Virus record (IMG/VR): IMGVR_UViG_3300037502_001664
Coordinates: 1 to 42,443 of that record
Length of the DNA: 42,443 nucleotides
Reading direction: 5' to 3' (one strand)
From: a virus
In this document: in pieces, positions 1 to 42,443 of the stretch
How positions within the stretch are numbered: position 1 is the stretch's first letter
Layout: the number at the start of each line of letters is the position of its first letter
Program-made: the position numbers and the translations under genes
Notes under the pieces: generated by a model
The model's input: the letters and a program-made list of their open reading frames with translations, nothing else
What the model was told of the DNA's origin: nothing
The model's database searches: none

Positions 1-96
1 GATGAAGATTTTATTGAGTATATTTGCACAGACATTCTTGATGATGCGAATGAATTACTAGAAGAATTGGAGAAAAGCAATGCCAGAACCAATTAA
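1..96 (+). CDS. 3' end of small coiled-coil protein (partial copy)
   Basis: These are the last 31 codons and stop of the gene that is complete at 41954-42307. It appears here only because the window starts inside the terminal overlap. The visible part is acidic and helical and ends in a Leu/Glu-rich segment. Its stop overlaps the ATG at 80 by 17 bases. It should be counted once with the full copy. Confidence 0.9.
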   Translation, partial: DEDFIEYICTDILDDANELLEELEKSNARTN

Positions 97-232
97 CACC
101 AAAGTCATAGTTGCCTACATATGCCACACTGAGACAAGCGCCTTCAACCTAAAAGACTTGATACTTTCGCAAGGTTATCGAACTTTCAAGTATCACGGAG
201 AGAAGCGCGTAATTTCTGATTATCCATTCACT
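1..232. repeat. Terminal copy of the genome overlap (left)
   Basis: Bases 1-232 are the same as 42212-42443 except for one position: T at 105, G at 42316. The window is therefore one circular (or circularly permuted) genome of about 42,211 unique bases read slightly past its start. This fits headful packaging or simply assembly overlap. The mismatch changes codon 9 of the gene starting at 80 from Val to Gly. Confidence 0.95.
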
Positions 233-325
233 GACGAGGAAATTGCAAAGAAAGCTGGTTTTTACATTTCGCGTACTGATGAAGTGGCGGAGATTGAGGT
301 TAGATTATTTGAGAGGTTGGAATGA
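80..325 (+). CDS. Hypothetical protein, 81 aa
   Basis: Not recognised. The protein is 81 residues, mixed charge, with no membrane segment or metal motif. The ATG at 80 lies inside the end of the previous gene and follows a GGAGA Shine-Dalgarno (SD) sequence about 7 bases upstream. Its stop overlaps the next start as ATGA, so the three genes 41954-42307, 80-325 and 322-609 form one rightward operon. Codon 9 is GTC here and GGC in the second copy at 42291, the only difference between the two copies of the overlap. The cassette interrupts the leftward late genes (portal on one side, Mu-F-like protein on the other) and behaves like a moron. Confidence 0.75.
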   Translation: MPEPINTKVIVAYICHTETSAFNLKDLILSQGYRTFKYHGEKRVISDYPFTDEEIAKKAGFYISRTDEVAEIEVRLFERLE

Positions 326-609
326 GAATCAAGGCCAAGGAATTCAAAGAAGACGAGGTAACGGTAAATATTCATGTGAACCTTGATAGTCGCGGTGGAA
401 CTGGTTATGAGACCGATATAAAGGTAACACAAAAACAAGATGGAAAGTGGGTTGCAAGCATGGAATTTAGTGACATGCCGCCTCAAGAATCATTTGAAGA
501 TGCAATTGATAGACTTGGCCTTTACCTTCAAAAAATGGCTGTAGCAGTTAAGTCAAAAAATCTTAAATATCTAAACCCAGAACAAATATTTACAGCAAAG
601 TACAAATAA
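322..609 (+). CDS. Hypothetical protein, 95 aa
   Basis: Not recognised. It starts in an ATGA overlap with the gene at 80-325 and is the last gene of the rightward three-gene cassette. The first 60 residues look beta-rich (alternating Val/Lys, then a Gly-rich turn) and the C-terminal third is helical. A strong hairpin terminator begins at its stop codon and separates it from the convergent portal gene. A soluble cytoplasmic accessory protein is likely, with function unknown. Confidence 0.75.
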   Translation: MRIKAKEFKEDEVTVNIHVNLDSRGGTGYETDIKVTQKQDGKWVASMEFSDMPPQESFEDAIDRLGLYLQKMAVAVKSKNLKYLNPEQIFTAKYK

Positions 610-626
610 GCCCCTTTCGGGGCTTT
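608..626. terminator. Bidirectional hairpin terminator
   Basis: Perfect stem AAGCCCC / GGGGCTT with a TTTC loop, flanked by A- and T-rich stretches. It sits between the convergent ends of the cassette gene (stop 609) and the portal gene (stop 633), so it can end transcripts from both sides. Almost the same hairpin recurs at 34201, 31653 and 33064. Confidence 0.85.
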
Positions 627-632
627 ATATAT

Positions 633-2093
633 TTACAGGTTCTGCGTGACCAGCATCATGCTTTGCGCTGATTCATCATCCAATCTAACTGACCACTCAT
701 CAAAATCCACATCATCGCTAATTTCACCCAATGAAACCAATCTATCAAAGTAATCTTTTCGTGTTAGACCGCCATTTTTCAATGAGTTAAGTAGCGCGGT
801 TAACATATTTGCATCAGCTTTACTTACTACCAATTCACGGGTCATCTCAAAAGCCAAATTATCAACAGGGTAGCCCATTATTAGATGTGCAATCTTCAAT
901 GCTTCATAAACTCCAGTCTCGCAACAATCTCGAACCGCTTGCATCTTAGATGTGCTGATTGAGTTATCAAATGCCGATTGAGTGGCTGTTTTAGTTGATG
1001 AGCTTGATTCGATTAAACTTGCTCCAACCTTTTGCGACATTTCGATGATTTCGTTAAGTCGCATAGGAATAGCCGTGTTAGCAGGAGCGCCTACCGCAGT
1101 TAATGAGCCGCCTAGAGTAATCAATGGAACACCGCCAGAGCCAGCCGTAAAGCCTAGCGGATTATGCCTACTATAAAACTCTGCCGATGTATCATGTGTG
1201 CCAGCATTAACACAGTATTTAATATCCGCACCCATGCGCAAGTATTCGCGATAATCAGCGTTAAGCTTGTAGTAGTCGTGACACAATGCAGCTAACGTTG
1301 TAATTGGGGGCAAATCCACGTCTGGATCGTTATCGTTTGAACCAATAAACACGAATGGGATTTTCTGCGCGACTCCACCATTCCACATCTCATAGTCGGA
1401 TTCATAAACAACACCGTCACGATAAACAGACCATACAACACCGTCAGGCGTTAATTCGTAAACAATGTACTCTGTTTGCGTCTCATGGCTAAATACGTTC
1501 AGAGTTGATTTGTATTGCTGTTTAAGCACTAAAAGAGATAACACTTCACGAGACTTAACGGTTTTTGTATCCCAGTTGATTATGGAGATTTCAGGGTAGA
1601 GTTTAAACCGCGGGGCTTTCTCGCCGGATGTATTTTCCTGTAACGTGCCTGATTCTGGAGCTTTAACCAATACACCAATACGCCCTGTAACATATTGACG
1701 CTCATTGATTTGTCGGCATAGTTGAGACAGCGACATCCCCATCCCGTCAGCATCTTCTTTGATGTATTCCATTCGTGAATCAACTTCAACAACTGGCTCT
1801 TTGCGGTTTATTGCTGCAACAGCAACTGAAACAGTAGGTTCAATGAAGTTATAAAACACAGCATTAGGCAGAATGTGATTATCATAGCGAGACTTGGCGT
1901 TTTCTTTAAGCCTGCGTAGTGCGTTTTGCTGCTCACCGTTAAGACCTGCCGAACTTGCGCTAATCACGTCAGGCATTGGCAGATATTTGGTTGATTTCTC
2001 TCGCTTAACATCACCGCTATACAAGTCGATGTTTTTAATCCACTCATCAACATATTTTATGTAGGAAGGATGTAGAGTCTCATGGTTACTCAT
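633..2093 (-). CDS. Portal protein, DUF4055 family
   Basis: The 486-residue protein matches the DUF4055 portal-like family by its layout: an N-terminal helical part, then a central segment reading IPFVFIGSNDND followed by a leucine/tyrosine-rich helix (about residues 250-290) typical of this family, then Gly-rich loops. In this family the protein forms the dodecameric vertex ring through which DNA enters and to which TerL docks. It lies two genes after TerL and is followed, beyond a rightward cassette, by the Mu-F-like head protein at 40810, the expected partner. The ATG at 2093 is preceded only by AGGG as SD, and that AGGG is the 3' arm of the terminator at 2099-2124, which is unusual. The family call is from memory of its motifs, not from a search. 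Confidence 0.85.
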   Translation of the reverse strand: MSNHETLHPSYIKYVDEWIKNIDLYSGDVKREKSTKYLPMPDVISASSAGLNGEQQNALRRLKENAKSRYDNHILPNAVFYNFIEPTVSVAVAAINRKEPVVEVDSRMEYIKEDADGMGMSLSQLCRQINERQYVTGRIGVLVKAPESGTLQENTSGEKAPRFKLYPEISIINWDTKTVKSREVLSLLVLKQQYKSTLNVFSHETQTEYIVYELTPDGVVWSVYRDGVVYESDYEMWNGGVAQKIPFVFIGSNDNDPDVDLPPITTLAALCHDYYKLNADYREYLRMGADIKYCVNAGTHDTSAEFYSRHNPLGFTAGSGGVPLITLGGSLTAVGAPANTAIPMRLNEIIEMSQKVGASLIESSSSTKTATQSAFDNSISTSKMQAVRDCCETGVYEALKIAHLIMGYPVDNLAFEMTRELVVSKADANMLTALLNSLKNGGLTRKDYFDRLVSLGEISDDVDFDEWSVRLDDESAQSMMLVTQNL

Positions 2094-2098
2094 TAAAA

Positions 2099-2124
2099 AG
2101 CCCTATCATTTGATTAATAGGGCT
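2099..2124 (-). terminator. Terminator that contains the portal RBS
   Basis: Read leftward, AGCCCTAT pairs with ATAGGGCT across a 10-base loop and is followed by TTTTT, a good intrinsic terminator for the gene ending at 2151. The ATG of the portal gene (2093) follows six bases later, and its only SD-like sequence, AGGG, is in the 3' arm of the stem. Confidence 0.75.
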
Positions 2125-2150
2125 ATTCTATCATTATTGAATTGATTTGT

Positions 2151-2738
2151 TTATTCTGGTAATTCACCGGTTGCGCGAAGGACTACACGGCACATTTCTA
2201 GGAACTCTTCGCGATAGTTGCTTTCTGCGATTGATTCCTCAATGGAACAATCAATTCCAATCCATTTAGTTTCAAAGAAGTAATCACTAACAGCTTCCGA
2301 CCAGTCAACTTCTTTTTCTATGCGACGGTAGATGTTTTTCTTGTCAAAGTTAAGCCCTAAAACCTTTATTGCATCTATTTTGTGATACTCGCAATCAGTT
2401 GTCGCCATAAAGTACAGCTCACCCCTCTCAAACTCTTCCTTCAAATCAAAGATAGATTCAGTAACCTTTACATATTCTGTGCGAGCTGGTTTTGACAGTA
2501 AGAAGTAACGAGCACTAGACATGTAAGTTTGTCCGTTAGAATCTTCTAGGCCATAAACATGAAAGCCATCGCTTTTATGCACTTCTTTCGCGATTATAGT
2601 TAACGGTTCGTTTGTAGGGCATTGTCTTTGATACTTCCAATTTGAAAGTTTCATCAGCTTAGCCATGTCCCTGAAAGATGAATAACAACCTCCAATATCG
2701 GAAACCACAACCTTTTGACCAATGTAAAACTCTTTCAT
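2151..2738 (-). CDS. Hypothetical protein between TerL and portal, 195 aa
   Basis: Not recognised. I choose the ATG at 2738 because GAGG lies 8 bases upstream; an upstream ATG-like start at 2768 has no SD. The N-terminal 80 residues look like a small beta domain (alternating Val/Ile, with Gly-Gly turns), and the C-terminal half is acidic and helical. It is transcribed with the late genes but has its own promoter: the dyad at 2795-2810 and a TATTAT box. A terminator follows directly. An inserted gene of accessory type is likely, since portal and terminase genes are usually adjacent. Confidence 0.7.
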   Translation of the reverse strand: MKEFYIGQKVVVSDIGGCYSSFRDMAKLMKLSNWKYQRQCPTNEPLTIIAKEVHKSDGFHVYGLEDSNGQTYMSSARYFLLSKPARTEYVKVTESIFDLKEEFERGELYFMATTDCEYHKIDAIKVLGLNFDKKNIYRRIEKEVDWSEAVSDYFFETKWIGIDCSIEESIAESNYREEFLEMCRVVLRATGELPE

Positions 2739-2794
2739 CTTTAAATCCTCAATTAAACAAACAACCACATAATAACAAATTCATAGTTAATTGC

Positions 2795-2810
2795 TGTGAT
2801 TGAGTTCACG
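2795..2810. promoter_or_regulatory. CRP-like dyad upstream of gene 2738
   Basis: TGTGA TTGAGT TCACG. Read leftward, the dyad is followed 20 bases later by TATTAT (2774-2769), giving the class II CRP spacing (site centre near -41). Confidence 0.6.
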
Positions 2811-2813
2811 TTA

Positions 2814-4412
2814 TTACCAGATTGTAAATGCGGTTTCTATTTTCTCGTGGACTCTTCTACCATTCTCTGCAACAGCAAGATAACGGAAAGCATCAGCACC
2901 GTGAGACGACCAGTCATGTAATGGGTTATCTCTCCATGCGCCTAATTTCTCATTCCATTCTTTGCGGTAGTTTTCTAAACACTTAACCCCTTGCTCAGTT
3001 CCAACCTCATCAAATACGCAGTCTTTTAACGTGTTACGAGCAATCTCAATCCCATCCATAACACCAAGCTTAGGAACAACCTCAAAATCAATTGAATAGG
3101 TTACGCCGTTATACTCAATACCTTCTTTTGCTAGTTGCTTACGAGTCTTACCTTTTGATGCGAACTCACGGTTGTTAATATCGTGCGGAGCGTTGTGCTT
3201 TCCGTAAGACCATTTGTTCAGCTTTCCGATGTCATCAATGTACTTAATGTAGTGCCCCAATGATTCGCCTGAGTTTTCGTAGTAATGAAGAATGTGAATT
3301 TCATTTCCAACCAATCGATAAAACCAAATAGCCGTAGAGTCGCCAATACCAATATCCCACGCAGTATTAACATCTCCTTCATTTTCCCATTTTGAAATGT
3401 CTGTAATTCTTCCTTCGCTGTAAATTTTGATAAATTGATTAGCGTAGTAAGCACCCTCAATAGCTTGCTCGAATGCCTCTTTTGACGTTGACGGGTATTC
3501 TCGCTTCATATCCTCGCCCTGAGTTTTCTCAGTTAGCGCATACCAATTCATTTGGCCTTGAGTTAATTCAACTCCGTGTTTAGATTTTAGCTCAACAAAG
3601 TAATCGACTAGCCTTTGAGGAATAAAGACCTCTTCGTTAATTGAATAATCAGGGTCTTTCCACCAAGGGAAGAAATGAAACTTAAACTCTAGTGAGGCTG
3701 GTTTTTTACCTCTTATATCGCGCTTTTCTGCTTCGTCGCAGTAATCAAAGAAGTATCCTTGCTTTCCTTCTGCCGTGGATTCAATTGTCTTTGTGCAATT
3801 TTTACCTACAGAGTTAAAAGCACCAGTTACTATTTCTCTAGCCTTTTCTGGATAGCGTTTACAAATCTTGCCGAATTCTGAAATATGAAGGCTTTGCAGT
3901 GTTCCGCCACGATAACCAGTAGACACACCAATAGATGAACCGTTGCTGAAAACATAACCGTTATCTTTGTCATTAACTGGAACTGGAAACTTATACTTAA
4001 GAGAAACCTCAAGCATTCTAATTAGTGAAGGCGGTATATTCTGATAGGCAAACCTAATCTTGTTTCGATATATATCCTTTGAATCTTTATCATTATGAGC
4101 TATACAGCCCGCCGAATAGTTCTTCTTGAATAGGCAAGTATCAAGGTCATGGATCATTTTAAAGGTGGTAAAACCTAACTGGCGAGCTTTTAGGATAATA
4201 TCGTTTTGGTGAGACATTTCATAATAAAGTGTTTGAGCTGCATTTGGTTTAAACCTTACCTTATTACCGTCTTTATCTTTGATGTAATAAAACACGCAAA
4301 GGCGGAAGAATTTTAATCCAACCGCCTGCTTGAAATCGCTTTCTGATAATTCACCAGCTTTGTACTTTTCTACATACCCTAAAGCTAGTTTAACCTCTTC
4401 ACTCTTCGTCAT
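2814..4412 (-). CDS. Terminase large subunit (TerL)
   Basis: The 532-residue protein is the packaging motor. The N-terminal ATPase has a divergent Walker A, KARQLGFTT (residues 75-83), Walker B ending ISEFG (acidic residue E179), and a coupling motif ESTAEG near 211. The C-terminal RNase H-like nuclease starts at AWDIGIGDST (D353) and ends with a conserved HDW...GADAFRY segment close to residue 510. The length is normal for the family. It overlaps the TerS gene by 14 bases, as in many phage terminase pairs. The enzyme cuts concatemers and drives DNA into the prohead with ATP. The window's overlapping ends fit a headful mechanism, but that is inference. Confidence 0.95.
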   Translation of the reverse strand: MTKSEEVKLALGYVEKYKAGELSESDFKQAVGLKFFRLCVFYYIKDKDGNKVRFKPNAAQTLYYEMSHQNDIILKARQLGFTTFKMIHDLDTCLFKKNYSAGCIAHNDKDSKDIYRNKIRFAYQNIPPSLIRMLEVSLKYKFPVPVNDKDNGYVFSNGSSIGVSTGYRGGTLQSLHISEFGKICKRYPEKAREIVTGAFNSVGKNCTKTIESTAEGKQGYFFDYCDEAEKRDIRGKKPASLEFKFHFFPWWKDPDYSINEEVFIPQRLVDYFVELKSKHGVELTQGQMNWYALTEKTQGEDMKREYPSTSKEAFEQAIEGAYYANQFIKIYSEGRITDISKWENEGDVNTAWDIGIGDSTAIWFYRLVGNEIHILHYYENSGESLGHYIKYIDDIGKLNKWSYGKHNAPHDINNREFASKGKTRKQLAKEGIEYNGVTYSIDFEVVPKLGVMDGIEIARNTLKDCVFDEVGTEQGVKCLENYRKEWNEKLGAWRDNPLHDWSSHGADAFRYLAVAENGRRVHEKIETAFTIW

Positions 4413-4848
4413 TCAGAGACTCACTTAACAGCGAATCAAAATCATCAGATAGAGTAACTTTAGTTTCGGTCTTGTCTCGCCAGTTTGCAGGATGGCGGTT
4501 TTTAAGCCAGAATATTGCTGCTGTAGGGTCTGGTGCGTAATGCTTAACTGTATCGTGAGTTACAATCTCACCCTGATTGTTAAACACTTTAACTTCTGGA
4601 TGTGAATAGCCTAAAGCTCTATGATAAAGCGAACTGGCCACTTCTGCGTCTGCAATTTGCTTGCCCTTTTTTATGGACTCCGAGAAACTTTCGTGTTTCA
4701 ACTTCCAAAGATGTATTGTAGATTCAGCAACACCAAAGAATTCAGCCAGTTTTACATCTGTAGCACCAAGCAGGCAAAACTTATAAGCAAGCTCATCATA
4801 TTCTTTTTTATACTTAGTCGGCGCTCCAACATTGTCTTTATTAGCCAT
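4399..4848 (-). CDS. Terminase small subunit (TerS)
   Basis: The 149-residue protein recognises the packaging site and regulates TerL. Residues 10-55 carry a helix-turn-helix of the type found in small terminases (phrases LGATDVKLAEFFGVAESTI and HLWKLKHESF). The C-terminal part has the frequent AIFWLKNRHPANWRDK segment. The start at 4848 follows GAGAGG, 6 bases upstream. It overlaps TerL by 14 bases. A TAGAAT box lies 31 bases upstream of the start without a convincing -35, and no CRP-like dyad is present, unlike most other operons here. Confidence 0.92.
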   Translation of the reverse strand: MANKDNVGAPTKYKKEYDELAYKFCLLGATDVKLAEFFGVAESTIHLWKLKHESFSESIKKGKQIADAEVASSLYHRALGYSHPEVKVFNNQGEIVTHDTVKHYAPDPTAAIFWLKNRHPANWRDKTETKVTLSDDFDSLLSESLNDEE

Positions 4849-4927
4849 AACTTACCTCTCTTAAGTTAAACCGATTCTACCACACTTCTAATTATCAATA
4901 AAAAGCCCTCGTTATGATGGCGATTGT

Positions 4928-5752
4928 TTATTTGCGGTAGTTTGTTTTATCTACGATTGATAGCCACATATTTTTAACTTTATCTCCAGCATCACCCCAA
5001 TTGCAACCAAACGGAAGGCAGCCTTCATAATACGAAAGATTGTCAATATCGTGCAATTCAATAGCCGCTTCCAATCGCTCGCGCTCTTCACGTTGTTCTG
5101 GGGTTTCTCTCCTCATAAGGTCAACACTATCCAACGAGAATGTAAATTCTTTGTATCCATCAGAAGTTTTAGTTTTATAGCATCCAACCTCTTCTGAAAT
5201 ATACGTAATCTCCCATTCCTCTGTATAATTCCAATTGTGAAATCTTCCAATAACAACACACCCAACAGGCGGCAATCCATTTCTCCACTCAACCTCACTC
5301 ATAGCATTAACCTCTTCCGGTTCATCAAAGAAATCTGAAGGTAGCGGCTTTTCCGAATACTTACAGTTAAACACGGCAACAGTATTACCATCTTCAAGCG
5401 ACTTATCGCCTGTAAATTCCCACTTTCCACCTTTAATCAGTTTTACATATTGCGGAGCTTCTTCTTCCTGCCCAGTTACCGCGATTGAATCCGTGTTGAA
5501 TTCGTTGGTTTTTGGTTGTCGGATTACTTCTCGGAAGAACTTAATCTCATCAATAGATATTGCATTGCAATCATTTAACCAACCTTCCCCTATTTCATCG
5601 ACTTCATCAAGTTTAAATGGCGAGTTTAATTTTTCACCTCTCACTCTATCTATGTTATTAAATTCCATTTCAACATACCCATCAAAGTCAACAAGTATGT
5701 ATTCCTTATCAAGCGACAGCTCGCCTTCAATCGGTTTAGTCGTATAACTCAT
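4928..5752 (-). CDS. Hypothetical protein, 274 aa
   Basis: Not assigned a function. The protein is acidic and appears modular. A first part with Lys/Gly/Asp turns reaches about residue 150. A second part begins at a phrase of the type WRNGLPPVG (about 157-165), which recurs in small phage proteins that manage queries such as DUF551. The C-terminal 45 residues contain a charged helix and a CNWGDAGDK stretch. It is the last gene of the leftward early block, separated from TerS by 79 bases. A GGAG precedes the start by about 7 bases. Such repetitive modular proteins are common in Vibrio-type phages, but this is only a general resemblance. Confidence 0.75.
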   Translation of the reverse strand: MSYTTKPIEGELSLDKEYILVDFDGYVEMEFNNIDRVRGEKLNSPFKLDEVDEIGEGWLNDCNAISIDEIKFFREVIRQPKTNEFNTDSIAVTGQEEEAPQYVKLIKGGKWEFTGDKSLEDGNTVAVFNCKYSEKPLPSDFFDEPEEVNAMSEVEWRNGLPPVGCVVIGRFHNWNYTEEWEITYISEEVGCYKTKTSDGYKEFTFSLDSVDLMRRETPEQREERERLEAAIELHDIDNLSYYEGCLPFGCNWGDAGDKVKNMWLSIVDKTNYRK

Positions 5753-5849
5753 ATCAATCTCCTATAAACTTAAAATTAAAATCCACAACAGAATAAATAC
5801 AGCTTCATGTATGTGTGATTCATGGGTTATTTGGTAGGTGTAGATTTTA

Positions 5850-6044
5850 TTAATCATTTGGTGCACTAGGTAATGGCATCCAATGGGTTGGAGAGCAACT
5901 AATACCAAATCTATTGAATTCTTTGCCTTGATATCTAACAGCCTCCATTACTGCTCCGTGACACCCATCCCCGTAAAGCTCAACAATAAGACATCTCTCG
6001 CCTATGTCTGGCAATTTATCATCAACGTTTATCCATTTCATCAA
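5850..6044 (-). CDS. DUF551 domain protein
   Basis: The 64-residue protein is nearly all one DUF551 domain: an initial WINVDDKLPD, a middle beta region with Cys and Val, and a final HWMPLPSAP. The domain is common in enterobacterial and vibrio phages; its function is unknown. The start overlaps the gene at 6022-6189. Two ATG codons (6044, 6041) are adjacent and I cannot distinguish them. It belongs to the leftward run of tiny genes 6997-5850. Confidence 0.85.
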   Translation of the reverse strand: MMKWINVDDKLPDIGERCLIVELYGDGCHGAVMEAVRYQGKEFNRFGISCSPTHWMPLPSAPND

Positions 6045-6189
6045 TCAACTCCTTAGCTCTTAATATCAATTTATACTCTTCAAGTTGCTTTATGTAGCAT
6101 TGAAGGGCTCTTATATCTTCTTCGTTAGTAACCTTACCAAATGCTTTGTAGGCTAAATCTATTTGGTGGTTAACTTGGATTAGGTTCAT
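6022..6189 (-). CDS. Small helical hypothetical protein, 55 aa
   Basis: Not recognised. I prefer the ATG at 6189 because the reading frame further upstream only shadows the neighbouring gene; the overlap is then 20 bases with the gene ending at 6170. The predicted chain is almost entirely helical, with Leu and Ile at regular spacing and a charged end, so a coiled coil or small helical hairpin is likely. It ends inside the start of the DUF551 gene, indicating translational coupling. Confidence 0.6.
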   Translation of the reverse strand: MNLIQVNHQIDLAYKAFGKVTNEEDIRALQCYIKQLEEYKLILRAKELIDEMDKR

Positions 6190-6367
6190 ATTCAACCATT
6201 TCAAGAATCTGCCGCGCAAACTCAGTGGCTTGCTGTTTTGTTAATGAAGTATAAGTGACATCCCAGATATCAACAGACGAAATTAAAACATTACCATCCT
6301 CAATACTGGCATGACAGTAAAACCCCTCACTATCATGCTGTAGAAACTCATCAGTCTCAGTTCTCAT
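6170..6367 (-). CDS. Small protein of the MRTET / EFARQ family (copy 1)
   Basis: The 65-residue protein has unknown function. It shares its start (MRTET) and its end (KQQATEFARQIL) with the gene at 37540-37701 (MRTET, KGQAREFARQLL). The middle also looks related to the gene at 6388-6579 (TTREFANRLLE). The three are distant copies of one fold: a beta-rich N-terminal part and a C-terminal helix. Its stop overlaps the next start. This is one of two multi-copy small families in the genome. Confidence 0.7.
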   Translation of the reverse strand: MRTETDEFLQHDSEGFYCHASIEDGNVLISSVDIWDVTYTSLTKQQATEFARQILEMVEYEPNPS

Positions 6368-6387
6368 TTAATCACCATATAAGTAAA

Positions 6388-6579
6388 CTAATCCCACTCA
6401 TTAGATTCAACTTTATCACAAACCTCTAAAAGTCTATTTGCAAACTCTCTAGTAGTTTTAATATCAACAGCGCCAACTCCAGACCAATTAACCGTTGGCT
6501 CATTTTGCTTACCAGTCATCAGTGAAGTGGTCATCATTGCTGTTACCCATTTTGATTCTATTGTTTTTGTCCTTTTCAT
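6388..6579 (-). CDS. Small protein related to the EFARQ family, 63 aa
   Basis: I choose the ATG at 6579 because GAGG lies 9 bases upstream; the frame extends to 6597 without a better site. The C-terminal helix TTREFANRLLEV resembles the corresponding helix in the genes at 6170 and 37540. The centre is beta-like, with a Val-Asn-Trp-Ser-Gly segment. It is the first gene of a unit with its own candidate promoter (dyad at 6636-6651, TAGATT at 6614-6609). Confidence 0.65.
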   Translation of the reverse strand: MKRTKTIESKWVTAMMTTSLMTGKQNEPTVNWSGVGAVDIKTTREFANRLLEVCDKVESNEWD

Positions 6580-6635
6580 GTTAAAAGCCTCACTCAATAA
6601 ACACCATTAATCTAGCTTTGTTTTTGATATTAGTC

Positions 6636-6651
6636 TGTGAATGAAATCACA
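6636..6651. promoter_or_regulatory. CRP-like dyad upstream of gene 6579
   Basis: TGTGA ATGAAA TCACA, a perfect match to the pattern. Read leftward, TAGATT (6614-6609) lies 21 bases beyond it, the class II spacing. The dyad overlaps the stop codon of the small HTH gene at 6647. Confidence 0.65.
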
Positions 6652-6820
6652 CTTCAAGAGTTCCGTATTTCACCTTGCGCGTGTAAACGCAAACAGCATC
6701 AAATCGCTTAGGGTAGTTTTTAAACCAATCGTGCAAGGTGCGCTCAGGCACTTCTGAGATTTTAATAACTTGAGCTAGACTCCTACAGCCTAGCTCTTTT
6801 GCTCGTTGGGATGGGGTCAT
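6647..6820 (-). CDS. Small HTH protein, MTPSQ family (copy 1)
   Basis: The 57-residue protein begins MTPSQRAKELGC and contains a compact helix-turn-helix (SLAQVIKISEVPERTLHDW), then a short basic tail. A distant copy lies at 13465-13635 and begins MTPSQTAKQLGC. Such proteins usually bind DNA as small phage regulators; no target is known here. It starts in a TAATG overlap with the zinc-ribbon gene upstream. It is a candidate for a regulator of this phage. Confidence 0.75.
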   Translation of the reverse strand: MTPSQRAKELGCRSLAQVIKISEVPERTLHDWFKNYPKRFDAVCVYTRKVKYGTLEV

Positions 6821-6996
6821 TAAAATTTATCACTCTTTCTGTATTTCAATAGTAATTCGCATTCAATACAAGGCTTTATTCCATCACCTAAATAATAAAA
6901 TCCACATTTCGGACATTTTTTATTGCCTCTTATGTCGTTAATCTTATTTATATAATTAAGATCTCTCATTACATCGTTGTAATCTTCCTGTTTCAT
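6820..6996 (-). CDS. Small zinc-ribbon protein, 58 aa
   Basis: The 58-residue protein has a helical N-terminus, then CPKC and, 15 residues later, CIEC, a four-cysteine zinc ribbon. The start at 6996 overlaps the upstream stop as ATGA and has a strong GGAGG SD 7 bases upstream, provided by the end of that gene. The stop overlaps the ATG of the HTH gene. Function is unknown; ribbons of this size often bind nucleic acid or a protein partner. Confidence 0.75.
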   Translation of the reverse strand: MKQEDYNDVMRDLNYINKINDIRGNKKCPKCGFYYLGDGIKPCIECELLLKYRKSDKF

Positions 6997-7361
6997 AATG
7001 CGCCTCCATCTAAATATCTAATTAAATGCTCATTGCCAAAAACCCACTTCAAATACTCTCTAGTTAATGGCGTCGGTGCGCAAGTTCCAGCCAATGCATT
7101 TATGCACGCATCTTTATCTTGATGATGCACTCCAACTGCTGAAAATAGGGCTAGGATTTGATTTATTTTCATATGAAGCCCGCACAGGTATGTGACGGTC
7201 TGGTCAACTGTGCCATGAAAAACAATCTCATCGCCAACCATTGCGAGTAGTGACTCAGTGCCACCGTAAGACTCATGACGAATATTAAGGTGAATTCCTA
7301 GAGCGCAAGCAGTTAGATGCGCTCTTTCTGTTGGGTTATGCTTGTGTTCAATACATTTCAT
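6993..7361 (-). CDS. Hypothetical protein, 122 aa
   Basis: Not recognised. The chain has several His and Cys residues spread through it (HxH near the start, LCGLH in the middle) but no standard metal-binding spacing. A GAAGAG lies 11 bases upstream of the ATG. The position just after NinG is where lambdoid phages keep the late antiterminator Q; I see no Q-like motif here, so that is only a positional thought. Confidence 0.75.
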   Translation of the reverse strand: MKCIEHKHNPTERAHLTACALGIHLNIRHESYGGTESLLAMVGDEIVFHGTVDQTVTYLCGLHMKINQILALFSAVGVHHQDKDACINALAGTCAPTPLTREYLKWVFGNEHLIRYLDGGAL

Positions 7362-7363
7362 GT

Positions 7364-7558
7364 CTAAATTAACTCTTCCATATTATCTTCGATGTAGTTA
7401 ACGCTAGCAGTTTGCTTTTGCGTAAGGCTTTTAACTGAGCTGAACTTGTTTGCGAGCTCAAGTTTTTTCATTGGTGGCAGCGATGAGTAAATTTCCCAAG
7501 CTTTGTTTGTGCTGCTGTCTTCAACTGTTAGTGGTCGAACTTTGATGTCTGCTTTCAT
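7364..7558 (-). CDS. Hypothetical protein, 64 aa
   Basis: Not recognised. I choose the ATG at 7558 rather than an upstream start at 7627, because the promoter (TTGAAT 7621-7616, TATATT 7598-7593) lies between them. The chain is short and mixed, with an acidic C-terminus. The stop is two bases from the next ATG. It is the first gene of a leftward unit whose 5' leader matches that of the gene at 13954-14157. Confidence 0.65.
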   Translation of the reverse strand: MKADIKVRPLTVEDSSTNKAWEIYSSLPPMKKLELANKFSSVKSLTQKQTASVNYIEDNMEELI

Positions 7559-7573
7559 TTTTTTTGATTCCGT

Positions 7574-7621
7574 ATCTCTTTGGTATGAATATAATATACT
7601 GCGCCATTCGCAGTTATTCAA
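7574..7621 (-). promoter_or_regulatory. Strong promoter with spacer palindrome
   Basis: Read leftward: -35 TTGAAT (7621-7616), 17-base spacer, -10 TATATT (7598-7593). The spacer contains the palindrome CTGCG-N5-CGCAG (7599-7613), a likely operator. The transcript would start near 7586 and begin with CATACCAAAGAGAT (7587-7574), which is nearly identical to the leader of the unit at 14157. Confidence 0.75.
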
Positions 7622-7624
7622 GTA

Positions 7625-7650
7625 CAAAAAAGCCAGTTTTTACACTGGCG
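7625..7650 (-). terminator. Terminator after NinG
   Basis: Read leftward, GCCAGT pairs with ACTGGC across a six-base loop, followed by TTTTTT. It ends the replication/nin transcript just before the promoter of the gene at 7558. Confidence 0.8.
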
Positions 7651-7658
7651 TTTAATTT

Positions 7659-7674
7659 TGTGAGATTAGTCACA
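7659..7674. promoter_or_regulatory. CRP-like dyad at the end of NinG
   Basis: TGTGA GATTAG TCACA, a perfect match. It overlaps the last codons of NinG. Its centre lies about 80 bases upstream of the start predicted for the 7558 promoter, near class I CRP spacing, but the NinG terminator is in between. Its role is uncertain. Confidence 0.45.
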
Positions 7675-8268
7675 ATCTAACTCTTTGCGTTTAGCTTTGT
7701 AGGTTTCGTAAATCTCTATCAACTCTTCCTTTGTCCACCTTTTGGTTTTTGGTGAGTTAATAATTCTATCGTACTCATTTCTTCCAACGCGCCTTATCAA
7801 TTCAGGCGTAAATCCTTCAATATTTCCGCTTAGATGGTTATTGCATTTTGCGCAACTTGATGCCACGTTGGATTCATCAAACCTTAGATAACTACAAGCA
7901 CCCCTTGACCGATAATGAGATGCATGCCTTTGATGTGTCCCGTCATCAGGTTTACCACAACTAACGCAAGGCAATCCTTTATCTCTTAATCGAATAAACT
8001 TATTGAATTCAGATTGTGCTCTATCTGCGTACCATTTAAGCGGTCTTAATTCCTCTTTGCGCTCTCTCAATCGCTCTCTATCGGCTTTTTCTTTTTTAGC
8101 TTGTACTTGCTTGGCTTTCTGCTCTTTTCGCTTCTGCGTCTTTTCTGCTTGCAATTTAGCATACTCAAAGGCGCAACCTTGAGAGCAAAACCAAAACAGC
8201 GGAGTTTTAACCGCTGATTCAGTGTCTAGTTTGCATTTGCACTGCTTGCATTTTTTGTTAGCCAAGCC
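7666..8268 (-). CDS. ninG: NinG / Rap recombination protein
   Basis: The 200-residue protein matches lambda NinG: an N-terminal CxxC...CxxxC zinc finger (KCKQCKCKLD, then FCSQGC), a long Lys/Arg/Glu coiled coil (about 55-85), and a C-terminal HNH-like zinc domain with PCVSCGK, ASHYRSRG and SSCAKCNNHLSGN. Lambda NinG (Rap) is a structure-specific nuclease that processes branched recombination intermediates. I choose the ATG at 8268 because GAGGAG lies just upstream, inside the end of the HNH gene. It works in the same pathway as NinB and the Sak4-like protein in this genome. Confidence 0.92.
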   Translation of the reverse strand, partial: GLANKKCKQCKCKLDTESAVKTPLFWFCSQGCAFEYAKLQAEKTQKRKEQKAKQVQAKKEKADRERLRERKEELRPLKWYADRAQSEFNKFIRLRDKGLPCVSCGKPDDGTHQRHASHYRSRGACSYLRFDESNVASSCAKCNNHLSGNIEGFTPELIRRVGRNEYDRIINSPKTKRWTKEELIEIYETYKAKRKELDCD

Positions 8269-8608
8269 CATTCTCCTCAAACCAAAAAACAACTGGTTTA
8301 TCTTCCATGTTTAGAATACCAAGCCTAACAAGAGCTTTACCCTTTCCAGACGCTAATATTTCACGACGTCCATCTTCAATAATTCTTCGATAATTCTCAA
8401 GGTCGCTACAGTGCTTGTGTAGATTGCATTTGTGGCATGATGGTACAAGATTTTCATCATTATCCTTATCCTTGTGAATCATTTCACCACCAATCCTAAT
8501 TGCTGGGTCAACATGATCTGCATGCCAACCTTTCTCTGGTAAATCACAACCACAATACCAACACTTACCACCTGATTTATCCCATATGGCTTTTCGTTTC
8601 TTGTTCAT
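8258..8608 (-). CDS. HNH endonuclease
   Basis: The 116-residue protein has a classical HNH fold: CWYCGCDL, then HADHVDP (the first His pair), then LVPSCHKCNLHK with Asn and the second zinc pair. It probably nicks or cuts DNA with a divalent metal. Two such nuclease genes lie next to each other, since NinG also carries an HNH-like domain. It overlaps NinG by 11 bases. A free-standing homing nuclease or a recombination helper are both possible. Confidence 0.85.
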   Translation of the reverse strand: MNKKRKAIWDKSGGKCWYCGCDLPEKGWHADHVDPAIRIGGEMIHKDKDNDENLVPSCHKCNLHKHCSDLENYRRIIEDGRREILASGKGKALVRLGILNMEDKPVVFWFEENGLG

Positions 8609-8643
8609 AAACCCTCACTAACAATAGAAATTGATTACAATCA

Positions 8644-8880
8644 CTACTCAACAATCCAATATTGATGGAAAACTCCACATCTTTTTATTGGAGGTAACAC
8701 CTTTAATGCTCTTTCTGCAAGTGTTTCATTAATCACATTAAACTTCATGTTGTACTTTCCGTCTTTAATTAGTCCGTTTATTAACATCTTTAGCTGCTTG
8801 TAGTCATTCTCAAATTGACCATGCCTTGCTATAAGGTTTCTTTTTGAGTGTAAACCTTTGTGCTTATCAAGATTAATCAT
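8644..8880 (-). CDS. Hypothetical protein, 78 aa
   Basis: Not recognised. The protein is basic and starts at an ATG with GAGG about 7 bases upstream. The N-terminal half is Lys/His/Arg-rich and the C-terminal half alternates hydrophobic residues. It sits between the NinX-like and HNH genes in the replication/recombination operon. Confidence 0.7.
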   Translation of the reverse strand: MINLDKHKGLHSKRNLIARHGQFENDYKQLKMLINGLIKDGKYNMKFNVINETLAERALKVLPPIKRCGVFHQYWIVE

Positions 8881-8886
8881 AAATCC

Positions 8887-9072
8887 TCACTGATAATAAT
8901 CATTAGACTTTTGAAGTGTAACCACAGAACCAATCTCATTCTTAACCACGCTAACAGGCTCATAGAGTTCGTTTAATCCATCTATAACCACTTCATAACC
9001 GTTAGTGAAGGCTTCCATAAACATTTCGGTTGTTTCTTTATCTGCTTGCAGGGTTAGAGTTTGAGGGTTCAT
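8887..9072 (-). CDS. Hypothetical protein, 61 aa
   Basis: Not recognised. I choose the ATG at 9072 because AAGGA lies 8 bases upstream; the ATG at 9081 is too close to that SD. The protein is acidic, with a helix around residues 10-25 (ETTEMFMEAF) and a beta-like C-terminal part. The gene begins inside the last 35 bases of the NinX-like gene, so translation is probably coupled. Confidence 0.65.
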   Translation of the reverse strand: MNPQTLTLQADKETTEMFMEAFTNGYEVVIDGLNELYEPVSVVKNEIGSVVTLQKSNDYYQ

Positions 9073-9379
9073 TTTCAGCATCCTTTATTTTTAGAAAGCA
9101 AATCATTGCAGCGCGCAGCCCGTTTTCTGATTTAGAGTGAAAATCTTCATCATCAGTCTCTGGGTTTATATAGTGAGCCTCGTAGTATGGATTATCATCA
9201 GGCATGAAAACTAGGCTTATTCCATACTCGTTAATAATTTCCCATGAGTTAGCTGCATTCGAGCAAGGTCTAAATTTGTTTTGCTTCCATATTCTCTCCA
9301 TATCCTTATCGCCAGAACCGAATTTAATCTCAAAAATCTTTCGGTCAATAGCAATATCACCCATATCTTCATATTTCAT
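9038..9379 (-). CDS. NinX-like protein (DUF2591)
   Basis: The 113-residue protein matches the NinX/DUF2591 family: FRPCSNAANSWEII, then GISLVF, then NGLRAAMICFLKI near the end. The family is common in the nin regions of lambdoid phages; its function is unknown. It starts with an ATGA overlap with NinB. The start MKYEDMGDIAI is typical in length and character for the family. Confidence 0.85.
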   Translation of the reverse strand: MKYEDMGDIAIDRKIFEIKFGSGDKDMERIWKQNKFRPCSNAANSWEIINEYGISLVFMPDDNPYYEAHYINPETDDEDFHSKSENGLRAAMICFLKIKDAENEPSNSNPASR

Positions 9380-9804
9380 CTATTTTGCTCCTCTATGTAT
9401 CTACGGTATTCACAATCTTCTGGAATGGTTAACCTAAATCCATTCTCAATAGCCCAGTTTTCTATCTGTATAAGGTAATGAGTCATTTCTCCAATATCCA
9501 GCCTCTTTGTGCTGGAAAAAGTTAACTCTTTCCTTCCTAGCATTACTGTCTTTTGTGGGCAGAATTTCTTTTTGAAATACTCATGCAAAACTTCTGGCTC
9601 ATGATCTTCACCAATTCGCTTGTGTATCTGTTCGCAAATTTCAGTAAGCCACATCCACATTAGTGCATTCTGCGATAAAGACCTTTTCTCTCTCCACTCG
9701 CTAATAACCAATTTAATAGTTTTACCCATTAGTATTGCATTGGATATTGTTTGAATAGCAAAGCCTAGATTTACACCATCAACACGAAGCTCTAGTTTTT
9801 TCAT
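9376..9804 (-). CDS. ninB: NinB / Orf recombination mediator
   Basis: The 142-residue protein matches lambda NinB (Orf), a recombination mediator that binds SSB and single-stranded DNA and can replace RecFOR. Visible family signs are the basic REKRSLSQNALMWMWLTEI segment (about 38-56) and the later KKKFCP and EYFKKKF region. Its length equals that of lambda NinB. The start codon is directly adjacent to the stop of the Dam-like gene (TAAATG). It probably cooperates with NinG and with the SSB-like protein at 17062. Confidence 0.92.
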   Translation of the reverse strand: MKKLELRVDGVNLGFAIQTISNAILMGKTIKLVISEWREKRSLSQNALMWMWLTEICEQIHKRIGEDHEPEVLHEYFKKKFCPQKTVMLGRKELTFSSTKRLDIGEMTHYLIQIENWAIENGFRLTIPEDCEYRRYIEEQNR

Positions 9805-10332
9805 TTATTTTCCAGCTATATCCTTTCTATCAATCAAAACAACTGATTGCTTAATTGGAGAATTCGAATCAAAGATAAACACAACACTTCCTTTGTTATT
9901 TCCGCTAACCGGCTTTTGTGTTTCTGCGTTAATAAATGACAATCTGCCGCTAATTAAATGACACTCCGTACAATTTTCAAAAGCAAGCTTAAACCATTTT
10001 ACAGACGTGTCGGCAGGTATAAGCATTAAAACTGGTACCTTTGATTGTCTTGAAATGTCTATACACAATTCAACCCATGGATTAATATCGCTGTACGGCG
10101 GATTGCAGAATACCGCACCATCAAAGCCTTTGTTAGATTGTTTAAATGCACTGTTATCTCCTTCGCTACAATACCAATTGCAAAGTTTATTCTCTTTGCT
10201 AGCAGCCAAATCCCATTCAAACATAAATCTCCTATCGTAATAATCAAAAACCTCTCTAGGTGTTTGCCATAAATCGCGAATTTCTTTAGGCGTTTCGCTA
10301 TCGTGATAACCTTTCACTTTTCTATCCCTCAT
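9805..10332 (-). CDS. Phage DNA N6-adenine methyltransferase (Dam family)
   Basis: The 175-residue protein belongs to the phage-type DNA N-6-adenine methyltransferases. Visible signs are LWQTPREVFD, DLAAS (41-45, the SAM region) and the catalytic NPPY at residues 77-80. It likely methylates adenine in GATC-like sites and so protects phage DNA from host nucleases or regulates replication. Its last gene partner is NinB; its start overlaps the P-like gene by 11 bases. It lacks the C-terminal target domain of larger Dam proteins, as usual for this phage group. Confidence 0.9.
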   Translation of the reverse strand: MRDRKVKGYHDSETPKEIRDLWQTPREVFDYYDRRFMFEWDLAASKENKLCNWYCSEGDNSAFKQSNKGFDGAVFCNPPYSDINPWVELCIDISRQSKVPVLMLIPADTSVKWFKLAFENCTECHLISGRLSFINAETQKPVSGNNKGSVVFIFDSNSPIKQSVVLIDRKDIAGK

Positions 10333-10957
10333 CTCGTTTAAGTATCTTAGCTATTCTAGGGTGTAATTTGTTTCCATGTTGTGATGTGTATCTCTCTCTT
10401 GCTAAATCGTTTGTGTTTTTTACTGAATTGGGAGGCAAGGCTTTTAACATCTCACTGTTAAGTCTTAACTCTCCGCGCCGCTCTTTCATTAAAGCCTCCT
10501 TCATGAATTTTTTATGCATTCTTTCAGCAGATTCATGGCTTGACACTCTAATGTTGTAACCTGCATTTTCATAAACCCATTGCTCAACTCGACCCTCTGG
10601 CGCTTTAGCTAAGCAGCGCATAAATGCAGCGTGATAATCAACTTCTGATTGACCGTGGATTAAAGCTAGAAAATCAGCCAAATCAGGCGCCCACGCATTA
10701 CCACTTCGAATATTCTCCCTAACCTTGCTAATTCCTTTTCTAATTTGCTCATCACTGAGTTGACCAATCTCTGTTATCCAAATCGATGACGGAACCTTGC
10801 CATTCTTCTTCACCCACTTGTCCGTTAGATACCCTGTCATTATCTCCCATAACTTCTGAGCCGCCGAAAAACTCTCTTCTCTGCTCCTCAAGGGCTGCCT
10901 TGACTCTGTCTGTTGCTGAGTTGCTTGTTGTAGCATTTGCTTGTTTATTTGCTGCAT
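10322..10957 (-). CDS. Replication protein P-like (helicase loader)
   Basis: The 211-residue protein resembles lambda P, which brings host DnaB helicase to the origin. The middle segment SFSAAQKLWEIM and the RENIRSGNAWAPDLADFLAL region correspond to the conserved central part of that family. The start at 10957 has a strong AAAGGAA SD 6 bases upstream, so the gene begins 206 bases inside the O-like gene. The N-terminus is very rich in Gln. The length is close to that of lambda P. Similarity was judged by eye. Confidence 0.75.
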   Translation of the reverse strand: MQQINKQMLQQATQQQTESRQPLRSREESFSAAQKLWEIMTGYLTDKWVKKNGKVPSSIWITEIGQLSDEQIRKGISKVRENIRSGNAWAPDLADFLALIHGQSEVDYHAAFMRCLAKAPEGRVEQWVYENAGYNIRVSSHESAERMHKKFMKEALMKERRGELRLNSEMLKALPPNSVKNTNDLARERYTSQHGNKLHPRIAKILKRDEG

Positions 10958-11312
10958 TTTTATTTCCTTTCAACCAGTTTCTAACCGCTGCCTTCCAGTC
11001 TTTCATTTTATTTTTACCAACCATCCAACCTTTCATTTCGTAGAAGTCGATAAACTTCTCAGCTTCAAACTCAACTAGACAACCTCTTTCTTTAAAGTAT
11101 TGCGAAGCCTCATTGAGTGTTGGAGGTATAAATCTTGTTTGCTTTGGCTTTTGAATGGCAACCTCTTTCTTGCCAAATGTCTGCTCATGAAAGTTGTTTA
11201 TCATTCTTTCAAGCATGTAACCACGAGAGCGATCGAACTTATCACACAATTCAATAAGCTTCCGCTTGCCCTCTCCACTAATATCCGCGCTTATTTTTTC
11301 GCTTCTAACCAT
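10752..11312 (-). CDS. Replication initiator, O-like, with N-terminal ribbon-helix-helix
   Basis: The 186-residue protein has two parts. Residues 1-45 look like a ribbon-helix-helix DNA-binding fold (a KISADIS strand followed by two helices, with RSRGYMLERM). Residues about 65-115 match the segment found near the C-terminus of many phage initiators (FIDFYEMKGWMVGKNKM, then DWKAAVRNW). The last 68 residues overlap the P-like gene in another frame and are Asn/Ala/Thr-rich. I choose the ATG at 11312 (GGTGAT upstream) over 11324. Together with P it should start replication; an origin inside this gene is expected by analogy with lambda, but I cannot identify it. Confidence 0.75.
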   Translation of the reverse strand: MVRSEKISADISGEGKRKLIELCDKFDRSRGYMLERMINNFHEQTFGKKEVAIQKPKQTRFIPPTLNEASQYFKERGCLVEFEAEKFIDFYEMKGWMVGKNKMKDWKAAVRNWLKGNKNAANKQANATTSNSATDRVKAALEEQRREFFGGSEVMGDNDRVSNGQVGEEEWQGSVIDLDNRDWSTQ

Positions 11313-11346
11313 TTGAATCACCATGTATTAATAAATAATATTTTCT

Positions 11347-11352
11347 ATTATA
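11347..11352 (-). promoter_or_regulatory. Candidate -10 of the replication operon
   Basis: A perfect TATAAT lies 35 bases upstream of the O-like start (11312), read leftward, just after the terminator at 11361-11386. No good -35 is present at 16-18 bases. Confidence 0.4.
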
Positions 11353-11360
11353 GTAGTTTA

Positions 11361-11386
11361 AAAAGAAAGGAAGCGCAATTACTTCC
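11361..11386 (-). terminator. Terminator before the replication operon
   Basis: Read leftward, GGAAG pairs with CTTCC across an eight-base loop and is followed by TTTCTTTTT. It ends the transcript carrying the structured RNA, the tRNA and the two small downstream genes. Confidence 0.8.
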
Positions 11387-11556
11387 TATTCATTAGATTG
11401 TCTTTGTAGGTCTGCTAGTTTATCTCTTAACCTCTTTAACTCATCACTAGCTGCTTTCTTATCATCAAAGTCAGAACTGTATTTTAGCTTATTCTTTTGC
11501 TTTGCTATCTGCTTTAGTGTGCGCTGTATAGTGCGCTTTAAGTGGTTAGGATGCAT
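11386..11556 (-). CDS. Small basic coiled-coil protein, 56 aa
   Basis: Not recognised. It is Lys/Arg-rich throughout, with Leu at heptad-like positions in the second half (LKRLRDKLADLQRQ), so a coiled coil is likely. It starts 11 bases inside the end of the methyltransferase gene, and its stop lies in the terminator stem at 11386. Probably translated by coupling. Confidence 0.65.
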   Translation of the reverse strand: MHPNHLKRTIQRTLKQIAKQKNKLKYSSDFDDKKAASDELKRLRDKLADLQRQSNE

Positions 11557-12031
11557 CTGAAATCATTAACTCATTCTTCATAAAGCAAACCCAGTGCGTG
11601 TCGCTGCGCTTTCCGCTAATATGCCCAAACATTGGTTTGTATGGTGAGCAAGTTAGTATCTCTTTTGTCTTTATTTGTATTTCATTCCATTTAAATATAA
11701 GAACGCCATCATTCTCAAGTACCCTAAAGCACTCTCTAAACGCCTTTGATATGTAATCGCGCCAATCTTCAGGAAGTTTTCCATACTTAAGTGCCATCCA
11801 TGATGCTTCACCAAGCTTATCAAGATGAGGCGGATCAAAAACAACAACTTTAAATTTATCGTCTGGCCAGTCCATATTGGTGAAATCACCAATCACATCA
11901 GGTTTTACGATTAGTTGACGTCCATCGCAGAGATTCGTATCAAGCTCTCTTTTATCTTGGAACACTGTTAATGGGTTTTCTTTATCAAACCAGAACATTT
12001 TTGAACCACAACATGCATCTAGCACTTTCAT
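11546..12031 (-). CDS. SAM-dependent DNA methyltransferase-like protein
   Basis: The 161-residue protein has a class I methyltransferase fold. DACCGS at residues 5-10 is the SAM-binding motif I, and DPPH at 66-69 is a variant of the catalytic DPPY. It likely methylates DNA, most probably adenine. It is the second methyltransferase of this genome. It is the first protein gene downstream of the long non-coding RNA with tRNA, so it is probably expressed from the promoter at 12754. The SD is GGAG, 8 bases upstream. Confidence 0.82.
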   Translation of the reverse strand: MKVLDACCGSKMFWFDKENPLTVFQDKRELDTNLCDGRQLIVKPDVIGDFTNMDWPDDKFKVVVFDPPHLDKLGEASWMALKYGKLPEDWRDYISKAFRECFRVLENDGVLIFKWNEIQIKTKEILTCSPYKPMFGHISGKRSDTHWVCFMKNELMISDAS

Positions 12032-12044
12032 ATTATTTTCTCCA

Positions 12045-12726
12045 ATAGGTCAAACAAAGACACAATGGGTGAAATATCCTTCATATCTTTAAGTTAGTAA
12101 ACAAGTAAGAGGTTCAGTATCACGCCATGTTTAAAGTGTTCTCACACTAGTCAGCTTTCGCTTTCACCCATTCTAAGCAATGCTTATCCCAGTCTTATGG
12201 TCGAACATCTTACTCTAGTCAAATTGTCATTGGGTAGTTTTTACCTGCTCAAAGCCCAACTGGTCACAGTTACTTTTTAGCGGATAGCTGTAAGAAGCTA
12301 AGGAATGGCGCTCTACTCAGGACTCGAACCTGAAACCGTCTGCTTAGAAGGCAGATGAACTATCCAATTGTTCTAGTAGAGCGTTATCTCTATGGAGACT
12401 GTAAGAAAGAATTTGCATCTGCCTCGCAAAGGCTGGAGAATTTCACTCCTTGTCGGTGTATCGGTGGCTTTTAACCTACCTAGAGAGCCATAACCAGATA
12501 ATCTTTTAAGCTCTCACCGCCCTCTCAACTCTGGCGTTAGTCATCTTTAGCTTATGATTAGATACAAAAAAGGATACTTACAACTGCGATCCTCTATGGT
12601 GGAAGAGGGGCGAAACTTGACGGTTTTAAAAACCCCTAGAATCGCATGTGTAAATATCCTCAATCACCGTCTTTTATTCTTAGCAGCTTCCACACCGCTT
12701 TGTGATTGATTCCCGACCAACCACAT
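12045..12726 (-). ncRNA. Large structured non-coding RNA with an embedded tRNA (GOLLD/ROOL-like)
   Basis: A 680-base stretch has no open frame and reads leftward from a strong promoter (12759-12732). It is full of stems. TCAATCAC (12709-12702) pairs with GTGATTGA (12667-12660). AGGATATTTACA (12660-12649) pairs with TGTAAGTATCCT (12582-12571), twelve pairs with one U-G, and the stem continues inward with GCGAT/ATCGC, TCTA/TAGA and AGGGG/CCCCT. Further hairpins lie before the tRNA. After it come AACTG-TGAC-CAGTT, TAAGC...GCTTA, and a last domain closed by AATGGGTGAAA/TTTCACCCATT (12172-12162 / 12074-12064) that includes AGC-GAAA-GCT and AGTGT-GAGA-ACACT with GNRA loops. Size, phage origin and the tRNA inside resemble GOLLD and ROOL RNAs. 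Family membership is inferred, not tested. Confidence 0.75.
12306..12382 (-). tRNA. tRNA-Arg (anticodon TCT)
   Basis: The leftward strand folds into a complete cloverleaf: acceptor GCTCTAC/GTAGAGC, discriminator G and an encoded CCA end (12308-12306), D stem GAAC/GTTC, anticodon stem TCTGC/GCAGA with loop CTTCTAA (anticodon TCT, reading AGA), and a T loop GTTCGAGTC. AGA is a rare arginine codon in many gammaproteobacteria but usual in AT-rich phages, so supply of this tRNA fits codon use. It is located inside the large structured RNA rather than in a tRNA cluster. Direct repeats TTACAG close to both sides (12404 and 12291) border it. Confidence 0.95.
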
Positions 12727-12731
12727 TAATA

Positions 12732-12759
12732 ATTTTAATCTATACTCCTATTTTGTCAA
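12732..12759 (-). promoter_or_regulatory. Strong promoter of the large RNA
   Basis: Read leftward: consensus -35 TTGACA (12759-12754), 16-base spacer, -10 TAAAAT (12737-12732). The start would be near 12725. It is one of the best sigma-70 promoters in the window and has no CRP-like dyad. Confidence 0.85.
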
Positions 12760-12783
12760 TGTTTCAACTAAAAATACTTTTAA

Positions 12784-12954
12784 TCAAATCGGACTCACTA
12801 TCTCGCCAGTAATCACGACTTGATCGCCTTTCTTCTCCCAACTCTTAGCAACTCGCTTTTGGTTATCGAAGTAATAGTATCCATGCTTACTCATTTGATA
12901 TGCTATGTTTTTTAGTGCTGGGGAATGTTTGTGTAGAGTTTGTCTGTAATTCAT
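12784..12954 (-). CDS. Small basic protein, 56 aa
   Basis: Not recognised. It starts at ATG 12954 in an ATGA overlap with the gene upstream. It has a Tyr/His/Lys-rich middle (HGYYYFDNQKR) and a beta-like end. It is the last gene of the leftward set 13937-12784 before the promoter of the structured RNA. Confidence 0.6.
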   Translation of the reverse strand: MNYRQTLHKHSPALKNIAYQMSKHGYYYFDNQKRVAKSWEKKGDQVVITGEIVSPI

Positions 12955-13169
12955 TTTATCTTCCTTATATTCTCAATTCTTACAACCTTATCAACAAAAA
13001 AGAACTCATGTATAAAATAACCCCTCTTTGTTATTACGGGTTCTTTGCTATATAAGCTGTAGTTAAAGCTGCAACCTTTAATGTACTGCTCAGTCCCGTC
13101 CGTGCAGGATACATAAGCATCACAAATATATTGAAAGCAACTGCTTAGCCACTCTTCATAAGTTGGCAT
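12951..13169 (-). CDS. Hypothetical protein, 72 aa
   Basis: Not recognised. The ATG at 13169 has AAGGAG 5 bases upstream. It contains four cysteines, without metal-site spacing, and many Tyr and Phe. The start shares a base with the stop of the gene at 13348, and the stop overlaps the next ATG, so the cluster is translationally coupled. Confidence 0.65.
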   Translation of the reverse strand: MPTYEEWLSSCFQYICDAYVSCTDGTEQYIKGCSFNYSLYSKEPVITKRGYFIHEFFFVDKVVRIENIRKIK

Positions 13170-13348
13170 CACAACTCCTTAACTATAATTGTCTTGTTTC
13201 TTGTTATCTTAAAAACAAATCCCTTTAGTAATTTGCTTTCGTGTACTTGAACTTTTGCTTTTCCATTCATCGCCACTGTCCAGATAATCGAAAGCTTCAA
13301 TAGTGCAAAGCGTTCAGTCTTTAGATGGATTGTTATTGGACGAATCAT
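13169..13348 (-). CDS. Small basic protein, 59 aa
   Basis: Not recognised; the frame is just short of 60 codons. It reads as a basic chain with alternating hydrophobic residues, likely a small beta-rich fold. It overlaps both neighbours: 35 bases with the gene at 13314-13478 in another frame, and one base (TGATG) with the gene downstream. No clear SD is visible. It fills an otherwise empty stretch between coupled genes, the main reason to accept it. Confidence 0.55.
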   Translation of the reverse strand: MIRPITIHLKTERFALLKLSIIWTVAMNGKAKVQVHESKLLKGFVFKITRNKTIIVKEL

Positions 13349-13478
13349 TTAAGTATTTCTCCAATTGAGGAGCCTCATCAAGAAGCTGATTAACTTCCAC
13401 ACCCAACAACTCACACCAGCGTAACAGCTCTTTTCGAGGTGTTGGTGAGGTTTCTACTGCTGTTTCAACTATTCCCAT
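13314..13478 (-). CDS. Hypothetical protein, 54 aa
   Basis: Not recognised. It is an acidic chain with one short helix pair (RKELLRWCELLGVEVNQLL) that might be a degenerate DNA-binding or dimer helix, ending in Asn/Ser/Asp. It begins 14 bases inside the small HTH gene at 13465, with a GGAG 12 bases upstream. Probably coupled to it. Confidence 0.6.
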   Translation of the reverse strand: MGIVETAVETSPTPRKELLRWCELLGVEVNQLLDEAPQLEKYLNDSSNNNPSKD

Positions 13479-13635
13479 TTTTTAACTTCTCCAATACACC
13501 TAGGCAGATAATTTCGAATAACTTAGGCTTTCTTTTATGCCAACCCTTAAGGGTGTTGATGTGGATTTCAGTTACTTCTGATACTTGAACCAGGCTTTTG
13601 CAGCCTAGTTGTTTTGCGGTTTGTGATGGAGTCAT
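13465..13635 (-). CDS. Small HTH protein, MTPSQ family (copy 2)
   Basis: The 56-residue protein begins MTPSQTAKQLGC and contains a helix-turn-helix (SLVQVSEVTEIHINTLKGW) like the copy at 6647-6820 (MTPSQRAKELGC, SLAQV). The two are paralogues with about the same length; the C-terminal ends differ. A DNA-binding regulator is likely. It starts in an ATGA overlap with the gene at 13632-13937. Confidence 0.75.
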   Translation of the reverse strand: MTPSQTAKQLGCKSLVQVSEVTEIHINTLKGWHKRKPKLFEIICLGVLEKLKNGNS

Positions 13636-13937
13636 TTTGCAAAAGGCTCCCTTGGTTTGTAGTTGTACTTATGCCAGTTATCTGGATATAAAATTACCTC
13701 GCTGTAATCATCCTTCTTGCTCGCAAAACCAAGCTCAACACAAAGCGCGTGAGCTTCGTGCTCCCTCTTTATTCTGTCCATAGCATTCCACCCCATATCA
13801 ACGTAGTGATTCTCCCTGCGTCTTTGTGTCATTTCTGACGTATCCCTTTCGGATAACTTTAAGTTTTTTGCGTGTAGTTTTTTTATCTCTTTCAGCTCGT
13901 GGATAAGTTTATCTATAATTTCAATGTCTTTTTTCAT
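13632..13937 (-). CDS. Helical hypothetical protein, 101 aa
   Basis: Not recognised. The first 45 residues are a strongly charged helix with Leu/Ile heptads (IIDKLIHELKEIKKLH), so a coiled coil is likely. The rest contains several His and aromatic residues. It is the second gene of the unit starting at 14157. Confidence 0.7.
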   Translation of the reverse strand: MKKDIEIIDKLIHELKEIKKLHAKNLKLSERDTSEMTQRRRENHYVDMGWNAMDRIKREHEAHALCVELGFASKKDDYSEVILYPDNWHKYNYKPREPFAK

Positions 13938-13953
13938 TTCAAATCAAGGCTGA

Positions 13954-14157
13954 TTACTCAGCCAAGTCCTTTTTGATTTTCTTGCAAAATGCACAATCTT
14001 GATTTGATAAGCTCAACTTCCAAACTTGTATTTTTTCATTTGCTTCAATTTTTGCATCTTGCTCGTTTGTTGATTTAACCTTAATTTGTTTTGTTCTTTT
14101 GATTTTATCGCCGCAGGTATCGCAATAAATTACAGCTTTAACTTTTAATGTGTTCAT
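13954..14157 (-). CDS. Small zinc-ribbon protein, 67 aa
   Basis: The 67-residue protein has YCDTCGD near the start and DCAFCKK near the end, a four-cysteine zinc ribbon split by a Lys/Glu-rich middle. I choose the ATG at 14157 because AGAGGA lies just upstream and the promoter is 33 bases away; the frame open to 14232 runs through that promoter. It is the first gene of its unit. Confidence 0.75.
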   Translation of the reverse strand: MNTLKVKAVIYCDTCGDKIKRTKQIKVKSTNEQDAKIEANEKIQVWKLSLSNQDCAFCKKIKKDLAE

Positions 14158-14170
14158 TTTTAATCCTCTC

Positions 14171-14233
14171 ATCTCGTTGGTATGTGTATATAATGGACTT
14201 ATATAGTCCGTTTGTAAAGTGATGAAAGTCACA
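14171..14233 (-). promoter_or_regulatory. Promoter with spacer palindrome and adjacent CRP-like dyad
   Basis: Read leftward: dyad TGTGA CTTTCA TCACT (14233-14218), then -35 TTTACA (14218-14213), 17-base spacer, -10 CATTAT (14195-14190). The spacer holds the palindrome GGACT-N5-AGTCC (14195-14209). The transcript would begin close to CATACCAACGAGAT (14184-14171), nearly the same as the leader at 7587-7574. Two control inputs are suggested. Confidence 0.75.
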
Positions 14234-14249
14234 TTTCTGAATTTAAGCC

Positions 14250-14276
14250 AAAAAAAAGAGAGCTTATTTAGCTCTC
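14250..14276 (-). terminator. Terminator at the end of the 15200-14264 unit
   Basis: Read leftward, GAGAGC pairs with GCTCTC and is followed by TTTTTTT. The stem overlaps the last codons of the gene at 14264. Confidence 0.8.
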
Positions 14277-14659
14277 ATTCGGTTTAAGTTTTCATCCATC
14301 ATCTGCTCTATCGATTTACCAGTCCAGCCTCCTTTCTTCGGCGCATAACTTGGAGGATTTATCGGCTCATTAGGTACATGTTTTTTGTAATCCGACATTT
14401 GTTTATTGTTTGCTAAGAATTCTCGCCAATTAGTTATACCAAAATCAGTCATAGCTTTTAGTATAACCAAGTTAGCCGCTTGCCTAGCTGCGTTAACCTT
14501 CTTTAATTCACATTCAGTTTCGAAATAAGCACGTTTCATGGCTTTGCTAGCATCATTCATTACCAAATCAAAATCGCCTCCTAAAATGCGCTTAGCGGCT
14601 TTTATGAACTCATTGTCTTCTTTCAGGCAAATATCAGCGTATCTTATGCTATGTGACAT
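14264..14659 (-). CDS. Hypothetical protein, 131 aa
   Basis: Not recognised. It has a helical N-terminal 75 residues (Lys/Ala/Glu-rich), then a Pro/Gly-rich linker (PNEPINPPSYAPKKGG) and a short helical tail. Such a layout resembles proteins that bind others through the tail, but no family is apparent. Its ATG overlaps the previous gene by 16 bases. Confidence 0.7.
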   Translation of the reverse strand: MSHSIRYADICLKEDNEFIKAAKRILGGDFDLVMNDASKAMKRAYFETECELKKVNAARQAANLVILKAMTDFGITNWREFLANNKQMSDYKKHVPNEPINPPSYAPKKGGWTGKSIEQMMDENLNRMRAK

Positions 14660-14790
14660 AAAACAACCTTGTTGTATTTGTACTTACTCTCTATGGCGTT
14701 GATTGCTTCTTGATATGTAGTCTGTTCAACGAAGTGTTCAGAAAAACCAACGCACATTTTTAGTACAACTCTAAATTTAAATAGCGGCAT
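14644..14790 (-). CDS. Small hypothetical protein, 48 aa
   Basis: Not recognised. I choose ATG 14790, which has GGAG 10 bases upstream, over an upstream start at 14841. It is short, basic and beta-like (PLFKFRVVLKM). It starts 14 bases before the end of the upstream gene and ends within the next one, in a tightly coupled chain. Confidence 0.6.
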   Translation of the reverse strand: MPLFKFRVVLKMCVGFSEHFVEQTTYQEAINAIESKYKYNKVVLCHIA

Positions 14791-15052
14791 AGTATTCAAC
14801 TCCTGATGAATTAGTGCGGTTGTGTTCCCAGTGTTCTTCACGTAGTTCGATTTTTTCTTTTACCTGTTCAATTATGTGGCGGTTGTTAATTGTCCATTCA
14901 GTTCCGTGCTTTGAAACTAACGACAATCCCTGTAGTTCAGTACCAGTTAGCCTGCCACCGCTTCCAATGTTGTTAGATTTGTAGCAGTTGAATGACGCTA
15001 GATAACCACCGTCTTTTAGTATTCTGATAATAAAGTCATTCGTTAATTTCAT
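14777..15052 (-). CDS. Hypothetical protein, 91 aa
   Basis: Not recognised. A helical start, a Gly/Ser-rich middle (NIGSGGRLTG) and a charged helix near the end (QVKEKIELREEHWEH). It starts 17 bases downstream of the overlap with the gene at 15036, in the leftward unit that begins at the divergent promoter (dyad at 15251). Confidence 0.7.
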   Translation of the reverse strand: MKLTNDFIIRILKDGGYLASFNCYKSNNIGSGGRLTGTELQGLSLVSKHGTEWTINNRHIIEQVKEKIELREEHWEHNRTNSSGVEYYAAI

Positions 15053-15200
15053 CGGCTTTACTCCAATTTGTTGATTCGAATTTAACTTTAGTTCCTTCGC
15101 GCCACCAAACGGTTTGAGGGTTGGCTTTTATATTGCGTTTTAAAACCTGTTCGGCTTCTTCTATGGTTTTGCATTTGATAGTGAGTATTTCTTTTTTCAT
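15036..15200 (-). CDS. Small basic protein, 54 aa
   Basis: Not recognised. It has a clear GGAGG SD 6 bases upstream of ATG 15200 and is the first gene of the leftward unit that diverges from the gene at 15319. It is basic, with a helix (IEEAEQVLKRNIK) and a Trp-rich end. The promoter is the dyad at 15251-15266 with GATAAT at 15231-15226. Confidence 0.65.
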   Translation of the reverse strand: MKKEILTIKCKTIEEAEQVLKRNIKANPQTVWWREGTKVKFESTNWSKADEINE

Positions 15201-15225
15201 AAGACCTCCGATTTGATGCTTGTAG

Positions 15226-15292
15226 ATTATCTTATGTGTTGTTTTAAATCTGTGATAGCTGTCACTGAATCAGCTTTGAATTTGGTTAATTA
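15226..15292. promoter_or_regulatory. Divergent promoter region with central CRP-like dyad
   Basis: TGTGA TAGCTG TCACT at 15251-15266. Leftward, GATAAT (15231-15226) lies 19 bases away; rightward, TAATTA (15287-15292) lies 20 bases away. One dyad can serve both the leftward unit (15200) and the rightward unit (15319), a symmetrical class II arrangement. Confidence 0.7.
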
Positions 15293-15318
15293 TGAAGCAC
15301 CAACAAAGGAGAAATTAA

Positions 15319-16314
15319 ATGGCTAACGAATTAATTGTAATTGAACCAACAAATGTTTTGACTGTTTTCACTTCTGATAACGGTCTTAATGAAATTATTA
15401 AGCAAGTTGAAATGGAGGTTATGACTTTTGAGCACGACCTATCCAATGACGCTAGACGCAAGAAAACAGCTTCATTAGCTCGCAAGGTTGCCAGCACAAA
15501 AACTTACCTTGATGGACTTGGTAAAGAATTGGTATCCGACTGGAAAAATAAAGCCAAGGTTGTTGATGAAAACCGTAAAATCATGCGCGATAAATTGGAT
15601 GAGTTGCGAGATTTAGCGCGCAAACCTTTAACCGATTGGGAAGAAGAGCAAGCCCGAATCGAAGAAGAAAAACGCCTTGCAGAAGAGGCTGAAAAACTAC
15701 GCCAGCAAATTGAAAGCGATCATGAAATAGCTTTACTAATGAATGAAAAGTTCGATCGCGAAGTCGAAGAGGCGAGAAAATATGAGGAAGAAGCTGAGCG
15801 ATTGCGCAAAGAGGAAGAAGAAAAGGCTCGTATTGAGCGCGAGCGCAAGATTGCAGAAGAGGCTAAACTAAAAGCTGAGCAAGAGGCAAAAGAACGCGAA
15901 GATCGATTGATTCGAGATGCTCAGGAAACTAAAGAAAAGGCAGAGCGCGAAAGAGTTGCAGCTATTGAGCGTGAAAAAGAACTTGAGCGCCAGCGCATAG
16001 CAGCAGAAGAGCGTGCCAAGCTTCAAGCTGAACAAGCTGAAATTCGACGCAAGCAAGAAGCTGAACAAGCTGAAAAGCGCCGACTAGCTGATATTGAAGC
16101 AGCTAAACAGGCTGAAATTCAACGTCAGAAAGACGAAGAGGCACAACAAAAAGCAGAGCAAGAAAAGCGTGAAGCTAACCGTAAACATGTTGGTAAAATT
16201 CGCGGTGAAGCTAAAGAATCTCTAATGGCTTTGGGTATTGATGAAGAAAAAGCAAAAGAGATTGTTCTCGCTATCTCTAGCGGTCAAATTAAAAACGTAA
16301 CCATTAATTATTAA
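15319..16314 (+). CDS. Coiled-coil phage protein, 331 aa
   Basis: The protein is a long Glu/Lys/Arg/Ala/Gln coiled coil from about residue 100 to 290, between an N-terminal helical domain and a short C-terminal domain ending in SSGQIKNVTINY. This end recurs in phage proteins located next to recombination genes. No catalytic motif is seen. It is the first gene of the rightward recombination unit and has an AAGGAG SD 8 bases upstream. It probably acts with the Sak4-like ATPase and the SSB-like protein downstream, but its role is not known. Low-complexity composition makes any similarity search difficult. Confidence 0.8.
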   Translation: MANELIVIEPTNVLTVFTSDNGLNEIIKQVEMEVMTFEHDLSNDARRKKTASLARKVASTKTYLDGLGKELVSDWKNKAKVVDENRKIMRDKLDELRDLARKPLTDWEEEQARIEEEKRLAEEAEKLRQQIESDHEIALLMNEKFDREVEEARKYEEEAERLRKEEEEKARIERERKIAEEAKLKAEQEAKEREDRLIRDAQETKEKAERERVAAIEREKELERQRIAAEERAKLQAEQAEIRRKQEAEQAEKRRLADIEAAKQAEIQRQKDEEAQQKAEQEKREANRKHVGKIRGEAKESLMALGIDEEKAKEIVLAISSGQIKNVTINY

Positions 16315-16323
16315 TCTGCAATG

Positions 16324-16373
16324 CCAATACTGTGATTAATGTCGCAGTATTGGTGTGATTGTATGGTTATGAT
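16324..16373 (+). promoter_or_regulatory. Hairpin with CRP-like dyad and -10 upstream of the Sak4-like gene
   Basis: CCAATACTG (16324-16332) and CAGTATTGG (16345-16353) form an inverted repeat. Inside it lies the imperfect dyad TGTGA TTAATG TCGCA (16331-16346), followed 21 bases later by TATGAT (16368-16373), the same spacing as at the other sites. It may be a second promoter for 16402. Confidence 0.5.
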
Positions 16374-16401
16374 GTGGTTAAGCTTTAAGGAGATACAAAC
16401 T

Positions 16402-17058
16402 ATGTCAGTACCAGTAATGATATTAGGTGATAGCGGAATGGGTAAAACTCGTTCGCTAAAAAATCTAGACCCAGAAAAAACATTCGTAGTTCAACCAAAG
16501 GCAAAACCGCTAACTTTCCCAGGAGCTAAAAATTGGAAGCGCTGGGATAATGAATCAAAAACAGGCTCAATTGTTCGTAATGACAATTACGATGCAATTA
16601 AGAGAGTTATTGGCTCAGCGCCTAAAGTTGGCAAAACAACTGTAGTTATTGATGATGCTCAGTATCTTATGCTAAATGAGGAGCTGCGGAGGTCAAAAGA
16701 AACTGGGTTCGCTAAGTTCGCGGACATGGCTAAATCTTTCATTGATTTAGTTGATTTTGCCGCAACGCTAGAAAGCCCTGTAATTATCTATTTCATGTTC
16801 CATACAGAAACAAACGATTTAGGCGAGATAAAGGCAAAAACAACAGGTAAGATGATTCGAGAAAAGATTGTACTCGAAGGTCTATTTAGTATAGTTTTAC
16901 GTGCACAGTTCCAAGATGGTTCATTCTTCTTTTCTACAAAGACTAATGGATTGGACTGTGTAAAAACACCAGAGGAGATGTTCGAATCAGATAAGATTGA
17001 AAATGACTTAACTATCGTAAACGAAGCAATTAAAAACTATGGATACTTGGAGATTTAA
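16402..17058 (+). CDS. Sak4-like RecA-fold ATPase (single-strand annealing recombinase)
   Basis: The 218-residue protein has a P-loop GDSGMGKT at residues 9-16 and Walker B VVIDD at 81-85, in the RecA-like AAA_24 type. The size and the position beside an SSB-like gene match the phage Sak4 group (as in HK620), whose members promote single-strand annealing together with their own SSB. A recombination role therefore seems likely rather than a plain motor ATPase. I choose ATG 16402 because AAGGAG lies 8 bases upstream; the open frame to 16339 is not preceded by an SD. The assignment rests on motif and context. Confidence 0.78.
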   Translation: MSVPVMILGDSGMGKTRSLKNLDPEKTFVVQPKAKPLTFPGAKNWKRWDNESKTGSIVRNDNYDAIKRVIGSAPKVGKTTVVIDDAQYLMLNEELRRSKETGFAKFADMAKSFIDLVDFAATLESPVIIYFMFHTETNDLGEIKAKTTGKMIREKIVLEGLFSIVLRAQFQDGSFFFSTKTNGLDCVKTPEEMFESDKIENDLTIVNEAIKNYGYLEI

Positions 17059-17061
17059 ACT

Positions 17062-17643
17062 ATGAACTCATTTATGACATTTGAAAAAGATTCTGCACTT
17101 AAAGCTGGTGGTGGTGATTACATCTCAGAAACTGGTTGTTATGTAGGCGATATCGCAGCAAAGGCTGTTACAGCAAAGTCTGGCTCTCTTGGTGTTGAGT
17201 TATCAATCAAAACAGATAGTGGTTTAACCGGTAACTACATTACCATTTACTTTCAAAAGTCTGACGGAAGCCGTATTAACTCAGGCTTTAACCACCTTCA
17301 ATCAATGATGGGGCTGTTAAAGGTTGGCAATCTAGCTCAACCAGTAGATGACGGAAACGGTGATTACCTAATCAAAGAATTCTGCTCTAAAAAGCTTGGG
17401 CTAGCATTACAGAAGCGACTATATAGCAAGAACGATGGTAGTGATGGTTATGACTTCCAATTGCGCGCAGTATTTGACCCAGTAACAAATCAGACATACA
17501 AAGAAAAGTCAGAAGGAACTGAAGCTAAAAAAATTAAGTTGCTATCTGAAACTATGAAAGACCAAGACGAGCGAAATCAATCTCAAGCTGGTCGATCACA
17601 ACCAAGCCAGCAAAGTGAAAGCTATGATGACTTCGACTTTTAA
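17062..17643 (+). CDS. SSB-like protein
   Basis: The 193-residue protein has a beta-rich, OB-like N-terminal part and a Gln/Ser-rich linker that ends in the acidic-hydrophobic tail DDFDF, the hallmark of SSB C-termini that recruit partners. It lies four bases after the Sak4-like gene. Sak4 proteins of other phages need such a partner. It probably coats single-stranded DNA during replication and annealing. A terminator follows directly. No similarity to host SSB is visible in the core. Confidence 0.75.
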   Translation: MNSFMTFEKDSALKAGGGDYISETGCYVGDIAAKAVTAKSGSLGVELSIKTDSGLTGNYITIYFQKSDGSRINSGFNHLQSMMGLLKVGNLAQPVDDGNGDYLIKEFCSKKLGLALQKRLYSKNDGSDGYDFQLRAVFDPVTNQTYKEKSEGTEAKKIKLLSETMKDQDERNQSQAGRSQPSQQSESYDDFDF

Positions 17644-17651
17644 CTAAACTT

Positions 17652-17680
17652 AACCGCTCTTTATGGGCGGTTTTCTTTTT
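17652..17680 (+). terminator. Terminator after the SSB-like gene
   Basis: AACCGC pairs with GCGGTT (17652-17657 / 17667-17672) and is followed by TTCTTTTT. The CRP-like dyad of the next unit begins at its last base. Confidence 0.85.
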
Positions 17681-17722
17681 GTGACAACAATCACGTTCAC
17701 AATAATAAATCCGTTGTATATT
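17680..17722 (+). promoter_or_regulatory. CRP-like dyad and -10 upstream of gene 17742
   Basis: TGTGA CAACAA TCACG (17680-17695), then TATATT at 17717-17722, exactly 21 bases after the dyad (class II spacing). TTCACA at 17694-17699 lies 17 bases before the -10. Confidence 0.7.
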
Positions 17723-17741
17723 AATAAAAAACGGAGGATAT

Positions 17742-18101
17742 ATGAGCAAAGAAGAGTTTCGAGATAGATTAAGAAAGGTTCAATCAGCAGATTTGTATCA
17801 AGTGGCTGAGTATCTTTTTGACCGACAAGGTGAAGAGATTAACATTGATACTTTCTACGATGAACTAGGTGTTGATAATGAATTGGTGATTAGCTTTGTT
17901 AAACGTTTGCGTTATCGTTATAAATTCGATATTGAATCTATTAACAAGCAAGGTTATCCGTCAATCTACATATTTAAAGGCTTGAGCTCAATGGATGAAG
18001 AAGTTAAGCCTAAGCGCAAAAGCCGCCAAAAGCACAGAGATACATTTTCATTTCCAACACTAACACCAAGCGAAAAGTTATTAAACGGAGTTTTCAAATG
18101 A
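17742..18101 (+). CDS. Hypothetical protein with a winged-helix-like segment, 119 aa
   Basis: Not assigned. The first 75 residues read like a small helix-turn-helix or winged-helix domain (LYQVAEYLFDRQG, INIDTFYDELGV, LVISFVKRLRYRYKFD), followed by a basic Lys/Arg-rich tail. A DNA-binding regulator is plausible. It is the first gene of the lysis-region transcript, with GGAGG about 8 bases upstream. Its stop overlaps the next start as ATGA. Confidence 0.65.
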   Translation: MSKEEFRDRLRKVQSADLYQVAEYLFDRQGEEINIDTFYDELGVDNELVISFVKRLRYRYKFDIESINKQGYPSIYIFKGLSSMDEEVKPKRKSRQKHRDTFSFPTLTPSEKLLNGVFK

Positions 18102-18265
18102 ATAAATATACTAAGAATGCTCAAAAATGGGTTCAAGAATATGAGCAGGAAGAATGGGAAGATATTAGAGCTGAGGAAATCCTAATTGCTTCAGCAGTAT
18201 CATTGTTTGCTGGTGGTTTTATTGTTCTTTGCTACAGTGTCGCTGAATGGCTTGCTTTACTATGA
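18098..18265 (+). CDS. Small membrane protein, 55 aa
   Basis: The 55-residue protein has an acidic helical N-terminal half and one membrane segment of about 20 hydrophobic residues near its C-terminus (from ILIASAVSLFAGG on). It starts in an ATGA overlap. Its position at the head of the lysis region allows a holin-related role, but nothing specific supports it. No signal peptide. Confidence 0.65.
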   Translation: MNKYTKNAQKWVQEYEQEEWEDIRAEEILIASAVSLFAGGFIVLCYSVAEWLALL

Positions 18266-18456
18266 TGGTAGAGATACTTAGAAACTACAAAGACATCAAG
18301 AAAGGCGTTTACGAACTTGCGTTAAATGGTCGCGAAGAAGTTATGATAAAATTACCTATAACTCGCGAATCATGGCGAAGTGTAAAAGTTCCGGTTTTTC
18401 TAAAGCAAGGTAAATGCGGAAGGCGTAGACTAGTTAAAAGGATTAACAATGCCTAG
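18262..18456 (+). CDS. Small basic protein, 64 aa
   Basis: Not recognised. It is Lys/Arg-rich and beta-like in the centre, ending in a strongly basic segment. The ATG at 18262 overlaps the upstream stop; a second ATG follows at once. The last eight bases overlap the next gene. Confidence 0.6.
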   Translation: MMVEILRNYKDIKKGVYELALNGREEVMIKLPITRESWRSVKVPVFLKQGKCGRRRLVKRINNA

Positions 18457-18649
18457 TGAATGCGTGAAAGATTTTGTACGATGGTGGTGTGAAGAAAATA
18501 ACAAACCATGCCATTATGATGCTGATGAATCATTTTCTAATCCGGTTGGTGAATCTAAACTTATACTAAGGCGTAGAATAGAATATGCAGAGTCTGCATT
18601 GATTGATGAAGATGATTTTGAAATTAACTCACCTTATTACGGAGTTTGA
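18449..18649 (+). CDS. Hypothetical protein, 66 aa
   Basis: Not recognised. Acidic overall, with a Trp pair (FVRWWCEE) near the start. It lies between a basic small protein and the endolysin gene, whose GTG start follows by 2 bases. AGGATT precedes the ATG. Confidence 0.65.
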   Translation: MPSECVKDFVRWWCEENNKPCHYDADESFSNPVGESKLILRRRIEYAESALIDEDDFEINSPYYGV

Positions 18650-18651
18650 TT

Positions 18652-19110
18652 GTGATAACAATTGAAAAGTTACTAGCATTTGAAGAGGGTTATCGCGAAA
18701 AGCCTTATTATTGTAGTGAGGGCTATCCAACAATAGGAATTGGTAAAAGAATTGGGGCAAAAGGAGCTAATCTTTCTCTTTATCAGTTCTCTTGTTCTAT
18801 TTCTGTTGCCAATGCCTTTCTTGAAGAGGATATAAACTTGATAAAAATGGATCTTAAAAAGTTTAAGTGGTACAAGGGTTTGGATGATGGTCGAAAGATT
18901 ATTTTAATATCCATGTGTTATCAGCTTGGCGTTTCTGGATTATTGAAATTCAAAAAGATGATTAAGGCTATTGAGAATTGTGATTTTATTGAAGCTGAAA
19001 AACAGGCTTTAGATAGTAAATGGGCAAAACAAACGCCAGTTAGAGCAGCTAGGCACGCTAGAGTAATAGGAGGAATGTCAATTGAGTCCGTATATTCTGG
19101 AGTTATTTAG
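18652..19110 (+). CDS. Endolysin, T4-type lysozyme (GH24)
   Basis: The 152-residue protein is a phage muramidase of glycoside hydrolase family 24. The catalytic triad of T4 lysozyme (E11, D20, T26) appears as E12, C21 and T27 in the run FEEGYREKPYYCSEGYPTIG; cysteine instead of Asp at the second position is known in several phages. No signal sequence or SAR segment is present, so release through a holin is expected. I take the GTG at 18652 as start because GGAG lies 8 bases before it; a TTG in frame lies at 18646. It cuts the peptidoglycan of the host. Confidence 0.92.
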   Translation: MITIEKLLAFEEGYREKPYYCSEGYPTIGIGKRIGAKGANLSLYQFSCSISVANAFLEEDINLIKMDLKKFKWYKGLDDGRKIILISMCYQLGVSGLLKFKKMIKAIENCDFIEAEKQALDSKWAKQTPVRAARHARVIGGMSIESVYSGVI

Positions 19111-19173
19111 TCTCGCGCTGATTACTCCGCCACTTTTACAAACCAATCAATTTATTTTTATCGGGAGAGTTTT

Positions 19174-19338
19174 ATGAATATTCCACCAGTATTTAAAACC
19201 AAAAAGTTTGTTGCAGCTATCGTAGGTGTTATTGCTTTAGTGGCTGGCGCTTATGGGTTTAACGCTTCACCAGAGTTCCAACAAGGTATCATTGAATTAA
19301 CTTGTTCGTTAGTTCAATGTGTAGAGGTCGCGCAATGA
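19174..19338 (+). CDS. Putative holin (single membrane segment), 54 aa
   Basis: The 54-residue protein has a Lys-rich start (FKTKKF), one hydrophobic segment at about residues 12-28 (VAAIVGVIALVAG), and a longer C-terminal tail with two Cys. It lies directly between the endolysin and Rz/Rz1 genes, the usual holin position. The SD is GGGAGAG. It overlaps the Rz start as ATGA. One membrane segment fits a class III or pinholin-like protein, which I infer from context only. Confidence 0.65.
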   Translation: MNIPPVFKTKKFVAAIVGVIALVAGAYGFNASPEFQQGIIELTCSLVQCVEVAQ

Positions 19339-19544
19339 CAGCCTTTATTATTGGTGTAATCCTAGTGATGTTTTTGATTATCCTAACTCTAACCAAGTGG
19401 CTTGATGAAGAGAAATCAAAACGAAAACTAGCAGAGCAAAAGGTAAAAGCGCATGAAGCACTTCAGCGAATTGATGAAGAAATTGATAATGGCGGTGACG
19501 TTTATCTTGCTGACCAGTTGCGCGAACTACAGCGCGATTTGTGA
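19335..19544 (+). CDS. Rz-like inner-membrane spanin subunit
   Basis: The 69-residue protein has an N-terminal membrane segment (about residues 3-20) and a charged helical coil after it (KWLDEEKSKRKLAEQKV), the i-spanin layout of lambda Rz, though shorter than usual. The Rz1-like lipoprotein frame starts inside this gene, which is typical. Together they fuse inner and outer membranes in the last step of lysis. Confidence 0.8.
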   Translation: MTAFIIGVILVMFLIILTLTKWLDEEKSKRKLAEQKVKAHEALQRIDEEIDNGGDVYLADQLRELQRDL

Positions 19545-19650
19545 CGTGATTGAGCCTGTATCGATTTCTAAGCATGATGTTTTGTCAAAAGAGACTCAGA
19601 TTAGCATTGTTAGAAATAAACGCATTATCGAGGAATTTTGTAGAGAGTGA
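19453..19650 (+). CDS. Rz1-like outer-membrane lipoprotein (o-spanin), overlapping Rz
   Basis: The 65-residue frame starts within Rz in another register. It has a lipoprotein signal with two Lys, a hydrophobic core and the lipobox LTSC at about residue 23. Processing and lipidation at this Cys would give a short mature lipoprotein facing the periplasm. Starts at 19453 (AAAGG upstream) or at 19474 are both possible. It extends 106 bases beyond the Rz stop. It is a nested Rz/Rz1 pair. Confidence 0.82.
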   Translation: MKHFSELMKKLIMAVTFILLTSCANYSAICDVIEPVSISKHDVLSKETQISIVRNKRIIEEFCRE

Positions 19651-19751
19651 GGTGGTCAATTGTCTACGGTCACGCCTATGGTGTCGCCAAACAAAACGCT
19701 GGGAAGCGTGTTGCCCTTGCTGATGGTGTAAAGAAACCGGATGCCATGTGA
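19647..19751 (+). CDS. Candidate small protein, 34 aa
   Basis: A GTG start overlaps the Rz1 stop as GTGA and gives a 34-residue frame, basic, containing YGHAYGVAKQNAGKR. No family is recognised. The coupled start and the terminator that follows after 24 bases speak for translation; the short length speaks against. Confidence 0.4.
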   Translation: MRWSIVYGHAYGVAKQNAGKRVALADGVKKPDAM

Positions 19752-19774
19752 AAATGAGATGGATTAAACAAAGA

Positions 19775-19809
19775 GGGTGCAAGACGGAATTTCCTTGCGC
19801 CCTTTTTTA
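19775..19809 (+). terminator. Terminator of the lysis unit
   Basis: GGGTGCAAG (19775-19783) pairs with CTTGCGCCC (19794-19802), followed by TTTTTT. Nine pairs with one wobble. Confidence 0.9.
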
Positions 19810-19813
19810 TTTC

Positions 19814-19855
19814 TGTGATTCAGTTAACAGAAACAAACAGACAAAGGAGTATGAT
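19814..19855 (+). promoter_or_regulatory. CRP-like dyad and -10 upstream of gene 19877
   Basis: TGTGA TTCAGT TAACA (19814-19829), then TATGAT at 19850-19855, 20 bases later. Same geometry as at 17680 and 39607. Confidence 0.6.
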
Positions 19856-19876
19856 TAATTTAACCAAGGAGAAGTT

Positions 19877-20044
19877 ATGGAAGTTGTATCAAACCTTTAT
19901 GTTGGTTTCTCAAATTGCGAGAGATACCGGCAAAACAAAAGAAATCGCAGATTGTTGGAGTTAAATCGAGCTTATGACAAAGAAGAAAGGAAAGGCGAAA
20001 AGAACATCAAACAAAATGCCTGTAATGAAACCGAGAGCGCGTAG
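19877..20044 (+). CDS. Small charged protein, 55 aa
   Basis: Not recognised. It is rich in Arg, Lys, Asn and Glu (ERYRQNKRNRRLLELNR). It has AAGGAG 6 bases before the ATG, the best SD of this unit. The following gene starts inside it in another frame and overlaps 71 bases. Both may be real; the SD favours this one. Confidence 0.6.
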   Translation: MEVVSNLYVGFSNCERYRQNKRNRRLLELNRAYDKEERKGEKNIKQNACNETESA

Positions 20045-20117
20045 CAAGCATAAAGAGTTGATGAAACTTGCTGGCTATGAAAAGAATAAATTAGATAGAG
20101 AGGAATTGGTTAAGTGA
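19974..20117 (+). CDS. Small very basic protein, 47 aa
   Basis: Not recognised. The chain is Lys/Arg-rich (TKKKGKAKRTSNK), as in nucleic-acid binding tails. It lies in another frame of the gene at 19877-20044 and ends in a GTGA overlap with the MazG-like gene, which supports coupled translation. No clear SD. Confidence 0.5.
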   Translation: MTKKKGKAKRTSNKMPVMKPRARSKHKELMKLAGYEKNKLDREELVK

Positions 20118-20440
20118 TTAATACTGAAGATAAAAATGAATGCATCAACTTTCTTATAGATAATGTTGCTAACTGGCATCATCAAAGAAATCTAGTTGAT
20201 GGTGCTAATAACTTTTCTCAATTCACAAAGTTGATTGAAAAGGCTGGAGAGCTTGCTGGGAATATTTCTCGCGGCAAAGATTGCAAAGATGATATTGGTG
20301 ATATGGTTGTAGTTCTTATTAACATCTGTGAACGTCAGGGTTATACACTTCAAGAGTGCTTAGAGACTGCTTGGAATGACATCAAAGATAGAAAAGGAAT
20401 GATGATTAACGGAACATTCGTTAAAGAGGCTGATTTATGA
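20114..20440 (+). CDS. MazG-like nucleotide pyrophosphohydrolase domain protein
   Basis: The 108-residue protein resembles MazG-type helical proteins: EKAGELAGNISRGKD, then DDIGDMVVVLINI with the conserved Asp pair that binds the metal, and an end reading DIKDRKGMMINGTFVKE, common in phage members. It may hydrolyse non-canonical nucleoside triphosphates or lower alarmone levels in the infected cell. It starts with GTG overlapping the previous stop. The first EExxE helix pair is partly degenerate, so activity is uncertain. Confidence 0.8.
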   Translation: MINTEDKNECINFLIDNVANWHHQRNLVDGANNFSQFTKLIEKAGELAGNISRGKDCKDDIGDMVVVLINICERQGYTLQECLETAWNDIKDRKGMMINGTFVKEADL

Positions 20441-20556
20441 AATTCAAACTAGAACTATGGATTAAAAAACACCGCAAACAATGTGCTTCTACCGCTAAAG
20501 AATTAAATTTTTGGTGGTGCGCTTCTCACGAAGATTTGAAACACTTAGAGAGTTAA
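20437..20556 (+). CDS. Small basic protein, 39 aa
   Basis: Not recognised. It starts in an ATGA overlap with the MazG-like gene. Two Cys and two Trp (FWWCASH) are present with several His; no clear metal site. It is a small chain that may be real given the coupling. Confidence 0.5.
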   Translation: MKFKLELWIKKHRKQCASTAKELNFWWCASHEDLKHLES

Positions 20557-20561
20557 TCAAA

Positions 20562-20876
20562 ATGGCAGCTTGGCTTAATTACTTAAATGATTGTGCGAAT
20601 GGGTTATCTCATAAACAGATAGCTGATAAACACAGTGTAAGCCTTGCTGCCGTTAATAAAGGATTAAGACTAGCAAAGGTTAAGGTAAATGCTAAAACGC
20701 TTTGTGAGGCTGTTTATAGGGCGTCTAAATCAGGTTTGATATGTGCACTCATATTCTCTATGCAATACCTAGAGCTTGATATGGTTTTACATCCAGCCGA
20801 CCACGGAGATATGTCTCGGAGAGGTACTAGAACGAGATTGGTTAAGCGGAATAAAAAGGATTTAGATTTTATCTAA
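20562..20876 (+). CDS. HTH protein, 104 aa
   Basis: The N-terminal 45 residues contain a helix-turn-helix of the resolvase/sigma type (NGLSHKQIADKHSVSLAAVNKGL), suggesting DNA binding. The C-terminal half is basic. A regulator or small terminase-like function is possible; no family is certain. I choose ATG 20562, with GAGAG 9 bases upstream, over an upstream start at 20511. It ends convergently with the XhlA-like gene, overlapping 8 bases. Confidence 0.7.
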   Translation: MAAWLNYLNDCANGLSHKQIADKHSVSLAAVNKGLRLAKVKVNAKTLCEAVYRASKSGLICALIFSMQYLELDMVLHPADHGDMSRRGTRTRLVKRNKKDLDFI

Positions 20877-21174
20877 GACCTATTAACACACTTAGTTCAG
20901 GTACGTACTTAACAATCAAACCAAGCGCTATTGTGCAAATTAATGTCCATTTCGCTATTTGCTTCGCATTTTGCAATACTTGATTTTCAATTTTTGTAAT
21001 TCTTTCATCGGTTGTATCGTGTCGTTTTTCTAGTGATGACATTCTTACGTGAACATCTACGAGCTTCTCTGTCACATCAACAAGTCTATCAAGTTGTTTT
21101 CCTTGGTGTTTTTGGTCTTGCTCTACTCTTGCTAGTCGTTCGTTGACTTCGCTCATATCTGAAATGCCACTCAT
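20869..21174 (-). CDS. XhlA-like membrane-anchored coiled-coil protein
   Basis: The 101-residue protein has a long charged coiled coil (to about residue 75) and a C-terminal membrane segment (about 78-95), the layout of hemolysin XhlA-type proteins that act with holins in phage lysis. It lies after the tail fibre gene and faces the lysis cassette. The ATG at 21174 is preceded by GGGG, and this lies in the 3' arm of the hairpin at 21183-21218. Role in lysis is inferred from family form. Confidence 0.65.
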   Translation of the reverse strand: MSGISDMSEVNERLARVEQDQKHQGKQLDRLVDVTEKLVDVHVRMSSLEKRHDTTDERITKIENQVLQNAKQIAKWTLICTIALGLIVKYVPELSVLIGLR

Positions 21175-21182
21175 AAAATAAA

Positions 21183-21218
21183 CCCCATAATATGCAATTG
21201 TACATGTATATTATGGGG
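21183..21218 (-). terminator. Long hairpin ahead of the XhlA-like gene
   Basis: CCCCATAATAT (21183-21193) pairs perfectly with ATATTATGGGG (21208-21218), followed leftward by TTTATTTT and then the ATG at 21174. It may be the terminator of the tail fibre transcript, but it also hides the only SD (GGGG) of the next gene. Confidence 0.7.
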
Positions 21219-21360
21219 TTACGCAATTTTAATGCCTAGGTGGATATTTGTTTACTGTTGTGTAATTAATTAAACAGCTAGGTGGATTTCATTGTATCAT
21301 CGGCATAAAAGTAAGTATTTATATCGATTAAACTATGAAGTTAGTTGATAATTTTATTGC

Positions 21361-23781
21361 TCATGCGCTTTCTAGCGCGCTTAATCTAGCTTCAAACCCA
21401 ATCGCAACCATGTTAATTAATTCGTTTTCACGTAAAGAGTACAAACTTCCAGCAGGTTTAACTAATTTAGTGCCGGTTTTTACTTTTTCAGTAATTGTTT
21501 TAGTTACTTGAACTTCTTCTGACAATACTTGTATATTACCACTTTCATCAACTACTCTACGCTTCCAAGACTCTGAACCTTCAACTTCAGAGTCTTTAAA
21601 TTCATATATATCTTCGTATACATCATCCCATTCATCGTAACAAACAATGCCATATGTGAACGGATCTAAACCTTCTTCTTCAAAAATATCAATAACACGC
21701 TGAACAGTAATACCGCAATGTAATCTTGCTGAATCGCCTTTTTGTGTAACAGAGTCAATAAATTTGAAGAACCCGTATTCTTTAGCAAGTTTTTTAGCAA
21801 CTATCAATTCAGAATCTGTTGGTTCACTTGCAGTGTTTATCGTTCCACCATCAGTAACAAGGTTAACTCCATCTCTATCAGTTTTAGTTCGCGCATCCGA
21901 TGTATTAATTGTTCCTGTAATCGCAAAAATCTGAGTCGGTCTGTAACTAGCAGATCCAAATGATATATCATTATCAGTAAACGGCCTGAGAGATGTACTA
22001 TCTACAACTACTTTATCACTTGTATTTGCGCCAAAAATCAAAGATCCTGATATTCCGTACATGTATGTAGCATCGTTTGATTCACAACTTATTTTTTGCC
22101 CACCGCCAGCTCTAACTGCTGGACCCGTTAGCGTTGCCTCGTATGTTTCTAATCCTACACCATATGATCCAATTACTCTAAATGCTCTTTGGCCGTTTGG
22201 TGATGCTGCTTGATACGTTGTATCTGTAGCACTTGTTACAACTACCCCATTGGTAAATTGCACATCAGACCCGCCCGGGAAGCTTGCAATTCTTAGACCA
22301 TATTTTGCATTACCAGCTTCCCCAGCAACTCCAGTTCTAGTATATTGTCCATCACCTACAATTATTTGAGCGCCAACCCTATTTCCTGCGGTGTCTGGAC
22401 CGTTACAGAAATTATCTATCTCAATTCCTACTAGCTCACCTCTTCCAATATTTCCATTATAATTTTGGTCTAGAGCTTCACATACGCCACCCCATGTAGC
22501 ACCATTGGATTGCATGTTTCCCTGAAAATAGCCGCCAACGTTTTCAACACCAACACCTGACGCATTGTTAACAACACCAATAACAGCCCATTCGAAAGCG
22601 TCAGCGTCAGGACCGGAATTTGTAACAGCTCTAATTGCGCTATTAACAAATCCTGCTGTTCCCCCTGTATATGTTGCAAACCTATTTATTCTCATCGTGT
22701 CAACATCTGTACTTGTTGTTGAATTGTGAGCTATTTTATTTCTATAAATTACATACCCCTGCAAAATGGTGTCATCTGCTATTGTTGAACCATCAAAACA
22801 CCAAAACACATTTTTTGTTCCTGTAATTGCGCTAACAATCGCTGTACCATTTGGAACTACTATTGATTCACCTTCATCTACATAGTCGTATACGGACTGA
22901 AATGCTGCTGTATCATCATCGGTTCCGTTTAGTGGTGCACCAGCCGCCATAACGTTGTATGGGTATTTTAGAATTTGTTCAAATTGAAATGAATCTCCAT
23001 CTATGTACTTAAATCCATCATTTGTTCCAGTTGCAAGAGCAACAACTCTAAATGATAAAGGACCAGAAAAACAAGTTGATGAATAGTTATCAACATTAAC
23101 TAAATCACCAATCTTTAATTCATCTTCAACAATATCTGCAATAGTAGCAAAGTTAAAAGTACGTTTTGGTTGAGCAACCGTTATTACATAGGGAGTAGCG
23201 TCGACAGTTATAGTTCTGACACCGCCAACATCAGATCCTGTATCTGAAATTGTTCCTGTTATTGCAGTTGGTGAATAGTATGTTGTTTGTGATGAGTATT
23301 CGTGGAAATAATTAACATTGCTATAAACAAGCGACGACGCAAGAAAATCAACGTTATTAACTTCTACGTTGCTTGATACAGCAATAGCGTTAAGAACGTC
23401 GAATCTGTTTTTCCATGCTGAATTTGTTACGCCTGGAGTTGACGTTGTATTTGCTAGGCACAACCAAATTTCATTATTATAAAGATATGACTCGCCAAGA
23501 AGTGCGCTGGTTGTTCCAACAATGAACTCGCCTTTGTAGTTTCCAGCAGCAATAGCGGCAGACTCAGCCAGTGCAGCAGAGCTTGCCGATGCAGCGGCTG
23601 CATCTTTATCTGATGTAACCTGTAATGCCGTTGCGTTCATGGCATCAATAGCAGGATTTAACTCTTCTGGTAATGAGTTGAAATAATCAAGCTCATCACT
23701 CATGTTTTGGTTAAACACTGGTTGCTCTTGACCTGGTGTTGGTTTTTGTCCTGCGTATGGTGTTACATTTGGAATAGTCAT
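21361..23781 (-). CDS. Tail fibre / tailspike with C-terminal S74 chaperone domain
   Basis: The 806-residue protein binds or cuts the host surface. Residues 1-110 are N-terminal with an Ala/Ser coiled segment (AAAASASSAALAES). The middle is beta-rich, Asn/Gly/Thr-heavy, consistent with a beta-helix. From Ser628 (SDARTK) to the end there is an intramolecular chaperone of the peptidase S74 type, with RLHCGITVQ and a final NMVAIGFEARLSALES coil. In such proteins the chaperone trimerises the fibre and cuts itself off at that Ser. It is the last gene of the leftward tail operon, following the BNR-type tail protein. Confidence 0.88.
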   Translation of the reverse strand: MTIPNVTPYAGQKPTPGQEQPVFNQNMSDELDYFNSLPEELNPAIDAMNATALQVTSDKDAAAASASSAALAESAAIAAGNYKGEFIVGTTSALLGESYLYNNEIWLCLANTTSTPGVTNSAWKNRFDVLNAIAVSSNVEVNNVDFLASSLVYSNVNYFHEYSSQTTYYSPTAITGTISDTGSDVGGVRTITVDATPYVITVAQPKRTFNFATIADIVEDELKIGDLVNVDNYSSTCFSGPLSFRVVALATGTNDGFKYIDGDSFQFEQILKYPYNVMAAGAPLNGTDDDTAAFQSVYDYVDEGESIVVPNGTAIVSAITGTKNVFWCFDGSTIADDTILQGYVIYRNKIAHNSTTSTDVDTMRINRFATYTGGTAGFVNSAIRAVTNSGPDADAFEWAVIGVVNNASGVGVENVGGYFQGNMQSNGATWGGVCEALDQNYNGNIGRGELVGIEIDNFCNGPDTAGNRVGAQIIVGDGQYTRTGVAGEAGNAKYGLRIASFPGGSDVQFTNGVVVTSATDTTYQAASPNGQRAFRVIGSYGVGLETYEATLTGPAVRAGGGQKISCESNDATYMYGISGSLIFGANTSDKVVVDSTSLRPFTDNDISFGSASYRPTQIFAITGTINTSDARTKTDRDGVNLVTDGGTINTASEPTDSELIVAKKLAKEYGFFKFIDSVTQKGDSARLHCGITVQRVIDIFEEEGLDPFTYGIVCYDEWDDVYEDIYEFKDSEVEGSESWKRRVVDESGNIQVLSEEVQVTKTITEKVKTGTKLVKPAGSLYSLRENELINMVAIGFEARLSALESA

Positions 23782-25541
23782 TATATTGAACCTTTTACTG
23801 TAATTGAGTATCTAACATCGTTTACCATTGTAAATGGTATCGGACTCCTTTCGTACCGACCATATGTTACCAATTTTTGACCGCTACCAATATCACCAAT
23901 CCACAAAGTGTTCTTACCTTTTAGCCTTCTTATTAAACTCTGTATGTATGGGTTTGTTGATTTCTTAGACAATATCTCATAAGTGTTAAGCTTAACAATC
24001 GGTCTTTCTATATAAACTATTTCTCCAAACTCGTCATACTCTTGTCGTGAATAGTCTAGGTTTTCTGTCTGAGTTCCAGATAATGAATCGCCTATTTGGC
24101 TGGCAAACCCAAAAACAATTGCGCCAATGCTCATATCTGAGCCGGTAAATGTAATAGTTATTTCAGGGTTATAGTACGGCGGTAAATCATCAACAATCAA
24201 TTCATCGCTACTTACATTCTGATAGAAAAAGAATGTGTAGTAGTCGTAAATTGAGCTTATATCAAGCATTGGAGTGTCTTTGTTGTATCTTTCTGTGCTA
24301 TTGCTATCAATTACCGTTATGTTTATTTCATCAACTCCGATAACCCTAAAAAAACCAATTGTATTCACGTAGTCTACTGGGCTTAGTGTGATCGAGAAGT
24401 TGGTTGTAGATGTTGTTAATGTGGTAGTTTTTTCATCAAACATAGCCCACTTATTCGTTGGGCCAACGTCAATCCAAGTAGCATTAGCATCTTCAGTTGC
24501 TCCGCTCGTTGGGTTATCTTGATTTAGCGCTACTAAGCATTGAAGTTTTCTGTGTGTAGATATGTCGACCACATTATCGCCAACTCTATATATTTTGTAT
24601 TTGTTTACATTGCCTCCAGAAGAAAACCCATCAGAATACACGTAATCATCATTAATTGTAACAACTCCAGAAAGCTGTCCTTTGCCACCTTTCATTTCTA
24701 CCCATGAGTTACCTAGATTTGTAGAAACCAAAGCTCCATCAACAGCCGCTGGAATACACAAATACCCAGATTCTGACATTGCTATTTCATAGATATTTTT
24801 TGAGTATGGCAAATGGCTCGTTATTGTACTCCATGATGTGCCGCCATCTGATGATATTGATAGGAATCCATTCTGACCAGATATAAAGCTGTAGCCGTTA
24901 TAATACGCCGTAGAATAAAGCTCCCCTGTGTATCCTGTTGCTATCTTTGTCCACGATGCGTGATTACTAAATGAGTAATAAACATTCCCTGCAATGTCGC
25001 AAGCAAGCGTGTATATGTCATTAATATCAACATCCGTTAGCTTTGTTGAACCAGCGCCAATATTAACCAAGGAAAACGAAGCTCCAGAGTCGTTTGATAC
25101 CAAGCAAATACCAACACCACCAACAGCAACAACCCTGTTATCATCAGCTGATATAGCCCATATAACCCCACCAACAGCAGGTATTGTTATTGATGAAAAG
25201 CTAGCTCCGCCATCTGTAGACTTGTATATCTCTGACAGCGTTGTGAAGTACATTACTGACTCATCACTTCTATCTATACAACATCCGTAACACAATGAAG
25301 TGTAAGGATTTGAGTATGTTTCACCGTTATCATTGCTGACAAAAATCCCATTTTCACCAGACCTAATAACACTTGCTTTGTATGAATCAAGCCTGTGAGT
25401 TGTATTTTCTATTGGAAATAAATTAACAAATGTAGGAGCTTCCCACTCAACCTCTCCTTTAGAGGTATCAGGCTCAGGGATGTCTGAACTTGATAAGATT
25501 GAGTCTGTAATATCTATCGGGTCTACTACTCTTAAGCTCAT
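23781..25541 (-). CDS. Tail protein with inserted BNR-type beta-propeller
   Basis: The 586-residue protein lies between tape measure and tail fibre, the baseplate/distal tail position. The N-terminus and the region from WIDVGPTNKWAMFD (356-369) on look like a phage tail protein family. In between lie five Asp-box repeats: SNDNGETY (69-76), STDGGASF (108-115), SNDSGASF (149-156), SSDGGTSW (230-237) and STNLGNSW (273-280). These mark a sialidase-type beta-propeller. It may bind or cut host glycans. I did not find the catalytic Arg triad of sialidases, so binding is more likely. It overlaps the tape measure gene by 4 bases. Confidence 0.8.
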   Translation of the reverse strand: MSLRVVDPIDITDSILSSSDIPEPDTSKGEVEWEAPTFVNLFPIENTTHRLDSYKASVIRSGENGIFVSNDNGETYSNPYTSLCYGCCIDRSDESVMYFTTLSEIYKSTDGGASFSSITIPAVGGVIWAISADDNRVVAVGGVGICLVSNDSGASFSLVNIGAGSTKLTDVDINDIYTLACDIAGNVYYSFSNHASWTKIATGYTGELYSTAYYNGYSFISGQNGFLSISSDGGTSWSTITSHLPYSKNIYEIAMSESGYLCIPAAVDGALVSTNLGNSWVEMKGGKGQLSGVVTINDDYVYSDGFSSGGNVNKYKIYRVGDNVVDISTHRKLQCLVALNQDNPTSGATEDANATWIDVGPTNKWAMFDEKTTTLTTSTTNFSITLSPVDYVNTIGFFRVIGVDEINITVIDSNSTERYNKDTPMLDISSIYDYYTFFFYQNVSSDELIVDDLPPYYNPEITITFTGSDMSIGAIVFGFASQIGDSLSGTQTENLDYSRQEYDEFGEIVYIERPIVKLNTYEILSKKSTNPYIQSLIRRLKGKNTLWIGDIGSGQKLVTYGRYERSPIPFTMVNDVRYSITVKGSI

Positions 25542-28500
25542 GCTGTAGTTTCCTGTCTAACTGTTATGACGCCATAAGATAATTGATTTGACAGTGTTTT
25601 AAACTCTGATTGAAGAGATGTAACTTGCTCAATTAGCTTACTTGTCATTGTATCTGGTTCTGAAATTGTATCACGACTCTTTAAGCTGTCCCTAATCTCT
25701 TGAAGTACAGTTAGTTGTCTTTCATCTATCGACATTGCACCGTCTTGTAAGTCTGCAAGCTCATTTAGTTTTGCGGCTGTTTCTGCCCTAGCAAGGTTAA
25801 ATTCTAGAGCGCTAGAGAAATCGCTTTTTGATGGTGATAGTGATGATAAATCTAACGCCTCTGCTAAGCTGAAATCGCCAATATTTGCAGCAGCTAAGGC
25901 GGCATCTAGAGATATTTGTGACACGGCATAGCTAACACCGTAAAGCGCATCAGCAGCATCTCTAAAGGCTATTTTTGAGCCATCAATAAGTTTATAGTAA
26001 GCATCTGCGGTGTCGGTAATACCAAGCAGTGCAGCTATTTGTTTTTGCCCTGCCTCTGTCGTTGCGTCTAATGACGACATTAAATCCCACATACCTTCGG
26101 CGGTAGATGGAAGAGATAACCCAACGGCTTCAAGCGCTGATGTTACTGCTTTCTGATAAATATCAAGTTTTGTGGAATCACTGGCAAACGCATCAGTGAA
26201 AGATGATACTTGATCGGCTAGATTCTCAACGCCTCCAGCCAACATGGCTAGATTATCAGCAGCCTGAGCAAACGCTTTAGGGTTTGACACTTTATCAACA
26301 AACGTAACACCAAAGTTATCAATTAAGTATTCAGCAACAGAAACCTCTGTAGCTAATCTAGACAGCGTTTCAGATAGCTCTTCGCCAGCTTGTGTAAACT
26401 CGCTAAGGAATGGAACAACAGCGCCAGCAAGGTCGTTAAATACGTTGCTGAAATAAGCCTCTATTGCTTTTTGTTGGTCTTCAACGCTCATATCTTTTAG
26501 TGATATTTCTTGCGTTGCCACGTTAAACGAATTTATTGCACTGGTAATTTGCTCTTGGCTTAAGCCTAGAATTTCAGCGCCAGTAGCAACTGAATCAGCT
26601 ATTGATTCAAAGACTAGCCCAATCTGACCTCCAACCTGATTGCTAATATCGCTCACTGATTCCGATGTTTTTGTGCTTCCAAATTTCCACTTCTTATAAC
26701 TAACAGTCTGAAAAGCCTGAACAACCACGTCATCAACTAGTTTAGAAATACTACCGCCAATGATTCTAATCCCCTCATTGGTAACAGACGAACTACCACC
26801 AAGGAAGCCGCCTATAGCCTTAAAAAGCCAGTCACCAGACAAGAAATTAAGAACATCACTAAATATATTTTCACCAAGAAAGTCATCAAACCCCTTCCAG
26901 CCAAAATAATCAAGAACGTTTGATTTATACAGCCCTGACGTGTTAACTGTGGGCGTGTTTGTTTGGCTAGCAATCAATCCAGATGCAGAGGATAGCGCCA
27001 TAGATAGATTCTCTAAAGCCGATAGCATGTCGGTGTTAATACCTACCAGTTTTTTGGTTGCCGCGGCTGTTTCTTCTGTAGATGTTGAAATTCCGTCCGC
27101 TTGTTCGCCCCATTGGTTCAACCCTTGATTAGATTGAATCTCTGCGGATTTATCTTGTACGCCACCATTAAGCCCGCCGATAGACATACCAAGTGAGGCA
27201 ACCATAGCAGCCATAGCAGCCATGCGGCCAAATGCCGTGTAAGGGTCGCCTGTACCTTGGTTTAAGACAGCACCTACAGCTTGGACAAGGTTTAATGCCT
27301 GCATTGCTATGGCTAGCTTCTTAGCATCCTTAGAGCCTGATTCAAACATTCCTGACATGGCTTGAAGTGCATCGTTAGCACCTTCTGTCATTGACTGGAA
27401 TGGGTTTGTATCTAGCTCTGCTAATTGAGCGCGTAGGTCTGCAATGTATTCAGCGCCAACATCAGATCTAAGTTTACCGCTAGCGATAGCTTCTTGCGTT
27501 TTTTTAATCTCTTTGCGAAGTCTTTCTGTTTCGGTTGTTGTTGTTCTAATCGAACCAGCCCATTTAGCAAATTCTTGTTCGCTTTCTTTTTGGATTCGAT
27601 TAGCCTCAGCTAGCGCATCAGCATATTGCGTATATGCAAAGTAAGCATCATCACCAACAAGGTTTTTAACTTTTGCAGCAGTCTCTTCCGCTGCGTCTCC
27701 GGTTGTTTTCCATGCGTTAGGGATTTTCACATTAAAAGCTTGAACTATTGCAGCTTGAAGCTCGTTAACTTTATCTCTTTGGTCGTTTAATTCTCTTAAC
27801 TTATCTGTTAGCTCATTAAATTCGTTTAAGTCTGAGCCTTTTACACCAAGCCCAATAATTGAATCTGATTTGCTTCCAGTTTGAAGTTTTTTTTGTTTTT
27901 CTTGAACCTCAAGAATTTGCTTATCCAGTTCAATTTGCTGCATTCTAGCTTTTACGGCAGCCTGTCCAAGTTGTTGGGCATTCATGGTTGCGTATGATTG
28001 AGCCAGTCTATCAACACTTTCTTTTTGCGTTTCAACAGATTTGCTTAATAGGTCTGAGTTTGTTTTTGATACAGAGAAGGCTACAGCGGCAGAACCCAAA
28101 GCGGCAATCAACAATCCGAATGGTCCAAGTAAAACTTTAGTTGCAATACTTAGAGCATTTGTCGCTACTGTAGCTGCAACAGTTGCATTTCTAGCTAATA
28201 CCAATCCACTAGACATAACTGTAGCTTGAGTTCCTGCAAGTAAACTAGCTTTACCAGCAGCCGCGACGGAAATAGTGTACTTAACCATTGCTGGAGTTAA
28301 GCCAACACCTACAACAATAGTCGCTGTCTTTGCCGCATCCGCTAAAGCTTCGGTACTTGATAGTAATCCAGTCACGCTTTGAACTGCACTTCTTAGCGCA
28401 GGGTCTAGCCCTTCACCAACGCCAATGGAGATAGATTCAATAACAGAGTTAAGCGACTTCAAATCACCATCTAAGTTATCTACTTGCGTAGCTGCCTGTG

Positions 28501-29464
28501 TGTAAGCTGTGTTTGTACCATCAAGAGTTGATGATAGTTTTGTTAGTGTTGATATTTGAGCTGTAATTGTTGACGCAGCCGCCAAGCCTTCTTGACCGAA
28601 CAGTTTAATTGTATCGGTAGTAGAGAGGTTCATCTCTGCTAGATTTTCAACAGCCTTAGTCAAGCCAACTACTGACGGCATTAGATTCTGTTTGCCTGTC
28701 TTTTCTAGTCCAACTAAAACCTGTCTTAACCCAGTACCAGCCTCTGAACCTTTAATTTCACCGGCAGCTAAAGCTTCAAGACCTGCTACAACCTCGACAA
28801 CACTTATCCCCATAGCGTTAGCAGCAGCACCAACGTTAACTAAGGAATCGCTGATAGAGACGACATCAGCAGCACCAGCTCTAGACGCTTCGGCAAGAAG
28901 ATTGATTACACGACTTGATTCAGATGCGTCTAATTGGAATTGGTTTAAAACACCACCAAGCGCACTAGCAGATTGAGCAAGCCCTAAGTCTCCGCCCGTC
29001 GCCTCAGATAGCGCAACAGCCTCACGTGTAACTTGTGCCAAAGCCTCTTTACTGGATAGTAAGTCTGGCTTAGCTGATGCTATTAACTTAAACGCTTGAA
29101 CAGCCTGAGAGGCGCTCAGAGTTGTTGTTTTGCCTATCTCAGCCGCTTGCTGCTTGTAGAATTCTAAATCATCGCCAACAGCGCCAGTAATCGCAGATAG
29201 GCTTGAAACTGATTTGGCGAACTCTTTGTTTGCAGCAATAGCAACACCAACACCAGACGATGCGGCCAAGCCAATTACAGCAGCTTTAACGAAATCAATC
29301 TGGCTAACAAGTCCTGAAAAGCTCTTTTCCATTCCACCAACGGCAGAGGAAACTTTTTTCTCTGATTTATCAGCAGCACCACCAAGACCATAGAAACGGT
29401 CGTTAGCTATTTTTAAATCTCTTGTGTCTAGCGAGAACCCAAGTGCTGTTATGTCATCTGCCAT
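25538..29464 (-). CDS. Tail tape measure protein (TP901 type)
   Basis: The 1308-residue protein sets tail length and is the largest gene. The N-terminal 350 residues match the TP901-type core: FAKSVSSLSAITGAV, then a GKTTTLSASQAVQAFKLIAS segment and the AGEIKGSEAGTGLRQVL repeat region. A hydrophobic segment follows at about 390-465 (several Ala/Val/Leu-rich stretches, membrane-like), then long coiled coils. At about 3 bases of tail per residue this predicts a tail near 190-200 nm, by the usual ratio. The SD is AGGTTTGAG. Directly upstream is the dyad at 29478 with TATAAT abutting it. Confidence 0.95.
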   Translation of the reverse strand: MADDITALGFSLDTRDLKIANDRFYGLGGAADKSEKKVSSAVGGMEKSFSGLVSQIDFVKAAVIGLAASSGVGVAIAANKEFAKSVSSLSAITGAVGDDLEFYKQQAAEIGKTTTLSASQAVQAFKLIASAKPDLLSSKEALAQVTREAVALSEATGGDLGLAQSASALGGVLNQFQLDASESSRVINLLAEASRAGAADVVSISDSLVNVGAAANAMGISVVEVVAGLEALAAGEIKGSEAGTGLRQVLVGLEKTGKQNLMPSVVGLTKAVENLAEMNLSTTDTIKLFGQEGLAAASTITAQISTLTKLSSTLDGTNTAYTQAATQVDNLDGDLKSLNSVIESISIGVGEGLDPALRSAVQSVTGLLSSTEALADAAKTATIVVGVGLTPAMVKYTISVAAAGKASLLAGTQATVMSSGLVLARNATVAATVATNALSIATKVLLGPFGLLIAALGSAAVAFSVSKTNSDLLSKSVETQKESVDRLAQSYATMNAQQLGQAAVKARMQQIELDKQILEVQEKQKKLQTGSKSDSIIGLGVKGSDLNEFNELTDKLRELNDQRDKVNELQAAIVQAFNVKIPNAWKTTGDAAEETAAKVKNLVGDDAYFAYTQYADALAEANRIQKESEQEFAKWAGSIRTTTTETERLRKEIKKTQEAIASGKLRSDVGAEYIADLRAQLAELDTNPFQSMTEGANDALQAMSGMFESGSKDAKKLAIAMQALNLVQAVGAVLNQGTGDPYTAFGRMAAMAAMVASLGMSIGGLNGGVQDKSAEIQSNQGLNQWGEQADGISTSTEETAAATKKLVGINTDMLSALENLSMALSSASGLIASQTNTPTVNTSGLYKSNVLDYFGWKGFDDFLGENIFSDVLNFLSGDWLFKAIGGFLGGSSSVTNEGIRIIGGSISKLVDDVVVQAFQTVSYKKWKFGSTKTSESVSDISNQVGGQIGLVFESIADSVATGAEILGLSQEQITSAINSFNVATQEISLKDMSVEDQQKAIEAYFSNVFNDLAGAVVPFLSEFTQAGEELSETLSRLATEVSVAEYLIDNFGVTFVDKVSNPKAFAQAADNLAMLAGGVENLADQVSSFTDAFASDSTKLDIYQKAVTSALEAVGLSLPSTAEGMWDLMSSLDATTEAGQKQIAALLGITDTADAYYKLIDGSKIAFRDAADALYGVSYAVSQISLDAALAAANIGDFSLAEALDLSSLSPSKSDFSSALEFNLARAETAAKLNELADLQDGAMSIDERQLTVLQEIRDSLKSRDTISEPDTMTSKLIEQVTSLQSEFKTLSNQLSYGVITVRQETTA

Positions 29465-29477
29465 TTCTCAAACCTTT

Positions 29478-29500
29478 TGTGATATTTGTCACAATTATAC
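29478..29500 (-). promoter_or_regulatory. CRP-like dyad abutting TATAAT ahead of the tape measure gene
   Basis: TGTGA TATTTG TCACA (29478-29493), a perfect match. Read leftward, TATAAT lies at 29499-29494, directly upstream of the dyad, so the dyad would cover the transcription start. Repression is the simplest reading. Confidence 0.6.
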
Positions 29501-29519
29501 CTTTAAGTAACCACTGATA

Positions 29520-29546
29520 AAAATAAAGCCTCATGATTGAGGCTTA
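29520..29546 (-). terminator. Terminator after the gpGT frame
   Basis: AAGCCTCA (29526-29533) pairs with TGAGGCTT (29538-29545). Read leftward it is followed by TATTTTTAT. It separates the tail chaperone genes from the tape measure gene. Confidence 0.75.
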
Positions 29547-29991
29547 TTTCGCATTAATGCTAACTTTGATGAGGCTGATTGAGCTAGCAATATATCCATT
29601 GGCAAGTCGTCCTTACGGTATGGAGCTTCACATTCTTTGTCTTTCATGGAGTTACAGTAATCAACAAAGATTTTGCTCATCATGTGAAGTAATTTGGCTT
29701 CCCATAAGGATATTTGATTAACGTCAATAAACGCCTTAATCTCAGTCCAAGGTATTTGCTCTATACCAAACCCGTTAGACCTTGCCTTACCAAGCATATT
29801 CCACATCTCGACAATATACTGCGATTCGTCAAGCGGTGGTGTTTCAGCAAGAAAAGAGTCATTTCCGTAATATTCAAGCTTAGACAAAGACTCTTCTTGT
29901 TTCTTACCCTTTCTAACTTTTACCGTTGAATTTAGCCACCCTAAGTGAGAAGCGTACAAGAGACACTTTTTTGCTATGCCTCTAAAATATT
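29531..29991 (-). CDS. Frameshift extension of the tail assembly chaperone (gpT part of gpGT)
   Basis: This frame has no credible own start. It is entered by a -1 frameshift at the heptamer 29992-29998 from the gene at 30444, giving a fused 304-residue protein. In the shifted frame the translation runs on as EYFRGIAKKCLLYASHLGW and continues to the stop at 29531. As in lambda gpG/gpGT, the fusion should bind the tape measure protein and recruit the tail tube protein. The segment IPWTEIKAFIDVNQISLWEAK fits the known T-like domain type. The gene lies just before the tape measure gene, as expected. Confidence 0.85.
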
Positions 29992-30444
29992 CTTTTTTTG
30001 CTTAACCTCTTCCTCAAATTGATCCATCATAAACGGGTATTTCTCAAGGAATGCGAAAACTGCTGATTTAGAGAATTCAATTTCAGAGCCGTCAGCAAGA
30101 ACAAAGCCTTCACAATCAATAGAAACCTCAGCAATAGCTTTTGCTTTCTTGGCTGTGATTTCTTTGATTAGCTTGCGCTCTTCTGAGTCGCGCTCCCTAT
30201 CCGTTTTCTCTTTCTCTTGCTTCTTGGTGGTTTCTTTTGTTTTGCCAGTCATTCGATAAAGCTCTTTCATTAGATGATAAAATTCATCCTGAAAAACATC
30301 TTCTTCGATACCTGCAAACTTAATGCGGAAAGGCTTTTTCTCTTCCTTGTCTGCGTATACTAACTTGCCGTTTTGGTCTTTAAAGTGAATCCAAAAAGGT
30401 TTGATGTCTTTGTGTTTGTTTTCAATAGATTCAATAAAAAACAT
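29974..30444 (-). CDS. Tail assembly chaperone (gpG-like)
   Basis: The 156-residue product has a compact N-terminal part, a strongly charged coiled coil (about 65-95, Lys/Glu/Arg-rich) and a C-terminal FAFLEKYPFMMDQFEEE segment. It coats the tape measure protein before tail tube polymerisation. A small fraction of ribosomes slip at 29992-29998 to make the longer gpGT. I choose ATG 30444 because GGAGAGG lies 7 bases upstream; a start at 30480 lacks this. Confidence 0.85.
   Translation of the reverse strand: MFFIESIENKHKDIKPFWIHFKDQNGKLVYADKEEKKPFRIKFAGIEEDVFQDEFYHLMKELYRMTGKTKETTKKQEKEKTDRERDSEERKLIKEITAKKAKAIAEVSIDCEGFVLADGSEIEFSKSAVFAFLEKYPFMMDQFEEEVKQKKNILEA
29992..29998 (-). promoter_or_regulatory. 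Slippery heptamer A AAA AAG for -1 frameshift
   Basis: In the frame of the gpG-like gene the codons are CAA AAA AAG, giving the heptamer A AAA AAG in the correct phase, the most efficient slippery sequence in E. coli. The zero frame stops 16 bases later at TAG; the -1 frame stays open to 29531. Confidence 0.88.
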
Positions 30445-30460
30445 TTTGATTCCTCTCCAA

Positions 30461-30494
30461 TCAAAAAGAATGCGCCCCACGGATGAGAGGCGCA
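30461..30494 (-). terminator. Terminator after the tail tube gene
   Basis: Read leftward, TGCGCC (30494-30489) pairs with GGCGCA (30476-30471), followed by TTCTTTTT. The tail tube protein is made in large amounts, so partial termination here is expected. Confidence 0.75.
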
Positions 30495-30505
30495 GGACGC
30501 ATTTA

Positions 30506-30973
30506 TTATGCTGTTACGTCTACAACTTTATTATCAAGCTCTAGAGCTACAGATGCCTGAACAATTGCTTCTGGGTTAGTTGTGTAGCTCGTTACGATAC
30601 AAGTGAAATACTGAGTCAAACCTGTAGCCGTTGGGTGAACAAGTTTTACACTGTAAACATCACCAGCGTTAGCGCCATCAAAACCAGATTTAAGCAGTGT
30701 TTGACCGTCATCAGCAGTTACACGAGCCATGCCTACATCAAGAGTGCCGTAGTCAGTAAAGCCCTTGCGTTTAACTGTGTTGCCAGACTTGAGAATCTCA
30801 AATGTGTCTACTCCAGTTGTACCACCAAATTCACTTAGAGAGCCGACAAGACCGACTTCAGTAAATGTTAATGCAGCAAAACCTGCCGCGTCGTATGTCG
30901 CAGGAACGGAAGCTGAAACATGCAGTACCGTACCAATAGAGCTGTAAATATCGCTTTCAGCGCCTAGTGCCAT
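30506..30973 (-). CDS. Major tail (tube) protein
   Basis: The 155-residue protein is beta-rich, Gly/Thr/Val-heavy, with FTEVGLVGSLSEFGG near residue 40 and an end reading ASVALELDNKVVDV, typical of phage tail tube subunits. It forms the hexameric rings of the tail. I choose ATG 30973, which lies 8 bases after AGGAG; ATG 30979 is too close. Its position before the chaperone pair is standard. Confidence 0.82.
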   Translation of the reverse strand: MALGAESDIYSSIGTVLHVSASVPATYDAAGFAALTFTEVGLVGSLSEFGGTTGVDTFEILKSGNTVKRKGFTDYGTLDVGMARVTADDGQTLLKSGFDGANAGDVYSVKLVHPTATGLTQYFTCIVTSYTTNPEAIVQASVALELDNKVVDVTA

Positions 30974-31009
30974 TGTCATTTCTCCTATAGGTTAAGTTAT
31001 GACTTGCTC

Positions 31010-31038
31010 ATTTTACTATGAATGTGACCTGAATCACA
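31010..31038 (-). promoter_or_regulatory. CRP-like dyad in the promoter of the tail tube gene
   Basis: TGTGA CCTGAA TCACA (31023-31038), a perfect match. Read leftward, TAAAAT (31015-31010) begins 7 bases after it, so the dyad covers the -35 and the spacer. The same geometry occurs at 36335. Confidence 0.6.
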
Positions 31039-31039
31039 A

Positions 31040-31417
31040 TTAACGTGACGGAGTTATGTAATTAATCAGCACGTTAATAGCCTCAACTGCGTCTAATTGG
31101 TAAACCGGAGATGTTTTTGAGCTATCTACGCTTACACCGCCAAATGAATAAGGGCGTTTATATCTTTCTAAGAACATCTTGGTTAATGAGCGCATTTGGT
31201 ATTCTGAATAGCCCCTTGGCGCCGTTATCTGGACGTTAACCTCACCAGTTAGGATTAAACTTCCCCCGTTTAGCAGCCAATCATCCCTATCTGAATTGGT
31301 AACTTTTACGCGAAATGTAGGTGCGCTAGTTGATATTGATTGTGATGGTGTAGCATCACTGGTTAACGTTTTAACATCGTTTAGAAATGCCTCTAAAATA
31401 TCTAGCTCGTCTTGCAT
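31040..31417 (-). CDS. Probable tail terminator / tail completion protein
   Basis: The 125-residue protein lies between the connector genes and the tail tube gene, where the tail terminator is normally found. It has a helical start (ELDILEAFLNDV), then beta strands (TFRVKVTN, GEVNVQITAPRG) and a helix with YQMRSLTKMFLERYKRPY. This fits the terminator type in fold order, though I do not recognise a specific family. It would cap the tube and join it to the head. Confidence 0.65.
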   Translation of the reverse strand: MQDELDILEAFLNDVKTLTSDATPSQSISTSAPTFRVKVTNSDRDDWLLNGGSLILTGEVNVQITAPRGYSEYQMRSLTKMFLERYKRPYSFGGVSVDSSKTSPVYQLDAVEAINVLINYITPSR

Positions 31418-31433
31418 TTTTGAATTCCTGATT

Positions 31434-31479
31434 TGTGAGAATAGTCACATTATACATTTAGACGGTTTGTTATAGTAAT
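31434..31479. promoter_or_regulatory. CRP-like dyad of a moron cassette, two-way promoter
   Basis: TGTGA GAATAG TCACA (31434-31449), perfect. Rightward, TATAGT (31471-31476) lies 21 bases away, inside GGTTTGTTATAGTAAT (31464-31479), identical to 32536-32551. Leftward, TATAAT abuts the dyad (31454-31449) ahead of the gene at 31417. Confidence 0.7.
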
Positions 31480-31502
31480 CTGGAAATTTAATTGGAGGTT
31501 TT

Positions 31503-31649
31503 ATGAGGTTCTGGGTTTCTATAACGGTTTGTGGCTTTTTAAGCGCGTTAGCAAGTATTTATTTTGATTTAGAGAGACTATCTTTTGATTGGTTTGTCTT
31601 GATTGCTATATCTACAATTGCATCAGTACATGCGTCTAAGGCTGAATAA
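31503..31649 (+). CDS. Small membrane protein, moron cassette, 48 aa
   Basis: The 48-residue protein has two hydrophobic segments (about 4-19 and 29-43) joined by an acidic turn. It lies alone on the rightward strand between leftward tail genes, with its own dyad promoter, a strong SD (GGAGG, 6 bases) and a bidirectional terminator. This is a moron. A membrane protein of this kind may alter the host surface or exclude other phages, but nothing here shows that. Confidence 0.7.
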   Translation: MRFWVSITVCGFLSALASIYFDLERLSFDWFVLIAISTIASVHASKAE

Positions 31650-31652
31650 ACA

Positions 31653-31678
31653 AAGCCCCGTAATGGGGCTATTTTTTT
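31653..31678. terminator. Bidirectional terminator of the 31503 cassette
   Basis: AAGCCCC pairs with GGGGCTA-type arm and TTTTTTT follows on the right side. It separates the cassette from the convergent gene at 31669. Confidence 0.85.
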
Positions 31679-32097
31679 AACTCTTTATCTATTGCTGATT
31701 TAATGGCTTTTACTGCTGGTCTAAAAATGCCATTTGGAGCTTGTGACGACCATGCGTCATATTCTAATCTTGGTCCATATGGTAATGGTGATGTGAAGTA
31801 GATGACGTCTCCAAGTTTCATCTTTGCCGCCTCGCTAGATGCTTCAATAAAAACACCAGAATAATCTGTGCTACCTGTTATCGTATAATCGATTTTATTG
31901 ATGGTTGCTCTTAGTGATGCACGGTAACTACCACCGACATAATCGGCAGGTGGTGGCAATTTCCACAAGTCACCATTACCCACCGGCGCAGCTTTAATGG
32001 CAGTATTGCAACCTTGGATAAACACAGCCTTAACCATCTTCTCTGTAGATACACCTCTTTTCTGAGCTACCTTTCTTATCTTATCTCCCCAACTCAT
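31669..32097 (-). CDS. HK97 gp10-like head-tail / tail completion protein
   Basis: The 142-residue protein matches the HK97 gp10-like family: AAPVGNGDLW near the start, YRASLRATINKIDYTITG, and LPYGPRLEYDAWSSQAPNG near residue 105, with the final APNG-F-PAVKAI segment. Members take part in joining head and tail. The gene follows the cassette terminator and is one base-triple from the next gene (stop at 32101). Confidence 0.85.
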   Translation of the reverse strand: MSWGDKIRKVAQKRGVSTEKMVKAVFIQGCNTAIKAAPVGNGDLWKLPPPADYVGGSYRASLRATINKIDYTITGSTDYSGVFIEASSEAAKMKLGDVIYFTSPLPYGPRLEYDAWSSQAPNGIFRPAVKAIKSAIDKELKK

Positions 32098-32100
32098 ACC

Positions 32101-32490
32101 TTACTCCGTTAAATGAAATGTAACGACAATCTGAACAGTTGTAGGTTTAACTTCCATAGCCTTGAGGATCTTCCACTCTTTACCATTCACAACTGCATAG
32201 GCTTGCAAAGTTCCCTTTCTAACTCGCTCGATAAAGTCTAGATATTCCGCTGGTTGAGATTCAGCAGCGAAGATTAATTGAGTATCAGACTGTTTAGCAA
32301 AGTTATTGGATATGTAGTAGGCGCTAAAGCCTTTAGTTAATCCATAACCTTTAAATGACTGGTCTGGTAGTGTTACAGGCATGCCGTAATCATCAGTTGC
32401 TTGTGAGCCTTTTTCAAGGAGAGAGATGCTCATGCCATCCTCTTTTAAATCTTCTATCGTTTCGAGATAATCTTCTTCATAAGTTTGCAT
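32101..32490 (-). CDS. Head-tail connector / head closure protein
   Basis: The 129-residue protein has a helical start, a loop with the phrase TDDYGMPVTLPDQSF, and a beta-rich end (TTVQIVVTFHLTE), in the order of head closure proteins. Its position between gp10-like and the DnaT-like connector supports that. I choose ATG 32490, with GGAA 6 bases before, over 32532. The dyad region at 32506 lies directly upstream. Confidence 0.7.
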   Translation of the reverse strand: MQTYEEDYLETIEDLKEDGMSISLLEKGSQATDDYGMPVTLPDQSFKGYGLTKGFSAYYISNNFAKQSDTQLIFAAESQPAEYLDFIERVRKGTLQAYAVVNGKEWKILKAMEVKPTTVQIVVTFHLTE

Positions 32491-32505
32491 GTTAGTTTCC
32501 GGTTT

Positions 32506-32551
32506 TGTGATATTGCTAACATTATATGCCAAACAGGTTTGTTATAGTAAT
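32506..32551. promoter_or_regulatory. CRP-like dyad of a second moron cassette, two-way promoter
   Basis: TGTGA TATTGC TAACA (32506-32521). Rightward TATAGT at 32543-32548, 21 bases away, inside the 16-base sequence also found at 31464. Leftward TATAAT abuts the dyad (32526-32521) ahead of 32490. Confidence 0.65.
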
Positions 32552-32579
32552 TTCAACTTAACCGAATGAGGGATTTGAA

Positions 32580-33059
32580 ATGTCTAACAACATTGTATGT
32601 CTAGCTGTTGATCATAAATATTCAGAAAATAATGGCGCTTACTCTATTTTCTACATGTGGGATGGTGAAAAGGTATTTACCGAAGGAGGAATATATTCTG
32701 ACCTTGCTTATGATGCTTACAATGTAAACGCAAGCAAAGATGAGCTACTTGCTGCGAGCGAGCACATGAGAGAAGTAACTCCGTTCACCAATTCATATAG
32801 CAAATACGCAAACAACATGCGCGGGGCTTATACTTTTGTTGGTTGCGTAGTTAAGTTAGCTCGTTCAAGAAAAGCCCCTAACGGTGTTGAATTGCTTGTT
32901 GTTGATTTTCATGATAGATATTTTAGTAATGCGTTTGGTTGCTGGGTTGATGAAAAAATCACAGTTCAAGACTCAAATAAAACCACGTACACGGTGTCAA
33001 TTGGTTGCATAAAGGAAGTTGTAAAAGGAGCTCAAGAGCTTCCCTTCTGGGTCATATAG
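32580..33059 (+). CDS. Hypothetical protein, moron cassette, 159 aa
   Basis: Not recognised. The chain is Tyr/Asp-rich with alternating strands (IVCLAVDHKYSE, FYMWDGEKVFTEGG) and a Cys-containing C-terminal half. It lies rightward between leftward connector genes, with its own promoter and terminator. GAGGGA lies 7 bases before the ATG. It is the larger of two cassettes that share promoter sequence, so both probably came from one source. Confidence 0.75.
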   Translation: MSNNIVCLAVDHKYSENNGAYSIFYMWDGEKVFTEGGIYSDLAYDAYNVNASKDELLAASEHMREVTPFTNSYSKYANNMRGAYTFVGCVVKLARSRKAPNGVELLVVDFHDRYFSNAFGCWVDEKITVQDSNKTTYTVSIGCIKEVVKGAQELPFWVI

Positions 33060-33063
33060 CCAA

Positions 33064-33095
33064 CAAAAAGCCCCTTAATTGGGGCTTGATTTTTA
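33064..33095. terminator. Bidirectional terminator of the 32580 cassette
   Basis: AAGCCCC (33068-33074) pairs with GGGGCTT (33081-33087), with T-rich or A-rich tracts on both sides. It ends the cassette and the convergent gene at 33093. Confidence 0.85.
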
Positions 33096-33596
33096 GCAAA
33101 CTACCGGAATCATAAAACTACCTGAACTTCCGGTTAGAAACTTAGCCAACATAGCATCAACACGTTCGATGTGTTTTTTAGTGCTAGAGTTGCCTGTTTG
33201 AAAATATTCTTTTTCAATGGCGCCAGCAGTGTTCTTCCGCTTTAATTCTTTCCCATCATTTACACCATACAAAGAAGTAGACACGGAAACCGAAGCTACA
33301 TAGATTTGAGCATCAATGACCGCTTGAGGGGTTGCGTTAGCATCGTAGAGTGTATCGCCTAGATATAACTCAGCGCGTGGAAATGCAGTGCCTTGTAAGT
33401 CATTAGTTGGATAGCCACAAAACGCCAAACCAAACAAGTAATCATTACCTACAATTAACGCAGTCTCTGCCGCAATGTCATCGGTAGGAAGTACAACCCC
33501 CAACTCAGCAGCGCGAGTACGAGCATCGGCAAGGCTAATCATTGTGTTGGCTTCTTCGAATGGGTCTAATGGAGTTTGAACGATTAAGATAGACAT
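33093..33596 (-). CDS. DnaT-like head-tail connector
   Basis: The 167-residue protein has the form of the phage DnaT-like/head completion family: a start with MISLADARTRAAELG, then DDIAAETALIVGNDYLFG, and QGTAFPRAELY, typical features. It likely attaches below the portal to prepare the tail-joining surface. The ATG at 33596 shares a base with the previous stop (TAATG), with GGAGG 9 bases upstream. Confidence 0.78.
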   Translation of the reverse strand: MSILIVQTPLDPFEEANTMISLADARTRAAELGVVLPTDDIAAETALIVGNDYLFGLAFCGYPTNDLQGTAFPRAELYLGDTLYDANATPQAVIDAQIYVASVSVSTSLYGVNDGKELKRKNTAGAIEKEYFQTGNSSTKKHIERVDAMLAKFLTGSSGSFMIPVVC

Positions 33597-34183
33597 TAAC
33601 GAGCCTCCCATTCCAATTTGTATTGCCCGATAGTGGCGTTATTAGAACCTACATGATTCATTACAACCCAAGCATCCCCAACAGCATAACCAATCTTTCC
33701 GCCCTCAACATCAAGCTCGTTACTTGAACGGTTAGAGTTGCCATCAGTCAAAGCAAGCAGCCCGTCAACAGGTTTATCGGTCGATGAAAAAATACCAGCA
33801 CCAACAGCCCTTTGGATAACTACGCCGCTTGGTGGTGTTTCTGTGATGTACTGGTTTAGATTCTGGTTCATCGGAGTGATTGTTCCAGAATTTTCAAGCG
33901 TACCAGTAAATGTCACGCTCTCATTGTCGGGATAAACAAGGTACTCACGACCACCAGCAATCAATGATAACTTTCGAGTAAAAAGATTAATAGGTCTTGT
34001 TAGCGTAATCTTGTAGACAATTTGGCTGCTTGCTGGAATGTTATCAAGCCTGTCAAAATAACGGAATTGTTCGTTATCCTCAAAGCTTGTCTGTTGAGAA
34101 TAAACCTTTAACCGTCCAGTTTCTTTGCTTGGATTTGTTGATAAATAGCTAGTAAACCAGCTTGTAATGTAATCAAAATCCAT
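33596..34183 (-). CDS. Hypothetical structural protein, 195 aa
   Basis: Not recognised. The protein is Thr/Ser/Asn-rich and beta-like. The first 65 residues look like a small domain (YITSWFTSYLSTNP...), the rest has loops such as GGREYLVYPDN. The gene lies between the capsid and connector genes, so a virion protein (decoration or adaptor) is likely. It is coupled to the next gene by a TAATG overlap. Confidence 0.65.
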   Translation of the reverse strand: MDFDYITSWFTSYLSTNPSKETGRLKVYSQQTSFEDNEQFRYFDRLDNIPASSQIVYKITLTRPINLFTRKLSLIAGGREYLVYPDNESVTFTGTLENSGTITPMNQNLNQYITETPPSGVVIQRAVGAGIFSSTDKPVDGLLALTDGNSNRSSNELDVEGGKIGYAVGDAWVVMNHVGSNNATIGQYKLEWEAR

Positions 34184-34200
34184 AATAAAACCTCTAAATT

Positions 34201-34221
34201 AAAAAGCCCCTTTCGGGGCTT
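34201..34221 (-). terminator. Terminator after the capsid operon
   Basis: AAGCCCC pairs with GGGGCTT across a TTTC loop, almost identical to the one at 608-626. Read leftward it is followed by TTTTTAATTT. It ends the scaffold-capsid transcript before 34183. Confidence 0.82.
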
Positions 34222-34224
34222 CTG

Positions 34225-34386
34225 TTAATCTTCGGACTTTTTCCGCCCATCAATTTTTGTAACTTCTTTGGCATTTGATAAGGCTTCGATTTCCGATTTA
34301 TCCTCAGTTTCATAAAGCTCTTTTGTGAACTTTAGAATCTTACCGCCAACCATTACACTTTTACCAACGTAGGACTTAAATTTCAT
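34225..34386 (-). CDS. Small head-region protein, 53 aa
   Basis: Short basic protein located right after the major capsid gene, where many phages of this kind keep a small head or head-fibre protein. It starts with a beta-like segment (VGKSVMVGGKILKF) and has a charged helix later. GGTG lies 6 bases before the ATG. It ends before the terminator. The function is not known. Confidence 0.65.
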   Translation of the reverse strand: MKFKSYVGKSVMVGGKILKFTKELYETEDKSEIEALSNAKEVTKIDGRKKSED

Positions 34387-34397
34387 TTGTCACCACC

Positions 34398-35555
34398 TTA
34401 GCCGATATTGTGTAGTCGAGCCATGTGAGTCTTAGACTGGCGAACTTCCATAGCAAAGTCACCAATGATACGAGTACGCTCACCATCCTGACCGTTTTGA
34501 GTTGCGTCTTTAGTCTGCCATGCGCCAGAAGCTGAAGCGTTATTAGCAGCCATAGGAACAACTGAAATCATGCCAGAATCAAAGATAATCAACTCATCGT
34601 CAGATAGGTTAGTATCAACAACGATTTGGTTAACATTACCAACTAGCGGGAGGTCAGAAGGAAGACGAAGCACGGAGCCTTCATCAGCAGTCCAATCAGC
34701 TAGGCGCTGGGAGCTGTAGTTGGCAGAAACAAGCGCAGACAACTTACGAGCTTGCTTGATACCAACGGCAATAGTGTTAGCCATACCTCCTCGCGCAACA
34801 ATCTCAGCGTTAAGCACGTTAATCGCATCAAGAGTCAGAACAGCAGCGCTGTTATCTGTTTTGATTGCGCCAGCTTGGTCTAGGAAGTAACGTAGACCGC
34901 CAGTGTAAGTAACAGTATCAGAACCAATAGTTGCAGTCGCTTTACGGCCACGAACCAAAGCGCGATCCATTTGGATAGTTAGCTGGCGGATGCGCTCAGC
35001 AACTTGGAAAGCTAGTGAGTTAGTGTCACCAAACTGAATGGTAGCCAACGCACGGCGAGAGAATTCAACCGCAGTATCCATTGTCTGGAAGAAGTTCTCA
35101 ACAGGGTCAGGCTGGAAGATGCCATCATTCTGCGCAAGTGAGTTTTCTTCACGACCAACAGAGTCAATAGTAATCACAGTGTCATCAGCGATATCAGCAG
35201 CAGTAGTACCGCCAAAGCCACGAGTAACAGTGATATCAGCACCAGAAACCGCAGTAACTAGCAAAACTTCATCAGAGCCAACAGGGGAAAGCGTCATGCC
35301 AGCGCGAACGTTAGACGCATCATCAAGAGTAATTGTTGTAGCAGCAGCCAGAACCGCGCCGTTAACAGTTACGCTTGTTGCGTCGACTCGCATATCAAGC
35401 CATGACATTTTGTAACCATCAAAAGCCTGACGAGCAGCGCCCATGCCAACAACAGATAGAATACCTGTACGGTTTGAGCGAGCAATTTCAAACGCTTCAT
35501 TGATTACTTTATCGTTTAGAGCCGCGGCTAAAACACCAGATGTAACAATAGTCAT
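34398..35555 (-). CDS. Major capsid protein (SU10/DUF5309 type)
   Basis: The 385-residue protein is the HK97-fold shell subunit. It follows the scaffold gene. The family is suggested by the start (TSGVLAAALNDKVINEAFEIARSNRTGIL), a GMGAARQAFDGYKMSWL segment, a Gly/Val/Thr insertion domain at about 60-120, and the long helix with FGDTNSLAFQVAERIRQL near 175-190. The end contains FDSGMISVVPMA and RIIGDFAMEVRQ. SD AAGGTG lies 6 bases upstream. This is the most abundant virion protein by role. The HK97-like unit usually needs a scaffold and protease; no separate protease is visible. Confidence 0.9.
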   Translation of the reverse strand: MTIVTSGVLAAALNDKVINEAFEIARSNRTGILSVVGMGAARQAFDGYKMSWLDMRVDATSVTVNGAVLAAATTITLDDASNVRAGMTLSPVGSDEVLLVTAVSGADITVTRGFGGTTAADIADDTVITIDSVGREENSLAQNDGIFQPDPVENFFQTMDTAVEFSRRALATIQFGDTNSLAFQVAERIRQLTIQMDRALVRGRKATATIGSDTVTYTGGLRYFLDQAGAIKTDNSAAVLTLDAINVLNAEIVARGGMANTIAVGIKQARKLSALVSANYSSQRLADWTADEGSVLRLPSDLPLVGNVNQIVVDTNLSDDELIIFDSGMISVVPMAANNASASGAWQTKDATQNGQDGERTRIIGDFAMEVRQSKTHMARLHNIG

Positions 35556-35564
35556 AAATCACCT

Positions 35565-36260
35565 TTATTGATTAAGATTAATATTCGCTGCCAAGTAGCC
35601 GTTTAAGTCACCTTTCGACTTGGCTAACTCGGCCTTTGTATTCGTTTCTTGAGTTGCAATATTTTTACCACCAAAAGCAGGAGCACCTTGTGTTTGCGCA
35701 CCAGCCATACGGCTAGCATAAGTAGGAAGTGTTGCCATATGCGCTTTAGCTTGTTCAAAATCAGTAAATGTATTCTCACCAATCTTGATAGAGCTAACCA
35801 CATTACCGTCAACAACATCAGTCACAACAAGGTCACGAACAAGTAAATCAGCAATGTCACCGTGTTTGCTATCAATCAGACCAGCCAACTTGGTGCGCAT
35901 TGTTGCGCTAGATTGTTCTTTAAGCTTTTCAAGATAGGTTTCGCCTTTTTTAAGTAACTCCAACTTGTCTTGCTCAAATTTCTGTTGGTCTAGCTTGCGT
36001 AATTCCTCAAACTTACCTTCAGACTCTAGCTGTTTACGCAATGCCTCTTCAGCTTTAGCAGCCAATTCAGCTTTTTCTTGTTCAAATCCAGATACTTGCG
36101 TCTTTAATCCGTCTCGCTCTTCCTTTAGTCGATTGACCGCAGAAAATACGCCAGCGAATTCATCGGACGTAGACAAAGTTTCTTTTACCTTTTCAGCCGT
36201 CAAACCTTCCGGTAAGGTTTCAAAGCCTAGTTGCTTTAACGCTTCCAAAGCATTAGACAT
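35565..36260 (-). CDS. Scaffolding protein
   Basis: The 231-residue protein resembles phage scaffolds: a short N-terminal part, a long Lys/Glu/Leu coiled coil (about 45-120) and a C-terminal disordered, Asn/Ala/Gly-rich region. It sits directly before the capsid gene, which fits the role of guiding capsid assembly and then leaving. The SD is GGAGTAAC. It is the first gene of the unit that begins at the dyad 36335. Confidence 0.85.
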   Translation of the reverse strand: MSNALEALKQLGFETLPEGLTAEKVKETLSTSDEFAGVFSAVNRLKEERDGLKTQVSGFEQEKAELAAKAEEALRKQLESEGKFEELRKLDQQKFEQDKLELLKKGETYLEKLKEQSSATMRTKLAGLIDSKHGDIADLLVRDLVVTDVVDGNVVSSIKIGENTFTDFEQAKAHMATLPTYASRMAGAQTQGAPAFGGKNIATQETNTKAELAKSKGDLNGYLAANINLNQ

Positions 36261-36321
36261 TTCAGTTACTCCAGTTTTTTATTGAAACTAATCAAGAACG
36301 TGGTTCATGACTATCAACGCG

Positions 36322-36350
36322 ATTATATCAAAAGTGTGAGTAAGTTCACA
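36322..36350 (-). promoter_or_regulatory. CRP-like dyad in the promoter of scaffold and capsid genes
   Basis: TGTGA GTAAGT TCACA (36335-36350), perfect. Read leftward, TATAAT (36327-36322) begins 7 bases after it and TTGTGA at 36351-36346 is a possible -35 with an 18-base spacer, so the dyad covers -35 and spacer. A bound factor would block polymerase. Confidence 0.65.
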
Positions 36351-36368
36351 AACTTAGTTTTCAGGCAG

Positions 36369-36391
36369 CAAAAAGCCTCATTGCGAGGCTT
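36369..36391 (-). terminator. Terminator before the capsid promoter
   Basis: AGCCTC (36374-36379) pairs with GAGGCT (36385-36390). Read leftward it is followed by TTTTTG. It overlaps the last codons of the gene at 36378. Confidence 0.8.
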
Positions 36392-36548
36392 CTAGTTCAA
36401 ACATTTCTGGGAAAATTTCTCGAAGAGCACTTTCGAACTCTTGAAGGTCTTCAATATCCTTTCGCTTTCGTTGACGGTCAGATATTGCTTTCTTGTTTTG
36501 CATATCGCTTTTAAATCCTCTTCGTTGTGCGGATGTGAATTTAATCAT
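36378..36548 (-). CDS. Small basic helical protein, 56 aa
   Basis: Not recognised. It is Lys/Arg-rich and helical in the middle (RQRKRKDIEDLQEFESALREIF). The ATG at 36548 overlaps the upstream stop. It is the last gene of the leftward early cluster 38423-36378. Confidence 0.6.
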   Translation of the reverse strand: MIKFTSAQRRGFKSDMQNKKAISDRQRKRKDIEDLQEFESALREIFPEMFELEASQ

Positions 36549-36759
36549 TCTTAATCCCTTTTAGCTGATTTGCTGTTATCGAAACAACGCCTTGGCAATA
36601 TTCGTAATCACAGAACCCATCATTAGGTTGATAAATTATCCCAATCTTTGATGTGTAATCTAAATCCCACTCAACGCGAAATTTAAAGCCGCTGCATTTG
36701 TTATTTATCACATCACAAATCATCTGCTTAACTTTCTTATTGCTTACTCGCTTAGCCAT
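36541..36759 (-). CDS. Hypothetical protein, 72 aa
   Basis: Not recognised. Basic start, then beta-like segments and several Tyr and Cys (DYEYCQGVVSI). It overlaps the gene at 36752 by 8 bases and the gene at 36378 by 8 bases. SD is GGAGGATT. Confidence 0.65.
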   Translation of the reverse strand: MAKRVSNKKVKQMICDVINNKCSGFKFRVEWDLDYTSKIGIIYQPNDGFCDYEYCQGVVSITANQLKGIKND

Positions 36760-37066
36760 TAATCAATCCTCCAATAAATTCAAACAATCCCAACTTATCG
36801 CCAGCAATGAACAACCCAAAGCAGATTGATAGAGCTAGAGCAAAGTAGTATTTAGTTTCAACTATTGTTAGCTTTTCCGCCCAGTAATCATAAAGATTGT
36901 TTGTTGTTGAAACTGCTTCATTTTGTAGTTTCTCAATCTTTCTATCCTTTAGCTTTATCATTAACTCATCGTGAGCGATTCTAAAGGCTAGGCTTTGATT
37001 AAACGTCATTCCGTTTAGTTTGACCTTGTCGTAAAGGTTTTTATTTATTCGCGGCCTAGTTTGCAT
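36752..37066 (-). CDS. Small membrane protein, 104 aa
   Basis: The protein has a basic, helical cytoplasmic part and one membrane segment near the C-terminus (from YYFALALSICFGLFIAG). The ATG at 37066 has GAGGAG 11 bases upstream and overlaps the end of the previous gene by 11 bases. A membrane-anchored accessory factor; role unknown. Confidence 0.7.
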   Translation of the reverse strand: MQTRPRINKNLYDKVKLNGMTFNQSLAFRIAHDELMIKLKDRKIEKLQNEAVSTTNNLYDYWAEKLTIVETKYYFALALSICFGLFIAGDKLGLFEFIGGLING

Positions 37067-37292
37067 ATGGGTTTTCTCCTCTCGATACGCAACTCCAAAA
37101 TTCATGGCTTTGTTGTGTCAATGACCAAACAAATGAGCCGCTCAGATTTCTATTAATCGCTATTCTGCACGAAGCTTGATTAACCTTGTAATATCTTAGA
37201 GCAATAAACAACTCCCTCTTAGCATTAGTCACCCCAATAACATTGGCTACTTCATCAAAACACTTTAGGTTTTCTACTTTGATTTTACTCAT
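37056..37292 (-). CDS. Hypothetical protein, 78 aa
   Basis: Not recognised. Basic chain with two possible helices (NVIGVTNAKRELFIALRYYKV) and a Ser/Trp-rich end (SGSFVWSLTQQSHEFWS). Starts 7 bases after the previous stop region. Part of the leftward cluster. Confidence 0.65.
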   Translation of the reverse strand: MSKIKVENLKCFDEVANVIGVTNAKRELFIALRYYKVNQASCRIAINRNLSGSFVWSLTQQSHEFWSCVSRGENPYAN

Positions 37293-37299
37293 GATTACC

Positions 37300-37509
37300 T
37301 CAAGCTACGTTTAGGTGGTTTTTATCATTGCTTACAAAAATGACCTTCATACCCATGTATGGCATATCCTCACTAACATACATGTGTCTATTTGCTTCTG
37401 ATTTGATTTCAATCCAAGTTTCATCGCCAACATATAGATATTTTGGTTGCAGGCTATTTAATCGATAAAACGTTTCTCTCATTCTGTAGATTCTGTCTGA
37501 AATTTGCAT
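37300..37509 (-). CDS. Hypothetical protein, 69 aa
   Basis: Not recognised. I choose ATG 37509, which has GGAG 9 bases upstream, over a GTG at 37518. Mixed, with a Tyr/Leu-rich middle (SLQPKYLYVGDETW) and a beta-like end. Confidence 0.6.
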   Translation of the reverse strand: MQISDRIYRMRETFYRLNSLQPKYLYVGDETWIEIKSEANRHMYVSEDMPYMGMKVIFVSNDKNHLNVA

Positions 37510-37539
37510 CTCACCCACTCCTTACTCATCACCGCATGG

Positions 37540-37701
37540 CTATAATAGTTGACGTGCAAATTCACGCGCTTGGCCTTTGGTTATCCGCACATAATCTTCA
37601 TCTGAATGAACGCAAACCTTTATGCTATCACCAACATTAACAGCAATTAATTCATCTATTGGTGATTCATTACAGTTAAATGTTTGAGTCTCAGTTCTCA
37701 T
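37540..37701 (-). CDS. Small protein of the MRTET / EFARQ family (copy 2)
   Basis: The 53-residue protein begins MRTETQTF and ends KGQAREFARQLL, like the gene at 6170 (MRTET, KQQATEFARQIL). It is a shorter paralogue. I choose ATG 37701, with GGAG 8 bases before. The presence of copies in two separate early clusters suggests a useful small module; function unknown. Confidence 0.65.
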   Translation of the reverse strand: MRTETQTFNCNESPIDELIAVNVGDSIKVCVHSDEDYVRITKGQAREFARQLL

Positions 37702-37717
37702 CTTACACTCCTTAATA

Positions 37718-38026
37718 TCAGTGTGTGTTAGCTGGCATAAACGATAGATCCATATAGCACTCACCGAAGTACATAGGCAGTGAGTATGCAATTCTTCCGT
37801 GTTCTTTTAATTCGTATTTAAAGTCGCACCAAAAAGCAAATTCATCACACATAGCTTGAATTACATTCTCTGGCGATTCTGGTTTTTCAACCCAAGGTAT
37901 GCAAATAAGATCAAAGTCACTTGCAACACTCCCATGAATAGCAAGCGCATACCCGTGATTTCTGCAAATCTCTGCTAATTCAGCATAAATTGAAACGTAA
38001 ACTGGCGCTCTATTTGCTGGTTTCAT
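37718..38026 (-). CDS. Nucleotidyltransferase-like protein, 102 aa
   Basis: The protein contains HGSVASDFDLICIPWVE, resembling the core of small nucleotidyltransferases in which a Gly-Ser and two carboxylates bind nucleotide and metal. It may transfer a nucleotide to a protein or RNA, or be an inactive relative; phage proteins with this phrase are widespread. I choose ATG 38026 (AAGGTG upstream); a GTG at 38035 overlaps the previous stop. Confidence 0.6.
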   Translation of the reverse strand: MKPANRAPVYVSIYAELAEICRNHGYALAIHGSVASDFDLICIPWVEKPESPENVIQAMCDEFAFWCDFKYELKEHGRIAYSLPMYFGECYMDLSFMPANTH

Positions 38027-38027
38027 C

Positions 38028-38423
38028 TCACTCACCTTTTGATTGTTTGTGTTTGGCTAGTAAGTCTTTAGCTTTTTCTTTCCAAGAGTCACATAAACAC
38101 AACATTTCATTATCGCCACCATATTGAGAAAGCGCCTCTACTTTATAGACCTTTGCATTGGAAACTTGCTGAACAAACTCTTCCAGCTCACCAATCACTT
38201 TGTCTTGCTCTGTGATTGTGTTGTCGGAATCGCGAGTGTTCCAAAATCTCTTTGCTGTTTCATAACACCATTCGTGATCGTGATAAATAGCACCGTCAGC
38301 TCTAGTTAATCTACATGACTTGCACTTAATCTCTACTTTTCTACTTTTCGTGTGAGAATTGCCAATATATTTAACTTCTATATTTTCGCTTCCGCAACAT
38401 GGGCACGGTTTTAATTCACTCAT
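38028..38423 (-). CDS. Lar-like zinc protein (restriction alleviation family)
   Basis: The N-terminal 60 residues look like the Lar family: LKPCPCCGSENIEV, then IKCKSC and later AKRFWNTR, a zinc ribbon with the typical W-N-R end. Rac Lar counteracts host type I restriction. The C-terminal 65 residues are an additional charged part. I choose ATG 38423 because AAAGGAA lies 7 bases upstream. Biological activity against restriction is inferred only from family resemblance. Confidence 0.7.
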   Translation of the reverse strand: MSELKPCPCCGSENIEVKYIGNSHTKSRKVEIKCKSCRLTRADGAIYHDHEWCYETAKRFWNTRDSDNTITEQDKVIGELEEFVQQVSNAKVYKVEALSQYGGDNEMLCLCDSWKEKAKDLLAKHKQSKGE

Positions 38424-38454
38424 ATTCATTTCCTTTCATTGTTTAGATACCAAA

Positions 38455-38496
38455 ATAATACCTACTCACAAATATAAAACAGTGATGATGGTCACA
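38455..38496 (-). promoter_or_regulatory. CRP-like dyad and -10 upstream of the Lar-like gene
   Basis: TGTGA CCATCA TCACT read leftward (38496-38481), then TATTAT (38460-38455) 20 bases later, the class II geometry. It overlaps the end of the gene at 38492. Confidence 0.65.
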
Positions 38497-38719
38497 CCTT
38501 GTCAAATTTATCTAAACCCAACTCTTTCTTGAATTCATCACAGTAGTCTGTGAATTTCTCAAAATCTTCATCTGTTAGACAATTTTCCATGTAACTCATC
38601 CAAGCCATTCTCAACGCTTCGACAAAATCATCATTTAAAGCCTCATGACGCTTGTTTTTCTCAATAGCTAACAACGCTCTTTTGTGGAACTCTTTCGTGA
38701 CCAATACTTTGTTGCTCAT
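38492..38719 (-). CDS. Small acidic helical protein, 75 aa
   Basis: Not recognised. Mostly helical, with acidic and aromatic residues in the second half (MENCLTDEDFEKFTDYC). GGAAGAG precedes the ATG. It is the first coding gene after the untranslated 38720-39055 stretch. Confidence 0.65.
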   Translation of the reverse strand: MSNKVLVTKEFHKRALLAIEKNKRHEALNDDFVEALRMAWMSYMENCLTDEDFEKFTDYCDEFKKELGLDKFDKV

Positions 38720-39055
38720 ATCTCTTCCTTAAATTTAAACAATACTAATCATTAGACCCGATAAGTGGTATGACACTTAATTTAAGCCTGTTAGTGTTTT
38801 CTATCCAATCTCAGTATCAGAGGACAGTTTAGGTTGCCAGCCTGTATGACACAAATCGTTCAACTTACTAGGTCAAAAACGTGACGTGACTCACTTCGAT
38901 TTTATTTTGTGCCTGAATACCACATTAAGTCCTGTTTATCGCTGGGTCATAGCTTGTATTAGATAGCACTCTATAATCAAATTGTTCGGATTTCGTTTTA
39001 CGCTGGAAAGTCCGCTATAAAAAGCGGTTGATAAAGACGTGATTAAACAGATATG
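38720..39055. other. Non-coding stretch between gene 38719 and the small RNA
   Basis: About 336 bases with no supported gene. Contents: a short inverted repeat AAGTG-N6-CACTT (around 38765-38780), an imperfect CRP-like dyad CGTGA CGTGAC TCACT (38880-38895) without a good -10 near it, and a small hairpin CCGCT...AGCGG near 39012-39027. It may be a long leader for the gene at 38719 or a residue of the upstream RNA. No tRNA found in it. Confidence 0.5.
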
Positions 39056-39162
39056 AAAAAGGGCTTAACTAAAGCACCTGTGGAAACCCTCAATACTGTT
39101 GTAAATTGGGAAGTGCTTTGTTAAACCCTCTTGCTGACATCAGTTTCCACGCCTCAATCAAC
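39056..39162 (-). ncRNA. Small structured RNA with pseudoknot and intrinsic terminator
   Basis: Read leftward from a promoter at 39196-39169, the first 107 bases carry a long stem AGGGTTTAAC-A-AAGCAC (39129-39113) with GTGCTTT-A-GTTAA-G-CCCT (39077-39060), directly followed by TTTTT, so it is also a terminator. In its loop GTTTCCAC (39087-39080) is fully complementary to GTGGAAAC (39150-39143) near the 5' end, giving a pseudoknot, and CCCAAT pairs with ATTGAGGG in the loop. No reading frame. It could be a trans-acting RNA, an attenuator or decoy. No known family is claimed. Confidence 0.65.
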
Positions 39163-39168
39163 CTCACA

Positions 39169-39196
39169 ATTATAGCAACTTTGTGAGCTACTTCAA
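39169..39196 (-). promoter_or_regulatory. Promoter of the small RNA
   Basis: Read leftward: TTGAAG (39196-39191), 16-base spacer, TATAAT (39174-39169). Start near 39162. It overlaps the end of the metallopeptidase-like gene. Confidence 0.7.
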
Positions 39197-39553
39197 GTTT
39201 TCAAACTTATAATTCTTAACCAGCCACTCATAGCACTTATCTAGAATACAATCTTGCGTGTAAGCTAAAGCTTCTTGATGCTTAAATGAATACTTAACTC
39301 CTACGCCACCTAGAATGCTCATAGCAGCGTGATTGCACTCATGCGATAGAGTTCTAACGAATGATGAATCAAACGCCTTAAACGCGCTCATATCTATTAA
39401 TATCGCACAATCTCTACCATTGAATACAGATAGGTGAAAATACTCCATATCGTCAATCTCAGTTGAACATTTAGTTTCTTTCGCGAACTGTTCAGGATTG
39501 GTAAACAGCGTCACATAACAATCCCACACATCAATCTTAAATTTCTTTTTCAT
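39188..39553 (-). CDS. Zinc metallopeptidase-like protein, 121 aa
   Basis: The 121-residue protein contains HECNH at 71-75, the HExxH motif of zinc peptidases, within SHECNHAAMSILGG, and a following EALAY helix that could give the third ligand. The N-terminal half is beta-like. It may cut host or phage proteins, or be an anti-host factor. I choose ATG 39553 because AGGAGG lies 4-6 bases upstream. It is the leftward gene of a divergent pair around the dyad 39607. Confidence 0.72.
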   Translation of the reverse strand: MKKKFKIDVWDCYVTLFTNPEQFAKETKCSTEIDDMEYFHLSVFNGRDCAILIDMSAFKAFDSSFVRTLSHECNHAAMSILGGVGVKYSFKHQEALAYTQDCILDKCYEWLVKNYKFENLK

Positions 39554-39579
39554 AAACCCTCCTATCAATAAACAACCTA

Positions 39580-39649
39580 ACTATACAAAAGCAAACTGCA
39601 TGATTCTGTGATGCGGTTAACAGATTTTGTTTATTGAGTTGGTTATAGT
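39580..39649. promoter_or_regulatory. Symmetrical divergent promoter with CRP-like dyad
   Basis: TGTGA TGCGGT TAACA (39607-39622). Rightward TATAGT (39644-39649) and leftward TATAGT (39585-39580) both lie exactly 21 bases from the dyad. It drives 39681 to the right and 39553 to the left. Confidence 0.72.
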
Positions 39650-39680
39650 TGCAGGGTGATTAATTAAAGGAGAAGTGAAA

Positions 39681-39929
39681 ATGAAGAATGCAAATGAGCC
39701 AGCAATGCCTGTAGGTGAAAAATGGAGAGAAACTATTGGAGGCAACACTAGAGTGATGAGCAAATCATCACTACATGCAGGACTAACCAAGCGAGAAATG
39801 TTTGCCATGCACGCTATGCAGGCTTTAGCAACAAATACCGGATATGGTGCATGGCAAGATATGGCGAATGATGCTGTTAACATTGCCGATGCTTTACTAG
39901 CTGAATTGGAGAAAACAAGTGATAACTAA
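39681..39929 (+). CDS. Small phage protein with NANEPA start, 82 aa
   Basis: The protein begins MKNANEPAMPVGE, contains LTKREMFAMHAMQALA and ends ALLAELEK, a common small phage protein form of unknown function. The same C-terminal LLxELEK phrase ends the gene at 41954. ATG 39681 with AAAGGAG 8 bases upstream. First gene of a rightward cassette between leftward early and late genes. Confidence 0.75.
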   Translation: MKNANEPAMPVGEKWRETIGGNTRVMSKSSLHAGLTKREMFAMHAMQALATNTGYGAWQDMANDAVNIADALLAELEKTSDN

Positions 39930-39999
39930 CGAAACCCTAAGCACAATCGTAAACTCTCAAATCGAAGCTATAGATTTACTTCGCACTTTAGCAATCTAA
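39919..39999 (+). CDS. Candidate micro-protein, 26 aa
   Basis: A GTG start inside the end of gene 39681 opens a 26-residue frame with a hydrophobic-polar helix pattern (IVNSQIEAIDLLRTL). GGAG lies 8 bases before the GTG. Too short to be sure. Confidence 0.3.
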   Translation: MITNETLSTIVNSQIEAIDLLRTLAI

Positions 40000-40062
40000 G
40001 TTTTCATTTTTGTCTATTTAGAATTAGACATGTATCACACATAATTAATAAGGAGGTTTGAT

Positions 40063-40170
40063 ATGGACGAAGTTATTGAACTGGTTGAAAGTTTGTACGG
40101 TAGCGGTGCTGCTATGGCGGTTGCTGATTTGTTGAAGGAGTACGAGAATGAAGAAAAAGATTCCAAGTGA
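40063..40170 (+). CDS. Small acidic protein, 35 aa
   Basis: A 35-residue acidic helical chain with a central Gly/Ala turn (ESLYGSGAAMAVADLL). AGGAGG, 7 bases before the ATG, is one of the best ribosome sites in the window, so it is likely translated. It overlaps the start of the HNH-like gene by 23 bases. No function is known. Confidence 0.6.
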   Translation: MDEVIELVESLYGSGAAMAVADLLKEYENEEKDSK

Positions 40171-40813
40171 TATGGTTGTTGGCGCTGAGTTTGAGACTAA
40201 TAACTATGGTCGATTGGTGGTGGTTGAGTATAGAAGTGCTTACGATGTTGAGGTTGAGTTTGTTTCAACTGGATTTAAAACTTCTGTTCAATCAGAGCAC
40301 ATAAGAAGTGGATTGGTAAAAGATAAGTTGTCTCCTACGGTGTGCGGCGTTGGGTTTATTGGCGACGGTTGGTTTTCATCAAGAGATAGGGATACTTATC
40401 AATGTTGGTACGCCATGATCGTGAGGTGTTATGACGAAAAACGCCAATCAAAATATCCAACATATAAGGGATGCGTGGTCTGTGATGATTGGCATAATTT
40501 CCAGAATTTTGCCAAGTGGTACAAAGAAAACTATCCGAAAGATGGTGGCAAATATCAGTTAGACAAGGATTTGAGCTGTTACGGCTCCAGAGGTAAGCTT
40601 TATTCTCCTGAAGCTTGTATTTTTGTGACAGCTCAGGTTAACTCTGAAGAGGCGAACGCTAAAAGTTACAGATTTAAAAATCCAAATGGTGAGGTTGTTA
40701 ATATTTATAACCTTAGAAAGTTTTGCAGAGAGAACAACCTGAACGCTGGAAACCTGCATCAAGTTTCTGTCGGCAAAGCAAAGAGTTGCAAAGGATGGAC
40801 AATGGCGGATTAG
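40148..40813 (+). CDS. HNH-type homing endonuclease-like protein
   Basis: The 221-residue protein has the form of phage HNH-like proteins: YQCWYAMIVRCYDEK, YPTYKGCVVCDDWHNF, then LDKDLSCYGS...YSPEACIFV, with Asn near 175. The C-terminal part NIYNLRKFCRENNLN...SCKGWTM looks like a NUMOD-type DNA-binding module. Such free-standing nucleases spread their own gene into alleles lacking it. It lies just before the convergent end of the Mu-F-like late gene (they share 4 bases), in an interruption of the late block. Confidence 0.75.
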   Translation: MKKKIPSDMVVGAEFETNNYGRLVVVEYRSAYDVEVEFVSTGFKTSVQSEHIRSGLVKDKLSPTVCGVGFIGDGWFSSRDRDTYQCWYAMIVRCYDEKRQSKYPTYKGCVVCDDWHNFQNFAKWYKENYPKDGGKYQLDKDLSCYGSRGKLYSPEACIFVTAQVNSEEANAKSYRFKNPNGEVVNIYNLRKFCRENNLNAGNLHQVSVGKAKSCKGWTMAD

Positions 40814-41883
40814 CCTCCGCCTAAAATCTTAGCTATTCGCTTGTTCGATGACACAAGTTGATCTAAATCTATAGGATCATTCATGGCATCAAACGTTAAC
40901 TTTTTGTAATCCTCAGCTCCTAAACCTTTCAGCAACTTGGCTCGCTGCACGCCTAAAGCTTCCTCTAGAACTCCAGTTGGCCATTTAGATGCGACTTCGA
41001 AATATGATTTATCACCAGACACTTTAGAGGCTTCACCATCAACAACCATCGGGCGAGTATCTTCTATGTCTAGTCGATATTCAGGCGCTATAACGTGATA
41101 GTTAGTAGAGCGACAGCGATAATGTCTAGGGCAGAGTGGTGGGTTTGGAAAGTCTTTGAATAACCACTCCATTTGGTCATCGTGCTGACAAATTGGCGTT
41201 GTATCACTATCTAGCGTTGATAGTTGACCAACCCCGATAATGATGTCCTTATTGAGTTCTGCGAATGATTTCTTAGCTTGGCTACTAACATGACTGGTTA
41301 AGTCTTTAGCGAGCATATAAGCCGATTGACGGGCTTTTGCACTTAATGAATCAGCTTGAGTTGTGCCTAGTATCTGCTTTGACAATTCAGCCGTTGTAGC
41401 GCCAGTTTGCCATCCGTTATAAATCAATGCTGACACTTGTTTAGCGGCGCCAGTTTTAAAGCTTTCAATCCTTTCTGCTACAGTTATTACTTGCTGAGTT
41501 TTGCCAGAGTGTAAAACCATTGGATTTTTCTCTACGCGCTTAATCAACGCCTCTGTAGCTGGCTTAACTATCCTTGTTGCCGTAGTTCCATTTAATAAAA
41601 CCGCGCGTTGGTACTTTATTTCTTCTCCAGCAATCGCGTTAACCTGCTTAACTATCGAATCGCCTACTTTGTCCATATTCTCAAGCACAATAGCGTTTAA
41701 CTCAGCTATGAGTTGATTTCTAAGGCGAATAGATGAGACGGAATCATGCTTTGATAGCAGTCCAATGATTTGGTTTTCAATTGAATCTAACCGCTTTTTA
41801 ACTGAGTTAGCTATTCCTACACTTGCGCGAATTAACGAAAGCGCATGAGCAATCTCGGCTGATTGAATATCTATTTGAGCCAT
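40810..41883 (-). CDS. Mu-F-like head morphogenesis / minor capsid protein
   Basis: The 357-residue protein matches Mu gpF / SPP1 gp7 head proteins by the C-terminal motif LDSDTTPIC (224-232) and PRHYRCRST (252-260), preceded by a helical N-terminal region. These proteins bind the portal and enter the capsid, and may travel with DNA. The gene is separated from the portal by the rightward cassette 41954-609. The ATG at 41883 lies two bases after the dyad, with no SD visible; a leaderless or dyad-covered start is possible. Confidence 0.85.
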   Translation of the reverse strand: MAQIDIQSAEIAHALSLIRASVGIANSVKKRLDSIENQIIGLLSKHDSVSSIRLRNQLIAELNAIVLENMDKVGDSIVKQVNAIAGEEIKYQRAVLLNGTTATRIVKPATEALIKRVEKNPMVLHSGKTQQVITVAERIESFKTGAAKQVSALIYNGWQTGATTAELSKQILGTTQADSLSAKARQSAYMLAKDLTSHVSSQAKKSFAELNKDIIIGVGQLSTLDSDTTPICQHDDQMEWLFKDFPNPPLCPRHYRCRSTNYHVIAPEYRLDIEDTRPMVVDGEASKVSGDKSYFEVASKWPTGVLEEALGVQRAKLLKGLGAEDYKKLTFDAMNDPIDLDQLVSSNKRIAKILGGG

Positions 41884-41884
41884 T

Positions 41885-41926
41885 TGTGATACCTATCACA
41901 TTAAATTTCTATGTTGGTGCTATTCT
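41885..41926. promoter_or_regulatory. CRP-like dyad between the Mu-F-like gene and the cassette
   Basis: TGTGA TACCTA TCACA (41885-41900), perfect. Rightward TATTCT (41921-41926) lies 20 bases away for gene 41954. Leftward TTTAAT abuts the dyad (41905-41900) and the ATG of the Mu-F-like gene follows at 41883. Confidence 0.68.
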
Positions 41927-41953
41927 AACACAAACTTAAATAGGAGATTTACA

Positions 41954-42307
41954 ATGAAAATGAGTGATATTTTTAACCTGCCACTATTTGCAAAGAATCA
42001 TGATGTCGGCGCTAGGTGTTCTATTTATGAAGGGCGCGGAGTAACAGTTGCGTCATCGTTTTATGCAAATCAACTGAAATCTTATGAGGCAATGTGCGCA
42101 GCAGTAAACAGCCATGACCGCCTTGAGTCAGAGAATGCGCGATTGCGTGAATTTGTTAAAAAAGTCGCTGAGCTTGATATCGAAACCTTCCTCTTCGAAA
42201 CTCAAGATGGTGATGAAGATTTTATTGAGTATATTTGCACAGACATTCTTGATGATGCGAATGAATTACTAGAAGAATTGGAGAAAAGCAATGCCAGAAC
42301 CAATTAA
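41954..42307 (+). CDS. Small coiled-coil hypothetical protein, 117 aa
   Basis: Not recognised. The N-terminal 45 residues resemble small phage proteins with MSDIFNLPLFAKNHD and a Gly/Arg-rich turn; the rest is helical with LESENARLREFVKKVAEL, a coiled coil, and an acidic end. It is complete here and its end is repeated at 1-96. First gene of the rightward three-gene cassette with 80-325 and 322-609. SD TAGGAG 8 bases upstream. Confidence 0.75.
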   Translation: MKMSDIFNLPLFAKNHDVGARCSIYEGRGVTVASSFYANQLKSYEAMCAAVNSHDRLESENARLREFVKKVAELDIETFLFETQDGDEDFIEYICTDILDDANELLEELEKSNARTN

Positions 42308-42443
42308 CACCAAAGGCATAGTTGCCTACATATGCCACACTGAGACAAGCGCCTTCAACCTAAAAGACTTGATACTTTCGCAAGGTTATCGAACTTTCAA
42401 GTATCACGGAGAGAAGCGCGTAATTTCTGATTATCCATTCACT
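42212..42443. repeat. Terminal copy of the genome overlap (right)
   Basis: Second copy of bases 1-232, with G at 42316 where the first copy has T at 105. See the left copy. Confidence 0.95.
42291..42443 (+). CDS. 5' part of the 81-aa gene (second copy, cut by the window end)
   Basis: Start of the gene that is complete at 80-325. Here codon 9 is GGC (Gly) rather than GTC (Val). The window ends within codon 51, so the sequence is partial only for that reason. Confidence 0.9.
   Translation, partial: MPEPINTKGIVAYICHTETSAFNLKDLILSQGYRTFKYHGEKRVISDYPFT

Follow-up and report, generated by a model that had tools for sequence, protein, structure and literature searches.

To our knowledge, only two classes of phage RNA, ROOL and GOLLD, are known as builders of RNA-only cages, and no function is known for either. 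ROOL (RF03087) is a phage RNA of ~570-660 nt encoded near tRNAs; it comprises multiple pseudoknots and assembles into an 8-mer RNA cage. A much smaller structured RNA, put of HK022, about 70 nt in size, lies directly after a phage promoter. GOLLD (RF02032), a phage or prophage RNA of >400-800 nt with kissing loops and pseudoknots, consists of a divergent 5′ domain, a variable linker, and a 3′ domain with a universally conserved region. In the GOLLD layout the linker sometimes contains tRNAs, which are placed inside a 14-mer cage (PMC12286853). In addition, Vibrio phage ICP1 carries an abundant noncoding RNA of ~800 nt between gp139 and gp140, likened by its authors to GOLLD and ROOL (PMC7567579).

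The window, i.e. the whole stretch of DNA analysed here, is a virus record of 42,443 bases (IMGVR_UViG_3300037502_001664) from a marine phage. It carries a predicted structured RNA of ~650 bases with a built-in tRNA, which very probably belongs to a new family of noncoding phage RNAs that are large (about 450-700 nt) and structured. This predicted family is absent from Rfam 15 and is laid out like the cage-forming RNAs with no recognisable relation to them. An earlier note on this DNA had claimed a gene-free gap at 12045-12759, and the gap is borne out; it lies between the gene at 12951-13172 and a DNA methyltransferase gene at 11546-12031, all on the minus strand, as is the RNA. The features of the locus are listed below.

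12754-12759, minus strand: -35 hexamer TTGACA of the RNA promoter (sequence; promoter position conserved across relatives)
12732-12737, minus strand: -10 hexamer TAAAAT, 16-nt spacer (sequence; TATAAT in relatives 5-20 nt upstream of P1)
12702-12724, minus strand: P0, a predicted extra 5′ hairpin GUGGUUG/CAAUCAC special to the window member (folding)
12682-12699, minus strand: P1 hairpin AGCGG/CUGCU, with which the conserved 5′ domain begins (covariation)
12687-12693, minus strand: K strand GUGGAAG in the P1 loop, pairing with 12599-12605 (permutation test; pair counts)
12666-12671, minus strand: A strand GACGGU between P1 and P2 (J1/2), pairing with ACCGUC in the P3 loop (permutation test; same topology in unlike 5′ domains)
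12638-12660, minus strand: 5′ strand of P2, with P2a of 12 bp and P2b of 9 bp (covariation)
12632-12637, minus strand: 5′ strand of P3, AGGGGU (covariation)
12619-12624, minus strand: A′ strand ACCGUC in the P3 loop (permutation test)
12606-12611, minus strand: 3′ strand of P3, GCCCCU (covariation)
12599-12605, minus strand: K′ strand CUUCCAC in J3/2 (permutation test; pair counts)
12566-12593, minus strand: 3′ strand of P2, then the U6 run at 12566-12571 (covariation; U run kept in nearly all relatives)
12560-12567, minus strand: 5′ strand of P5, UUGUAUCU, closing the linker arm (compensating alleles across relatives)
12413-12420, minus strand: 3′ strand of P5, AGAUGCAA (compensating alleles across relatives)
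12306-12382, minus strand: tRNA-Arg(UCU), CCA encoded, in the linker joining the 5′ and 3′ domains (ARAGORN; Rfam RF00005, 63 bits)
12224-12297, minus strand: start of the 3′ domain, conserved (~90% identity with Vibrio phages NF, 1.275, and 1.122)
12045-12222, minus strand: rest of the 3′ domain (no homologue; no excess stability)
12208-12214 with 12104-12110, minus strand: 7-bp closing stem in the 3′ domain (complementarity)
12162-12172 with 12064-12074, minus strand: 11-bp stem in the 3′ domain (complementarity)
12152-12164 and 12134-12148, minus strand: GNRA hairpins in the 3′ domain (sequence/folding)
11546-12031, minus strand: co-directional DNA methyltransferase gene downstream of the RNA (phrog_954, E 2e-73)

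A conserved translated frame in the region, named by the earlier note as a reason to abandon an RNA, was looked for and not found, the largest open reading frame within the gap being of 51 amino acids and on the opposite strand. A translated product was rejected on the grounds that the frames in the gap do not exceed 51 amino acids and that those annotated over the relatives are discordant in strand and place. In relatives, the short genes that overlap the RNA and are annotated as "hypothetical protein" (L003:3140-3253, L006:3052-3165, and L048:1412-1671) are probably spurious. Elsewhere in the window, a second DNA methyltransferase gene (9805-10332) is found near that at 11546-12031, downstream of the RNA, and the same 42-kb phage that has NinG codes for an SU10-type major capsid protein (Pfam SU10_MCP, 34398-35555).

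A blastn comparison with 50,697 phage records reveals two separate conserved blocks besides the tRNA. The first is a 5′ block (query 61-201; 77-84% identity in Pseudoalteromonas phages HS2, Pq0, and BS5 and in Vibrio phage 1.054), and the second lies just after the tRNA (query 453-539; 90-92% in Vibrio phages NF, 1.275, and 1.122). Relatives occur between genes in no fewer than 24 other phages of Vibrio and Pseudoalteromonas and viral contigs of marine origin, many of the phages compared being derived from a few collections. In annotated records the blocks occupy gaps of 450-820 bases between genes of the same orientation, disregarding small annotated ORFs, and the whole set is a mosaic, with 5′ domains, linkers, and 3′ domains shuffled between phages. 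Vibrio phage NF contains a second copy of the RNA (locus L061, 9900-11300, minus strand; model match at 792-925), followed by an open frame with the VGDIHGE motif of a calcineurin-like phosphoesterase.

For the 5′ domain a covariance model, R1, was derived from 18 sequences; it comprises the nested helices P1, P2a, P2b, and P3 only. It matches the relatives with E values from 1e-5 to 1e-28, and the window, whose sequence is part of the model, with 1e-26. Outside the training set the matches are L010 (9e-10), L052 (4e-7), copy 2 of NF (2e-9), L055 (4e-23), L057 (1e-20), and L056 (1e-18). The last three were retrieved only via a pattern of the 3′ domain and match R1 all the same; therefore, both ends of the RNA co-occur. 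Matches to the unlike 5′ domains of L048-L050 and L065 are weaker (E about 1e-5), and the best value in 155 kb of unrelated DNA, used as the negative control, is 0.026. A pattern scan of bacterial genomes gave 19 matches, none of them a member according to R1 (best E 0.026), no match was found in 185 genomes belonging to the same class as a Francisellaceae MAG, and plasmids gave matches to the tRNA only or none. The ICP1 noncoding RNA was ruled out as a member, as it has no match to R1.

A check of covariation in related phages, of the kind proposed by the earlier note, was carried out on an alignment of 25 sequences fitted to the P1/P2/P3 helices of R1, in which 91% of cells are paired, compared with 38-54% in slid versions. 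Changes on both sides are seen in 25 of the 32 pairs, with 122 doubly changed cells versus 38 in shuffles. Since the alignment was fitted to the modelled helices, the stronger test is that of the pairings outside the model, namely the pseudoknots K and A. For each, the pairing of a strand with its own partner was compared with that with partners from other members, these pairs being not aligned and kinship ignored, and 0 of 10,000 permutations reached the observed value (relatedness uncorrected). The K alleles are GUGGAAG/CUUCCAC in the window, UUGGUAG/CUACCAA in HS2, GUGGUG/CACCAC in BS5, UUGAAAGA/UCUUUCAA in H2, and UUUGGCGA/UCGCCAAA in NF, while in 1.122 and H105 the partner is located elsewhere in the 5′ domain with the pairing still kept. 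On the alignment, K shows 24 doubly changed cells versus 9 in shuffled versions, with pair and type counts no higher than in the shuffles. The topology of A reaching across P2 also recurs in 5′ domains of unlike sequence (eight sequences, p 0.0007). The predicted 5′ domain is thereby shown to be knotted, comprising P1, P2, P3, the pseudoknots K (P1 loop-J3/2) and A (J1/2-P3 loop), and a U run at its end.

The promoter TTGACA-16-TAAAAT claimed earlier is present at 12759-12732 on the minus strand. Taken alone it is within chance, with two promoter-like sites in 1.5 kb versus 3.8 in shuffles; its placement is backed by the relatives, as 22 of the 26 members have an exact TATAAT no more than 30 nt upstream of P1 (shuffled mean 0.7, maximum 6), mostly at a distance of 5-7 nt. 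This position puts P1 at the predicted 5′ end of the RNA. In the window the promoter lies 32 nt from P1, with the extra hairpin P0 there. The window thus displays the first half of the family layout, a promoter followed by P1-P2-P3 with K, A, and the U run. Many members have, by eye, a dyad around the -35 element (ACCCACC...GGTGGGT or CCCCACT...AGTGGGG). A 44-nt promoter block with such a dyad (CCAAACCCCACTTTGCATTTGTGTGGAGTGGGTGTATAATTA, L047:1281-1324) recurs alone in most of 316 Vibrio phage records and is almost identical across hundreds of Vibrio phages; it is a possible site of a shared regulator.

Next in the family layout, found also in the window, is the P5 arm or a tRNA, right after the U run, and then the 3′ domain. 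P5 occurs as UUGUAUCUG/CAGAUACAA, UUGUGUCUG/CAGACACAA, UUGUGUCA/UGACACAA, and UUGUACGUG/CACGUACAA in relatives; in Pq0 and L039 it is weak or missing. The arm takes the form of a hairpin, of a tRNA-like fold, or of real tRNAs, one to three in number. The acceptor stem of a real tRNA takes the place of P5 in Seahorse, H2, L055, and L057, the record of 242E40 annotates an undetermined tRNA there, and the arm of NF copy 2 resembles, by eye, a decayed tRNA. In the window, 1.110, and 1.242 the tRNA directly follows the arm; in NF and 1.275 the flanks are those of the window, with no tRNA. The tRNA-Arg of the window is intact, as had been claimed. Among the loci tRNA-Arg(TCT) is found in seven, and tRNAs for Trp, Met, Ser, and Gly also occur. 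In Vibrio phage BT-1011 (L045, 1485-2265) only the 5′ domain is present, followed by a partial tRNA and ORFs, one annotated as a homing endonuclease, which looks like an RNA interrupted at its tRNA site.

The 3′ domains fall into several types that do not align together, and for this reason a full mixed alignment was replaced by type-wise and alignment-free tests. In one type (HS5, Seahorse, 1.085, 1.189, HS2, the second copy of NF, and further members) a covarying stem closes the domain (nine sequences; p below 1/20,000 for own versus permuted partners). The window has a different type, of which the first ~75 bases are conserved at ~90% in three phages. No homologues of its final ~180 bases (12045-12222) were found in the phage searches, and its stems are therefore drawn from complementarity only. 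The many stems noticed earlier, including a 12-pair stem (AGGAUAUUUACA/UGUAAGUAUCCU), an 11-pair stem (AAUGGGUGAAA/UUUCACCCAUU), and two GNRA hairpins, were all found on the minus strand. This strand folds better than shuffles over 12040-12726 (z -3.0; plus strand -2.4). By part, z is -3.7 in the 5′ domain, -2.1 in the tRNA, -1.1 in the linker arm, and -0.1 (-0.07) in the 3′ domain, so the thermodynamic signal sits in the 5′ domain. As a whole, comparison (R1, the pseudoknots, and promoter placement) lends strong support to the claim of a large structured phage RNA that has a promoter of its own and contains a tRNA.

The layout of 5′ domain, tRNA linker, and 3′ domain copies that of GOLLD, and a tRNA-carrying scaffold is for this reason the leading mechanism. 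Transcription is predicted to start from the conserved promoter just upstream of P1, and comparison shows a 5′ domain knotted through P1, P2, P3, K, and A that ends in the U run. The linker arm P5, interchangeable with a tRNA or tRNA-like fold, comes next, and the mosaic 3′ domain, closed in its best-sampled type by the covarying stem, last. The RNA may be made in quantity during infection and serve as a scaffold, possibly homo-oligomeric as are GOLLD and ROOL, which would display or shield phage tRNAs or tRNA-like arms. Its purpose could be the delivery of phage tRNAs, here tRNA-Arg reading AGA, or the engagement of a host tRNA-binding factor. The complete statement, a new RNA family together with a tRNA-carrying and possibly oligomeric scaffold, is held tentatively, at somewhat short of an even chance, and the scaffold function, proposed by analogy, with a little more reserve. 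Against a scaffold speak the terminator-like end of the 5′ domain (a hairpin plus U6), the 3′ part of the window devoid of a folding signal, and the many relatives without a tRNA; moreover, RNase P may simply excise the CCA-encoding tRNAs, and no intact scaffold would then be left.

The main rival, in our estimate unlikely, is a cis-acting leader, in which the knotted 5′ domain and U run form a terminator/antiterminator switch, like the HK022 put RNA or an attenuator, setting read-through into the tRNAs (mere passengers) and the downstream operon. Compared by description only, the put RNA resembles this one as a structured RNA right after a phage promoter, but lacks a tRNA and a 3′ domain and is far smaller. 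The 5′ domain begins almost at +1, and in nearly all members it ends in a hairpin and U6, with P2 plus U6 resembling a terminator. The RNA continues without an obvious terminator into the co-directional downstream gene, whose ribosome-binding site it adjoins (the methyltransferase start codon is ~14 nt beyond the 12045-12759 stretch), and the operon entered in the window comprises methyltransferases and NinG, then terminase and portal genes. Nevertheless, a leader needs neither a conserved 3′ domain with a covarying closing stem nor an exchangeable, optional tRNA arm, the U run is lost in HS5, and the downstream gene varies between phages (methylase, C5-methylase, calcineurin-like phosphoesterase, and others; a methylase or the phosphoesterase is a frequent neighbour in relatives).

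Still less probable is a precursor serving solely the maturation of phage tRNAs, with the flanking structure guiding processing or protecting ends. Intact tRNAs with encoded CCA do occur at one fixed site and the phage genes are rich in AGA, the commonest Arg codon (95 of 306 in 22 large window ORFs sampled); however, at least 15 relatives with no detected tRNA keep the other domains.

The earlier note had left a choice between a divergent GOLLD or ROOL and a new class. The new class fits best (relatives, covariation, no Rfam family), and a divergent member of either class missed by the Rfam models is quite improbable, in spite of the agreement in size, setting, tRNA linker, and arrangement in two domains (PMC12286853). 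At the gathering score, Rfam 15 finds only the tRNA (RF00005) in the window and ten relatives. The proposed search with the GOLLD and ROOL models detected neither in the window and relatives, at relaxed thresholds as well, and searches of 28 member genomes were empty, the models being also silent on the intended positive controls (for GOLLD, 149 genomes of Lactobacillales and two phages of Lactobacillus, with no match). The two RNAs are therefore described as not detected, and not as excluded. Like GOLLD, the family is a large phage or prophage RNA with tRNAs nearby or in the linker, but in place of a universally conserved 3′ region it has several 3′ types, none matching the model, the 5′ domain being more widely shared. 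ROOL is alike in size, in the vicinity of tRNAs, and in having multiple pseudoknots, but it carries its tRNAs beside and not inside, and its helix plan has no detected similarity. The ICP1 RNA, also a large RNA of a Vibrio phage, contains no tRNA. No description of the family was found in the open-access literature. Finally, mosaic intergenic DNA made alike by recombination hot spots around tRNAs, with no functional RNA, agrees with the strong modular shuffling and is contradicted by the compensating changes in helices and pseudoknots, which leave it a negligible chance.

A tRNA-carrying scaffold would, in its fullest form, be a kind of phage RNA particle not described before, knotted and with a docking arm that accommodates a hairpin, a tRNA-like fold, or functional tRNAs (one to three), and possibly an RNA-only cage independent of GOLLD and ROOL; this we consider a little more speculative than the scaffold function itself. 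If true, it would add a third class, unrelated to these two but laid out alike, and tRNA-bearing RNA scaffolds would have arisen more than once. The presence of the family in small cultured Vibrio and Pseudoalteromonas phages offers tractable systems, such as Vibrio phages NF, Seahorse, 1.275, and H2 and V. natriegens phage L3, and the loci with 0, 1, 2, or 3 tRNAs at the same site form a series that amounts to a natural experiment on the role of the tRNA there.
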